A stretch of DNA of 45,251 nucleotides. Source: Natronohydrobacter sp. GTDB lineage: Bacteria; Pseudomonadota; Alphaproteobacteria; Rhodobacterales; Rhodobacteraceae. The notes under the pieces were generated by a model that saw nothing but the letters and a program-made list of their open reading frames with translations, did not search any database and was not told where the DNA came from. This document shows, piece by piece, positions 1-45,251 of this stretch; position 1 is the first letter of the stretch; each line of letters starts with the position of its first letter. Position numbers and translations under genes: made by a program. The stretch is from positions 1-45,251 of the forward strand of contig JAFIEM010000015.1 of NCBI GenBank assembly GCA_020832555.1. Reading direction: 5' to 3'.

Positions 1-1
1 C

Positions 2-304
2 CTATCTGCGATTACCCTCGGCCACGCGCTCTTTCATCAGATGCGAGGGGCGGAAGGTCAGAACCCGGCGCGGCGAGATCGGCACTTCCTCGCCTGTCTT
101 CGGGTTGCGCCCTACACGGGCATTCTTGTCGCGTACGGAGAATGTCCCGAAAGACGAGATTTTCACCTGTTCGCCCCTGACCAGCGCATCTGACACATGT
201 TGCAATACCGAATCCACCAAAGTCGCAGATTCATTCCGTGACAGTCCGACCTCGCGAAACACTGCTTCGGTCAGGTCCATCCGCGTCAAGGTCTTGTTGG
301 ACAT
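2..304 (-). CDS. ihfA: Integration host factor subunit alpha
   Basis: This 100-residue DNA-bending protein pairs with IHF-beta (encoded elsewhere) and shapes promoters, replication and recombination sites. It has the whole HU/IHF fold: an N-terminal helical part beginning [11 protein letters not shown], the [21 protein letters not shown] beta-arm region with the minor-groove-inserting proline, and a C-terminal helix. The length is normal for IHF-alpha. I chose the ATG at 304 because GAGGGGG sits just upstream and [15 protein letters not shown] matches the family start; the frame stays open further upstream without a better site. It is the last gene of the minus-strand run that begins with the DUF177 gene, 91 bases after fabH. 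The stop codon is just inside the left edge. Confidence 0.95.
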
Positions 305-395
305 TGTTACCCCCTCGTTTCGCAACAGCATGGGGGAAAGCGATTTTCGAGTCAATATCAGGGGGTTGTCAAGTGGCCTGAAAGCGCCGATTGCG

Positions 396-1373
396 CTACC
401 AGCGCAGCACCACGGCCCCCCAGCTCAGCCCCCCGCCAATCGCTTCGGTCAGGATGAGATCGCCCGGCTTGAAGCGTCCTTCGGCATTTGCGACCGACAA
501 GGCGAGCGGAATCGAGGCCGCAGAGGTATTGCCGTGGTCCTGAACTGTCACGACTACACGCTCCATCGGCAGACCCAGTTTCTGGGCCGTACCCTTGATG
601 ATGCGCAGATTGGCCTGATGCGGCACGATCCAGTCGATATCTGCCGCTGTCAGTCCGGCTTTTTCGAGCGCCGTCGACGCTGTTGCCGCAAGCTTCTCGA
701 CAGCATGGCGAAAGACTTCGCGCCCCTGCATCCGCAGATGCCCCGCATGGCCGGTGCGCGAGACACCGCCATCGACATAGAGCAGATCACGGTAGCGCCC
801 GTCCGAGTTCAGATCGCAGGCCAGCACCCCACGATCAGCATTGGTCCCATTCCCTGTCTGCGCTTCAAGGACCAGCGCGCCCGCGCCGTCACCGAACAGC
901 ACGACTGTGCTGCGGTCGGTCGGGTCCATGATGCGCGAAAAGGTTTCGGCCCCGATCACCAGCACGCGTTTTGCCTGCCCGGCCAGGATCAGCCCGCTGG
1001 CATTGGCAAGCGCAAAGACGAATCCCGCGCAGACAGCTTGAATGTCGAAAGCAAAGCCCGAAGTGATACCCAGATTGGCCTGAACCTGGGTAGCAACCGC
1101 AGGGAAGGTGTAATCCGGTGTCGAAGTCGCGACAATCACTGCGTCAATCGACTCTGCTGTGACACCTGCATTCTCAAGCGCTGCACGCGCTGCATGCGTC
1201 GCCAGATCCGAGGTGTACTCGCCCTCTGCCGCGAAGTGGCGGCGCTTGATCCCCGAACGCGACTCGATCCAGTCATCACTCGTGTCCAGAGTATTCGCGA
1301 ATTCCGCGTTTTCAACGACGCGTGCGGGCAGATAATGGCCTGTGCCACGGATGACAGGACGGATCAGGCTCAT
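396..1373 (-). CDS. fabH: 3-oxoacyl-ACP synthase III (FabH)
   Basis: Beta-ketoacyl-ACP synthase III condenses acetyl-CoA with malonyl-ACP to start type II fatty acid synthesis in the cytosol. The 325-residue length is typical. The catalytic triad is visible: Cys115 in AVCAGF, His252 in PHQAN and Asn282 in HGNTSAAS, with the GGGLSWG glycine loop near the C-terminus. Its ATG overlaps the end of plsX by four bases, so the two are very probably translationally coupled. PlsX and FabH together connect phospholipid and fatty acid initiation. No residue of the active site is missing. Confidence 0.97.
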
Positions 1374-2497
1374 GCTTGCCCCATGTCTTGCGTATCTGCG
1401 GCACTCTCATCCGCAGGTATTGCAGCTTCCTCGCGGCTCAGGACACGTTCCTGCAGAGCGTCGGCGACCGATGCCAGACGATCAGCCATGCGGTCCTGAA
1501 AGCCCGATTGGGCCAGCCGGAAGGCAAGCTTGATCGCGGCGGAAACACCGGTCGCATCGGCAGAGCCGTGAGACTTCACCACCGTTCCGTTAAGACCCAG
1601 AAAGACACCACCATTCATGCGGCGCGGGTCCATGCGCTTCTGTAACCGCTTGAGCGGCCCGTAAGCGGCAAGCGCGCCGAAGCGTGACAACAGCGACGAG
1701 GTCAGTTCCTCACGCAGCGTGTCGCTGATCAGTCTGGCTGTGCCTTCGCCGGTTTTCAGCGCGACATTTCCGGTAAACCCATCGGTCACGATCACATCGA
1801 CATGCGCTGACGCAAGATCCGTGCCTTCGACAAAGCCCACAAAATCATAGCGCCCGATCTCAGCGGCATCCGCGATCAGTTGCGCAGCTTCCTTGATTTC
1901 GGCGCGCCCCTTGTGTTCTTCTGTTCCGACATTGAGCAGACCGACGCGCGGGCGCGCTGAGTCAAAGGCATTGCGGTAGTAAGCGGCACCCATCAGCGCA
2001 TATTGCAGCAACGATTCCTCGTCGGCGCGTACATCCGCGCCAACGTCCAGCATGGTGTTGAAGCCGCTTTCGCCGCGCGATGGCCAGAGGCAGGCAATCG
2101 CCGGTCTGTGAACGCCATGCAATTTACGCAGGCGCAGCATCGCTACGGCGAGCAATGCACCAGTATTGCCGCAGGAAACAGCCGCCTTTGCCTCGCCTTC
2201 GCGCAACGCAGTCAGCGCGGACCACATAGAGGTTTCGCGACCGCGCCGCATGACCTGGCTGGGTTTGTCGTCCATGCGCACGACATCGGGACTATGCTGG
2301 ATGCGGGTTATCGCGCCAAGCTCAGGATGGCGTGAAACAAGCGGCGCAAGCTGAGCTTCGTCCCCATGCAGAAGAAACCCGATCGCGTCATTCTTCGCGG
2401 CGGATTGCGCGCAGCCCTCAACGACCGCAGAGGGGCCTTGATCGCCCCCCATGGCGTCGACGGAAATCGTGATCCTTCTGGATGGTGCTTGCGTCAT
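1370..2497 (-). CDS. plsX: Phosphate acyltransferase PlsX
   Basis: PlsX makes acyl-phosphate from acyl-ACP, the acyl donor for PlsY in the first step of phospholipid synthesis; it acts at the inner face of the membrane. The 375-residue protein begins with the family signature [11 protein letters not shown] (residues 12-22) and has CGNTGALL at 109-116, followed by the conserved GFxGNVALKTxEG and [16 protein letters not shown] regions. It lies between rpmF and fabH, the usual order, and shares four bases with fabH. The ribosome binding site is weak (GAGAAG well upstream), which may mean that translation depends on rpmF. A small hairpin lies between rpmF and this start. Confidence 0.96.
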
Positions 2498-2519
2498 GCC
2501 GTGCGGCGCTTCTCAAGGC

Positions 2520-2539
2520 CGACCCCTTTTCAGGGGTCG
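2520..2539 (-). other. Small hairpin between rpmF and plsX
   Basis: A perfect 7-bp stem (CGACCCC / GGGGTCG) with a 6-base loop lies 6 bases beyond the rpmF stop and 22 bases before plsX. There is no T-run after it on the minus strand, so it is unlikely to end transcription fully. It could be a processing site or mRNA stabiliser that lets rpmF be made in excess of plsX. Confidence 0.4.
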
Positions 2540-2545
2540 TTGACC

Positions 2546-2752
2546 TCAGGCCGCGTCGTCTTCCAGATCGACCGTGCCGGTCTGGGCCACGACTTCGCGA
2601 TCACCATAATGGCCGCAGGACGGGCAGACGTGATGCGGGCGCTTGAGTTCACCGCAATTGGTGCACTCGTTGGGATTGGCCGCCACCAGAGCGTCATGCG
2701 CGCGGCGCATGTTACGGCGGGAGCGGGTCACGCGGTTCTGTTGAACAGCCAT
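2546..2752 (-). CDS. rpmF: 50S ribosomal protein L32
   Basis: A small basic protein of the large ribosomal subunit, 68 residues, beginning [19 protein letters not shown] as in other alphaproteobacteria. It is the zinc-ribbon form: Cys30 and Cys33 (CTNC), then Cys43 and Cys46 (CPSC). It sits between the DUF177 gene and plsX, the widely conserved yceD-rpmF-plsX-fabH order. The acidic C-terminal tail (TVDLEDDAA) is common in this family group. Confidence 0.97.
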
Positions 2753-2922
2753 GTCAAACCTCTGTTTTCAGAGCATCCGGACCATTCACCCAAGAGTTGG
2801 GCCGTCCCGACGCGATAGTGGGAAGATGCGATTTCGGCGGGGAATACACGGATTGCCCGTGGCTTCCAAGCCCTCAATTCATGAGCCGCGCAAAATAGTG
2901 ATAAATCGTGTCAGTGCAAGGT

Positions 2923-3522
2923 TCAATCGTCGGAATTCGACGTCTTTCCAGCCGCGCCGGTCAGTTTGCCTTTCAACGCGGCAAGCCCGGCAAAGGGCTT
3001 GGGGCGCGACTCGGGCAAGGGCGCGGCACCGGGTGGCGCGATGTCCAGCGCACCGGATGGAGACAATGCAGCATCGGGCGCACGCGGAAACGTCGGCAGC
3101 GCGAGAGACAGCGCCTCGATCGCGATGGCCGATATGTCGATCTCAGCGCCTAATGGTTCCAGCGTGTCGTCCTCGGGCATCTCGACTTCCAGCCCTTCGG
3201 GTTCGGGCAGATCGGCCAGAAAGCGGCGCGTTAAGGATTCGTCGATCCGGGTCGTGACTGGCGCGAGTGTGACGGCGCAGGGCTGGATCACGGTCGCGCC
3301 CAGATCTGCAACCAGTTCCCAATCACCACGCCGAAAGGGGCGCAAGACTCCCTGAAAGCGGAACTTGCGCAGCGCGTCCAGCCCAAGCGCGGTTGCGATC
3401 TGCTGACGTTGCGCCGCATCAGGCTGCAGGTCGATGGTCACGGTTTTGCGGCCACCCAGACGAGCGACCTTGAGGGGCGCAATCATGGACACTACGCCGA
3501 TGGACGGGGGGCTCTCGGTCAC
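2923..3522 (-). CDS. YceD/DUF177 family protein
   Basis: A DUF177 (YceD-like) protein of about 199 residues. The family is found next to rpmF; its bacterial members are linked to 23S rRNA processing or accumulation, although the alphaproteobacterial branch is poorly studied. The diagnostic stretch is present: GATVIQPCAVTLAPVTTRID, followed by an acidic segment with DLPEPEGLEVEMPEDDTLEPLG and the segment IDISAIAIEALSLALP. I chose the GTG at 3522 because AGAGGAAA lies 8 to 10 bases upstream. An ATG at 3564 (MGLCELETAEETG) would add 14 residues with a poorer binding site. It is divergent from the bamE-like gene and is probably the first gene of the operon that ends with ihfA. Confidence 0.85.
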   Translation of the reverse strand: MTESPPSIGVVSMIAPLKVARLGGRKTVTIDLQPDAAQRQQIATALGLDALRKFRFQGVLRPFRRGDWELVADLGATVIQPCAVTLAPVTTRIDESLTRRFLADLPEPEGLEVEMPEDDTLEPLGAEIDISAIAIEALSLALPTFPRAPDAALSPSGALDIAPPGAAPLPESRPKPFAGLAALKGKLTGAAGKTSNSDD

Positions 3523-3702
3523 GGGTCCGGTTTCCTCTGCTGTTTCGAGTTCGCACAATCCCATAGCGCATTGCGTTCCATTCTTGAATAGCGAGGCGTC
3601 CTTCTGTATCCCTGACCGTGAAAGAAGGCGGTTTGCCGTGGTTTGGGCACGGAAATGCCCAAAACATGTTACGATGGAAGCAATTGGGGACGTTCGGACA
3701 AG

Positions 3703-4158
3703 ATGATACATCGCTGGCTGTTGATCGCCCTGACTGCTGTTTTCGCGCTCGCATTGGCGGGGTGCAGCCCCATCCTGCGCTTTCATGGCTATGCCCCTGA
3801 TGACGGCCTGCTTGCGGATATCGAGGTGGGTCGTGACACGCGCGAGACCGTGGCCGAAAAGATCGGTCGTCCCGGTCTGACCGGGGTGATGGAAGGCTCG
3901 GCCTGGTATTATGTGCAAAGTGACTGGCGTGAGGAAGGCTGGCGGCCTCCGGTCGAGATCAAGCGTGAAGTGGTCACGATCTCCTTTGATGGCGGCGGTC
4001 GCGTTTCGAATATCGAGCGGTTCGGCCTGGAACAGGGCGAAGTTGTTGCGCTCTCGCGTCGCGTGACGTCACCGGGATTGACGAGCGGGACAATTCTGCG
4101 TCAGCTTTTGTCGAATTTCGGGCAGTTCAACCCGGCGCAGATGTTGGGTGGACGCTAG
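3703..4158 (+). CDS. bamE: BamE/SmpA-type outer membrane lipoprotein
   Basis: A 151-residue lipoprotein with a clear type II signal: a hydrophobic stretch from residue 5 and lipobox LALAGC with Cys21. The mature part carries the SmpA/OmlA (BamE) core, including DIEVGRDTRETVAEKIGRPGLTG, then a strand with W-Y-Y and VTISFDGGGRVSNIERFGLE. BamE is an accessory lipoprotein of the beta-barrel assembly machine facing the periplasm. The frame is open upstream of 3703, but the ATG there gives the signal peptide in the right place. It is divergent from the DUF177 gene and followed 49 bases later by the OlsB-like gene. Confidence 0.88.
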   Translation: MIHRWLLIALTAVFALALAGCSPILRFHGYAPDDGLLADIEVGRDTRETVAEKIGRPGLTGVMEGSAWYYVQSDWREEGWRPPVEIKREVVTISFDGGGRVSNIERFGLEQGEVVALSRRVTSPGLTSGTILRQLLSNFGQFNPAQMLGGR

Positions 4159-4207
4159 CGCAGGTTTGCGTGCAGCTTCGCGATGAAGCGTCGAAGCAGG
4201 GGGCGGC

Positions 4208-4996
4208 ATGACCGGCGGACGCGACCAGGATATGTTGCGTGGCGCCGGGATAGAGCGCGCTCGATGGGGTTTCACGTTGGGGGTTCTGCATGTCGGGCTG
4301 GCGCATGGCGCGGCAGATATGGGAGCGGTCCAGCGATTGCGGGACACGCGGTTTCGGGGCGCGCCGGGTGTCAGTGACATGGATCGTTTCGACCCGCTCT
4401 GTCGACATCTGCTGATCCGCAAGACTGCGGATCACGAAGTTCTGGCCGCTGCACGACTGCGCGTGCTGAAGGGGAGCGGCGCCATTCGTGATTGCTACAC
4501 GGCGCAATTCTACGATCTGGGCGAGTTGGGGCGCAGCAATCGGCGCTGCATGGAGATCGGGCGCATCTGCATCGATGCCGCCCATGTTCATGACCCGGAC
4601 CTTCTGCGCGCACTTCTTGCTGGGCTGACCAGACTGGCGCTTGAGAGCGGCAGCGAGTTGCTGATCGGCTGCGCCTCGTTTCGCGGGGCTGATCCCATAC
4701 GGCATGCGGGGGCTTTGAAGTATCTGGCGGCGAATCATATCGGCCCAGCACACCTGCGTCCCGCCCGCGCTGCGACGCAGGTGCTGGAACTGCCGGATGC
4801 GGGGGGCAGTGCCGAGATGACGGGCCTGCGTCAGGTGCCAGCGCTGTTGCGGCTCTATCTGGGGCTTGGGGGGTGGGTCTCGGATCATGCCGTGATCGAC
4901 CCGGAGCTTGATACGCTGCATGTCTTCACCGCAGTCGAGGCTGCGCTCATTCCGCCCGCAAGGTTGCGCGCCTTGCAGCTTCTCGCGCGCGGCTGA
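4208..4996 (+). CDS. olsB: GNAT-type acyltransferase, OlsB-like (ornithine lipid synthesis)
   Basis: A 262-residue protein of the hemolysin-like GNAT family (acetyltransferase_5) that includes OlsB, the L-ornithine N-alpha-acyltransferase which attaches a 3-hydroxyacyl group from ACP to ornithine. The family features are AVQRLRDTRFRG, the DxDRFDPLCRHLLI segment around residues 57-71, VLAAARLRVL, YTAQFYDL, the motif EIGRICID and, near the end, LLRLYLGLGGWVSDHAVIDPELDTLHVF. No OlsA-type acyltransferase follows; the next gene is cysE, so the second step of ornithine lipid synthesis must be encoded elsewhere. Substrate assignment rests on family resemblance only. Confidence 0.82.
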   Translation: MTGGRDQDMLRGAGIERARWGFTLGVLHVGLAHGAADMGAVQRLRDTRFRGAPGVSDMDRFDPLCRHLLIRKTADHEVLAAARLRVLKGSGAIRDCYTAQFYDLGELGRSNRRCMEIGRICIDAAHVHDPDLLRALLAGLTRLALESGSELLIGCASFRGADPIRHAGALKYLAANHIGPAHLRPARAATQVLELPDAGGSAEMTGLRQVPALLRLYLGLGGWVSDHAVIDPELDTLHVFTAVEAALIPPARLRALQLLARG

Positions 4997-5099
4997 GGAC
5001 ATGGGGAATATCGCTGCTCAAAGCGTTGCTTTTCGTGCTAGAGTCCTTATGTGACCTTTCGTGCAGTGCTGCACGATCTGACTGTCAGGAAGGATGACC

Positions 5100-5939
5100 A
5101 TGCCCGCCCGCAAAGAGCCGACCTCGCAAGTGACAAACCGGATCGCGCGCCTTGATCCCGTCTGGGAGAAGATCCGCGATGAAGCACAGGCCTCGGTCGA
5201 ACAGGAGCCGCTTCTGGGTGGGATGTTTCATTCGTCGATCCTGCATCACCGTACTCTTGAGCAGGCGCTTGCTTTCAGATTGTCGCAAAAGCTGGCTTCT
5301 GCAGAAATGTCAGAGCAGATCCTGCGCGAGATCATGGATGCGGCCCATGCCGATGATCCATCTCTGGGCGAGGCCGCCCGCGCAGATATCGTAGCCACAT
5401 ATGAACGCGACCCGGCCTGTAACCGGTTCCTGAAGCCACTTCTGTATTTCAAGGGCTATCAGGCGGTTCAGGCCTACCGGATCGCGCATTGGCTGTGCAA
5501 TCAGGGCCGTTCGGATTTTGCAAGCCTGATCCAGATGCGGGTTTCAGAGTGCTTTGGCGTGGATATCCACCCCGGCGCGCGAATCGGCAAGGGGATCATG
5601 ATTGATCATGCCCATTCCATCGTCGTTGGCGAAACTGCCGTCGTAGGGGATAATGTCTCGATGCTGCATTCCGTTACGTTGGGGGGAACGGGCAAGGAAG
5701 ATGGCGACCGTCATCCGAAGATCGGCAATGGTGTACTGATCGGGGCCGGGGCCAAGGTTCTGGGCAATATCCGCGTGGGCGATTGCGCCCGGATCGCGGC
5801 GGGATCAGTCGTGCTTGAAGATGTTCCTTCGCGCAAGACTGTCGCTGGCATACCCGCGCGGATTGTCGGGGAAGCAGGCTGCGCGCAGCCTTCGTTGACG
5901 ATGGACCAGCTTTTCGGGGGGCGTTCGGATTTGGGCTGA
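5100..5939 (+). CDS. cysE: Serine O-acetyltransferase
   Basis: CysE transfers acetyl from acetyl-CoA to L-serine, giving O-acetylserine for cysteine synthesis. The 279-residue protein has an N-terminal helical domain and a C-terminal left-handed beta-helix built of hexapeptide repeats (GVDIHPGARIGKGIMIDH, then VVGETAVVGDNV, HPKIGNGVLIGAGAKVLGNI). The catalytic His-Asp pair lies in MIDHAHSIVVGE, and the C-terminal tail follows GIPARIVG. Two ATGs are close together; I chose 5100 because AGGAAGG is then six bases upstream, whereas it would touch the ATG at 5094. No CysB-type or T-box control is visible upstream. Confidence 0.95.
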   Translation: MPARKEPTSQVTNRIARLDPVWEKIRDEAQASVEQEPLLGGMFHSSILHHRTLEQALAFRLSQKLASAEMSEQILREIMDAAHADDPSLGEAARADIVATYERDPACNRFLKPLLYFKGYQAVQAYRIAHWLCNQGRSDFASLIQMRVSECFGVDIHPGARIGKGIMIDHAHSIVVGETAVVGDNVSMLHSVTLGGTGKEDGDRHPKIGNGVLIGAGAKVLGNIRVGDCARIAAGSVVLEDVPSRKTVAGIPARIVGEAGCAQPSLTMDQLFGGRSDLG

Positions 5940-6038
5940 GGCGGGTGCCTTGACTTCTGTCCGGATCGAACTTCACAAAAGCTGGGACGCCAACCACTTT
6001 TCCGACCCGTGCTTGGGCGCGTATCAGTCATGAAAAAT

Positions 6039-6069
6039 GAGGCCGGTTGAGCTTGTCTCAACCGGCCTC
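6039..6069 (-). terminator. Rho-independent terminator of the purine permease gene
   Basis: A perfect 13-bp stem (GAGGCCGGTTGAG with its complement) closes a 5-base loop (CTTGT). On the minus strand the stem is followed by ATTTTTC, a good U-tract, so it should end transcription of the permease gene, whose stop is 28 bases upstream. On the plus strand there is no T-run, so it may only weakly stop transcripts coming from cysE. Confidence 0.8.
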
Positions 6070-6096
6070 CTCTCAATCAATTGTCTTGCGATCTGT

Positions 6097-7497
6097 TCAG
6101 GCGCTACCGTGGCCCTTCGCGCCGTTCGCGGCTTTGGCAGAAGCCTCTCCCACCAGATCGCGCGGCAGGATCAGGTTCAGGATGATCGCGATAGCTGCGG
6201 CTGGCAGGATGCCCGAGGTCAGCAGCACACGCGGGGTGTCCGACAGATGCTGCAACGCCGAGGGTTCGAGTTGCAACCCGAGGCCAAGCGAAAGTGCAAT
6301 CGCGAAGATCACCATGTTGCGCCGGTTCCACAGCACATCGGACAGCATCGAGATGCCTGCCGCGACGACCATGCCGAACATCACGATCACACCGCCGCCC
6401 AGCACTTCGATGGGGATGGTCGAGATCACGGCCCCGACTTTCGGAAACAGCCCTGCGAAGATCAGGAATATCGCCCCGATGGTCACGACATGACGGCTCA
6501 TGACCCCTGTCATGGCGATCAGGCCGACATTCTGGCTGAAGCTCGTATTCGGCAGCGCCCCGAACAGGCCGGAAACCGCTGTGCCGATCCCATCGGCATA
6601 AGTCGCGCCTTCGATCTCGCGCTCGGTGGCTTCGCGCCCGGCACCGCCCTTGGTGATCCCCGAGACATCGCCCACTGTCTCTACCGCCGAGACAAAGGCC
6701 ATCGCGCAGAAGCCGATGATTGCAGCGGCGGTAAATTCCAGTCCGAAATGCAGCGGGTTCGGCAGGGCAAACGGCGCTGCCGTGCCGATAGGGGCGAAAT
6801 TGACCTTGCCCATCATCAGAGCCACGATATAGCCCGCGATCAGTCCAAGCAGCACTGCGGAGACCGAGAGCATTCCGCGGGCAAAGAACTTGAGCCCCAG
6901 GGTGACGAAGATCACCACAAGCGCGATGGACCAGCTTTGCAGATTGCCGAATTGTTCCGTTCCCATCAGCGGCACCCCGCCTGCGGCATATTGCACCCCG
7001 ACGCGAACAAGGGCGAGGCCGATCATCGTGACCACAAGCCCTGTGACCAGCGGGGGCAGCGCGAAGCGGATGCGCCCGATCACGGTGCCGAGGGCTGCGT
7101 GAAACAGCCCGCCCACAAGGATGCCGCCCATGACCGCCGCCATGGCATCGACGCCTTTCCCGGCCACGAGCGGGATCATGATCGGGATGAAGGCGAAGGA
7201 TGTGCCCTGCACAATGGGCAGTTTTGCACCCACGGGGCCGAAGGTGATGGTCTGCAAGAGGGTTGCGACACCTGCGAAGAACATCGACATCTGCAGCATA
7301 TAGATCAGATTCGGAAAATCGGGCGAACCGGAGCCGAACCCGAAGCCCGCCGCCCCCGCGACGATGATGGCAGGTGTCACGTTCGAGACGAACATTGCCA
7401 GCACATGCTGCACACCCAGCGGGATCGCCTTGTAGAGCGGTGGGGTATAGTCAGGGTCGCGGAGCTGCTCCGGCGTCCCCAGTGTTGCGTCAGCCAT
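6097..7497 (-). CDS. NCS2 family purine (xanthine/urate) permease
   Basis: A 466-residue integral membrane transporter of the nucleobase:cation symporter-2 family, with about 12-14 hydrophobic segments. The NCS2 signature QNVGLIAMTG is present, as is the conserved SAVETVGDVSGITKGG region that forms the substrate site. Family members carry uracil, xanthine or urate; the position beside five urate-degradation functions suggests urate or xanthine, an inference. I chose the ATG at 7497, where GAGGAGG lies eight bases upstream. It is the last gene of the minus-strand run puuE/uraD-allA-permease and ends at a strong terminator. An imperfect leader hairpin (7531-7555) lies between allA and this gene. 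Confidence 0.9.
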   Translation of the reverse strand: MADATLGTPEQLRDPDYTPPLYKAIPLGVQHVLAMFVSNVTPAIIVAGAAGFGFGSGSPDFPNLIYMLQMSMFFAGVATLLQTITFGPVGAKLPIVQGTSFAFIPIMIPLVAGKGVDAMAAVMGGILVGGLFHAALGTVIGRIRFALPPLVTGLVVTMIGLALVRVGVQYAAGGVPLMGTEQFGNLQSWSIALVVIFVTLGLKFFARGMLSVSAVLLGLIAGYIVALMMGKVNFAPIGTAAPFALPNPLHFGLEFTAAAIIGFCAMAFVSAVETVGDVSGITKGGAGREATEREIEGATYADGIGTAVSGLFGALPNTSFSQNVGLIAMTGVMSRHVVTIGAIFLIFAGLFPKVGAVISTIPIEVLGGGVIVMFGMVVAAGISMLSDVLWNRRNMVIFAIALSLGLGLQLEPSALQHLSDTPRVLLTSGILPAAAIAIILNLILPRDLVGEASAKAANGAKGHGSA

Positions 7498-7584
7498 GGT
7501 CAAGTCCTCCTCAGGTATGCGGGAGATGGTCCCGAAGGGCGGCTTGGCCTTCGGGTTAGAAACAGATTGCGGGCAGCTTCCTCC

Positions 7585-8079
7585 TCAAGCCGGGCCGCGC
7601 ACCTCCCACGGGGTTGAAAACCAGTGTTCTTCAAGGTTTGGCGTCGGCCCGATCCGGTCGATCACGGCAAAACGTCCCGGCTGGCTGAGAGGCGTGAGCA
7701 CCCCATGCCAGATATTGCGATGGAAATTGATACCTTGTGCGCCATTTGTGAGGAAAGCGCGTGGCGTGTCGGGCGTCCCGCCCAGATCTTGCGCAACAAT
7801 CACGAGAAATGGCGCATCATGCATCGGAATGAAGGCCTGGCTACCGTCCGGATGACGCTCGACCATGTCGAGTGCATAGGGCAGGGCGCGCGGTTCGGCA
7901 TCGAAGATCGAGATCCCCGCGCGCCCGCCCACACCGAAATCCAGCCTCGCGCGGTCATGGAAGCGTCCGCACATGCCCTGATTGATCAGCTTGTCGGGCG
8001 CGCCCGTGGCGTCGAGCACATCGCCGAAAGGGGCGAAAGCTGTCGGGGTCAGGGCGACAGTGGTGAGGATGCGCGTCAT
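7585..8079 (-). CDS. allA: Ureidoglycolate lyase
   Basis: AllA splits ureidoglycolate into glyoxylate and urea, the last step of allantoin degradation. The 164-residue size and the cupin-like sequence fit the family: ALTPTAFAPFGDVLDA near the N-terminus, MVERHPDGSQAFIPM in the middle and INFHRNIWHGVLTPL towards the end. I chose the ATG at 8079 (MTRILTTVAL), which matches the family start; an in-frame ATG at 8127 would add 16 unrelated residues. It lies 57 bases after the puuE/uraD fusion and 87 bases before the permease, in one direction, so all three are probably co-transcribed. Confidence 0.9.
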   Translation of the reverse strand: MTRILTTVALTPTAFAPFGDVLDATGAPDKLINQGMCGRFHDRARLDFGVGGRAGISIFDAEPRALPYALDMVERHPDGSQAFIPMHDAPFLVIVAQDLGGTPDTPRAFLTNGAQGINFHRNIWHGVLTPLSQPGRFAVIDRIGPTPNLEEHWFSTPWEVRGPA

Positions 8080-8112
8080 GTCCGGCCTTGGGCTAGGGCG
8101 TGAGGGGGTGTT

Positions 8113-8135
8113 GAGTATTTTCGGCAAGATGAAAC
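8113..8135. repeat. Short interspersed repeat, copy 1
   Basis: A 23-base element beginning GAGTATTTTCGGCAAG and ending in GATGAAAC. It matches the element at 27835-27857 at 21 of 23 positions. It lies one base beyond the stop of the puuE/uraD gene. Similar stretches at gene ends are, from memory, frequent in Rhodobacteraceae genomes; function unknown. Confidence 0.5.
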
Positions 8136-8136
8136 A

Positions 8137-9552
8137 TCAGGGCAGGATGTCCTTCAACCGCAGTTCCGCGATGCGTTCCACCTGACGGCAGGCCGTGGTG
8201 AACTCTGTTTTGCTGTCATTGGCGATCCGGTCATGGAAGGCTTGCAGAATGCTGGCCTTGGTATTGTCGCGCACTGCAATGATGAAGGGGAAGCCGTGCT
8301 TCTCGACATAGGCGGTGTTCATGGTCTGGAAGCTGTCGCGTTCTGCATCGGTCAGGGCGTCCAGTCCGGCGCTCGCCTGTTCATGGGTTGATTCCGCAGT
8401 CAGGCGCTTGGCCGCGGCGAGTTTCCCGGCAAGGTCCGGATGTGCGCGCAGGACGGCCATCCGCTGATCATCACTGGCGTTGCGGAAGGCCCGCGCCATC
8501 GCATTTGCCAGACCCGCCGCGCTGTCATGCGCGGGGCCAAGTTCCAGCGCATGGGCGGCTTCCGCAACCCAGGGCGAGTGTTCGTAGATGCTGCCGAATC
8601 TGGCGACAAAAGTCGCGCGATCCATCGTGCTGGGCCGGTCGCGGCGCTGATGGGGGTGCATTGCTGCCCATTGCTGCGCGATGTCCTGACGGCGGGCGAA
8701 CCAGACGCCCTGATGCGACTGTGCATGATCGAGAAAGCGCATCAGCCCTGCAATCTTGCCCGGACGCCCGATCAGGCGGCAATGCAGGCCAATCGAGAGC
8801 ATCTTCGGACTGCCGGCCTCGCCTTCGGCATAGAGCACGTCGAAGGCGTCTTTCAGATACTCCTCGAAATCGCGCCCCGTCACCCAGCCCGGTGCTGTGG
8901 CGAAGCGCATGTCATTGGCCTCTAGCGTGTAGGGCAGGATCAGTTGATCCCGGTCGCCGAATTCCATCCAATGCGGCAGGTCATCGTCGTAAGTGTCCGA
9001 AATCCAGTCGATCTGTCCGGTCTCGGCCACGAGGCGCACGGTGTTGACCGAACAGCGCCCGGTATACCAGCCGCGCGGGGCCTCGCCCACGACCTCGGTA
9101 TGCAGGCGGATGGCCTCGAGGATCGCAGCGCGTTCCTCTTCCTCGGGCATGTCGCGGTGTTCGACCCATTTCAGACCGTGGCTGGCGATTTCCCAATCGG
9201 CCGCCTTCATCGCTGCAAGCTGTTCAGGGTTGCGCGCCAGTGCCGAGGCCACACCGTAAATAGTGACAGGCAACCCGCGCGCGGTGAAGAGGCGATGCAA
9301 CCGCCAGAACCCGGCCCGTGCGCCATAGTCATAGATCGATTCCATGTTCCAATGCCGCATCCCCGGCCAGGGTTGCGCGCCGGGAATATCCGACAGAAAA
9401 CCCTCAGAGGCTGCATCCCCATGCAGCAGGCAGTTTTCGCCACCCTCCTCATAGTTCAGCACGAGCGAGATCGCGATCTTTGCCCCGCCCGGCCAGTCGG
9501 CCTTGGGGGGCGTGGCACCATATCCAGTCAGATTGCGCGGGTAGCGATGCAC
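8137..9552 (-). CDS. Fused allantoinase PuuE / OHCU decarboxylase UraD
   Basis: A 471-residue two-domain enzyme. Residues 1 to about 300 are a polysaccharide-deacetylase-fold (cofactor-light) allantoinase of the PuuE type, with [14 protein letters not shown] and [10 protein letters not shown]. Residues from about 310 ([22 protein letters not shown]) to the end are 2-oxo-4-hydroxy-4-carboxy-5-ureidoimidazoline decarboxylase, with the catalytic His371 in AHPDLAG and the conserved [10 protein letters not shown]. The decarboxylase makes S-allantoin and the allantoinase opens it to allantoate, so the fusion joins consecutive steps. The linker PHQRRDRPS is short. The gene diverges from uraH across a 165-base region holding two candidate operators. 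Confidence 0.93.
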
Positions 9553-9573
9553 GGGGGATCCTCCAAGTCGTTA

Positions 9574-9601
9574 GATTATTTTGTTCTAGAGCAGAATAAT
9601 C
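9574..9601. promoter_or_regulatory. 28-bp near-perfect palindrome between puuE/uraD and uraH
   Basis: The left arm GATTATTTTGTTCT and the reverse complement of the right arm, GATTATTCTGCTCT, agree at 12 of 14 positions. It lies 21 bases from the puuE/uraD start codon and 116 bases from uraH. An operator for a dimeric regulator is likely. It is AT-rich against the surroundings and also contains a weak TTTT-N11-GAAT match at 9579-9597. Confidence 0.6.
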
Positions 9602-9609
9602 AATTCCGC

Positions 9610-9628
9610 TTTCTGGGAATTTTTGAAA
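9610..9628. promoter_or_regulatory. LysR-type box TTTC-N11-GAAA upstream of uraH
   Basis: TTTC, eleven bases, GAAA. The same pattern occurs twice between the LysR gene and puuD, and the inner bases TGG(G)AATT are shared with the box at 11031. It overlaps a second small palindrome, TTTGAA-N4-TTCAAA, at 9622-9637. The T-N11-A dyad is the classical LysR recognition form, so the neighbouring LysR protein is the natural candidate. Confidence 0.55.
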
Positions 9629-9717
9629 GACTTCAAATCTGCGCCGGGGGCAAGAGGCTGGAAGTTTGCAGCCATGCGCTGCAAGATCAGGCGAGATTGC
9701 ATCAGCAGGAGAGCATT

Positions 9718-10074
9718 ATGGCCGGTTTTCTGACAACGCATGTTCTGGACACGGCACGCGGTTTGCCCGCCGAAGGGTTGGAGATCACGCTGTATCGCCT
9801 GCGTGACGGCGCGCGGGATCTGGTTGTGACGATGCGCACCAATGATGACGGGCGCACGGACGGTCCTATCCTGCCCGCAGAGAGCTTCGAAACCGGCGTC
9901 TATGAACTGGTCTTTGCTGCGGGCGATTATCTGCGCGCGACCGGGCAGGCGGGGGCTGATCCGCTGTTTCTGGACGAAGTGCCGATCCGTTTCGGTATCA
10001 GCGACCCCGACAGCCATTACCATGTGCCGCTCCTGCTGTCGCCTTTCAGCTTTTCGACCTATCGCGGAAGCTGA
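9718..10074 (+). CDS. uraH: 5-hydroxyisourate hydrolase (transthyretin-like)
   Basis: HIU hydrolase turns 5-hydroxyisourate, the product of urate oxidation, into OHCU, which the UraD domain next door decarboxylates. The 118-residue protein has the two family signatures: [15 protein letters not shown] at the N-terminus with catalytic His8, and the C-terminal FSTYRGS. There is no signal peptide, so it is cytosolic. The ATG at 9718 has AGGAGA five bases upstream; the frame is open far upstream but that part is antisense to puuE/uraD. Its last 16 bases overlap the end of the convergent LysR gene. Confidence 0.95.
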
Positions 10075-10994
10075 GCCAGCGCTTTTTCGGCCTCTGCCAG
10101 TGCGGATTTGATTCGGGCTGCGATGAAATCAGCAAAAATCGTCACTTTTGGATCGCGCAGACGCCGGTGCGGTGTCAGCGCGGCCAAAGTGACAGGCAGG
10201 GGGGGCGTGGCCTCTGCCACTGGAACAAGTGTGCCGTTGACCAGATGTTCGGCCACCTCGAAGATGGGCTTCATCACGATCCCGCGCCCGTCCAGCGCCC
10301 AGCCGGTCAGCACATCGCCATCATCGGATTCGAAAGGCCCGGTGATCTTGTGGGGTTGCGGTCCGTCTGGTCCTTTCAGGGTCCATTGAAACTCACGCGC
10401 GCCGGGAAAGCGCAGGTTCAGGCAGTCATGCCGGTCGCGCACCAGCGCGGCCCCATCCGCTGGCATACCACGCCGCGCGATATAGGCGGGGGCTGCACAG
10501 AGCACCCGCGGACATTCTGCGATCACGCGCATTTTCAGTGTCGAGTCCTCCAGCGTGCCCAGATGAAAGACAAGATCCAGCCCTTCGGCTGTCACATCGA
10601 TGCTGCGGTCCGATAGGCGCAAACGCAATTCGATCTCGGGATTCTCATCCTTGAAGCTGGGCACATGCGGCGCGATCAGCCGCCGCCCGATGCCAAGCGG
10701 GGCCGCGACAAAAAGCGTCCCGCGCGGCTTGGCCGTCGCATGGGTCAGCGCGCCCTCTGCTTCGGATATCGCATCAAGGATCTTCAGAGCGCCGTCGTAG
10801 AAGATCTGCCCGTTAGAGGTCGGCTGCAGCGACCGGGTCGTGCGGTTGAATAGCCGTACGCCAAGATGCTTCTCCAGTTCCGCCACACGGGCCGACGCGA
10901 CAGCGGGCGAGGTGCGTTGATCGCGCGCAGCGGCGGACATGCTGCCCAATTCATAGACACGGACGAACATCTGGACATTGCTGAGATAGGCCAT
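10059..10994 (-). CDS. LysR family transcriptional regulator, probably of urate catabolism
   Basis: A 311-residue LysR-type regulator with an N-terminal winged helix-turn-helix (about residues 4-62: [37 protein letters not shown]) and a periplasmic-binding-protein-like effector domain from about residue 90. Start at ATG 10994 ([10 protein letters not shown]); a TTG 12 bases upstream is also possible. It is divergent from puuD over 108 bases that contain two TTTC-N11-GAAA boxes, one of them only 6 bases upstream of its own start codon, which suggests autoregulation plus control of puuD. The effector is unknown; a urate-pathway intermediate is the reasonable guess. Confidence 0.9.
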
Positions 10995-11000
10995 GGCGAT

Positions 11001-11019
11001 TTTCAAGCTGCATTTGAAA
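11001..11019. promoter_or_regulatory. LysR-type box 1 between lysR and puuD
   Basis: TTTC-N11-GAAA with a longer dyad TTTCAA-N7-TTGAAA. It lies directly upstream of the LysR start codon. Its centre is 30 bp, close to three helical turns, from box 2, so two dimers would bind one face of the DNA, the usual LysR tetramer layout. Confidence 0.6.
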
Positions 11020-11030
11020 GTGATCGGTGT

Positions 11031-11049
11031 TTTCTGGAATTAACAGAAA
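11031..11049. promoter_or_regulatory. LysR-type box 2 between lysR and puuD
   Basis: TTTC-N11-GAAA with a longer dyad TTTCTG-N7-CAGAAA. It overlaps a possible puuD -35 element (TTAACA at 11040-11045), which is 16 bases from a possible -10 element TATAGG (11062-11067). Overlap with -35 is where LysR proteins usually contact RNA polymerase. Confidence 0.6.
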
Positions 11050-11067
11050 GCGGGCTGGCGGTATAGG
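11040..11067 (+). promoter_or_regulatory. Candidate puuD promoter
   Basis: TTAACA (11040-11045) and TATAGG (11062-11067) are separated by 16 bases and lie 36 bases before the puuD start codon, with the -35 inside LysR box 2. Both hexamers are imperfect, as expected for an activator-dependent promoter. A strong ribosome binding site, AAGGAGG, precedes the gene. Confidence 0.35.
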
Positions 11068-11102
11068 GTCTGGGCAGACAAGAACATTTAAAGGAGGGCG
11101 CG

Positions 11103-12335
11103 ATGCTTGACCTGGTTATCTTCGGCGCTTGGGCGGAATTCGCCATACGCTGGCTGCATGTTGTCACGGCGATTGCCTGGATCGGATCGAGTTTCTATTT
11201 CATCGCCCTTGATCTGGGCTTGCGCAAATCGCCCTCGCTGGCCCCCGGCGCGCATGGCGAGGAATGGCAGGTCCATGGGGGCGGTTTCTACCATATCCAG
11301 AAATATCTGGTTGCGCCCGAAAAAATGCCCGATCACCTGATCTGGCACAAATGGCAAAGCTATTCGACCTGGCTTTCAGGTTTCGTACTGCTGGCGCTTG
11401 TCTATTATGTCGGCGCCGAATTCTACCTGATCGATATCAACGTGGCAGATATCGCGGTCTGGCAGGCGATCGCAATCTCACTGGCCTCTCTGGGCTTCGG
11501 TTGGGTGATCTATGACCAGCTCTGCAAGTCGCGCTTCGGCGAAGAAAACACACGCCTGATGGTGCTGCTCTTTGTTCTGCTGGTGATCATGGCCTGGGGC
11601 TATACGCAGGTTTTCACCGGTCGTGCGGCGCTTCTGCATCTTGGTGCGTTTACTGCCACGATCATGTCGGCGAATGTGTTCTTCATCATCATTCCCAATC
11701 AGAAGATCGTTGTCGCTGACCTGAAAGCGGGCCGTGTGCCGGATGCGAAATACGGCAAGATCGCCAAGCAGCGCTCGACCCATAACAACTACCTGACACT
11801 GCCAGTCATCTTTCTGATGCTATCCAATCATTACCCGCTGTCCTTTGCCTCCGAATTCAACTGGCTCATTGCAGCGCTTGTCTTTCTGATGGGGGTGACG
11901 ATCCGGCATTTCTTCAACAGCTTGCACATGGGCGCTGGTTACAAATGGTGGACATGGGCTGTCACGACAGTGTTGTTTCTGACCATCATCATGCTCTCGA
12001 CCCTCGGCCAGCCACGCGCGGCCGAGGAGGAAGATCTCGCCTCGCTACCAGCCTCTGTCGCCCGCTTCGTCGAGGATCCGCATTTCGAGGACGCCTACTG
12101 GTCCGTTGTCGGCCATTGCTCGATGTGCCATGCCGCAGAACCGGTCTGGCCGGGTCTTTATTGGGCGCCGAAAGGGATCATACTGGAAACCGAGGCACAG
12201 GTCGCCCGCGCCGCCCAGACCATCTATCTGCAATCCGGCGTCAGTCATGCGATGCCACCGCGCAGCTCGGTTCAGATGGGTGACGAGGCCCGCGCTGAAA
12301 TCATCCGCTGGTATCGCAGCGCCACCGGCTCCTGA
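11103..12335 (+). CDS. puuD: Membrane urate hydroxylase PuuD with C-terminal cytochrome c domain
   Basis: PuuD oxidises urate to 5-hydroxyisourate and passes electrons to the respiratory chain instead of oxygen. The 410-residue protein has about eight membrane helices over residues 10-300 (IRWLHVVTAIAWIGSSFYFI at the start; conserved LHLGAFTATIMSANVFFIIIPNQ in the middle). A periplasmic cytochrome c domain follows, with haem motif Cys339-Ser-Met-Cys342-His343 and a likely axial methionine in SHAMPPR. Start at ATG 11103 with AAGGAGG five bases upstream. It begins the plus-strand half of the urate locus and is followed by hairpins and a terminator. Confidence 0.93.
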   Translation: MLDLVIFGAWAEFAIRWLHVVTAIAWIGSSFYFIALDLGLRKSPSLAPGAHGEEWQVHGGGFYHIQKYLVAPEKMPDHLIWHKWQSYSTWLSGFVLLALVYYVGAEFYLIDINVADIAVWQAIAISLASLGFGWVIYDQLCKSRFGEENTRLMVLLFVLLVIMAWGYTQVFTGRAALLHLGAFTATIMSANVFFIIIPNQKIVVADLKAGRVPDAKYGKIAKQRSTHNNYLTLPVIFLMLSNHYPLSFASEFNWLIAALVFLMGVTIRHFFNSLHMGAGYKWWTWAVTTVLFLTIIMLSTLGQPRAAEEEDLASLPASVARFVEDPHFEDAYWSVVGHCSMCHAAEPVWPGLYWAPKGIILETEAQVARAAQTIYLQSGVSHAMPPRSSVQMGDEARAEIIRWYRSATGS

Positions 12336-12364
12336 TTTCAGTCTTGTCCAAATATCCTGGGGGA

Positions 12365-12398
12365 GTCCCGCGTCTTGCGGGACGGGGGCAAAGTCCCC
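12365..12398. other. Hairpin-rich 3' element after puuD
   Basis: Two successive hairpins: GTCCCGC-GTCTT-GCGGGAC (12365-12383) and GGGG/CCCC around CAAAGT (12385-12398), preceded by AAATATCCTGGGGGAG. No T-run follows. Elements of this composition between genes are, from memory, common in Rhodobacteraceae. It may protect the puuD transcript end; only one copy occurs in this window. Confidence 0.4.
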
Positions 12399-12414
12399 TG
12401 AACCCAAGAACCTG

Positions 12415-12442
12415 AAAGCCCCGCCTGGACAGGCGGGGCTTT
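12415..12442. terminator. Bidirectional terminator between puuD and pckA
   Basis: A perfect 12-bp stem (AAAGCCCCGCCT and complement) with a 4-base loop GGAC lies between two convergent genes. The AAA/TTT ends give a short U-tract on either strand, so it can serve both puuD and pckA. Confidence 0.75.
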
Positions 12443-12469
12443 CTCATTCAGCTCTCGGCAGGGAAGCGA

Positions 12470-14068
12470 TCAGCCAATGGCCGCCTGTTTCACTTCATCG
12501 TCGATGAAGGGCACATACTGGGCGAAGTTCTCGGCGAACATGCCGACAAGTTTCGCGGCCTGACGGTCATAGGCCTCGCCATCTTCCCAGGTCCGGCGCG
12601 GATCGAGCAGCACATCCGCCACACCCGGCACCGACACCGGCACATCAAACCCGAAATTCGGATCGCGGCGGAACTCGACTTCCCGAAGTGAGCCGTCCAG
12701 TGCCGCGCTCAGAAGCGCGCGGGTGGCCTTGATCGGCATGCGCGAGCCCGTGCCGTAGGCGCCACCAGTCCAGCCGGTGTTGACCAGCCAGCATTCCGCC
12801 CCGAAACGCGCGATCTTTTCCTGCAGCAGCTTTCCATAGACCTCAGGACGTCGCGGCATGAACGGCGCCCCGAAACAGGTCGAGAAGGTCGGTTGCGGTT
12901 CGGTCACACCTTGTTCGGTCCCGGCCACTTTCGAGGTGAAGCCAGACAGGAAATGATACATCGCCTGCGCCGGTGTCAGCCGCGCGATCGGGGGAAGCAC
13001 ACCAAAGGCGTCGCAGGTCAGCATGATGATATTCTTCGGCACACCACCGAGGGATGTCGGCGAGGCGTTGGAAATCGCCTCGAGCGGATAGGCAACGCGC
13101 GTGTTTGCCGTCAGGCTGTCATCGGCGAAATCCAGTTCCAGCGTGTCCGGGTCATAGACCATATTCTCGACCACCGATGCGAAGCGATGTGTCGTTGCGT
13201 AGATTTCCGGCTCGGCTTCGGCGTCGAGGTTGATGGTTTTGGCGTAGCAACCGCCTTCGAAATTGAAAATGCCCTGATCCGACCAGCCATGTTCGTCATC
13301 CCCGATCAGGATGCGCGCGGGATCTGCCGAAAGCGTGGTCTTGCCTGTGCCCGACAGACCGAAGAACACCGCGGACTCTTCCGAATCATCCAGCGCATGA
13401 TTGGCCGAGCAATGCATCGGCATAACGCCTTTTTCCGGCAGGATATAGTTCAGCAGCGTGAAGACCGACTTCTTGTTTTCACCGGCATAGGCGGTGTTGG
13501 CGATCAGGATGATCTTGCGGCTCAGGTCCAGCGCGATCACAGTCTCGGACCGGCAGCCGTGACGGGCCGGGTCGGCCTTGAAGCTCGGACAGTTGATGAT
13601 GGTGAATTCGGGATCGAAGGTCGCCAGTTCCTCGGCAGCGGGACGGCGCAGCAGATGACGGATGAAAAGCCCGTGCCAGGCCAGTTCCGTAACGACGCGC
13701 ACATCCAGACGATAGGCCGGGTCAGCGCCACCGTAGAGATCCTGCACAAAAACCTCGCGCCCCTGCAGATGCGCCAGCATATCGGTATGCAAGCGGTCGA
13801 AGGCGGCTTGCTCCATGGGCGCATTGTTCTCCCACCAGATTTTGGATTCAACCTCTGGGCTGCGCACAACAAACTTGTCTTTGGGTGAGCGACCGGTATG
13901 CGTTCCGGTCGAGGCCAGAAACGCGCCGCCGATCCCCAGCCGTCCTTCGCCGCGCTGGATCGCCGCTTCAACCAGCGCGGGTTCCAACAGATTGTAATAG
14001 GCCTTCGACACTCCGACGATACCTTGATCTTCCAGGCGTTTCTTCGGGTTGACGCGGGGTGTGGTCAT
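12470..14068 (-). CDS. pckA: Phosphoenolpyruvate carboxykinase (ATP)
   Basis: PckA converts oxaloacetate and ATP to PEP and CO2, the entry to gluconeogenesis. The 532-residue length is normal. The PEPCK P-loop GLSGTGKT is at residues 237-244, the metal site [11 protein letters not shown] at 255-264 and the substrate region [16 protein letters not shown] at 51-66. Start at ATG 14068 ([12 protein letters not shown]), with GGAG eight bases upstream; an in-frame upstream ATG adds seven residues without a site. It is divergent from chvI, a neighbourhood widely kept in alphaproteobacteria, and control by ChvI from the shared region is plausible. Confidence 0.97.
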
Positions 14069-14417
14069 CGTGGCGGCTCCATTTGGCACGTTGTTCCTGA
14101 ATCGGGCGCGATCACCTGATCAAAAAGATATTCCGTCATTGGCATATCATGCCGTCCATCGGCTCCCTGCCCTATAGCATCACGGTAGCGGCAAAGCATA
14201 GGTCGCTTTCGCGCAGTTAGCGCAATCAGGCAGACGTTAGCGCAACATTAGGAATTCCAGCGCATACACAGTGTTGCCGTTTGGCACGGTTGAATGCGAA
14301 TCGGCACCGAAAAGCCGGGAACTGCGGTTATTTTGTTGCGACAAACATGGGATTGGGCGAATATGTGGCAAAATTAAGGCGAAATCGCCACAAAGAGCAG
14401 ACACAAAGGGCAGCCAC
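14069..14417. other. 349-base divergent regulatory region pckA / chvI
   Basis: No gene is seen here. It must hold the promoters of both pckA and the chvI operon. It contains the tandem direct repeat described separately (14216-14245), a GATCACCTGATC stretch at 14110-14121 near the pckA start, and a small dyad GGCGA-AAT-CGCC about 35 bases before chvI. I cannot place either transcription start with confidence. Confidence 0.6.
14216..14245 (+). repeat. Tandem 10-base direct repeat upstream of chvI
   Basis: GTTAGCGCAA occurs exactly at 14216-14225 and again at 14236-14245, a 20-bp period or about two helical turns. Direct repeats at this spacing are typical of OmpR-family response regulator sites, so ChvI itself is the obvious candidate for binding. 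Confidence 0.55.
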
Positions 14418-15116
14418 ATGTCGAAAATCGCATTGGTCGATGATGACCGTAATATCCTGACCTCCGTATCCATCTGCCTTGAAGCCGAAGGCTTCGAGGT
14501 GGAAACATATAATGACGGTCAGGCGGCGCTGGATGCCTTCAATCGCAAGATGCCCGATATGGCTGTGCTCGACATGAAGATGCCGCGCATGGACGGGATG
14601 GAATTGCTGCAGAGATTGCGGCAGAAAACCCAGATGCCGATCATCTTCCTGACCTCCAAGGACGACGAGATCGACGAAGTGCTCGGGCTGCGTATGGGTG
14701 CCGATGACTATGTGAAAAAGCCTTTTTCCCAGCGCTTGTTGGTTGAACGGATCCGCGCGCTGCTACGCCGCAAGCAGGCGATCGAGGCAGGACCGGACGC
14801 GGGTGACGAGGCCAAGGTCCTGGTGCGGGGCAATCTGGAAATGGATCCCTTGCGCCATCAGGTGAAATGGAAGGGCGAAGACGTCACCCTGACCGTGACC
14901 GAATTTCTGCTTTTGCAAGCCCTTGCGCAGCGTCCCGGTGTCGTGAAGTCGCGCGATCAGTTGATGGACGTGGCATATGAGGACCAAGTTTATGTCGACG
15001 ACCGCACGATTGACAGTCATATCAAGCGGTTGCGCAAGAAGATGCGCAGCGTTGACGAGGAATTCTCGTCCATCGAGACACTTTACGGGATCGGCTACAA
15101 ATATAACGAAGCGTGA
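14418..15116 (+). CDS. chvI: Response regulator ChvI (OmpR family)
   Basis: A 232-residue OmpR-type regulator: receiver domain (residues 1-118) with acidic pocket LVDDD, phosphorylated Asp52 in AVLDMKMPR and the Thr/Lys switch in FLTSKDDE; then a winged-helix DNA-binding domain ending [12 protein letters not shown]...GIGYKYNE. In Rhizobiales and relatives ChvI acts with ChvG on envelope stress, acidity, motility and exopolysaccharide genes. Start at ATG 14418 ([12 protein letters not shown]). Its stop overlaps the chvG start by four bases. Location next to pckA and the HprK/HPr genes supports the name. Confidence 0.93.
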
Positions 15117-16831
15117 CACAAGGCCGGTCGGTGCGAAGCCTGACGGATAGAAAATCGGGTGCTGTAGTGCAGACGGAGGCAACTGCATCGAGAACGGACA
15201 TCGTTCTTGGCGATGACTGGATAGGTCCCGGCGACGCGGTCGAGACTGAGGTGCGCGCATCGCGTGCGCGGCGCGGTATGCTGAGCATTTCAAGCTCTCC
15301 GCTGGCTCGCAAGATCGCGCTATTCAATCTGGTGGCGCTTGTGATTCTGATCGCAAGCATCCTGTTCACGAATCCGTTTCGGGATTCGCTGCTGCGCCAG
15401 CAGGAAGAAATGCTGGGCACGAATGTTCAGATCATTGCGCGCATGTTGTCGGGATCGGGGGATATGAACGCCGCGCGTGAAGCGCTGCAGAACAGTTTCT
15501 CGATGGATCAGCGCTTTGAATTGCTGCTGATAGATGCCCAAGGCCAGATCGCAGGTCAGATTCAGGGCAACGAAGCCATTCCCGGAAGCCAGTTGGCGCA
15601 ACGAGCGACACCGATCAGCGACATCTTGCGGGTAATCTGGTCTGGGATGACGTCCATCACACCCATTGATCGCGGCGGTCCCGCAGCGACGGATTTCCGG
15701 TCCGTGGCGCAATCCATGTTCCAGCAAAATCAGAACGGACAGAGCGCCAGCCATACGCAGCGCGATGGGACGGATATGATGTGGCTGGCGGCAAGCGCCC
15801 CGGTCATGCGCGAGGGCGATTTTGTCGGGGCTGTGTTCCTGCGTCGCGATTCTGCCGATACGGCTCAACTGATGCGGCAGGAGCGCGAGCAGGTGTTCCA
15901 GTTCTTCCTGATCGCCGTTCTGGTATCGATCGGACTGAGTTTTGTATTGGCCTCGACCATCGCCAATCCGCTGGCCGATCTTGCCATGGCCGCCGAACTT
16001 GGCAAGCGCCGGGATGCGCGCAAGAACCAGCCCGGCGCGCGCGTGCGCATCCCTGATCTCTCGGGCCGTCCCGATGAAATCGGCGATCTGTCCCGTGCGA
16101 TGCGCGGGATCGTCAGCGCGCTTTACGATCGGGTCGAGGCGAATGAACAGTTTGCCGCCGATGTGGCGCATGAAATCAAGAACCCTCTCGCTTCGCTGCG
16201 CTCTGCTGTCGGCAGCCTGCGCATGGCCAAGCGCCCCGATCAGGTGCAGCGGCTGCTCGAAGTGATCGAACATGACGTGCGTCGCCTGGACCGGCTGGTA
16301 TCGGACACGTCCAATGCCTCGCGTCTGGACGCGGAACTCGTCAAGGAAGAGCAGGAGGAATTCGATCTTATCGTTCTGCTGAACAATCTGTGTCAGCACC
16401 TGTCGCAGGAAGCGCGCGAAAAGGGTGTGGAATTCATCAAGATTCTGCCCGAAGAGCCGATCCGCATCACGGGTCTGGAGGGGCGTCTGGCGCAGGTTTT
16501 TGTCAACCTGATCACGAATGCGATCTCTTTCTGCGAAGACGGGGATGCCGTGCGCGTCTGGGCGCGGCAGCGCCATGATCGCGTTCTGGTCGTGGTTGAA
16601 GATACTGGACCGGGCATACCAGACAACGCGCTCAAGAAAGTCTTCAAGCGCTTCTACTCTGAGCGTCCGGTGCAGCAATTCGGCAATCACTCGGGTCTTG
16701 GGCTTGCGATTTCCAAGCAGATCATCGAAGCGCATCAGGGCGTGATCTGGGCCGAGAATATTCGCGCGAACGGGGCAGATCCCGACAGCCCGCCCCTGGG
16801 CGCGCGTTTTGTGGTCGGCCTGCCGCTGTGA
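15113..16831 (+). CDS. chvG: Sensor histidine kinase ChvG
   Basis: A 572-residue membrane kinase, partner of ChvI. A cytoplasmic N-terminal extension (residues 1-65, containing [11 protein letters not shown]) is followed by transmembrane segment 1 (about 69-86), a periplasmic sensor domain (about 87-260), transmembrane segment 2 (about 262-283), a HAMP linker, the dimerisation helix with His353 in [10 protein letters not shown], and the ATPase domain with [17 protein letters not shown] and the GLGLAIS box. The GTG start at 15113 overlaps the chvI stop (GTGA). The chance that translation starts later, at ATG 15280, is small because the extension is conserved in related kinases. Confidence 0.92.
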
Positions 16832-17283
16832 CCATGCGGCCCGTGCCGGAAATGATTCATGGCTCTGCTGTCGCGTTTGACCTCGAAGGATTGTGGACTG
16901 GTTTGCTGATCAAAGGGCGCTCCGGCAGCGGAAAATCCGAACTGGCGCTTGAACTGATCGGCCTCGGGGCGCGTCTGGTTTCCGATGACCAGACCGAGTT
17001 GCGGCGTGAGGGGGCGCAGATCCGTCTTTCGGCTCCACCTGCGCTTCGCGGCCTCATTGAGCTGCGCCAACTCGGCATCCTGCGCATTGATCCGGTCGAT
17101 AGCGCCGCCCTTGCAGCTTTGGTGGATCTTGATGAACTCGAAGCCGAGCGGTTGCCGCAACGCCATGTCACAGATATTCAGGGGGTGAGCGTGCCGCGAC
17201 TGCGCCGCGCCTCTGGCAGGGCGTTTGCGGTCGGGTTGAAGTATTATCTCCTGTCACGCCATTGGCAGGACAAGGACAATTAG
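16828..17283 (+). CDS. hprK: Short HPr kinase/phosphorylase
   Basis: A 151-residue protein equal to the catalytic half of HPr kinase/phosphorylase: P-loop GRSGSGKSELALELI at residues 30-44 and LVSDDQTEL after it. The N-terminal domain of the 310-residue Firmicute enzymes is absent, which is normal in alphaproteobacteria. It phosphorylates, and may dephosphorylate, HPr on serine; HPr is encoded three genes downstream and has the target Ser46. The GTG at 16828 overlaps the chvG stop; ATG 16834 is an alternative. Genetic coupling to chvG suggests that envelope sensing and PTS state are co-ordinated. Confidence 0.9.
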   Translation: MTMRPVPEMIHGSAVAFDLEGLWTGLLIKGRSGSGKSELALELIGLGARLVSDDQTELRREGAQIRLSAPPALRGLIELRQLGILRIDPVDSAALAALVDLDELEAERLPQRHVTDIQGVSVPRLRRASGRAFAVGLKYYLLSRHWQDKDN

Positions 17284-17284
17284 C

Positions 17285-18193
17285 ATGCCTGTGCCGCCTG
17301 CTGAATCGAACAAGACTGATCGTCTGGTGCTGTTGACCGGACCCTCGGGGGCCGGGCGCAGCACAGCGCTCAGGGCGCTTGAGGATCTTGGCTTTGAGGC
17401 GATTGACAACATGCCGATCTCTCTGGTGTCACGGCTGGTTGCCGCCCCGCTGGAGCGACCGCTAGCGCTGGTGCTTGACCCGCGCAACCGCGATTTCGCA
17501 GTCAATGCGTTACTGGCACTGGTCGAGGACCTATCCGCATCGCCGCGCTTCGATTTCGATCTGGTCTATCTCGATTGCCCGGTAAACACGTTGATCCAGC
17601 GCTATTCAGAGACGCGCCGTCGCCATCCGCTCAGTCCCGAAGGCACAGCGCGCGACGGGATCGAGCTTGAAGCGCGACTGATGCAGCCGGTCAGGATGCG
17701 CGCGGATGTGCTGGTCCAGACCGAGGGCATGACCCCGCATGATCTGCGCGCGCATATGCAGCTCCTGTTCGGAGAAGCAGGGGCGCAGAACATGCAGGTG
17801 CATGTGGAGTCCTTTTCCTACCGACGCGGTATTCCTGCCGGGGTTGATCTTGTCTTTGACTGCCGGTTTCTGAACAATCCGCATTGGCAGCCCAGTCTTC
17901 GGGCGCGTGACGGACGGGATCCGGCTGTGGTGGATTTCATCCTGTCTGACATGCGGTTCTCCGGGTTTTTCCGACGAGTTCGCGATATGGTAGAGTTTCT
18001 TCTACCAGAATACGCCCAAGAGGGGAAAACTCAGCTCTCCATCGGCCTTGGCTGTACAGGCGGGCAACACAGGTCCGTTGCGATCGCCGAAAAGCTGTCA
18101 AATGCCCTTGCACAGGCCGGGTGGCAGGTGTCTAAACGGCACAGGGAACTGGAACGCATCGCGGCGCATGCCGCAGCAGAAAAGAGCGAATAG
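17285..18193 (+). CDS. rapZ: RapZ family nucleotide-binding protein
   Basis: A 302-residue P-loop protein of the RapZ (YvcJ) family. The nucleotide site is LLTGPSGAGRSTALRALEDLGFEAIDNMP, and the conserved segments DPRNRDF, LDCP and, at the C-terminus, IGLGCTGGQHRSVAIAEKL are present. In enteric bacteria RapZ is an RNase adaptor for small RNAs that control GlmS; in alphaproteobacteria the role is not established. The ATG follows the hprK stop by one base. Association with PTS genes is shared with many proteobacteria. Confidence 0.93.
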   Translation: MPVPPAESNKTDRLVLLTGPSGAGRSTALRALEDLGFEAIDNMPISLVSRLVAAPLERPLALVLDPRNRDFAVNALLALVEDLSASPRFDFDLVYLDCPVNTLIQRYSETRRRHPLSPEGTARDGIELEARLMQPVRMRADVLVQTEGMTPHDLRAHMQLLFGEAGAQNMQVHVESFSYRRGIPAGVDLVFDCRFLNNPHWQPSLRARDGRDPAVVDFILSDMRFSGFFRRVRDMVEFLLPEYAQEGKTQLSIGLGCTGGQHRSVAIAEKLSNALAQAGWQVSKRHRELERIAAHAAAEKSE

Positions 18194-18201
18194 GTCGCCT
18201 C

Positions 18202-18591
18202 GTGATCGGGATCGTGATCGTTGCCCATGGTGGTCTGGCCCGCGAATATCTCGCGGCGATAGAGCATGTGATTGGCAAACAGACTGGTATTGCGGCGATC
18301 TCGATCGAATATGATCATGATCGCGCAGCCAAACAGGCCGAAATCGCAGCCGCAGCCGCAGCGGTTGATGTCGGGTCCGGCGTGGTTGTCGTCACCGACA
18401 TGTTCGGCGGATCGCCGTCCAATCTTTCGATGCCCGCCTGCACTGGCCCCGAGCGGCGGATCCTGTACGGGGCAAATTTGCCGATGCTCATCAAGCTCGC
18501 GAAATCGCGTGATATGGGGTTGCAGGCGGCGACTTCAGCCGCATTGGAAGCCGGTCGAAAATACATCAATTCCATGGAAATCGGCCGCTAG
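18202..18591 (+). CDS. PTS EIIA component, mannose family (regulatory PTS)
   Basis: A 129-residue EIIA domain of the mannose/sorbose type. His9 in VIVAHGGLA is the phosphorylation site and TDMFGGSPSN is the conserved second loop. There is no IIB, IIC or IID gene beside it, so it is likely regulatory and not a sugar importer. It would receive phosphate from HPr, encoded 33 bases downstream. Start is a GTG at 18202, eight bases after rapZ. It is often called ManX or PtsM in alphaproteobacteria. Confidence 0.92.
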   Translation: MIGIVIVAHGGLAREYLAAIEHVIGKQTGIAAISIEYDHDRAAKQAEIAAAAAAVDVGSGVVVVTDMFGGSPSNLSMPACTGPERRILYGANLPMLIKLAKSRDMGLQAATSAALEAGRKYINSMEIGR

Positions 18592-18624
18592 GCTTTTGAA
18601 AATCAGGACAGGTGACGGCAGCGC

Positions 18625-18894
18625 ATGACGGAAATCGAGTTGGAGATCATCAATGAAAAGGGGTTGCATGCCCGTGCTTCGGCGAAATTCGTTGAAGTGG
18701 TGGAGGCCCATGATGCAGCCGCCGAAGTGATGAAGGATGGCATGAGTGTGCCAGGAGATTCGATCATGGGACTGCTTATGCTGGCGGCGTCGCGCGGAAC
18801 CTCGATTCAGGTCAAGACGTCGGGAACCCAACATGCAGAGCTTGCCTCTGCACTTCAGGAACTTGTCGCAAATCGTTTCGGCGAGGGAATGTGA
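18625..18894 (+). CDS. ptsH: Phosphocarrier protein HPr
   Basis: HPr passes phosphate from Enzyme I to EIIA. The 89-residue protein has both regulatory residues: His15 in EKGLHARASAKF and Ser46 in VPGDSIMGLLML, the latter being the HprK target. Enzyme I is not encoded in the window. It is the last gene of the chvI-chvG-hprK-rapZ-EIIA-HPr run. No convincing terminator follows; the next 230 bases are AT-rich and lead to the outer membrane gene. Confidence 0.95.
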   Translation: MTEIELEIINEKGLHARASAKFVEVVEAHDAAAEVMKDGMSVPGDSIMGLLMLAASRGTSIQVKTSGTQHAELASALQELVANRFGEGM

Positions 18895-19126
18895 AGCGCC
18901 AAATCAGGCAGGCAAAAAGTCGCTGAAAATATTTTGTATAAAAACAATATGTTAATCTGATCACGGCGCGCTCATCTGATCGTGACCCGCCGACGGGTTC
19001 TGCCGGGGCCCTCCTTCGATTACATCTCAGGCGTGTGTGGATGGAACCAATCGGTGCCTTGCCGGTTGATCCTACACAACGGGATCGACGAAACGTCGAA
19101 ACAGTCTGGAACAGGAGTAACGAAGA

Positions 19127-19747
19127 ATGACGAAGATTCTGGCATATGCGGCAACGGCCGCAATGGTCGCAACAGGTGCGAGTGCAGGCAGCTTTTCCAA
19201 AGCAGCGCCAGTGGGTCAAGAGCCTGTTGTCCAGCAGCCCGCCGCGCCGGTCGCGGCCCCGCGGTTTGATTGGACCGGCGCCTATGCTGGTGCGGCCCTC
19301 GGCTATGGCCGCCTGAAGACCAGCGCGGGGGAAAGTGGCACTTCTGCGGTCGGTGGTCTCTTTGCAGGGTATCGCTGGGATATGGGTGATGCGGTTCTCG
19401 GGGCCGAAGCGCAGATCGCACCGATGGCTTTCGGCTCGCCGACGCTCGCAAGCGGTGACAGATTGCGCGCTGGCGCGTCGCTGCTCTTGTCTGCAGGTAT
19501 GCCGGTGACGGCAGATGCGCGCACGCTGGCTTATGTTGGCGCAGGCCCGGCCCTTCTGCGTACAAGCGGTCCGGCAGGGTCCAAGACCTCGACCGGTATT
19601 CAGGGTCAGTTGGGTGTGGACCACATGCTTACCGACAGCGTGATGCTGCGTGGTTCGGTCAATTACACGGCGATCAACCGTGTCGGATCTGCCAATGACC
19701 GCACGCGCACGCTTGGGGCTGGTGTCGGTCTGGCCTTCCGCTTCTAA
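19127..19747 (+). CDS. Outer membrane beta-barrel protein (small porin-like family)
   Basis: A 206-residue exported protein. The signal peptide MTKILAYAATAAMVATGASA is followed by a Pro/Ala/Val-rich linker (residues 22-45) and then alternating hydrophobic strands beginning FDWTGAYAGAALGYG. The last residue is Phe (LAFRF), the outer-membrane assembly signal. This layout is that of the OMP_b-brl (OmpW/Omp25-like) eight-stranded family. Function unknown; members help envelope stability or immune exposure in other alphaproteobacteria. AGGAG is nine bases before the ATG. It has its own promoter region and terminator, so it is probably monocistronic. Confidence 0.82.
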   Translation: MTKILAYAATAAMVATGASAGSFSKAAPVGQEPVVQQPAAPVAAPRFDWTGAYAGAALGYGRLKTSAGESGTSAVGGLFAGYRWDMGDAVLGAEAQIAPMAFGSPTLASGDRLRAGASLLLSAGMPVTADARTLAYVGAGPALLRTSGPAGSKTSTGIQGQLGVDHMLTDSVMLRGSVNYTAINRVGSANDRTRTLGAGVGLAFRF

Positions 19748-19765
19748 GGATCGAGTGATCTTAAT

Positions 19766-19797
19766 AAAGCCCCTTGCAGTTTACTGCAGGGGGCTTT
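19766..19797 (+). terminator. Rho-independent terminator of the outer membrane protein gene
   Basis: A 14-bp stem (AAAGCCCCTTGCAG with complement, one G-T wobble), loop TTTA, followed by further T residues (TTTTTC). Well placed 18 bases after the stop. The AAA at its 5' side means it may also act for the convergent CoA transferase side, but that gene ends 41 bases away, reading towards it. Confidence 0.85.
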
Positions 19798-19838
19798 TTC
19801 ATGGGTCGTCGCGGTAAACAGCTTTACGAGCCTCGCGG

Positions 19839-20954
19839 TCAGTCATCCTGACCAAGCATCGGGGCAGGGCGTCTAGGCGCGACAGGATGACGTGAAAACC
19901 GGAACGGCGCGCGCACCCCCTTCAATCCATCCATGTCCAGCAACAGATCGCGGGCGATCACCTGCGGATCGGAAAAGACAGCTTCCATGTTCTGAATCGG
20001 TCCGGCTGGCACGCCCGCAACTTCGCATGCAGCAAGCAATGCGGCACTATCCCAGATCTGTGTTGCAGCACAGATCCGCTCCGACAGGGCGTCGCGATTG
20101 CGCACCCGCGCAGCATTGGTGGCGAAATCCGGGTGCGCTACAAGCTCTTCCAGTCCAAGCAATCCGCAAAGGCGTCGATACTGTCCGTCGTTTCCTGTGG
20201 CGATGATGATATGTCCGTCTGCACATGGCACTGTCTGATAAGGCGCAAGATTGGGGTGGAAATTGCCCAGGCGCTTCGGAGAATGTCCGGTAGCCAGGTA
20301 ATTCATCGCCTGATTGGCCATCAGGGCGACAGCCGAATCCATCAGCGCCATGTCGATATGTTGCCCCAACCCGGTGCGCGCGCGCTCGTGCAGCGCCGCC
20401 AGAATCGCGGTGCTGGCATAGATGCCGGTCACGATATCCGTTACGGCAACGCCCACCTTCTGCGGCGCGCCATCTGCAGGGCCCGTAACCGACATCAGCC
20501 CTGACATGCCCTGAATGATATAGTCATAGCCCGCACGGTGAGCATAGGGGCCGGTCTGCCCGAAACCCGTGATCGAGCAATAAACCAGCCGCGGGTTCAG
20601 CTCGGCAAGGGTCTCATAATCCAGCCCGTATTTCGACAGCCCCCCCAGTTTGAAATTCTCGATCAGCACGTCGGCCTCTGCAACCAGAGCGCGGACCTTT
20701 GCCTGTCCTTCCTGCGTGCGGAAATCGGCCGTCACCGAGGATTTGCCGCGATTGGTGGAATGGAAATAGGCCGCATCCTGCGAGCCATCTTCGCGCTGGA
20801 TAAATGGCGGCCCCCAACGGCGCGTGTCATCGCCCTCGGGGGATTCCACCTTGATCACTTCGGCACCCAGATCGGCCAAGGTCTGACCGGCCCAGGGACC
20901 GGCCAGTATTCGCGCCAGCTCTATGACGCGCACCCCCTCCAGCGGTCCCGGCAT
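19839..20954 (-). CDS. CaiB/BaiF (family III) CoA transferase
   Basis: A 371-residue family III CoA transferase, a class that moves CoA between carboxylic acids (formyl/oxalyl, carnitine, succinyl/malate and others) through an aspartyl-CoA anhydride. Clear signatures: GVRVIELARILAGPWAGQTLADLGAEVIKVE at the N-terminus, NRGKSSVTADFR, VLIENFKLGGL, SITGFGQTGPYAHRAGYDYIIQGMSG, and the probable catalytic Asp in DMALMDSAVALM. The substrate cannot be told from sequence. It begins five bases after the DsbA-like gene in the same direction, so it is probably co-transcribed with it by position, though no functional link is evident. Confidence 0.9.
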   Translation of the reverse strand: MPGPLEGVRVIELARILAGPWAGQTLADLGAEVIKVESPEGDDTRRWGPPFIQREDGSQDAAYFHSTNRGKSSVTADFRTQEGQAKVRALVAEADVLIENFKLGGLSKYGLDYETLAELNPRLVYCSITGFGQTGPYAHRAGYDYIIQGMSGLMSVTGPADGAPQKVGVAVTDIVTGIYASTAILAALHERARTGLGQHIDMALMDSAVALMANQAMNYLATGHSPKRLGNFHPNLAPYQTVPCADGHIIIATGNDGQYRRLCGLLGLEELVAHPDFATNAARVRNRDALSERICAATQIWDSAALLAACEVAGVPAGPIQNMEAVFSDPQVIARDLLLDMDGLKGVRAPFRFSRHPVAPRRPAPMLGQDD

Positions 20955-20959
20955 GCGCC

Positions 20960-21616
20960 TTAGCCGCCCAGTTTTTCAGTCAGGATGCGTTCGAACTCGG
21001 CATAAGGCATGTTCGAGTAAAGCTGGCCATTGATCACGAAACTGGGCGTAGAGCGGATACCGTAGGTTTCTGCATTCGCCTGATAGAATTCGGTCAGTTC
21101 CAGCGCCTTGTCGGCATCCTCCAGACAGGCATTGACCTCGGCATCGCTCATGCCGGCCTGACGGCCAAGCCTGCGCAGGTTCTCGGCCACAACCGCCGGA
21201 TCATTCGAGGCGGCCCAGGTGCTCTGTGTCTGATAGATCAGCTCGACCATGCCATGATAGCGCGTGCCGCCCCCGCAACGCGCGACCATCCCGGCCCAGA
21301 GACCGTAGCGGTCAAAATAGACTTCGCGCTTCAGGAAGAGGATCTGGTCGGTATCAATGAAGTTTTCCTTGATCTGCTGGAAAGCCCCCTGATTGAATGT
21401 CGCACAATGCGGGCAGGTGAACGATGAGTATTCGACCACCACGACCGAGGCTTCCGGATTGCCCAGCGGAAAATCGAGCGCATGGATTTCCGTGGACTGC
21501 CCTGCCGTTGTGCTGATTGCGGCTGCGGGTGTCGGCTGGTTCTGGGACATATACCACCAGCCCCCGGCCCCGGCGGCCACGACAACGGCCAGCGCAGGCA
21601 GGATTAACTTGTTCAT
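20960..21616 (-). CDS. DsbA-family thiol:disulfide oxidoreductase
   Basis: A 218-residue periplasmic thioredoxin-fold protein, membrane-anchored or exported by the N-terminal segment LILPALAVVVAAGAGGWWYM. The active site is Cys68-Pro-His-Cys71, the same dipeptide as E. coli DsbA, and the cis-proline loop is RSTPSFVING. An inserted helical domain lies between. It should introduce or shuffle disulfides in exported proteins. Its ATG overlaps the end of the DciA-like gene by four bases. Confidence 0.92.
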   Translation of the reverse strand: MNKLILPALAVVVAAGAGGWWYMSQNQPTPAAAISTTAGQSTEIHALDFPLGNPEASVVVVEYSSFTCPHCATFNQGAFQQIKENFIDTDQILFLKREVYFDRYGLWAGMVARCGGGTRYHGMVELIYQTQSTWAASNDPAVVAENLRRLGRQAGMSDAEVNACLEDADKALELTEFYQANAETYGIRSTPSFVINGQLYSNMPYAEFERILTEKLGG

Positions 21617-22161
21617 CTCGGGTTTCCTTTGTTCTGTTGTGCCTTCGATAGGACATTGCAGGCCAGACGTTCAAGGGCCGCGCGCAGGCTCTGGTCCTGC
21701 ACGGGTGCCGCCGTTTCGCGGGCTTTCGTCTGAATTTCGGGTGCCGGTTCGCGCGCCGCAGCCTTTGGGGCCGGATCAAATTGTGCCTGTCCTTCGGCAA
21801 AGCCCATCGGCGCGGTCTGCGTCAGGTGGATGCGCGCAATCGCATTATAGCCGTAGCAGGCATTGACCCGTTCCCGCAGCGCGGGCAGTTGCATTTGCAG
21901 CATTGGCCCTGCGGCGCCTGTGGTCAGCAGCGTCAGCGTGCCGCCAAGCCCGCCCTTGCTATAGCCGACCTTCACGGGGCGGCATTGGGCCGCGATATCC
22001 GGGCCCGCGATCTCGGCCCAATGCGTCAGCAGGCGCGAGATGGCGAAACCGCGCGCCTCTCCTGCCTTGCGGATACGCGATTCCACCAGCCGTGACGCGG
22101 CTTCAAAGCCGCGCATCCGGCGCGTGGGGGGAGGGGCAGGGGCCTTTGCCATTGCGGTCAC
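21613..22161 (-). CDS. DUF721 / DciA-like protein
   Basis: A 182-residue protein with a DUF721 domain (about residues 15-110: MRGFEAASRLVESRIRKAGEARGFAISRLLTHWAEIAG...). DUF721 defines DciA, the ancestral loader or operator of the replicative helicase DnaB; alphaproteobacterial members keep the core. The C-terminal third is Ala/Pro/Gln-rich and probably flexible. I chose a GTG at 22161 with AAGGA five bases upstream; ATG 22152 (MAKAPAPPP) is the main alternative. It is divergent from mutY and overlaps the DsbA-like gene by four bases. Confidence 0.8.
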   Translation of the reverse strand: MTAMAKAPAPPPTRRMRGFEAASRLVESRIRKAGEARGFAISRLLTHWAEIAGPDIAAQCRPVKVGYSKGGLGGTLTLLTTGAAGPMLQMQLPALRERVNACYGYNAIARIHLTQTAPMGFAEGQAQFDPAPKAAAREPAPEIQTKARETAAPVQDQSLRAALERLACNVLSKAQQNKGNPR

Positions 22162-22254
22162 GATCTTCCTTGCAGTGCGCGAGACAGAGTTTACCTTCTG
22201 ACGCGCGCTTTGCCAGAGGGCAGGGCAGTTTTTCGTGGTGAGAGGGCATAACAC

Positions 22255-23310
22255 ATGCGTGACGCGGCGGCACAGTCAATCGCTCCGGTCCTGCTGGACT
22301 GGTATGACCGCCACGCCCGCGCGCTGCCCTGGCGCATTCCGCCCGGCAGTCCTGACACGCCTGATCCATACCGGATCTGGCTGTCAGAGGTGATGCTGCA
22401 GCAAACAACCGTGGCGGCGGTGAAGGCGTATTTCAGCCGCTTCACCACGCGTTGGCCCACGGTGGAGGCTCTGGCCGCCGCCGCCGATGCGGATGTCATG
22501 GCCGAATGGGCCGGTCTGGGCTATTATGCCCGCGCGCGCAACCTGTTGAAATGCGCGCGCGCGGTGGCCGCAAGGGGCGGTTTTCCGCGCGACAGGGCAG
22601 GGTTGCAGGAACTTCCGGGGATCGGTCCCTATACCTCTGCCGCAATTGCCGCGATTGCCTTTGGTCATCCCGAAACCGTCGTCGATGGCAATGTCGAGCG
22701 CGTCATGGCGCGGCTTTTCGATGAACACACACCCCTGCCTGTCGCCAAGCCAGTGCTGACAGAACTGGCCGCCGGATTGACGCCCATGCAGCGCTCTGGC
22801 GATTACGCGCAGGCTGTGATGGATCTGGGGGCCACGATCTGCACCCCGCGCAATCCGGCCTGCGGTATCTGCCCGTTGATGGCGCATTGTGCCGCGCGCG
22901 CAGCGGGCACTGCCGCCAGCCTGCCGCGCAAGACCCGCAAGCCCGCCAAACCGGTGCGCTTCGGGACCGCCTATCTTGGGCAGCGCCAGGATGGTGCCTG
23001 GTTGATGGAGCGCCGCCCGGATAGCGGTCTGCTGGGCGGTATGCTGGGCTGGCCCGGCACGGATTGGAGCGAGGACAGCCCACCCGAGACCCCGCCCATG
23101 CCCGCTGACTGGCGCGCGGTCCCCGGCGAGGTGCGTCATACCTTCACGCATTTCCACCTGCGCCTTTCCCTTAGGGTTGCGCGTCTGCCGCAAGACACTC
23201 CGGGCGATTTCATCGAGCGCGATGCATTTGACCCCCGCGCTCTTGCAACGGTCATGCGCAAAGCACATGCTCTGGGGGTGGATTATCTGAGAAGCCTGGA
23301 GGCCCCATGA
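22255..23310 (+). CDS. mutY: A/G-specific adenine DNA glycosylase
   Basis: MutY removes adenine mispaired with 8-oxoguanine. The 351-residue protein has the catalytic Glu45 in SEVMLQQT, the helix-hairpin-helix LPGIGPYTSAAI (120-131), the catalytic Asp144 in VVDGNVERV, and the iron-sulfur ligands Cys196-x6-Cys203-x2-Cys206-x5-Cys212. A C-terminal Nudix-like domain, which reads 8-oxoguanine, follows (GGMLGWPG... and FTHFHLRL). The start codon is only 94 bases from the DciA-like gene start on the other strand. Its stop overlaps the gloA start (ATGA). Confidence 0.97.
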   Translation: MRDAAAQSIAPVLLDWYDRHARALPWRIPPGSPDTPDPYRIWLSEVMLQQTTVAAVKAYFSRFTTRWPTVEALAAAADADVMAEWAGLGYYARARNLLKCARAVAARGGFPRDRAGLQELPGIGPYTSAAIAAIAFGHPETVVDGNVERVMARLFDEHTPLPVAKPVLTELAAGLTPMQRSGDYAQAVMDLGATICTPRNPACGICPLMAHCAARAAGTAASLPRKTRKPAKPVRFGTAYLGQRQDGAWLMERRPDSGLLGGMLGWPGTDWSEDSPPETPPMPADWRAVPGEVRHTFTHFHLRLSLRVARLPQDTPGDFIERDAFDPRALATVMRKAHALGVDYLRSLEAP

Positions 23311-23807
23311 CCAATGATCTGAGTGAAACCGACCAGTATGTACTGACCCATACCATGCTGCGCATCAAGGAGCCCGAACGCGCACTCAGGTTCTATTGTG
23401 ACGTGCTGGGTTTTCGCCTGATGACACAGCTTGATTTCGCGGAAGCAAGGTTCTCACTCTATTTCCTGCAACCCCGTGGGCACGACGATTGCGCCAATGG
23501 CTCGATCGAGCAGAGCTTCGGTCGCGCGGGGCTGCTGGAACTCACCCATAACTGGGGCTGTGAGGACAGCGACACCGAAATGCACTCGGGCAATTCCGAA
23601 CCCAAGGGCTTTGGCCATATCTGCATTGCAGTGCCTGATATCGAAGCCGCTTGCGCGCGGTTCGATGCGATGGGCGTGCGCTTTCAGAAGCGATTGGGGG
23701 AAGGCGGCATGAAGGAAATTGCCTTCATTCTCGATCCTGACGGCTATTGGATCGAAGTGGTGCAGCCCTCGCTGATGGAAGGGCTGGTCGGCAAGAACAG
23801 GGTGTAA
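23307..23807 (+). CDS. gloA: Lactoylglutathione lyase (glyoxalase I)
   Basis: GloA isomerises the glutathione adduct of methylglyoxal to S-lactoylglutathione. The 166-residue size and the four metal ligands fit the larger, zinc-type class: His15 in LTHTMLRI, Glu in GLLELTHNWG, His in GFGHICIAV and Glu in YWIEVVQP. The insertion between the first two (PRGHDDCANGSIEQSFGRAG) is also of the eukaryote-like form. Translationally coupled to mutY through an ATGA overlap. Confidence 0.94.
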   Translation: MTNDLSETDQYVLTHTMLRIKEPERALRFYCDVLGFRLMTQLDFAEARFSLYFLQPRGHDDCANGSIEQSFGRAGLLELTHNWGCEDSDTEMHSGNSEPKGFGHICIAVPDIEAACARFDAMGVRFQKRLGEGGMKEIAFILDPDGYWIEVVQPSLMEGLVGKNRV

Positions 23808-23889
23808 CTCTGTCGCAGCCTTGCGGGGCTGTCAGTGCGTGGAATTTGCGATATACTGCGCGAAAGCGCATAAACTCGGGTAAGCCCCT

Positions 23890-25026
23890 GTGACACCAGA
23901 AAAATTCCGCCGATTCAGTTCTGCCGTACCCTTCTGGGTCAGCCTCGGCTTCGTACCGCTGGTCTGGATTTCCGCTCTCTGGGGTGGCTGGTGGTTCATG
24001 CTGGCAGTGGCATATGGATGGTGGGCCTTCACGCTGATCGATTTCATCACCGGGCTGAATATCGAGAACCCGGATACGGAAACGCCCATCACTGACCTTT
24101 TCTGGTATCGCCTGATCACGCTGATCTGGTTCCCGGTCCAGTTCGTGACCATATTCGGGGTGCTCTGGGTGCTGGCCAATGGCGCGCTGCCGTGGTGGGA
24201 ACAACTGGGCGTGGTCTTTGGTCTTGGGGTGATGACCGGGGTCATCGGTATCGTCTATGCGCATGAGCTTCTGCACCAGAAAACCCCGCATGAACGCTGG
24301 CTGGCGGATCTGCTGCTGGCATCCGTGCTCTATTCGCATTTCCGTTCGGAGCATTTGCTGGTCCATCATCGCTATGTCGGCACCCCGCGCGATCCGGTGA
24401 CAGCGCGCTATAACGAGGGCTTCATCAGCTACTTTTTCCGCGTGTTGCGCGATTGCCCGCCTTCGGCCTTCCGCGCCGAGGCCGCGATGCTCGCGCGCAA
24501 GGGCCTGCCCTGGTGGCACCGCTCCAATCCGTTCTGGCGTTTCGCGGCGCTGCAGGGGGCGATGCTGGCACTGGCTGCGCTGATCGGCGGCTGGTGGGGG
24601 CTGTTTCTGTTCGTGTTTCAGGCCGCGACCGCCTTCTGGCATCTGGAACTGACGAATTACATCGAACATTACGGCCTGACCCGGCGGTATCTGGGCGACG
24701 GAAAATACGAACCGGTGCGTCCGCATCATAGCTGGAACGCCTCGCATGCGGCCTCGAACTGGCTGATGATCAATCTGCAACGCCATTCTGATCACCATTA
24801 CAAACCCGAACGACGCTTTCCACTGTTGCAGACCTATGACGAAACCGCCGCGCCGCAACTCCCTTTCGGCTATCCGGCGCTGACGACGCTGGCGATGGTG
24901 CCGCCTCTGTTCCGGCGCTACATGAACCCTCGGGTCAAGGAATGGCGCCGACAATTCTACCCCGATATAGAGGACTGGACAGCCTATTCCACGCATGCCA
25001 CCCCGATGCCAAAAGGAGCGTCTTGA
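23890..25026 (+). CDS. alkB: Alkane 1-monooxygenase (AlkB type)
   Basis: A 378-residue membrane di-iron hydroxylase. Histidine boxes are complete: HELLH (125-129), EHLLVHH (154-160), the AlkB-specific NYIEHYGL (256-263) and LQRHSDHH (296-303), between about six hydrophobic helices. It should hydroxylate medium-chain alkanes at the end carbon using electrons from rubredoxin; neither rubredoxin nor its reductase is encoded here or fused. The start is GTG 23890. A DCC-family thiol protein follows by 12 bases. The substrate range cannot be judged, and some relatives act on fatty acyl or terpene groups. Confidence 0.9.
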   Translation: MTPEKFRRFSSAVPFWVSLGFVPLVWISALWGGWWFMLAVAYGWWAFTLIDFITGLNIENPDTETPITDLFWYRLITLIWFPVQFVTIFGVLWVLANGALPWWEQLGVVFGLGVMTGVIGIVYAHELLHQKTPHERWLADLLLASVLYSHFRSEHLLVHHRYVGTPRDPVTARYNEGFISYFFRVLRDCPPSAFRAEAAMLARKGLPWWHRSNPFWRFAALQGAMLALAALIGGWWGLFLFVFQAATAFWHLELTNYIEHYGLTRRYLGDGKYEPVRPHHSWNASHAASNWLMINLQRHSDHHYKPERRFPLLQTYDETAAPQLPFGYPALTTLAMVPPLFRRYMNPRVKEWRRQFYPDIEDWTAYSTHATPMPKGAS

Positions 25027-25038
25027 GCGGAACGGCAT

Positions 25039-25425
25039 ATGCGCTATGTGACGCACATGACCCAGACAGAAGTGCTGTATAACGGGCGCTGCCCCATTTG
25101 CTCGGCAGAGATCGCGCAGTATCGCAAGCAGGCGAATGACGCCGGAGCTGACTTGAGTTTCACCGATCTGCATGACGCTGATCTCTCAAGTTGGAACCTC
25201 AGTCCCGAACAGGCCACGCGCCGCCTGCATATTCGTCAGCAGGGACAGATCATTTCGGGTTTCCCTGCCTTCCTGCTGCTGTGGCGGGAACTTCCGCGCA
25301 TGCGTTGGCTGGCGCGACTGTTCTCTCTGCCGATGCTGCGGCAGATCGCAGAGCTCGGATACAATCACGTCGCGGCTCCAATGCTCTATGCGATGCATAG
25401 ACGCAGGCAGGCTGGACGCCACTGA
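25039..25425 (+). CDS. DCC-family (DUF393) putative thiol oxidoreductase
   Basis: A 128-residue protein of the DUF393/DCC family, predicted thioredoxin-like. The motif region is VLYNGRCPICSAEI with Cys18 and Cys21 (family form YDGxCxxC, here with Asn in place of Asp, as in many members). DLHDAD and the later FPAFLLLWRELPRMRWLARLF segment follow. The start is uncertain; ATG 25057 (MTQTEVLY) is an alternative. It follows alkB by 12 bases and is probably co-transcribed. Function not established. Confidence 0.8.
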   Translation: MRYVTHMTQTEVLYNGRCPICSAEIAQYRKQANDAGADLSFTDLHDADLSSWNLSPEQATRRLHIRQQGQIISGFPAFLLLWRELPRMRWLARLFSLPMLRQIAELGYNHVAAPMLYAMHRRRQAGRH

Positions 25426-25492
25426 CTTCTGGCTGGCAGGACCATAAAGGAAGACTTCGGTGCAGCCAAAAAGGGGGGAATCCCGTTCGCTG

Positions 25493-26254
25493 TCAGACGA
25501 ACTGCTCGCGGATGAGTCGCTCATCCAGCCCATGCCCCGGATCGAACAGAAGCTTGTGCGCGATATCGCGGACGGACTGGATATCGACCCGAACCACATT
25601 GCGGACCGACCGGCTGTCAGCATCCGCCATCACGGGGCGGCGCTCGGGATCAACGACCTCGAAGCGCACCCGCGAGTCCTTGGGCAGGATCGCCCCGCGC
25701 CAGCGCCGCGGACGAAACGCCGCGACAGGCGTGAGCGCCAGAACATCCGATCCGATGGGCAGGATCGGACCATGCGCAGAATAGTTATACGCGGTCGATC
25801 CCGCAGGCGTGCTGACCATGGCACCATCGCAGACCAACTCATCCAGCCGCTGTTTGCCATCGACGATGATGCGCAGTTTCGCCGCCTGTGCTCCCTGCCG
25901 CAGGAGCGAGACCTCATTGATCGCCAGCGCCTCGAAAACCGATCCGTCACTGCGCGTGGCTTGCATCCTCAGCGGATTCAACACAGCCATCTCTGCGCCC
26001 GCCAGTCTCTCGCTCAACCCGTCGGCCTGCCAGCCATTCATCAGAAAGCCGACTGTGCCCCGGTTCATCCCGTAGACAGGCGTATCCAGATGCTGTGTTG
26101 CGTGCAGAGTCTGCAACATGAACCCGTCGCCACCCAGCGCGATGATGACATCCGCTTCTTCGACTGGCACCGCTTTGTATTGCCGTGACAGGACCGCAAG
26201 GGCCTCTTGTGCATCGGGTGCAGCGCTGGCCAGCAAAGCAAGCTTGTGCGACAT
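25493..26254 (-). CDS. nadK: NAD kinase
   Basis: NadK phosphorylates NAD to NADP. The 253-residue protein has the GGDG motif (residues 41-44, in IIALGGDGFMLQ), the conserved NRGTVGFLMN, the INEVSLLR strand and the STAYNYSAHGPILP loop. Start at ATG 26254 (MSHKLALLAS) with GGAG seven bases upstream; the open frame upstream carries no family sequence. It is divergent from glyA and convergent with the DCC-family gene. The length is that of the short alphaproteobacterial form. Confidence 0.95.
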   Translation of the reverse strand: MSHKLALLASAAPDAQEALAVLSRQYKAVPVEEADVIIALGGDGFMLQTLHATQHLDTPVYGMNRGTVGFLMNGWQADGLSERLAGAEMAVLNPLRMQATRSDGSVFEALAINEVSLLRQGAQAAKLRIIVDGKQRLDELVCDGAMVSTPAGSTAYNYSAHGPILPIGSDVLALTPVAAFRPRRWRGAILPKDSRVRFEVVDPERRPVMADADSRSVRNVVRVDIQSVRDIAHKLLFDPGHGLDERLIREQFV

Positions 26255-26463
26255 GGCAGGACTCCAGTTCTGTCGAGCCCTTTCTGGCGCTCTGCTGCTG
26301 CCTTGGCAAGCGCGTTCCGATAGGCGCAAGGTTGCGCGGATCGGTGGAAATGTTGCCTTCAAGGTCGCGACGCAACGCAAAAGCGGCGCAATGAAGCCTT
26401 TGCCTGCGCACTCCGTTAGGCTAAATGGGGCGCAACCGAAACCTGCGACCCTGGGGGCCCGAG

Positions 26464-27759
26464 ATGGATCAGACTGCGCGCGACACTGGCTTCTTCACTG
26501 AAACGGTCGAGGACCGTGATCCCGAAGTTTTTGCGGCTATCCGCTCCGAACTGGGCCGGCAGCGTGACGAGATCGAACTGATCGCTTCCGAGAACATCGT
26601 CTCCAAGGCCGTGATGGAAGCACAAGGGTCGGTTCTGACCAACAAATATGCCGAGGGTTATCCGGGCCGTCGCTACTATGGCGGGTGCCAATATGTCGAC
26701 ATTGCAGAGAACCTTGCCATCGCGCGGGCCTGCGAATTGTTCAAATGCGACTTCGCCAATGTGCAGCCCAATTCCGGTTCACAAGCCAATCAGGGCGTGT
26801 TCACCGCACTTCTGAAACCCGGCGACACGATCCTTGGCATGTCGCTCGATGCGGGCGGCCATCTGACCCATGGCGCCAAACCCAACCAGTCAGGCAAATG
26901 GTTCAATGCCGTGCAATATGGGGTGCGTCGCGACACGCTCGATGTGGATTATGACCAGATCGCTGCATTGGCCGCAGAGCATCAGCCCAAAATGATCATT
27001 GCCGGTGGTTCTGCCATCCCGCGCATCATCGATTTCGCGCGCATGCGCGAGATTGCCGATTCCGTAGGGGCCTATCTGCTGGTCGATATGGCGCATTTCG
27101 CCGGGCTTGTGGCAGCGGAGCTTTACCCTTCGCCCTTCCCGCATGCGCATGTGGCAACCACCACCACGCACAAGACCCTGCGTGGTCCGCGCGGCGGCAT
27201 GATCCTGACCAATGACGAAACCATCGCGAAAAAGGTCAATTCCGCGATTTTCCCCGGCATTCAGGGCGGCCCGCTGATGCATGTCATCGCCGCCAAGGCC
27301 GTGGCTTTCGGCGAGGCGCTGCGTCCCGGCTTCCGTGACTATCAGAAACAGGTCATCGCCAATGCCAAATCGCTGGCGGATCAACTGGAAAAAGGCGGGC
27401 TGGCGACTGTCACCGGCGGCACGGATACGCATCTTCTGCTGGTCGATCTGCGCCCCAAAGGGGTGAAGGGCAATGCGACCGAGAAGGCGCTGGGCCGCGC
27501 GCATATCACGTGCAACAAGAACGGTATCCCGTTTGATACCGAAAGCCCGATGATCACCAGTGGCATCCGTCTGGGCACGCCCGCTGGCACCACCCGCGGC
27601 TTTACAGAGGCCGAGTTCCGGCAGATCGCTGACTGGATCGTGGCCGTGGTTGATGGCTTGGCTGCGAATGGGGAAGACGGCAATACCGAGGTCGAATCGC
27701 GGGTGAAGGCTGAAGTGGCTGAGCTTTGCGCCCGCTTCCCGATCTATCCCGAACTCTGA
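26464..27759 (+). CDS. glyA: Serine hydroxymethyltransferase
   Basis: GlyA converts serine and tetrahydrofolate to glycine and methylene-THF. The 431-residue protein carries the PLP lysine Lys237 in [14 protein letters not shown], the [10 protein letters not shown] start, [14 protein letters not shown] and [11 protein letters not shown]. Start at ATG 26464 ([10 protein letters not shown]). The 209-base region upstream, shared with nadK, shows no glycine-riboswitch-like pairing that I can support. A hairpin terminator follows. Confidence 0.97.
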
Positions 27760-27784
27760 CCGGTTCCGTGCAGTGGCACCAAAG

Positions 27785-27807
27785 AGAGGGGGCAGTCTGC
27801 CCCCTCT
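27785..27807 (+). terminator. Terminator after glyA
   Basis: A perfect 10-bp stem AGAGGGGGCA / TGCCCCCTCT with a 3-base loop GTC, 25 bases after the glyA stop, followed by a weak T-rich tail (TGCCCTTTC). Probably intrinsic termination, though the tail is poor. Confidence 0.65.
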
Positions 27808-27834
27808 TGCCCTTTCAGGGCAATTCACCCCGCA

Positions 27835-27857
27835 GAGTATTTGCGGCAAGATGAAGC
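27835..27857. repeat. Short interspersed repeat, copy 2
   Basis: A 23-base element beginning GAGTATTTGCGGCAAG and ending in GATGAAGC, 21 of 23 identical to the copy at 8113-8135. It lies between the glyA terminator and the alpha/beta hydrolase gene. Confidence 0.5.
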
Positions 27858-27903
27858 GAAGATGGCTGCACAGGGGGTATTGCCCGTTGGAACGTGAGGC
27901 AAG

Positions 27904-28665
27904 ATGCTGAATATCCTGCGCTATGGTAACGAGTCCGAACGCCCCAAGCTATTGATTGTGCACGGGCTGTTCGGGTCTGCCCGCAACTGGGGGGCCATCG
28001 CCAAACGTCTGTCCGACAGCCGCGAGGTGATCAGCGTCGACATGCGCAACCACGGCGAAAGCCCATGGTTCAACAGCCACAGCTATGCTGATCTTGCCGA
28101 GGATCTTGCAGAGGTGATCCACGCCGAGGGCGGCGCGCTGGATGTGCTTGGCCATTCGATGGGTGGCAAGGCCGCCATGATGCTGGCGCTGACGCGGCCG
28201 GAACAGGTGCGCCGCCTGCTGGTCGCGGATATTGCACCTGTGGCCTATTCGCATAGCCAATCCCATCTGATCGCGGCCATGCGCGATCTGCCGCTTGCGC
28301 AACTGCGCAGCCGCGCTGAGGCTGATGCCGCGCTGGCCCGCTCTGTAGATGATCCGTCGGTCCGGGCGTTCTTGCTGCAATCGCTGGATCTTCGGTCCAC
28401 GTCCGCGCGCTGGCGATTGAACCTGAATGTGCTGGAGGCAGAGATGGACAAGGTAACGGGCTGGCCCGACATTGCAGCGCAGTTTTCCGGACCAACCTTG
28501 TTTCTGAGTGGCGCGCGGTCTGATTATGTGCTGCCAGAACATCGCCCGGCGATCCGCAAACATTTTCCGGAAGCGAAATTCGCGAAACTGCCCGGCGCGG
28601 GCCATTGGCTGCATGCCGAGGCCCCGCGCCCTTTTGAACAGACCGCGCGCATGTGGTTTGACTGA
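27904..28665 (+). CDS. Alpha/beta hydrolase (YbfF-like esterase)
   Basis: A 253-residue alpha/beta hydrolase, closest in layout to YbfF-type esterases. The oxyanion motif VHGLFGSARNWG (19-30), the nucleophile Ser85 in GHSMGG, an acid residue in LFLSGARSDYV and the catalytic His in GHWLHAE are all present. No signal peptide, so it is cytosolic. Substrate unknown (short-chain acyl esters are usual). It ends seven bases from the convergent 60-residue membrane protein gene. Confidence 0.88.
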   Translation: MLNILRYGNESERPKLLIVHGLFGSARNWGAIAKRLSDSREVISVDMRNHGESPWFNSHSYADLAEDLAEVIHAEGGALDVLGHSMGGKAAMMLALTRPEQVRRLLVADIAPVAYSHSQSHLIAAMRDLPLAQLRSRAEADAALARSVDDPSVRAFLLQSLDLRSTSARWRLNLNVLEAEMDKVTGWPDIAAQFSGPTLFLSGARSDYVLPEHRPAIRKHFPEAKFAKLPGAGHWLHAEAPRPFEQTARMWFD

Positions 28666-28672
28666 CGCGCGG

Positions 28673-28855
28673 TCAGACCTCTGCGAGTTTACGCGCGATA
28701 ATCCAGCTTGCCAGCAGCCCGGCGATGCCACCCCCGGCGACCCATATCAGGATCGGTTGCAGCGTATCCTGACCCAAACTCAGGGCTATGACCATCGCGA
28801 TCCCGGCGCAGGTGACCCCGGCGATACTGAAGACAAGCGGAAACAGTTTTGGCAT
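28673..28855 (-). CDS. Small two-helix membrane protein, 60 residues
   Basis: I can name no function. The 60 residues are nearly all hydrophobic: helix 1 about residues 4-26 (LFPLVFSIAGVTCAGIAMV) and helix 2 about 32-54 (ILIWVAGGGIAGLLASWII), with a basic end RKLAEV. A strong ribosome binding site, AAAGGAG, lies six bases before the ATG, and the two-helix pattern is clear, so I regard it as real. Similar short proteins occur in other Rhodobacteraceae as far as I recall, often mis-named. It is convergent with the alpha/beta hydrolase gene. Confidence 0.72.
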   Translation of the reverse strand: MPKLFPLVFSIAGVTCAGIAMVIALSLGQDTLQPILIWVAGGGIAGLLASWIIARKLAEV

Positions 28856-29177
28856 ATTGCGCTCCTTTGGGCAGACTGGTTTGGTGCCAGTTCAGCGCAT
28901 TTCGCGGTCACTGTCTTTGATCCAGGGCAAAAGATGTTCAGTTTGCGACTATGTCGTGGTCAGAGGGTCATGAAATTTGGCGATAGTCTTTTCCCTTCGG
29001 CCAGAGCTGACAGGTACATTGAAAACAGGATCTGGAAATTCCGGGCCACAGGCCATGCTGTTTCCCGCAGAACCGGCGTGGTTCCAATTGTTGTCCGGGC
29101 AGAGTTTGGTACAAGCTGCAACCGAGTTGAGTTGGCATCTTGAACGCGCTTCTGAAAGCGACTACAAGCCAGCGCAC
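28856..29177. other. 322 bases without a recognised gene, upstream of tRNA-Val
   Basis: Holds the promoter of the 60-residue protein (its end near 28856) and that of tRNA-Val. I see only small dyads, for example GAACC-GGCGT-GGTTC near 29080-29095, and no open frame with a good binding site. The remainder is unexplained. Confidence 0.5.
29140..29168 (+). promoter_or_regulatory. Candidate tRNA-Val promoter
   Basis: TTGAAC (29140-29145), a 17-base spacer and TACAAG (29163-29168). Transcription from it would start about three bases before the tRNA. The -35 is good, the -10 poor. Confidence 0.4.
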
Positions 29178-29253
<76 letters not shown>

Positions 29254-29320
29254 GTTCCCTCAGTTTTCGTGGACTGGCCCCGTTCAGGCGAGATGGCCAG
29301 AACTGGCGTTCTGCATAGGA

Positions 29321-31615
29321 TCAGTCAATGTTTCGATCTTCTCCTGATACCGGTTGCGCAAGCATCGCCTGCAGACGCGCACGAAAATCCTCACTCTGAT
29401 CAAGCGCGGTTCGGGCCTGTGACAGAAGACCGGGCTCCGGTTCCGGGCGCGTTGGCTCATTGCGCGACCATTGCTCAGGATCACTCGCGAGGCGGGCGTC
29501 GGCGACCAGTGCGGCGGGTTCTGGCTGGTTCTCTGATGGTGATGCGGTCGCAGCATCCTCCTCCTGTGCTGTAAGCAAGTTGTCTGAAGGATCTGGTAAA
29601 CGGTCCGGTAGTGTTCTTTCAGATCGCAATTCCGCCTGTGCGATTCTCGCCCGAACGATATCCGCCGAGTTGGAGATGTCGAAAGCGTTGTGTTCCTCTT
29701 CGCCACTGCGCTCGGACGCCCGCATCTGCTGATTGTCGCTGAGCATCTGCTCCGGGATCGGGCCAAGGAATGACATTTGATCCTCTCGCAGAAGTCCTGC
29801 CTGTTCGGCAAATCCAAGGCGTTCCAGACGCGAAGCCAACGAGGCGCGCAAATCCTCGGGCAATTCAGGCACCATCCACGGGCGTTGCGCGAAGATATTC
29901 ACAACGAAAATCGTATCATCAGGTGTTTGTGCCAGCTTGTCGAACAACCAGTGACGCAGGTCACGGGTCGCTGCGGTTGTCAGGCCGTTGTGACGAGAAT
30001 CCGCCAGCGCAAATGCCTCTTCAAAGGCCGCATTGCGTGCGAATGCGCGCGCCAGCAATCTTGCAATCTCTGATCCCAGCGGGTCCCGGCGCAGTGCCAG
30101 AAGCCGGTTCTCTGCCAGATCGATCAATTCAACTTCTGCCGTCTCCCCTTGCTGATCGCGGCGAGACAGCAGGAAAACAAGCGCCTCGTCCGAAAGCTCA
30201 GGTGACAGGGATGCCTCAAGGATTTCATCCTGCCCGGTCGTGGAACCAGCTAGAGCAACAGTGACGGATGCGAGTGTCAATTCCGGTGTGTCGGTCTGTG
30301 TCACTCGACTGATCGACGCCTCTATGCGCTGTGCTGCACTGACATGCCCCTGAGAGACCAGACGCTGCACGATTGTTGGCCCTAGATGCAATCGCAAGAG
30401 AGTAGGCAGGCCCTCGGTTGCCTGCACCAGCATATTGAGAGTTGCATCCGACCCGACAGGATACGTTTCATTGAGCAGGAAAGACCAAAGCAGGCCAGAT
30501 GGGCTACAAGAGGCCAGGTTCTCTGGCGCCGATTCACGCGCCACTGGCTCAAGATCAACTGCATGGCTGATCGGAAAGATGATCCGGCGCAAGGGATCGT
30601 CCGGGTCGAGAAGCGACGCTCCAAGGCGTGCCTCCGCACCAAATCCGATGCTCAGGTAATGCCTGATGACCTCGACCATCCGACTGTGATCGAGTTGATC
30701 GAACTCACTGAAAATCGGGGCAAGAACGGGAAGTCCGTGTAGCCGGTTTAGGGTCTGGCTGTCGCTTTGAACATCGAGCAGGGCAAGCAGGCGACATGTT
30801 TCACGCTCGGGCGCAGACGCGGCCTGCGCGCTCTCGCCTGGCAGAGCAAAATGCGCGTCAAGCGTGCCGTCAATTCCAGGGCTGCCAGTACCAATGCGAT
30901 CTGATATCTCCGGGCGCGACCCAAAATCCTCTGCGGGCTGTAGCGTGCCCAGCGAGACAGAGTTCGAGAGCGCGCGACCGAGTTCACGCGCAATAGCGTC
31001 GCGCGCAGTCTGAAGGTCCATGTATCTATCTGTTTCTTCTTTGGCGGCAGGCGGGGCGAGTGCGGGATGGAGTGGAAAGGTGCGCGAATCTCTGGGCTGG
31101 TCTGAATTTCCGCGCAGTCGGCGTGCGAGTTCCCTGCCTGCCCGGTCCAGCTCGGGGGACCGGGTGCCTGGCCTCGGCAACATGTTTTCCGGGCGCGGTT
31201 GAGGACGGAGTCCCGACAGGGGGCGGGCGACTTCGGCGGGATTTGCAACTCCCAGAATATCGATCACAAGGTATTGGGATATATCCTCGCTGGCGCGCAA
31301 TTCGCAGTCACAGGCCAGTTCGAAAATCAGGCCATCCGATGTCGTCCGCACCGCGCCAAGGCGCGTTCGCGGAATTCTCGAGAAAGTCTGGGAAAGATCA
31401 AAGCGCAATTCTGGCCCGTCGACAATCAACCGCGCGGTTCTGCCCTCGGTGGTAACACGCCAGCCATTGTCATTCGGAATCCGGATGACCAGCCTTGTGA
31501 AGTCCATATGTTCACCCGCGCGTACCGGGATTGTGGTGATCTGGGCAGCGGCTGCGGTGCCTATGAGAGCAAACGCATGAAACAGGAGAATGCGTAGCAG
31601 AAGCGGCATCTTCAT
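29321..31615 (-). CDS. Large exported protein of unknown function in the flagellar locus
   Basis: A 764-residue protein that I do not recognise. It has a signal peptide (about residues 1-23, ending GTAAAAQ). Residues 25-125 are beta-rich and loosely like an AMIN domain (FTRLVIRIPNDNGWRV, then RFDLSQTFSRIPRTRLGAV). A Pro/Arg-rich stretch (130-190) follows, then a long helical region with repeat-like hydrophobic pairs (about 280-620) and an acidic, low-complexity C-terminus. The ATG overlaps the motA stop by four bases, so it is made together with the stator protein. The lineage's flagellar clusters contain such clade-specific genes; a periplasmic or envelope role in motor assembly is only inference. 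Confidence 0.75.
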   Translation of the reverse strand: MKMPLLLRILLFHAFALIGTAAAAQITTIPVRAGEHMDFTRLVIRIPNDNGWRVTTEGRTARLIVDGPELRFDLSQTFSRIPRTRLGAVRTTSDGLIFELACDCELRASEDISQYLVIDILGVANPAEVARPLSGLRPQPRPENMLPRPGTRSPELDRAGRELARRLRGNSDQPRDSRTFPLHPALAPPAAKEETDRYMDLQTARDAIARELGRALSNSVSLGTLQPAEDFGSRPEISDRIGTGSPGIDGTLDAHFALPGESAQAASAPERETCRLLALLDVQSDSQTLNRLHGLPVLAPIFSEFDQLDHSRMVEVIRHYLSIGFGAEARLGASLLDPDDPLRRIIFPISHAVDLEPVARESAPENLASCSPSGLLWSFLLNETYPVGSDATLNMLVQATEGLPTLLRLHLGPTIVQRLVSQGHVSAAQRIEASISRVTQTDTPELTLASVTVALAGSTTGQDEILEASLSPELSDEALVFLLSRRDQQGETAEVELIDLAENRLLALRRDPLGSEIARLLARAFARNAAFEEAFALADSRHNGLTTAATRDLRHWLFDKLAQTPDDTIFVVNIFAQRPWMVPELPEDLRASLASRLERLGFAEQAGLLREDQMSFLGPIPEQMLSDNQQMRASERSGEEEHNAFDISNSADIVRARIAQAELRSERTLPDRLPDPSDNLLTAQEEDAATASPSENQPEPAALVADARLASDPEQWSRNEPTRPEPEPGLLSQARTALDQSEDFRARLQAMLAQPVSGEDRNID

Positions 31616-32481
31616 GCTGCGTTTTTCTTGAGATCGCGCAATGCGGATTCCAGATCAGAGAAATCCGGGCGCTGGTGATGCGGTGTGTTCTGGCGCCCGA
31701 CCTCGATGCAAATATTTGCCGGGTGCGCGTGCAGGTTCGCGATCAGCACTTCCCGGATCAGTTGATGGAAATGATCATCTTCTTCGACAATCGCCCGCAT
31801 GCGGCCAGCGATGGGTCCGACAAATCCATAGGCGAGGAACACGCCCAGAAACGTTCCCGTCAAGGCGCCACCGATCATTTTTCCAAGAATATCAGGAGGC
31901 TGATCAATTGCGCCCATCGTCTTGATAATGCCCAGAACAGCAGCCACGATGCCGAGGGCCGGCAAAGCATCCGCGACGACCTGAACCGCGTGGCTGGAAT
32001 GCAGAGCGTGATGTTTTTGCGCGACAAGGCGTTTGTCCAGTACATCTTCTACCTGGTGGGGGTCGTCATAGTTCATGGACGCCGCACGCATGGTATCGCA
32101 GATCAGATCCACAACATCGTGGTCGGCCTGGATCTTGGGATAGCGGCCAAAAATAGCCGAAGATTCCGGTGCCTCGATATGTTCTTCCACTGCAACGGGG
32201 TTCTGGCGCGCAAGCCAGATCAACTCGAAAAGCAGGCAGAGTATGTCGCGATAGTCGGCGGGTTGCCATTTTGGCCCCTTGAAGACGCGCGCGATATCGC
32301 GACCGGTCGTTTTGATCGTGCTGAGATCATTGCCCAGAACAAAGGCGCCGGTTGCGGCCCCGCCAATCATGACCATCTCGAAAGGAAGCGCTTTCAGGAT
32401 GATACCCATGGTACCACCAGATCCGAGATATCCGCCAAATACCATGACGAGGACGATCAGAATTCCAACAATTGCGATCAC
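31612..32481 (-). CDS. motA: Flagellar motor stator protein MotA
   Basis: A 289-residue stator subunit with four membrane helices (two near the N-terminus, two at about 175-225). The torque loop contains LFELIWLARQNPVAVEEHIE, which holds the conserved Arg and Glu that touch FliG, and the helix 3 and 4 prolines lie in LPALGIVAAVLGIIKTMG and FVGPIAGRM. MotA forms the ion channel with MotB, which is not encoded nearby. Start is a GTG at 32481 with GAGG six bases upstream. A gap of 133 bases separates it from the motE-like gene, room for its own promoter. Confidence 0.94.
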   Translation of the reverse strand: MIAIVGILIVLVMVFGGYLGSGGTMGIILKALPFEMVMIGGAATGAFVLGNDLSTIKTTGRDIARVFKGPKWQPADYRDILCLLFELIWLARQNPVAVEEHIEAPESSAIFGRYPKIQADHDVVDLICDTMRAASMNYDDPHQVEDVLDKRLVAQKHHALHSSHAVQVVADALPALGIVAAVLGIIKTMGAIDQPPDILGKMIGGALTGTFLGVFLAYGFVGPIAGRMRAIVEEDDHFHQLIREVLIANLHAHPANICIEVGRQNTPHHQRPDFSDLESALRDLKKNAA

Positions 32482-32614
32482 GTCAAACCTCGGCCCTTTT
32501 AATTCGCTGCTTTCAACAGGTGCCGTCTTCTCTGATCCGGTTGCACCAGGTTTTCACATTCGCAAAGCGGTATTAACAAACCGCTTCTGCCTCACGATTT
32601 ACGCGCCTTACGAC

Positions 32615-33190
32615 TCAGTTTCTTGGCGTCCGAGCGTGACGTCCGGCCAATACCGCGCTGATGGCATAGGCGGTGATCGGGTCCAGACCCGCCATGACCT
32701 CTCCCGCGAATTCAGGTCGCAGACGCGCCATGAAACCCGCCGCAAAATCCGTATCCATCTGCGAAAACAGTTCAGCCGCCTGCGCAGGCTTCATATGTTC
32801 GAAAACCGTGGTCAGACGTTGCAGGTCATCTTCTGCCGCGGTTTCCGTCAGACGCAGTGTCGCTGCGAGTCTGGCCTCGGTCGCGACAAGTATCTCGATC
32901 TGGCGTTCGAGTTCAGCTTCGGCCGCAAGCAGCCTGTCGTAGCGCTCCTGCAAGTCTGTTTCGGCCTGCAAAATGCGCTCTTCACGGGCGCGCAGCGATG
33001 CCAGCAGATCCCCCGGATCCGGGGCGGCGGAAAGTGAAGTGGTCTCGACTGTGCTATCAATGTCGGGTTCGGCAGCGATGACTTCCGCCACCCCCACCCC
33101 CAGACGTGACATGCCCGCACCCAGAAACAGCAGGGATAACAGGACAAGCACATGCGACGTGGCAGGCCGATATGTTGCATTTCTGCTCAC
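32615..33190 (-). CDS. MotE-like flagellar protein
   Basis: A 191-residue protein: an N-terminal membrane anchor (about residues 14-38), a long coiled-coil (about 60-115: LRAREERILQAETDLQERYDRL...) and a C-terminal MgtE-N/FliG-like helical segment (HMKPAQAAELFSQMDTDFAAGFMARLRPEFAGEVMAGLDP). This is the layout of MotE, the chaperone for the MotC stator protein in Sinorhizobium. Overlaps the upstream PflI-like gene by four bases. The name rests on architecture and position. Confidence 0.8.
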   Translation of the reverse strand: MSRNATYRPATSHVLVLLSLLFLGAGMSRLGVGVAEVIAAEPDIDSTVETTSLSAAPDPGDLLASLRAREERILQAETDLQERYDRLLAAEAELERQIEILVATEARLAATLRLTETAAEDDLQRLTTVFEHMKPAQAAELFSQMDTDFAAGFMARLRPEFAGEVMAGLDPITAYAISAVLAGRHARTPRN

Positions 33191-33636
33191 CGTGTGACTC
33201 CGAAAGCTTCTCGCTGGCGCAGGACCCGAGGACGCGTGTCGCCCTTGCGCCCCCCGGCGCGGCCAAATGGGGCGAAATCAGAAGATACCTCAGCAGCGTC
33301 ATCATGCTTTCGCGGAGCACTATTCGAAGCATCGGCTTCGGTCGGAACGTTCCGCTCGCCACCCTGATGCGCGGCCATCATCAACTCCAGCCGCCGCGCG
33401 GTTGCGTCGGCGCGGTCAATCTGAGCGTCAAGCGCCGAACTCGCCTGCGCATTGGTTTTCTCGGCCTGATGAAGCGCTTGGGTCAGAGCATCGACTTGTT
33501 GCGAGAGTACCGCGATGGCCTTGCCCACATCACCGTCAAGCCGGGTGAGCGCCCGTAAACGGCGCGACAGCACCATGCAATAGACAGCCGCCAGCAGGGC
33601 TGCGAGTCCGATTGCCATGTCAATGACCAATACCAT
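33187..33636 (-). CDS. DUF6468 / PflI-like membrane protein
   Basis: A 149-residue protein with one N-terminal membrane helix (MAIGLAALLAAVYCMVLSRRLRAL), a coiled-coil (residues 35-90) and a basic, proline- and glycine-containing tail. In position and shape it resembles the DUF6468 proteins of alphaproteobacterial flagellar loci; one member, PflI of Caulobacter, helps place the flagellum at the pole. That link is an inference from memory. It begins 11 bases after fliL and overlaps the motE-like gene by four bases. Confidence 0.72.
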   Translation of the reverse strand: MVLVIDMAIGLAALLAAVYCMVLSRRLRALTRLDGDVGKAIAVLSQQVDALTQALHQAEKTNAQASSALDAQIDRADATARRLELMMAAHQGGERNVPTEADASNSAPRKHDDAAEVSSDFAPFGRAGGRKGDTRPRVLRQREAFGVTR

Positions 33637-33647
33637 GCTGTCCCCCG

Positions 33648-34127
33648 TCAGTTGAGTATGAATTCAGTGATCAGAAAATCGCGGATATGACCCTCTCCGG
33701 CGACGACCTGCAGTCTGCGCAGGATCTGTGCCCTGATCCGGATCAGCGCTGCAGGTTCCGACAGATCCTGCGGGTCGATTGCGCGCAGATAGGTATTCAC
33801 GACATCCAGAAATCGCGGGTGCAGACGCGCCATGTCTGATTCGGATCGCGCGGCGACTTCGATCTGACCAGAAAAGCGCAGGAAACGGGCGGTGGAAGGT
33901 GACGCCAGCGAAATGGTTATGTTTTCCAGCGGGATATAGGCAAAATCCATGTCGATCGGGGCGACCGCGCGATGCCCTGGATCAGCGCTCAGCACCAGTC
34001 CTGAATACACTGCATAGAAACTGCTACCGCCCAGAAGAATGGCGCCAATAAATCCAGCGATCAGCGGGAAACGACTGCGCTTCTTCGGCTCAGCGGGCGT
34101 TTCTGTGGGGGCTGGGCTGTCTGACAT
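33648..34127 (-). CDS. fliL: Flagellar basal body-associated protein FliL
   Basis: A 159-residue FliL: short cytoplasmic N-terminus rich in Pro and Lys, one membrane helix (FPLIAGFIGAILLGGSSFYAVYSG) and a periplasmic domain with YIPLENITISLASPSTARFLRFSGQIEVA and the C-terminal HIRDFLITEFILN. FliL surrounds stator units and helps them engage. Start at ATG 34127 (MSDSPAPTETP); a longer frame from 34166 has no advantage. First gene of the minus-strand operon and divergent from fliF. Confidence 0.88.
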   Translation of the reverse strand: MSDSPAPTETPAEPKKRSRFPLIAGFIGAILLGGSSFYAVYSGLVLSADPGHRAVAPIDMDFAYIPLENITISLASPSTARFLRFSGQIEVAARSESDMARLHPRFLDVVNTYLRAIDPQDLSEPAALIRIRAQILRRLQVVAGEGHIRDFLITEFILN

Positions 34128-34173
34128 TAGGATTTCCGGATGAAGTGACTGAATGTCTTTTCGCACAAGGTCA

Positions 34174-34190
34174 CTAACCGAATGTTAAAC
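34174..34190. promoter_or_regulatory. CtrA-like site between fliL and fliF
   Basis: CTAA-N7-TTAA followed by AC: one base off the TTAA-N7-TTAA consensus of CtrA, the regulator that controls flagellar genes in many alphaproteobacteria including Rhodobacteraceae. It is 47 bases from the fliL start and 55 from the fliF start, central in the 117-base divergent region. Confidence 0.45.
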
Positions 34191-34244
34191 GATCCGGGTG
34201 AAAACTCCCTTGGACGGCAGAAGGCCGGTTGAAGGAGAATCGCA

Positions 34245-35807
34245 GTGCAGCAGCTTCAATCCATGTGGGACGCCCTGGAAACACGGCGTCGGATGGTGGT
34301 GATCGCGGCAACTCTGGCCATGTTCGCTGCAGTGCTTGGGCTCGCGCGGCTTGCCACGGCCCCCGGCATGTCGCTGTTATATGCCGGGTTGGAAGAGGCC
34401 GCTGCGGGCGAGGTGATTCAGGCGCTCGAAGCACGTTCCGTGCCCTATGAGGTGCGCGGCGATGCCATATTCGTAGCGTCCAGGCAGCGAGACGAAACGC
34501 GGTTGATGCTGGCGGCCAGCGGATTGCCGACCAACAGCCATGCGGGCTACGAATTGCTCGAATCACTTAGCGGTTTTGGCACGACATCGCAGATGTTCGA
34601 TGCAGCTTATTGGCGCGCGAAGGAGGGGGAGCTTGCCCGCACCATTGTCGCGAATCCCTTTATCCGCTCGGCGCGTGTACATATCGCGCAAGGCAGCGCG
34701 AGTGCGTTTCGCCGTGAAATCGTACCGACAGCATCGGTGACAGTCACCACCACCGGCGCTGCGCTGACAGCCGCGCAGGCACGGGCGCTTCGGTTTCTGG
34801 TGGCCTCGGCGGTGGCCGGCATGACGCCGGAGGATGTCTCCATCATTGATGGCAATGGCGGCCTTGTTTACGGACCAGAGGGTGAAACCAGCGTTGCGAC
34901 ACAGGGTGCGGAACGGATGCAGGCGTTGCGTCGCAATGTCGAGCGCCTGCTCGAAGCGCATGTGGGTCATGGCCGCGCGGTGGTCGAACTGAGCATCGAC
35001 ACAGTGACCGACCGCGAAGTGATCCATGAACGCAGGCTGGATCCGGAAACGCGGATCGCCATCAGCAGCGAAACTGAGGAAAACACCAGCAGCAGCACGG
35101 ACAGTCGCGCGCAGGGTGTCACCGTGGCCAGCAATCTGCCCGATGGCGACGCTGCCGCAACCGATGGCAAGGCAGAAATGCGAGAGAATCAGACCCGGCA
35201 GCGAACAAATTATGAAATGTCCGAAACACGGCGCGAGATTGAACGCCAGCCTGGCGCCATCCGGCGTATGACGGTTGCTGTGCTTATTGATGGAGTGCGC
35301 GAACCTGGTCCGGATGGCGCGATGGTCTGGCGTCCGCGCGCCGATGCAGAGCTGGAAGCCCTGCGCGAGCTTGTCGCCTCTGCGGTCGGTTTCGACGCTG
35401 AGCGGGGGGATGTGATCACCTTGCGGTCCTTGCCTTTCGAGCCTGTAGCGGCACTTGGAACCGAAGCTGGCGCGGGTTTTCTTTCGATCGGGGCGCTTGA
35501 TGTGATGAGCTTGCTCAAATGGCTTTTGCTGCTGGTAACAGTGGTTGTGCTGGCGCTCTTCGTGATCCGCCCGATCCTTGCATCCGCGCGCAGCCAGGGG
35601 GGCCGGCCGCAGCTGTCTGCGCCGCAAGAGACGTTTTTGCCGCAGCCTTCCGGCACTGAGGCGCTGTTGCAGAATTATGTGCCAGTTGAACAGGGCGGGG
35701 AGGCCAGCGATCCCGTCGAGAGGCTTCGGAAACTGATTGATGAGCGGGGTGCGGAGTCCGTGCATGTTCTCCGCCATTGGATGGATGAGCGCAGGGAATC
35801 CCAATGA
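34245..35807 (+). CDS. fliF: Flagellar M-ring protein FliF
   Basis: FliF forms the MS ring in the inner membrane. The 520-residue protein has transmembrane segment 1 (about 17-37), the YscJ/FliF ring-building domains (SLLYAGLEEAAAGEVIQAL, then the ELARTIVANPFIRSARVHIA region), an Asn/Ser/Thr/Gln-rich linker (around 280-320), transmembrane segment 2 (about 422-443) and the C-terminal FliG-binding end (DPVERLRKLIDERGAESVHVLRHWMDE). The start is GTG 34245 with AAGGAG seven bases upstream. It overlaps the next gene by four bases. First gene of the plus-strand half of the flagellar locus. Confidence 0.95.
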   Translation: MQQLQSMWDALETRRRMVVIAATLAMFAAVLGLARLATAPGMSLLYAGLEEAAAGEVIQALEARSVPYEVRGDAIFVASRQRDETRLMLAASGLPTNSHAGYELLESLSGFGTTSQMFDAAYWRAKEGELARTIVANPFIRSARVHIAQGSASAFRREIVPTASVTVTTTGAALTAAQARALRFLVASAVAGMTPEDVSIIDGNGGLVYGPEGETSVATQGAERMQALRRNVERLLEAHVGHGRAVVELSIDTVTDREVIHERRLDPETRIAISSETEENTSSSTDSRAQGVTVASNLPDGDAAATDGKAEMRENQTRQRTNYEMSETRREIERQPGAIRRMTVAVLIDGVREPGPDGAMVWRPRADAELEALRELVASAVGFDAERGDVITLRSLPFEPVAALGTEAGAGFLSIGALDVMSLLKWLLLLVTVVVLALFVIRPILASARSQGGRPQLSAPQETFLPQPSGTEALLQNYVPVEQGGEASDPVERLRKLIDERGAESVHVLRHWMDERRESQ

Positions 35808-36406
35808 GACAGTCGATGCTGAAACTGGAAGTGTTCGAAACGATTCCCGACGAGTCCGAAACCGCTGTTGTGGACTCGAAACAGGCCGAAAAGCTGCGCG
35901 AAGTCGCATTTGAACAGGGCTACGCCGCCGGATGGCAGGATGCGCTGGAATACATGCGCAACGAGGATGCCATGCGCCGGATCGCAGCCGAGGAAGCGCT
36001 GCAGCGACTCAGTTTCACCTATGCGGAAGCACATGCTTGTCTGCAGGGAAGTTTTCTGGCCTTGACCGATGCCATGCTCGCGCGGGTGCTGCCAGAGGCG
36101 ATGCGGCTTGCACTTCCGGGGTGCCTGCGTGCCGAATTGGAGGCGCTGGTCGCGCAGAATACAGCTTTGCCACTTCGTCTGACCTGTGCGCCTGGTGCCT
36201 ACGCGACACTGGAGCCGATCCTGGAGTCCGTGCAGGGCCTGTCGGTCGAACTCGTCCCCGAGCCAAGTTTCACCGAGGCGCAGGTCGCACTGACACTGGG
36301 CGCGCAGGAACGCATGATCGACCTCGACAGCTTGCTGAACCGGATGCGAGAGATTTTTGCGCAGGGCATGCAACGTCAAACCGACAAGGAGACAGGACAT
36401 GGATGA
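35804..36406 (+). CDS. FliH-like flagellar export regulator
   Basis: A 200-residue protein in the position of fliH (between fliF and fliN). It has an acidic N-terminus, an FliH-typical segment EQGYAAGWQDALEYM (residues 37-51), a helical middle and a C-terminal part with LPLRLTCAPGAYATLEPIL and the final DLDSLLNRMREIF. FliH controls the FliI export ATPase and binds FliN, which fits the next gene. Sequence resemblance is weak, so the name rests mainly on layout. Coupled to fliF by ATGA and overlapping fliN by eight bases. Confidence 0.78.
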   Translation: MRQSMLKLEVFETIPDESETAVVDSKQAEKLREVAFEQGYAAGWQDALEYMRNEDAMRRIAAEEALQRLSFTYAEAHACLQGSFLALTDAMLARVLPEAMRLALPGCLRAELEALVAQNTALPLRLTCAPGAYATLEPILESVQGLSVELVPEPSFTEAQVALTLGAQERMIDLDSLLNRMREIFAQGMQRQTDKETGHG

Positions 36407-36671
36407 CAGCGATCTGGCCAGCGGAATTCTCAATCAAGTGCCCGTTGAAATCAGCATTTCCGTGGGTCGTGCACGCCCTCTGGTGCGCGATCTGGTCAAA
36501 CTGAAGCGGGACTCCGTGCTTGCATTGGATCGCCGCGTGGAAGATCCGGTGGAACTGTTCATCGGTGACAAGCTGATCGCCCGCGGGCAGTTGCAGGAAC
36601 TGGAAGGCGAACAGGCCGGGTATCTTGGCGTGCGCCTGACCGAGATCATCGATCTGCGTGAGGCGCTCTGA
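36399..36671 (+). CDS. fliN: Flagellar motor switch protein FliN
   Basis: A 90-residue switch protein consisting almost only of the SpoA/FliN domain: NQVPVEISISVGRARPLVRDLVKLKRDSVLAL, then VELFIGDKLIARGQL and the C-terminal GVRLTEIIDLREAL. FliN forms the lower C-ring with FliM and binds FliH. The length is short compared with the 130-residue enteric protein. Start at ATG 36399 with AAGGAG seven bases upstream. FliM and FliG are not encoded here. Confidence 0.92.
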   Translation: MDDSDLASGILNQVPVEISISVGRARPLVRDLVKLKRDSVLALDRRVEDPVELFIGDKLIARGQLQELEGEQAGYLGVRLTEIIDLREAL

Positions 36672-36674
36672 GAC

Positions 36675-37403
36675 ATGGTGCTACGTTTGGCGTTTCTGGC
36701 CATTGTTATCCTGCTGACCGGCGCTTTGGGGGCACAGGCTCAGGAAATTACGCTCGATTTCGGTGATCAGGGTGCGCTCAGCGTTCGGACCGTTCAGATC
36801 CTGATCCTTTTCACCCTGCTCAGCCTCGTGCCGGGTCTGCTGGTCATGGTCACATGCTTCCCCTTTATTGTAACGGTTCTGGCAATCCTGCGTCAGGCGA
36901 TGGGTCTGATGCAGTCGCCCCCCAACATGCTGATCGTGTCGCTTGCGCTGTTTCTGACCTATTTCGTCATGGAACCGGTTTTCCTCGCGGCATGGGAAAA
37001 GGGGGTGGTGCCGCTCAATGAAGGCGCGCTTGGGATCGACGAGGCCTTCGTGCAGATCATGGATCCTTTTCGGCATTTCATGTTGGCAAGGGTCGATCCC
37101 GGAACTTATGACAGTCTCTCGGCACTCCGACCCGGCGTGGATCGGGGGCTGTCGCCTGACGCGCCCTTGTCAGTCCTGGTGCCCGCCTTCATGCTCAGTG
37201 AAGTGACGCGGGCTTTTCAGATCGGTTTCCTGATCTTCCTGCCTTTCCTGATCATCGATCTGGTGGTGGCGGCAGTGCTTATGTCGATGGGCATGATGAT
37301 GGTGCCGCCCGCGATCGTGTCGCTGCCCTTCAAGCTGTCCTTCTTCGTCATCGCGGATGGATGGCGGCTGGTCTCGGAAGCACTGGTGCGCAGCTATTTC
37401 TGA
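36675..37403 (+). CDS. fliP: Flagellar export protein FliP
   Basis: A 242-residue FliP with a cleavable signal peptide (to about residue 22, ALGAQAQ) and four membrane helices. The signatures TLLSLVPGLLVMVTCFPFIVTVLAILRQAMG and, later, VLVPAFMLSEVTRAFQIGFLIFLPFLIIDLVVAAVLMSMGMMMVPP are diagnostic. It forms the export gate with FliQ and FliR, which do not follow here: pyruvate carboxylase comes next on the other strand, so the cluster is split. Starts three bases after fliN. Confidence 0.96.
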   Translation: MVLRLAFLAIVILLTGALGAQAQEITLDFGDQGALSVRTVQILILFTLLSLVPGLLVMVTCFPFIVTVLAILRQAMGLMQSPPNMLIVSLALFLTYFVMEPVFLAAWEKGVVPLNEGALGIDEAFVQIMDPFRHFMLARVDPGTYDSLSALRPGVDRGLSPDAPLSVLVPAFMLSEVTRAFQIGFLIFLPFLIIDLVVAAVLMSMGMMMVPPAIVSLPFKLSFFVIADGWRLVSEALVRSYF

Positions 37404-37430
37404 CAGAACGGGGTGTTCCGCGGCAGCGTC

Positions 37431-37459
37431 GGCGCAGGGGGCTCGATGCCCCCTGCGCC
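37431..37459. terminator. Strong hairpin between fliP and pyc
   Basis: A perfect 12-bp GC-rich stem (GGCGCAGGGGGC and complement) with loop TCGAT, in the gap between convergent genes. No T-run on either side, so termination may depend on other factors; I call it a likely bidirectional terminator. Confidence 0.55.
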
Positions 37460-37469
37460 GGCTCTTCCT

Positions 37470-40400
37470 TCAGCCCTCAAGCTCGATCAGCAGATCCTTC
37501 GCCTCGATCTGCGTGCCGGGCTGGACATGCACGGCCTTCACGACCGCCGCCCGGTCGGCATGCAGACCGGTTTCCATCTTCATCGCCTCGATGGTCAAAA
37601 GCAGATCGCCCGGATTGACCTTTGCGCCCACTGATACGGCGACCGAGGCCACTGAGCCCGGCATCGGTGCCCCCACATGATCAGGGTTCGCCGCATCCGC
37701 TTTCGCACGCTGCGCAGTCTTGGCCTTGACCTCGCGATTGGGCACCCGGATCGTGCGCGGCTGACCGTTCAGCTCGAAGAACACTTTCACATCGCCCTCA
37801 TCCGTGGTCTCGCCCACAGTGATCATGCGGATTTCCAGAGTCTTGCCGGGGTCGATCTCGGCCGAGATTTCCTCACCTGGCTCCATCCCATAGAAAAAGG
37901 TGCGCGTGGGAAGGGTCCGCACCGGGCCGTAAACCCGGTGGCGGCCCATGTAGTCCAGGAACACCTTGGGATACATCAGATAGCCGTTCAGATCCTCGTC
38001 ATCGACGCGGTAGCCGTCCAGATCCTCGATCAGTTTCGCGCGCATTGCTTCCAGATCGACCGGCTCCAGATGCTGTCCCGGACGGTCGGTCAGCGGCGCA
38101 TCGCCTTTCAGCACCTTGCGCAAGATCCCCTCGGGCCACCCACCCGGCGGCTGGCCCAGATTACCGCGCAGCATGTCGATCACACTGTCGGGGAAGCTCA
38201 CATCCTTGTCCGGGTTCTCGACATCAGCCCGCGTCAGGCCCTGGCTGACCATCATCAGCGCCATATCGCCCACCACTTTTGACGACGGCGTGACCTTCAC
38301 GATATCGCCGAACATCATATTCACATCGGCATAGGTCCGCGCGATTTCGGGCCAGCGGTCCTCCAGACCCATCGAGCGCGCCTGCGCTTTCAGGTTGGTG
38401 AATTGCCCGCCCGGCATTTCATGCAAATAGACCTCCGAGGACGGTGCCTGCTGGGCGGATTCGAATGCGGCATAATGCTGGCGCACTTCCTCCCAATAGT
38501 CGGAAATCTTGCGGATCGCGCCCATGTCCAAACCGGTATCCCGCTCGGTGAAGCGCAGCGCTTCCACGATCGAGCCCAGTGTCGGCTGCGAGGTATTGCC
38601 CGAAAGCGCATCCATTGCCGCATCCGCCGCATCCACCCCGGCCTCTGCCGCCGCCAGAATCGTTGCCCCTGCAATCCCGCCCGTGTCATGGGTGTGGAAA
38701 TGGATCGGCAGACCGACCTCGTCCTTCAGAGCCTTGATCAGCAGCCGTGCAGAGGCAGGCTTCAACAGCCCCGCCATATCCTTCAGGCCCAGAACATGCG
38801 CGCCCGCATCCCGCAGCGCGCGGCCCATCTCGACATAGTATTTCAGGTCATATTTCGCCCGGTCAGGGTTCAGAATGTCGCCCGTGTAGCAGATCGTCCC
38901 CTCGCAGACCTTGTTCGCCTCGATCACTGCATCCATAGCAACGCGCATGTTCTCGACCCAGTTCAGACTGTCGAACACGCGGAACACATCGACGCCGGTT
39001 TCAGCGGCCTGCTTCACGAAGAACTGCACCACATTGTCAGGGTAATTCGTATAGCCCACCCCGTTGGATGCGCGTAGCAGCATCTGTGTCATCAGGTTGG
39101 GCATCCGCGCGCGCAGATCGCGCAAACGCTGCCAGGGGCATTCCTGCAAGAAGCGATAGGCCACATCAAATGTGGCACCCCCCCAGCATTCGACGCTGAA
39201 AAGCTGTGGCAACATATGTGCATAGGCAGGCGCCACGCGCACCATGTCGATCGAGCGCATCCGTGTCGCCAGCAAGGACTGATGCGCGTCGCGCATGGTC
39301 GTATCGGTCAGCAGCAGGCGTTTTTCAGCCGCCATCCAGTCGGCGACGGCCTGCGGACCCTGCTCATCAAGGATTTGCTTCGCCCCGCGTGGCGCGTCGC
39401 CGAAAACCTTTGGCGCGACCGGCGTCCTGATCCCCGCCGGTGGCAAGGCGCGTCCTGCGGTCTCGGGGTGCCCGTTCACGGTGATATCCGCAATATAGGT
39501 CAGGATCTTGGTCGCGCGGTCGCGGCGCTTGCGGAATTGGAACAGGTCTTCGGTTGTGTCGATAAATTTGGTCGAATAGCTCATGTCCCGGAACGTCGGA
39601 TGCTTGAGCAGGTTGATCACGAAATCAATATTCGTACTGACACCGCGAATGCGGAACTCGCGCAGCGCGCGGTCCATGCGGGTGATCGATTCCTCGGCTG
39701 TCGGGGCCCAGGCCGTAACCTTGACCAGCAGCGAATCGTAATAGCGTGTGATCACGCCGCCAGCATAGGCCGTGCCGCCATCCAGACGAATACCCATCCC
39801 GGTCGCAGAGCGATAGGCAGTCAGGCGGCCATAATCGGGAATGAAATTGTTCAGCGGGTCTTCGGTCGTGACCCGACACTGCACAGCATGGCCGGTCAAG
39901 GTCACATCGCCCTGCGACGGCGTGCCGGTCGCTTCTGACAGCGTGGAGCCTTCAGCGATGCGGATCTGCGCCTTCACGATGTCGATGCCGGTGACTTCCT
40001 CGGTCACGGTATGCTCGACCTGCACGCGCGGATTGACCTCGATGAAGTAGAACTCCTCCGTGTCCATATCCATGAGGAACTCGACCGTTCCGGCATTCTG
40101 ATAGCCCACCGAGCGGCCGATTTTCAGCGCCAATTCGCAGACTGCAGCGCGCTGTTCTTCGCTCAGATAGGGCGCAGGGGCGCGCTCGACGACTTTCTGG
40201 TTGCGCCGCTGCACAGTGCAATCGCGCTCATAGAGGTGATACAGATTGCCATGCGTGTCGCCCAGAAGCTGCACCTCGACATGGCGCGCGCGCTGGATCA
40301 TCTTTTCCAGATAGCCCTCGCCATTCCCGAAGGCAGCTTCCGCCTCGCGCCGCCCCTCGCGCACCTTGGTTTCCAGCTCATCCGGGCCAAGGATCGGGCG

Positions 40401-40913
40401 CATGCCGCGCCCACCGCCGCCATGGCTGGCTTTCAGCATCAGCGGATAGCCGATCTTTTCGGCCATGGCGCGGGCAGCATCCATATCCTCGCCCAGCACT
40501 TCGGTTGCGGGAATGACAGGCACACCGGCCTCGATCGCCACGCGCCGCGCACTCGCCTTGTCGCCTAGCGCGCGCATGGTCTCTGCCCTGGGCCCGATGA
40601 AGGTGATCCCGTTGGCGACACAGGCATCCACCAGCGCCGGGTTTTCCGACAGAAGACCGTAGCCAGGATGGATCGCATCCGCGCCCGAGGCTTTGGCCAC
40701 GCGGATGATCTCGTCAATCGACAGATAGGCCGCAACCGGCCCGAGCCCTTCGCCGATCCGGTAGGCCTCGTCCGCCTTGAACCGATGCAGGCCGAGCTTG
40801 TCCTCTTCCGCATAGACCGCGACTGTGCGTTTGCCCAATTCGTTGGCCGCGCGCATGATACGGATGGCGATCTCACCACGGTTCGCAACAAGGATCTTCT
40901 TGAAGTCGGCCAT
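37470..40913 (-). CDS. pyc: Pyruvate carboxylase
   Basis: A 1147-residue single-chain anaplerotic enzyme: ATP- and bicarbonate-dependent biotin carboxylase half (residues 1 to about 460, with GGGGRGMRP ATP-grasp loop and EVNPRVQVEHTVTEEVTGID), carboxyltransferase half (about 530-800, LLLTDTTMRDAHQSLLATRMRS), an allosteric linker and a C-terminal biotinyl domain with Lys1112 in EAMKMETG. It makes oxaloacetate from pyruvate, which pairs metabolically with pckA in the same window. Full length, no gap. Confidence 0.97.
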   Translation of the reverse strand: MADFKKILVANRGEIAIRIMRAANELGKRTVAVYAEEDKLGLHRFKADEAYRIGEGLGPVAAYLSIDEIIRVAKASGADAIHPGYGLLSENPALVDACVANGITFIGPRAETMRALGDKASARRVAIEAGVPVIPATEVLGEDMDAARAMAEKIGYPLMLKASHGGGGRGMRPILGPDELETKVREGRREAEAAFGNGEGYLEKMIQRARHVEVQLLGDTHGNLYHLYERDCTVQRRNQKVVERAPAPYLSEEQRAAVCELALKIGRSVGYQNAGTVEFLMDMDTEEFYFIEVNPRVQVEHTVTEEVTGIDIVKAQIRIAEGSTLSEATGTPSQGDVTLTGHAVQCRVTTEDPLNNFIPDYGRLTAYRSATGMGIRLDGGTAYAGGVITRYYDSLLVKVTAWAPTAEESITRMDRALREFRIRGVSTNIDFVINLLKHPTFRDMSYSTKFIDTTEDLFQFRKRRDRATKILTYIADITVNGHPETAGRALPPAGIRTPVAPKVFGDAPRGAKQILDEQGPQAVADWMAAEKRLLLTDTTMRDAHQSLLATRMRSIDMVRVAPAYAHMLPQLFSVECWGGATFDVAYRFLQECPWQRLRDLRARMPNLMTQMLLRASNGVGYTNYPDNVVQFFVKQAAETGVDVFRVFDSLNWVENMRVAMDAVIEANKVCEGTICYTGDILNPDRAKYDLKYYVEMGRALRDAGAHVLGLKDMAGLLKPASARLLIKALKDEVGLPIHFHTHDTGGIAGATILAAAEAGVDAADAAMDALSGNTSQPTLGSIVEALRFTERDTGLDMGAIRKISDYWEEVRQHYAAFESAQQAPSSEVYLHEMPGGQFTNLKAQARSMGLEDRWPEIARTYADVNMMFGDIVKVTPSSKVVGDMALMMVSQGLTRADVENPDKDVSFPDSVIDMLRGNLGQPPGGWPEGILRKVLKGDAPLTDRPGQHLEPVDLEAMRAKLIEDLDGYRVDDEDLNGYLMYPKVFLDYMGRHRVYGPVRTLPTRTFFYGMEPGEEISAEIDPGKTLEIRMITVGETTDEGDVKVFFELNGQPRTIRVPNREVKAKTAQRAKADAANPDHVGAPMPGSVASVAVSVGAKVNPGDLLLTIEAMKMETGLHADRAAVVKAVHVQPGTQIEAKDLLIELEG

Positions 40914-41016
40914 TCAGTCCCCCGAGTTCGGATTGTGCGTTTATTGGTCAGATTTCTAGGCCGATTTCTGCGGTGCAGTAAAGTGCTTGTTAGGTTTCGT
41001 TAGAATTGGTGGCCGA

Positions 41017-42162
41017 TCAGACCGTATCCAGCATGCGCGATCTGACCTGTTCAAGCTGGTTCGCGCCCAGCTGGGTCATGTTTGCGACAAGATCATCCCT
41101 CAGCAATTGCGCCAGATGTCCGGCGCCAGATTCCCCAAGCGCGCCAAGAGCATGGTGCCATCCCCGACCCAGCATCGTGAAATCCGCGCCACAGGCCAGC
41201 GCCCGCAGGACATCGAGGCCCGATTCGATACCGCCATCATAGATCAGCGGCATTTCCGGCCCGAGCCCCGCGCGGATTTGTCTCAGGGCTCGCAGGCCGT
41301 CCGGTGCTCCGTCGAATTGCCGCCCGCCATGGTTCGACACCCAGAGCGCATCTGCCCCTGCATCGCGCAGTCTCGCGGCATCTTTGGCATCCAGTACGCC
41401 CTTGATCACCAATGGCCCATCCCAAAGATCGCGCACGGCATGAAGATAGTCCCAGTCCGGCGCCGCACGCAACAGATAGCCAGGATGCGCGGTCGAAGGC
41501 GCGTTGCCATCAAGTTTGAGGTAGTCCTCCATCAGGCGCAGGCGGGGTGTCCCGTGGCGCAATGTGCCCAACGCCCAGGACGGGCGGCGTGCGATCTGCC
41601 ACAGCATGGATGGCGTCAGTTTCGGCGGGATCGACAGTTCTGCACGCAATTGTCGCTCGCGGCGCGAAGGGCCGGGCAGATCGACCGTCAGCACCAGCAC
41701 CTGAAATCCGGTCTTGCGCGCGCGGGACAGGATATCAGCCCGAATAGCCGGGTCTTTCGGCGGATATAGCTGGAACCAGCCCATCTCACCCGCAACAGGG
41801 CCAATCTCTTCGGGCAGGCGGGTTGCGACAGTGCTCAGGCAATAGGGCAGGCGGACCTGATGCGCCATGCGCGCCAGCGCCAGTTCTGCCCCCGGCCAGA
41901 TCAGCCCCGACATGCCCACGGGCGCGACACCTATGGGCAGCGCGTAATCTCGCCCCAAAAAGCGTGTCGTCAGATCAGGCGTGATCGTTCCGCGCAGGAT
42001 TGCCGGACAGAACGTTACCGAATCAAGGGCCGTACGGTTGCGGCGCGGGACTGCCTCGGTGCCGGTTGCGCTGTCCAGATATTCCCATACGAACCACGGC
42101 ACGCGCCGCTTGCAGGCGGTTTTCAGATCCGACAGGGCAGGGTAGCGCAATTCGACATTCAT
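41017..42162 (-). CDS. FMN-dependent alpha-hydroxy-acid dehydrogenase (L-lactate dehydrogenase type)
   Basis: A 381-residue flavoprotein of the lactate/glycolate oxidase family. Family motifs: LDSATGTE near residue 30, LPIGVAPVGMSGLIWP (FMN phosphate end), DLPGPSRRER and the active-site SNHGGRQFDGAPDGL with catalytic His and Arg, then IYDGGIESGLDVLRALACGAD. LldD reduces the quinone pool with lactate; glycolate, mandelate or other 2-hydroxy acids are possible substrates. It is 103 bases downstream (on the minus strand, before) pyc, and feeding pyruvate to pyc would make sense. It begins 45 bases after the small membrane protein. Confidence 0.88.
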   Translation of the reverse strand: MNVELRYPALSDLKTACKRRVPWFVWEYLDSATGTEAVPRRNRTALDSVTFCPAILRGTITPDLTTRFLGRDYALPIGVAPVGMSGLIWPGAELALARMAHQVRLPYCLSTVATRLPEEIGPVAGEMGWFQLYPPKDPAIRADILSRARKTGFQVLVLTVDLPGPSRRERQLRAELSIPPKLTPSMLWQIARRPSWALGTLRHGTPRLRLMEDYLKLDGNAPSTAHPGYLLRAAPDWDYLHAVRDLWDGPLVIKGVLDAKDAARLRDAGADALWVSNHGGRQFDGAPDGLRALRQIRAGLGPEMPLIYDGGIESGLDVLRALACGADFTMLGRGWHHALGALGESGAGHLAQLLRDDLVANMTQLGANQLEQVRSRMLDTV

Positions 42163-42207
42163 GCCAGGACAATACCCGGACTTTGCCGTGTCACAAGGTG
42201 CCGTGAG

Positions 42208-42621
42208 TCAAATCAGCAGGGCGGTACCCAGCACGACGACCCCCGCCAGACCAAAAGCCGGTCGCCAGGGGGTGCGGACGCCGGTCGCGCGCTCGACCTG
42301 CAAGGTCGCAAGCCCGGATACGCCACCCGCCGCCAGCGCCATGACTGCCAGCGCCCCGAGAACCGGTGCGGAGCTACCTGATTGCCAGACAGTAAAGGAA
42401 ATGGTCACGATACCGATGGCCACAGCCAGCAACATCCCTGCAAGCGCAAGGTAGACCGCGCGCAAGACCGTGAGCACCGGGGTATCAGGGATCACGCCGC
42501 CGCGTTTGAAGATCTGTGCATGATAATCTGCCGGGACCGGGCCAAAGGCATATTTCGCAGCGAGTCCCAGCACGCCCAAGGCTGCAAGAAGATGAAGTCC
42601 GAATCCGATCATGGCAAGCAT
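42208..42621 (-). CDS. Four-helix membrane protein of unknown function
   Basis: A 137-residue protein that I do not recognise. Four hydrophobic segments: about residues 3-22 (MIGFGLHLLAALGVLGLA), 50-75 (VLRAVYLALAGMLLAVAIGIVTIS), 83-103 (PVLGALAVMALAAGGVSG) and 120-136 (GLAGVVVLGTALLI). Start at ATG 42621 with GGAG eight bases upstream; a longer frame to 42663 lacks a binding site. It lies before the alpha-hydroxy-acid dehydrogenase in the same direction (45-base gap) and diverges from the helicase gene. Confidence 0.75.
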   Translation of the reverse strand: MLAMIGFGLHLLAALGVLGLAAKYAFGPVPADYHAQIFKRGGVIPDTPVLTVLRAVYLALAGMLLAVAIGIVTISFTVWQSGSSAPVLGALAVMALAAGGVSGLATLQVERATGVRTPWRPAFGLAGVVVLGTALLI

Positions 42622-42758
42622 TGCAAGGTCTCCGCGGCTGTGGCTGATCCCGAACTTTACCATAATTTGGAAGAATTATACCGTCTTCGAGCAGAAGGGG
42701 TGGAACATTGAAAGAACACCGCTTTCCCTTGTCCAATGCCCACGCTAGGATATGGCGC

Positions 42759-45137
42759 ATGAGCGATTTCAATACCGACTTACCCCTGTCCGCCCGCGCA
42801 ATGGCCGCGCGTCCTGCGCCCTATCTTGACGGTCTGAACCCTGCCCAGCGTCAGGCCGTCGAGACATTGGACGGCCCTGTGCTGATGCTGGCCGGTGCCG
42901 GCACTGGCAAGACCAAGGCGCTGACAGCCCGGATCGCGCATCTCTTGAACTCTGGCCGCGCCTACCCGTCGGGCATCCTTGCCGTGACCTTCACCAACAA
43001 AGCCGCGCGCGAGATGAAATTGCGCGTTGGCGGCTATCTGGGCGAGGCGGTCGAGGGCATGCCCTGGCTGGGCACCTTCCATTCGATCAGCGCGAAACTG
43101 CTGCGCCGCCATGCCGAACTGGTGGGGCTGAAATCATCCTTCACTATTCTCGACACGGATGATCAGATCCGCCTGCTCAAGCAACTGATCGCGGCATCCA
43201 ATATCGACGAGAAACGCTGGCCTGCGCGGCTACTTGCCTCGATCATCGACCAATGGAAGAACCGTGCCTGGCGGCCCGATCAGGTGCCAAGTTCCGAAGC
43301 CAGCGCCTTCAACAATCGCGGCACGGAACTCTATGCCGCCTATCAGGAGCGGCTGAAAACGCTCAATGCCTGCGATTTCGGGGATCTGCTGCTGCATTGC
43401 GTGACGATTTTCCAGAAACATGGCGACATTCTGGAAAGCTATCAGAAACGCTTTCGCTATATTCTGGTTGACGAGTATCAGGATACCAACGTTGCCCAAT
43501 ATCTCTGGCTGCGGCTCTTGGCCGAAGGGCACAAGAATATCTGCTGCGTGGGCGATGATGACCAGTCGATCTATGGCTGGCGTGGGGCGGAAGTGGGAAA
43601 TATCCTGCGGTTTGAACGCGATTTCCCCGGCGCGACTGTGGTGCGGCTGGAACAGAATTACCGCTCGACCCCGCATATCCTTGCGGCCGCATCTCAGGTG
43701 ATCGCAGGCAATGAGGACCGGTTGGGTAAAACCCTCTGGACTGAGGCGCGCGAGGGCGAGAAGGTCCGCCTGATCGGCCATTGGGATGGCGAAGAAGAAG
43801 CGCGCTGGATTGGCGAGCAGATCGAGGATCTGCAACGCGGCACCCGCGGATTGAACCCGTTCAGCCTCGACCAGATGGCGATTCTGGTGCGCGCAAGCCA
43901 CCAGATGCGCGCCTTCGAGGATCGGTTTCTGACCATCGGACTGCCGTATCGCGTGATCGGTGGTCCGCGCTTCTATGAGCGGATGGAGATTCGCGACGCG
44001 CTCGCCTATTTCCGCCTTGCGGTCAGCCCCGGCGATGACCTGGCCTTTGAGCGGATCGTGAACACCCCCAAACGCGGCCTTGGCGACAAGGCGCAGCAGA
44101 CAATCCAGAGAATCGCGCGCGCCAATGATCTGTCGCTGGTCGCAGGTGCGGCGCTGGCACTGGAACAGGGCGAAATCAAGGGCAAGGGCGCTGGCCAGTT
44201 GCGCGCGTTGATCGAGGGAATCGCGCGTTGGAACGCTGCAATCGGGACAACCGGTCTGGCAGAGGCCGAAGATGATCTGATCGAAGTGATCCGCCCCGAA
44301 AGTGCGGCCATCAACCATATCGAACTGGCCGAACAGATTCTGGAGGAGTCGGGCTATACAGAGATGTGGCTCAACGACAAGACGCCAGAGGCACCGGGGC
44401 GGCTGGACAACCTGAAAGAACTGATCAAGGCGCTGGAATCCTTTGAAAACCTGCAAGGGTTTCTCGAACATATCGCGCTGATCATGGAGAATGATTCGGA
44501 TGCGGGCGAGGCCAAGGTCAGCATCATGACCCTGCATGGTGCCAAGGGTCTGGAATTTCCCGCCGTCTTCCTGCCGGGATGGGAGGACGGGCTTTTCCCC
44601 TCACAGCGCTCGATGGACGAATCCGGGTTGAAGGGGCTGGAGGAAGAGCGCCGCCTTGCCTATGTCGGCATCACCCGCGCCGAACAGCTTTGCACGATCA
44701 GCTTTGCTGCAAACCGCCGCGTCTATGGGCAATGGCAGTCGCAGATGCCTTCGCGTTTTGTCGATGAATTGCCGGGGCAGCATGTCGAGGTGCTGACACC
44801 CCCCGGTCTTTATGGTGGCGGGAGTCCGGCAACAAGCACGATCGAAACTCGGGCCGAACGTGCCGATGTGTATAACTCGCCCGGTTGGCGTCGTTTGCAG
44901 GCTGCGAGCGCCCGACGGGTCAGCCAGCCACGCGAGGCCCGCGAAATGGTCATAGATGGCAGCGCGATCCCCGCATTTGAAATCGGGGCAAGAGTGTTTC
45001 ACCAGAAATTCGGCTATGGCAGCGTGGCTGCGGTCGAAGGTGACAAGCTGTTCATCGAATTTGAAAAATCCGGCGCGCGGCATATCGTGGCTAAATTCGT
45101 CGTTCCTGCCGCGCAAGCCGATGATGTGCCGTTCTGA
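42759..45137 (+). CDS. UvrD/PcrA family DNA helicase
   Basis: A 792-residue superfamily 1A 3'-5' helicase for nucleotide excision and mismatch repair. Motifs: Q-motif LNPAQRQAV, Walker A GAGTGKT (46-52), VTFTNKAAREM, Walker B LVDEYQDTN, GDDDQSIYGWRGAEVGN, QNYRS, and TLHGAKGLEFPAVFLPGWEDGLFP with VGITRAEQ. The C-terminal Tudor-like segment (VFHQKFGYGSVAAVEGDKLFIEF) is present as in PcrA/UvrD, and it contacts RNA polymerase in relatives. Start at ATG 42759 (MSDFNTDLPL) with AGGA eight bases upstream. Convergent with the small RNA at the edge. Confidence 0.95.
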   Translation: MSDFNTDLPLSARAMAARPAPYLDGLNPAQRQAVETLDGPVLMLAGAGTGKTKALTARIAHLLNSGRAYPSGILAVTFTNKAAREMKLRVGGYLGEAVEGMPWLGTFHSISAKLLRRHAELVGLKSSFTILDTDDQIRLLKQLIAASNIDEKRWPARLLASIIDQWKNRAWRPDQVPSSEASAFNNRGTELYAAYQERLKTLNACDFGDLLLHCVTIFQKHGDILESYQKRFRYILVDEYQDTNVAQYLWLRLLAEGHKNICCVGDDDQSIYGWRGAEVGNILRFERDFPGATVVRLEQNYRSTPHILAAASQVIAGNEDRLGKTLWTEAREGEKVRLIGHWDGEEEARWIGEQIEDLQRGTRGLNPFSLDQMAILVRASHQMRAFEDRFLTIGLPYRVIGGPRFYERMEIRDALAYFRLAVSPGDDLAFERIVNTPKRGLGDKAQQTIQRIARANDLSLVAGAALALEQGEIKGKGAGQLRALIEGIARWNAAIGTTGLAEAEDDLIEVIRPESAAINHIELAEQILEESGYTEMWLNDKTPEAPGRLDNLKELIKALESFENLQGFLEHIALIMENDSDAGEAKVSIMTLHGAKGLEFPAVFLPGWEDGLFPSQRSMDESGLKGLEEERRLAYVGITRAEQLCTISFAANRRVYGQWQSQMPSRFVDELPGQHVEVLTPPGLYGGGSPATSTIETRAERADVYNSPGWRRLQAASARRVSQPREAREMVIDGSAIPAFEIGARVFHQKFGYGSVAAVEGDKLFIEFEKSGARHIVAKFVVPAAQADDVPF

Positions 45138-45164
45138 CCCGGCCTGAACGATCCAGCATCTGAA

Positions 45165-45251
45165 ATAAAAAAGGCGACAGTCCCAGGGAGGAGGAGGGGA
45201 CTGCCGCCGATTTTGCAAGACCCCAGGGAGGAGGAGGGGGCCTTTGCAACT
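45165..45251 (-). ncRNA. CcsR/'cuckoo'-type small RNA with two anti-SD-loop hairpins (partial at the edge)
   Basis: On the minus strand two hairpins stand in tandem with the same 12-base loop, CUCCUCCUCCCU. The first (45247-45215) has a ten-pair stem GCAA(A)GGCCCC / GGGGUCUUGC with one bulged A; the second (45208-45173) has a 12-pair stem GGCGGCAGUCCC / GGGACUGUCGCC with one G-U. Six U residues follow the second, so it also acts as terminator. Stem-loops that display CCUCCUCCC, an anti-Shine-Dalgarno sequence, define the CcsR RNAs of Rhodobacter, which respond to oxidative and heat stress. The 5' end and any further copies lie beyond the window. Confidence 0.8.

Follow-up and report, generated by a model that had tools for sequence, protein, structure and literature searches.

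Two hairpins with one and the same loop stand at the very end of a contig of Natronohydrobacter sp., and they raise the question of which RNA they belong to, how much of it lies beyond the contig and what drives its transcription. The window, 45,251 nucleotides long, is the entire contig C123 (JAFIEM010000015.1) of a 3.9-Mb assembly in 238 contigs that is 86% complete. Folding the minus strand of its last 85 bases gave two successive hairpins, each with a 12-bp stem (Table 1). The stems differ in sequence, the loop, CUCCUCCUCCCU, is identical, and six U residues follow the second hairpin. The original prediction had described this arrangement, and it was seen again in both the fold and the minus-strand sequence. 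Shuffles averaged -25.2 kcal/mol (sd 3.16), compared with -40 kcal/mol for the two-hairpin fold (z -4.68), and none of 200 was as low. The U run is probably a Rho-independent terminator; a terminator scan of the array, which permits loops of at most 8 nt, called none. Across the whole assembly the exact loop 12-mer occurs three times, in the two array loops and at one isolated site on contig C65, against none for a reversed-pattern control.

Table 1. Array features and the convergent gene, in coordinates of the window
Feature	Position	Strand	Description	Basis
Hairpin A	45213..45249	-	12 bp, one bulged A, one G-U; loop CUCCUCCUCCCU at 45225-45236	fold, pair counts
Hairpin B (last)	45173..45208	-	12 bp, one G-U; loop CUCCUCCUCCCU at 45185-45196	fold, pair counts
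Six-U run directly 3' of hairpin B	45167..45172	-		sequence
Rfam CcsR1 (RF02791) match	45169..45250	-	48.0 bits, E 7.9e-11, below the gathering score of 65.3	
UvrD/PcrA-like helicase gene	42708..45137	+	convergent; ATG at 42753 is a possible start	

The contig stops two bases past the base of hairpin A, inside the array, and the upstream part is absent. By comparison with the arrays of relatives, hairpin A appears to be the fifth hairpin of six. Two MAG contigs break at one and the same position in the array, C123 at 45251 and L015 at its base 1. Tandem hairpins of this kind probably break short-read assembly.

At gathering thresholds, an Rfam search of the window called tRNA only and nothing at the array. 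When matches were ranked by E-value, CcsR1 came out best and ar14 (RF02344) next (44.2 bits, E 5.1e-7), both below their gathering scores, which for ar14 is 58.8. The Rfam CcsR model, which the original prediction had put forward as a check, is thus the best match and falls short of its own cut-off. The ar14 match is cut by the contig end, and the three-hairpin layout of ar14/NfeR1 was not found, the relatives having five to six exact loops behind a DUF1127 gene. CcsR1 was matched at E <= 0.001 in 36 of 60 relatives' genomes (our own included), among them 34 of the 36 within the genus, with none in G015 and G019; the gathering score was reached in none of the 60. We take these scores to reflect a single family scored by a strict model, the cut-off not being a defining feature. 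The identity as a CcsR/cuckoo RNA, claimed from the start, is upheld by the best Rfam match, by DUF1127 and further hairpins in relatives and by covariation. The array itself stands as a further member, in Natronohydrobacter sp., of an already known family.

In published accounts the CCUCCUCCC loops are described as anti-Shine-Dalgarno motifs, kin to an R. sphaeroides sRNA, and the DUF1127-CcsR arrangement as the 'CIN1' locus (PMC3927594, PMC10746234, PMC10253847). As described there, CcsR1-4 with ccaF1/RSP_6037 of R. sphaeroides (CIN1/cuckoo) have the same tandem CCUCCUCCC hairpins right after a short DUF1127 gene, with a terminator at the end; by the published description there are four CcsRs in that species, whereas here there are about three hairpin pairs. 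The described ar14/NfeR1 of Sinorhizobium meliloti is alike in its CCUCCUCCC anti-Shine-Dalgarno loops, set in stems of free sequence, and in an LTTR (LsrB) box that immediately precedes a sigma-70 promoter. It differs in having three hairpins, in belonging to Rhizobiales and in that DUF1127 goes unmentioned in PMC10746234.

The missing upstream part can be viewed in the relatives. From the CcsR1 matches we took 30 same-genus loci (L004-L033, the window being L017), in most cases a single one from each genome; further matches from these genomes were left out, as were G005, G024, G027 and G034. In two of the 30, the window and L015, a contig end interrupts the array. Among the 28 with upstream DNA, a DUF1127 frame ends about 20 nt before the first loop in 25, and the remaining three (L004, L006 and L029) are isolated two-hairpin loci with no match to DUF1127 or to the uvrD-like gene. 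The 25 DUF1127 loci hold six exact loops in 21 cases and five in four, in agreement with the suggestion that more hairpin copies might follow. The DUF1127 protein of L018 scores 52.5 bits against Pfam DUF1127. The uvrD-like gene, whose product matches Pfam UvrD-helicase (298 bits) and UvrD_C (218 bits), lies convergent beside the array in 23 of the 30 loci (window included) and served as a synteny anchor.

In our own genome the 11 initial codons of a DUF1127 gene, encoding MAHYAENISIG, stand at the start of contig C11 on a strand that runs off the contig, and these residues are identical to the start of the L018 protein. A 1533-base stretch of L018 placed on our genome matched the last 34 bases of C123 and C11 from its base 1, leaving 405 bases of L018 unmatched between the two; a third match, on C146, covers just 27 bases. 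Hairpins 1-4 and the remainder of the DUF1127 gene would lie in this interval between C123 and C11. A DUF1127 gene upstream had been predicted beyond the right edge of the window. The relatives and the gene start on C11 argue for it, with the link between C123 and C11 unbridged in this genome. Two other DUF1127 matches, on C231 (at the contig edge) and C84, were rejected as partner gene, with no loops in the flanking DNA examined; C84 has no box (see below) within 4 mismatches in 500 nt upstream, and C231 has 8 nt upstream only.

Selection on the structure had been asserted from the single sequence, which did not show it; the genus loci support it. We counted pairs in 27 aligned genus loci, 26 of them distinct, over 24 base pairs. 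Cells were paired in 95.9% of cases, against 37.9-54.4% in slid controls and 92.6% in shuffles, and none of 500 shuffles reached the observed value. Seven of the 24 pairs had changed on both sides, against none or one in slid controls and a mean of 4.3 in shuffles; 24 of 500 shuffles reach seven, and the difference from shuffles is only modest. Counted as cells, both-sided changes numbered 21 against 6.5 in shuffles (0/500 reach 21). Further pair types (16) gave no excess, since 348 of 500 shuffles reach that number. Helix 1 was the weaker, paired in 91.8% of cells, with helix 2 paired in 100% across the 26 distinct sequences; five pairs of hairpin B showed both-sided changes. RNAalifold independently predicts both hairpins, with the outer part of helix 1 shorter. 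Covariation across the genus therefore supports the stems.

Similar arrays extend beyond the genus. We inspected the best 80 of at least 586 uvrD-anchored loci, counting loops within 3 kb downstream of uvrD, and found them in 57, none on the uvrD strand. These comprise 10 of 10 close relatives (Natronohydrobacter, Roseinatronobacter and other Rhodobacteraceae) and 47 of 70 further loci, the 47 being nearly all Rhodobacterales by title. Loci L039-L048 repeat some other genus loci (L039 and L015, for example, are one contig) and so are not independent. A DUF1127 match was present in 50 of the 57. Of 369 loops folded, 348 were unpaired within a hairpin of at least 4 bp, compared with 41 of 369 when the flanks were shuffled; two of the 371 loops, near locus ends, were left out of this test. 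Exact loops number 2 to 16 per locus, some arrays being cut by contig ends. For the box test below we used the 42 of the 47 wider loop-bearing loci with DUF1127, leaving out L055, L060, L071, L074 and L078; in 38 of these 42 the first loop stands 22-107 bases beyond the end of the DUF1127 frame. Four Sulfitobacter/Roseobacter loci (L109, L110, L116 and L118) have two to four loops, then DUF1127, then one loop. Another pattern, two loops 22-50 apart, was tried as a class-wide measure of distribution and, counted by eye, found in 19 of 385 genomes (our own included); we dropped it because the reversed control matches 14 of 385.

What lies upstream of the DUF1127 gene is strongly conserved within the genus. 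The promoters share one layout, a GCATRGCNGCRWTG-type box, 12 nt, TTG[T/C]GC, 16 nt and TAT[C/T]TT, in 26 of 26 cases (25 relatives and C11). The 25-promoter alignment was made without L010, which was seen separately and has the same layout; in 25 promoters the ATG follows TAT[C/T]TT by 44-62 nt. The conserved hexamers, TTGYGC-16-TATYTT, look sigma-70-like. The box resembles two published sites, the VtlR motif CAATGCAGCCATGCA given in PMC12595884 and the LsrB box TGCA-N6-GCAT described in the NfeR1 promoter.

To put numbers on this likeness, we scored the VtlR motif, which was picked after the genus box had been seen. At up to 3 mismatches it occurs in 21 of 25 genus promoters (3.6% of shuffles) and in 37 of 42 wider Rhodobacterales loci (3.8% of shuffles), some of which had already been scanned with the genus box; a real-sequence control gave 2 of 420 windows from 21 loop-free loci. 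Four genus promoters, our own on C11 among them, stand at 4 mismatches, a level reached by 19.8% of shuffles. As a group the promoters thus carry a box like the LsrB/VtlR site, and C11 taken alone is indistinguishable from shuffles by this motif. The five wider misses (L096, L109, L110, L116 and L118) were rescanned, and four have the box 108-112 nt before their first loops and L096 has none, which brings the recount to 41 of 42 over a longer stretch, without a matched control. Both L109 and L118 have a second box before DUF1127. What appears to be new here is this box resembling the LsrB/VtlR site in CcsR promoters, in the 26 of 26 genus layout and in wider Rhodobacterales.

The genus alignment contains a second conserved, inverted-repeat-like element, TTACCTAGSGTAAAC, just upstream of the box (C11:1-260, L036). 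At the isolated loci L004, L006 and L029 we observed GCCGCAWTGCAGCA-like letters, shared with the genus box, 70-80 nt upstream of the first loop (at about 1440-1600). Against the VtlR motif these three reach 4 mismatches only, no better than shuffles (15%). Probably they represent additional sRNA genes controlled in the same way, and their two-hairpin layout is nearer to that of ar14/NfeR1 than the DUF1127 arrays are.

A search of our own genome with the degenerate genus box GCATRGCNGCAWTG found three places, the C11 promoter, C100 and C161, compared with one for the reversed control. The copy on C100 lies inside an OmpA-domain gene and is therefore taken as chance. The C161 copy, the only other intergenic exact one, was unknown before this search and so provides an independent check. 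It lies between the end of a LysR-type regulator (LTTR) gene and a short terminator-ended unit, the whole group spanning C161:7357-8456 (L128:1367-2466); it has 4 mismatches to the VtlR motif, with letters as in L130. The regulator has 297 aa and matches Pfam HTH_1 and LysR_substrate. The short unit matches Rfam SorY (54.8 bits, E 1.5e-9), SorX (43.2) and suhB (29.2), all below gathering.

Among solved structures the best match to the regulator was 9hh1 at 227 bits, the next scoring 94.6; 9HH1 is described as the LsrB structure of A. tumefaciens (PMC11975290). In the reverse search with LsrB, the C161 regulator was first of 27 matches in our genome (226.9 against 120.1 bits, 40% identity). The gene is present in 58 of 61 family genomes, with one match each, and in 34 of the 36 genomes of the genus (none in G011 and G026 at E <= 1e-40), where it is split over two contigs in G012 and there are two in G027. 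It is therefore the best match to LsrB in both directions, in single copy and with an AbcR-like sRNA adjoining. The gene trxB, which PMC7486931 describes as directly upstream of vtlR in an order well conserved in Alphaproteobacteria, has its only match above the cut-off on C152, and the regulator is on C161. A same-strand gene upstream of the regulator was also sought, and the long frames found there were read as antisense of a divergent gene. We call the regulator LsrB-like, the proposed orthology resting on scores and on the neighbouring sRNA. LsrB has been stated to be unique to Rhizobiales (PMC11975290), and VtlR has been called conserved in the class Alphaproteobacteria (PMC7486931).

The neighbourhood of this gene is itself conserved. 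ACCTCCCTG lies 3' of it in 30 of 30 genus loci examined, and the degenerate box occurs in many SorY promoters of the genus, for example as GCATACCGGCAATG. Outside the genus we took the best-scoring 29 of 57 other genomes with the gene. ACCTCCC lies downstream of it in 28 of these 29 loci from other Rhodobacteraceae genera, and the genus box at up to 2 mismatches lies beside it in 23, compared with 11 of 600 control windows. Rfam, run on 10 of the 29, gave SorY or SorX at nine and none at L162.

From the published descriptions, the LsrB/VtlR regulon of Rhizobiales (AbcR1, AbcR2, NfeR1 and DUF1127 genes) is alike in that the regulator gene adjoins a CU-rich sRNA that has a suhB-like score, the box is similar, and there are sRNA and DUF1127 targets. 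The system here differs in being found in Rhodobacteraceae, in the absence of trxB beside the regulator, in a neighbouring sRNA that matches SorY/SorX and in a DUF1127 gene that carries the CcsR array. SorY and SorX (RF02651, RF02784) are singlet-oxygen sRNAs of R. sphaeroides; the C161 sRNA resembles them and differs in scoring below their gathering values (111 and 46.6) and in its position next to an LsrB-like regulator gene, where the box resembles the one at the CcsR operon.

Regulator step aside, we consider it quite probable that a CcsR/cuckoo (CIN1) operon, acting through anti-Shine-Dalgarno loops, has its 3' end in this array. The operon would run from its promoter through a DUF1127 gene of about 70 aa and about six tandem anti-Shine-Dalgarno hairpins, to stop close to where the convergent uvrD-like gene ends. 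By analogy with published relatives, the transcript would be cut into small RNAs by RNase E, helped by the DUF1127 protein, and the CCUCCUCCC loops would base-pair to ribosome binding sites and prevent translation during stress. CcsR1-4 have been reported to target flhR. Transcription of DUF1127-CcsR may be driven by the LsrB/VtlR-type LysR regulator, which would also drive the SorY-like sRNA beside its own gene. That one such regulator serves both is, on the sequences compared, about an even chance. We hold this step lower because trxB is not adjacent and our own promoter is at 4 mismatches, and 6 of the 29 other-genus regions beside the regulator, which have no genus box at up to 2 mismatches, also count against it, as does the regulator's identity to LsrB of only 40%.

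One alternative is an ordinary CcsR operon under RpoHI/RpoHII, as is reported for the ccaF1-CcsR promoter of R. sphaeroides (PMC10253847), in which case some other regulator would act on the promoter block and the resemblance to the VtlR/LsrB site would be convergent, GCA-rich dyads being common. The second, TTACCTAGSGTAAAC-like element, to which no factor is assigned, and the four mismatches of the C11 promoter fit this account, which we regard as possible if somewhat doubtful, because the hexamers here look sigma-70-like and the box, fixed 12 nt upstream of them, recurs beside the LsrB-like gene and its neighbouring sRNA. The loops might also act mainly as a decoy, titrating many mRNAs or a protein (such as Hfq or the DUF1127 protein) and not silencing chosen targets. 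The number of exact loops ranges between 2 and 16 among loci, their letters are constant among differing stems and CcaF1 is reported to bind RNA (PMC10253847), all of which would suit such a role; in NfeR1, however, mutating the loops is reported to abolish silencing of ntrB, a discrete target (PMC10746234), and we think a decoy unlikely.

It is very improbable that the hairpins are a mere terminator or 3' stabiliser of the convergent genes, with no sRNA function. Hairpin B and its six U do end about 30 nt beyond the uvrD-like stop codon, but terminator loops are free to vary and this one is nearly invariant, it comes in many tandem copies, and in three genus genomes two-hairpin copies lie away from the uvrD gene. 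An assembly artefact at the contig end, which the break of C123 within the array and the start of L015 at the same place might suggest, has a negligible chance of being correct: it is refuted by relatives in which the array is internal to long contigs, such as G031:C29 (751 kb) and G020:C1 (3.48 Mb).

Under the preferred reading of a CcsR operon with an LsrB-like activator, the control region would offer a candidate regulator, along with a 14-bp site, for a stress sRNA operon whose control has until now been ascribed to RpoH, and co-regulation of CcsR and SorY would be predicted. Extended to the family, the reading becomes a Rhodobacteraceae module in which one LsrB/VtlR-type LysR regulator would activate a SorY-like sRNA and the distant DUF1127-CcsR operon through a shared box. 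The CcsR, NfeR1, AbcR and SorY sRNAs and the DUF1127 proteins would then be branches of one ancestral alphaproteobacterial regulon, not confined to Rhizobiales, with array length (2-16 loops) as a varying dose. We regard this wider proposal as evenly poised; if true, it would join the anti-Shine-Dalgarno sRNAs of Rhizobiales and Rhodobacterales in one regulon. Among open-licence papers we found none pairing LsrB with CcsR, or CcsR with LysR, which is weak evidence of novelty.

As to targets, a list drawn from GGGAGGAGG-N3-10-ATG in our own genome gave 7 sites against 1 in the control, and was set aside because strong Shine-Dalgarno sites match any anti-Shine-Dalgarno loop. The isolated site on C65 (C65:15927-15938, L001:1501-1512) is the sole other perfect complement of the 12-nt loop in the assembly. 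The ATG of an open frame lies 46 nt downstream of it; this frame runs for at least 484 aa and gave no match in a Pfam search at 0.001. The site may be a target or may have arisen by chance. Among the wider loci the longest arrays hold 16 (L084, Pseudooceanicola nanhaiensis), 14 (L095) and 13 (L083) exact CCTCCTCCC loops.
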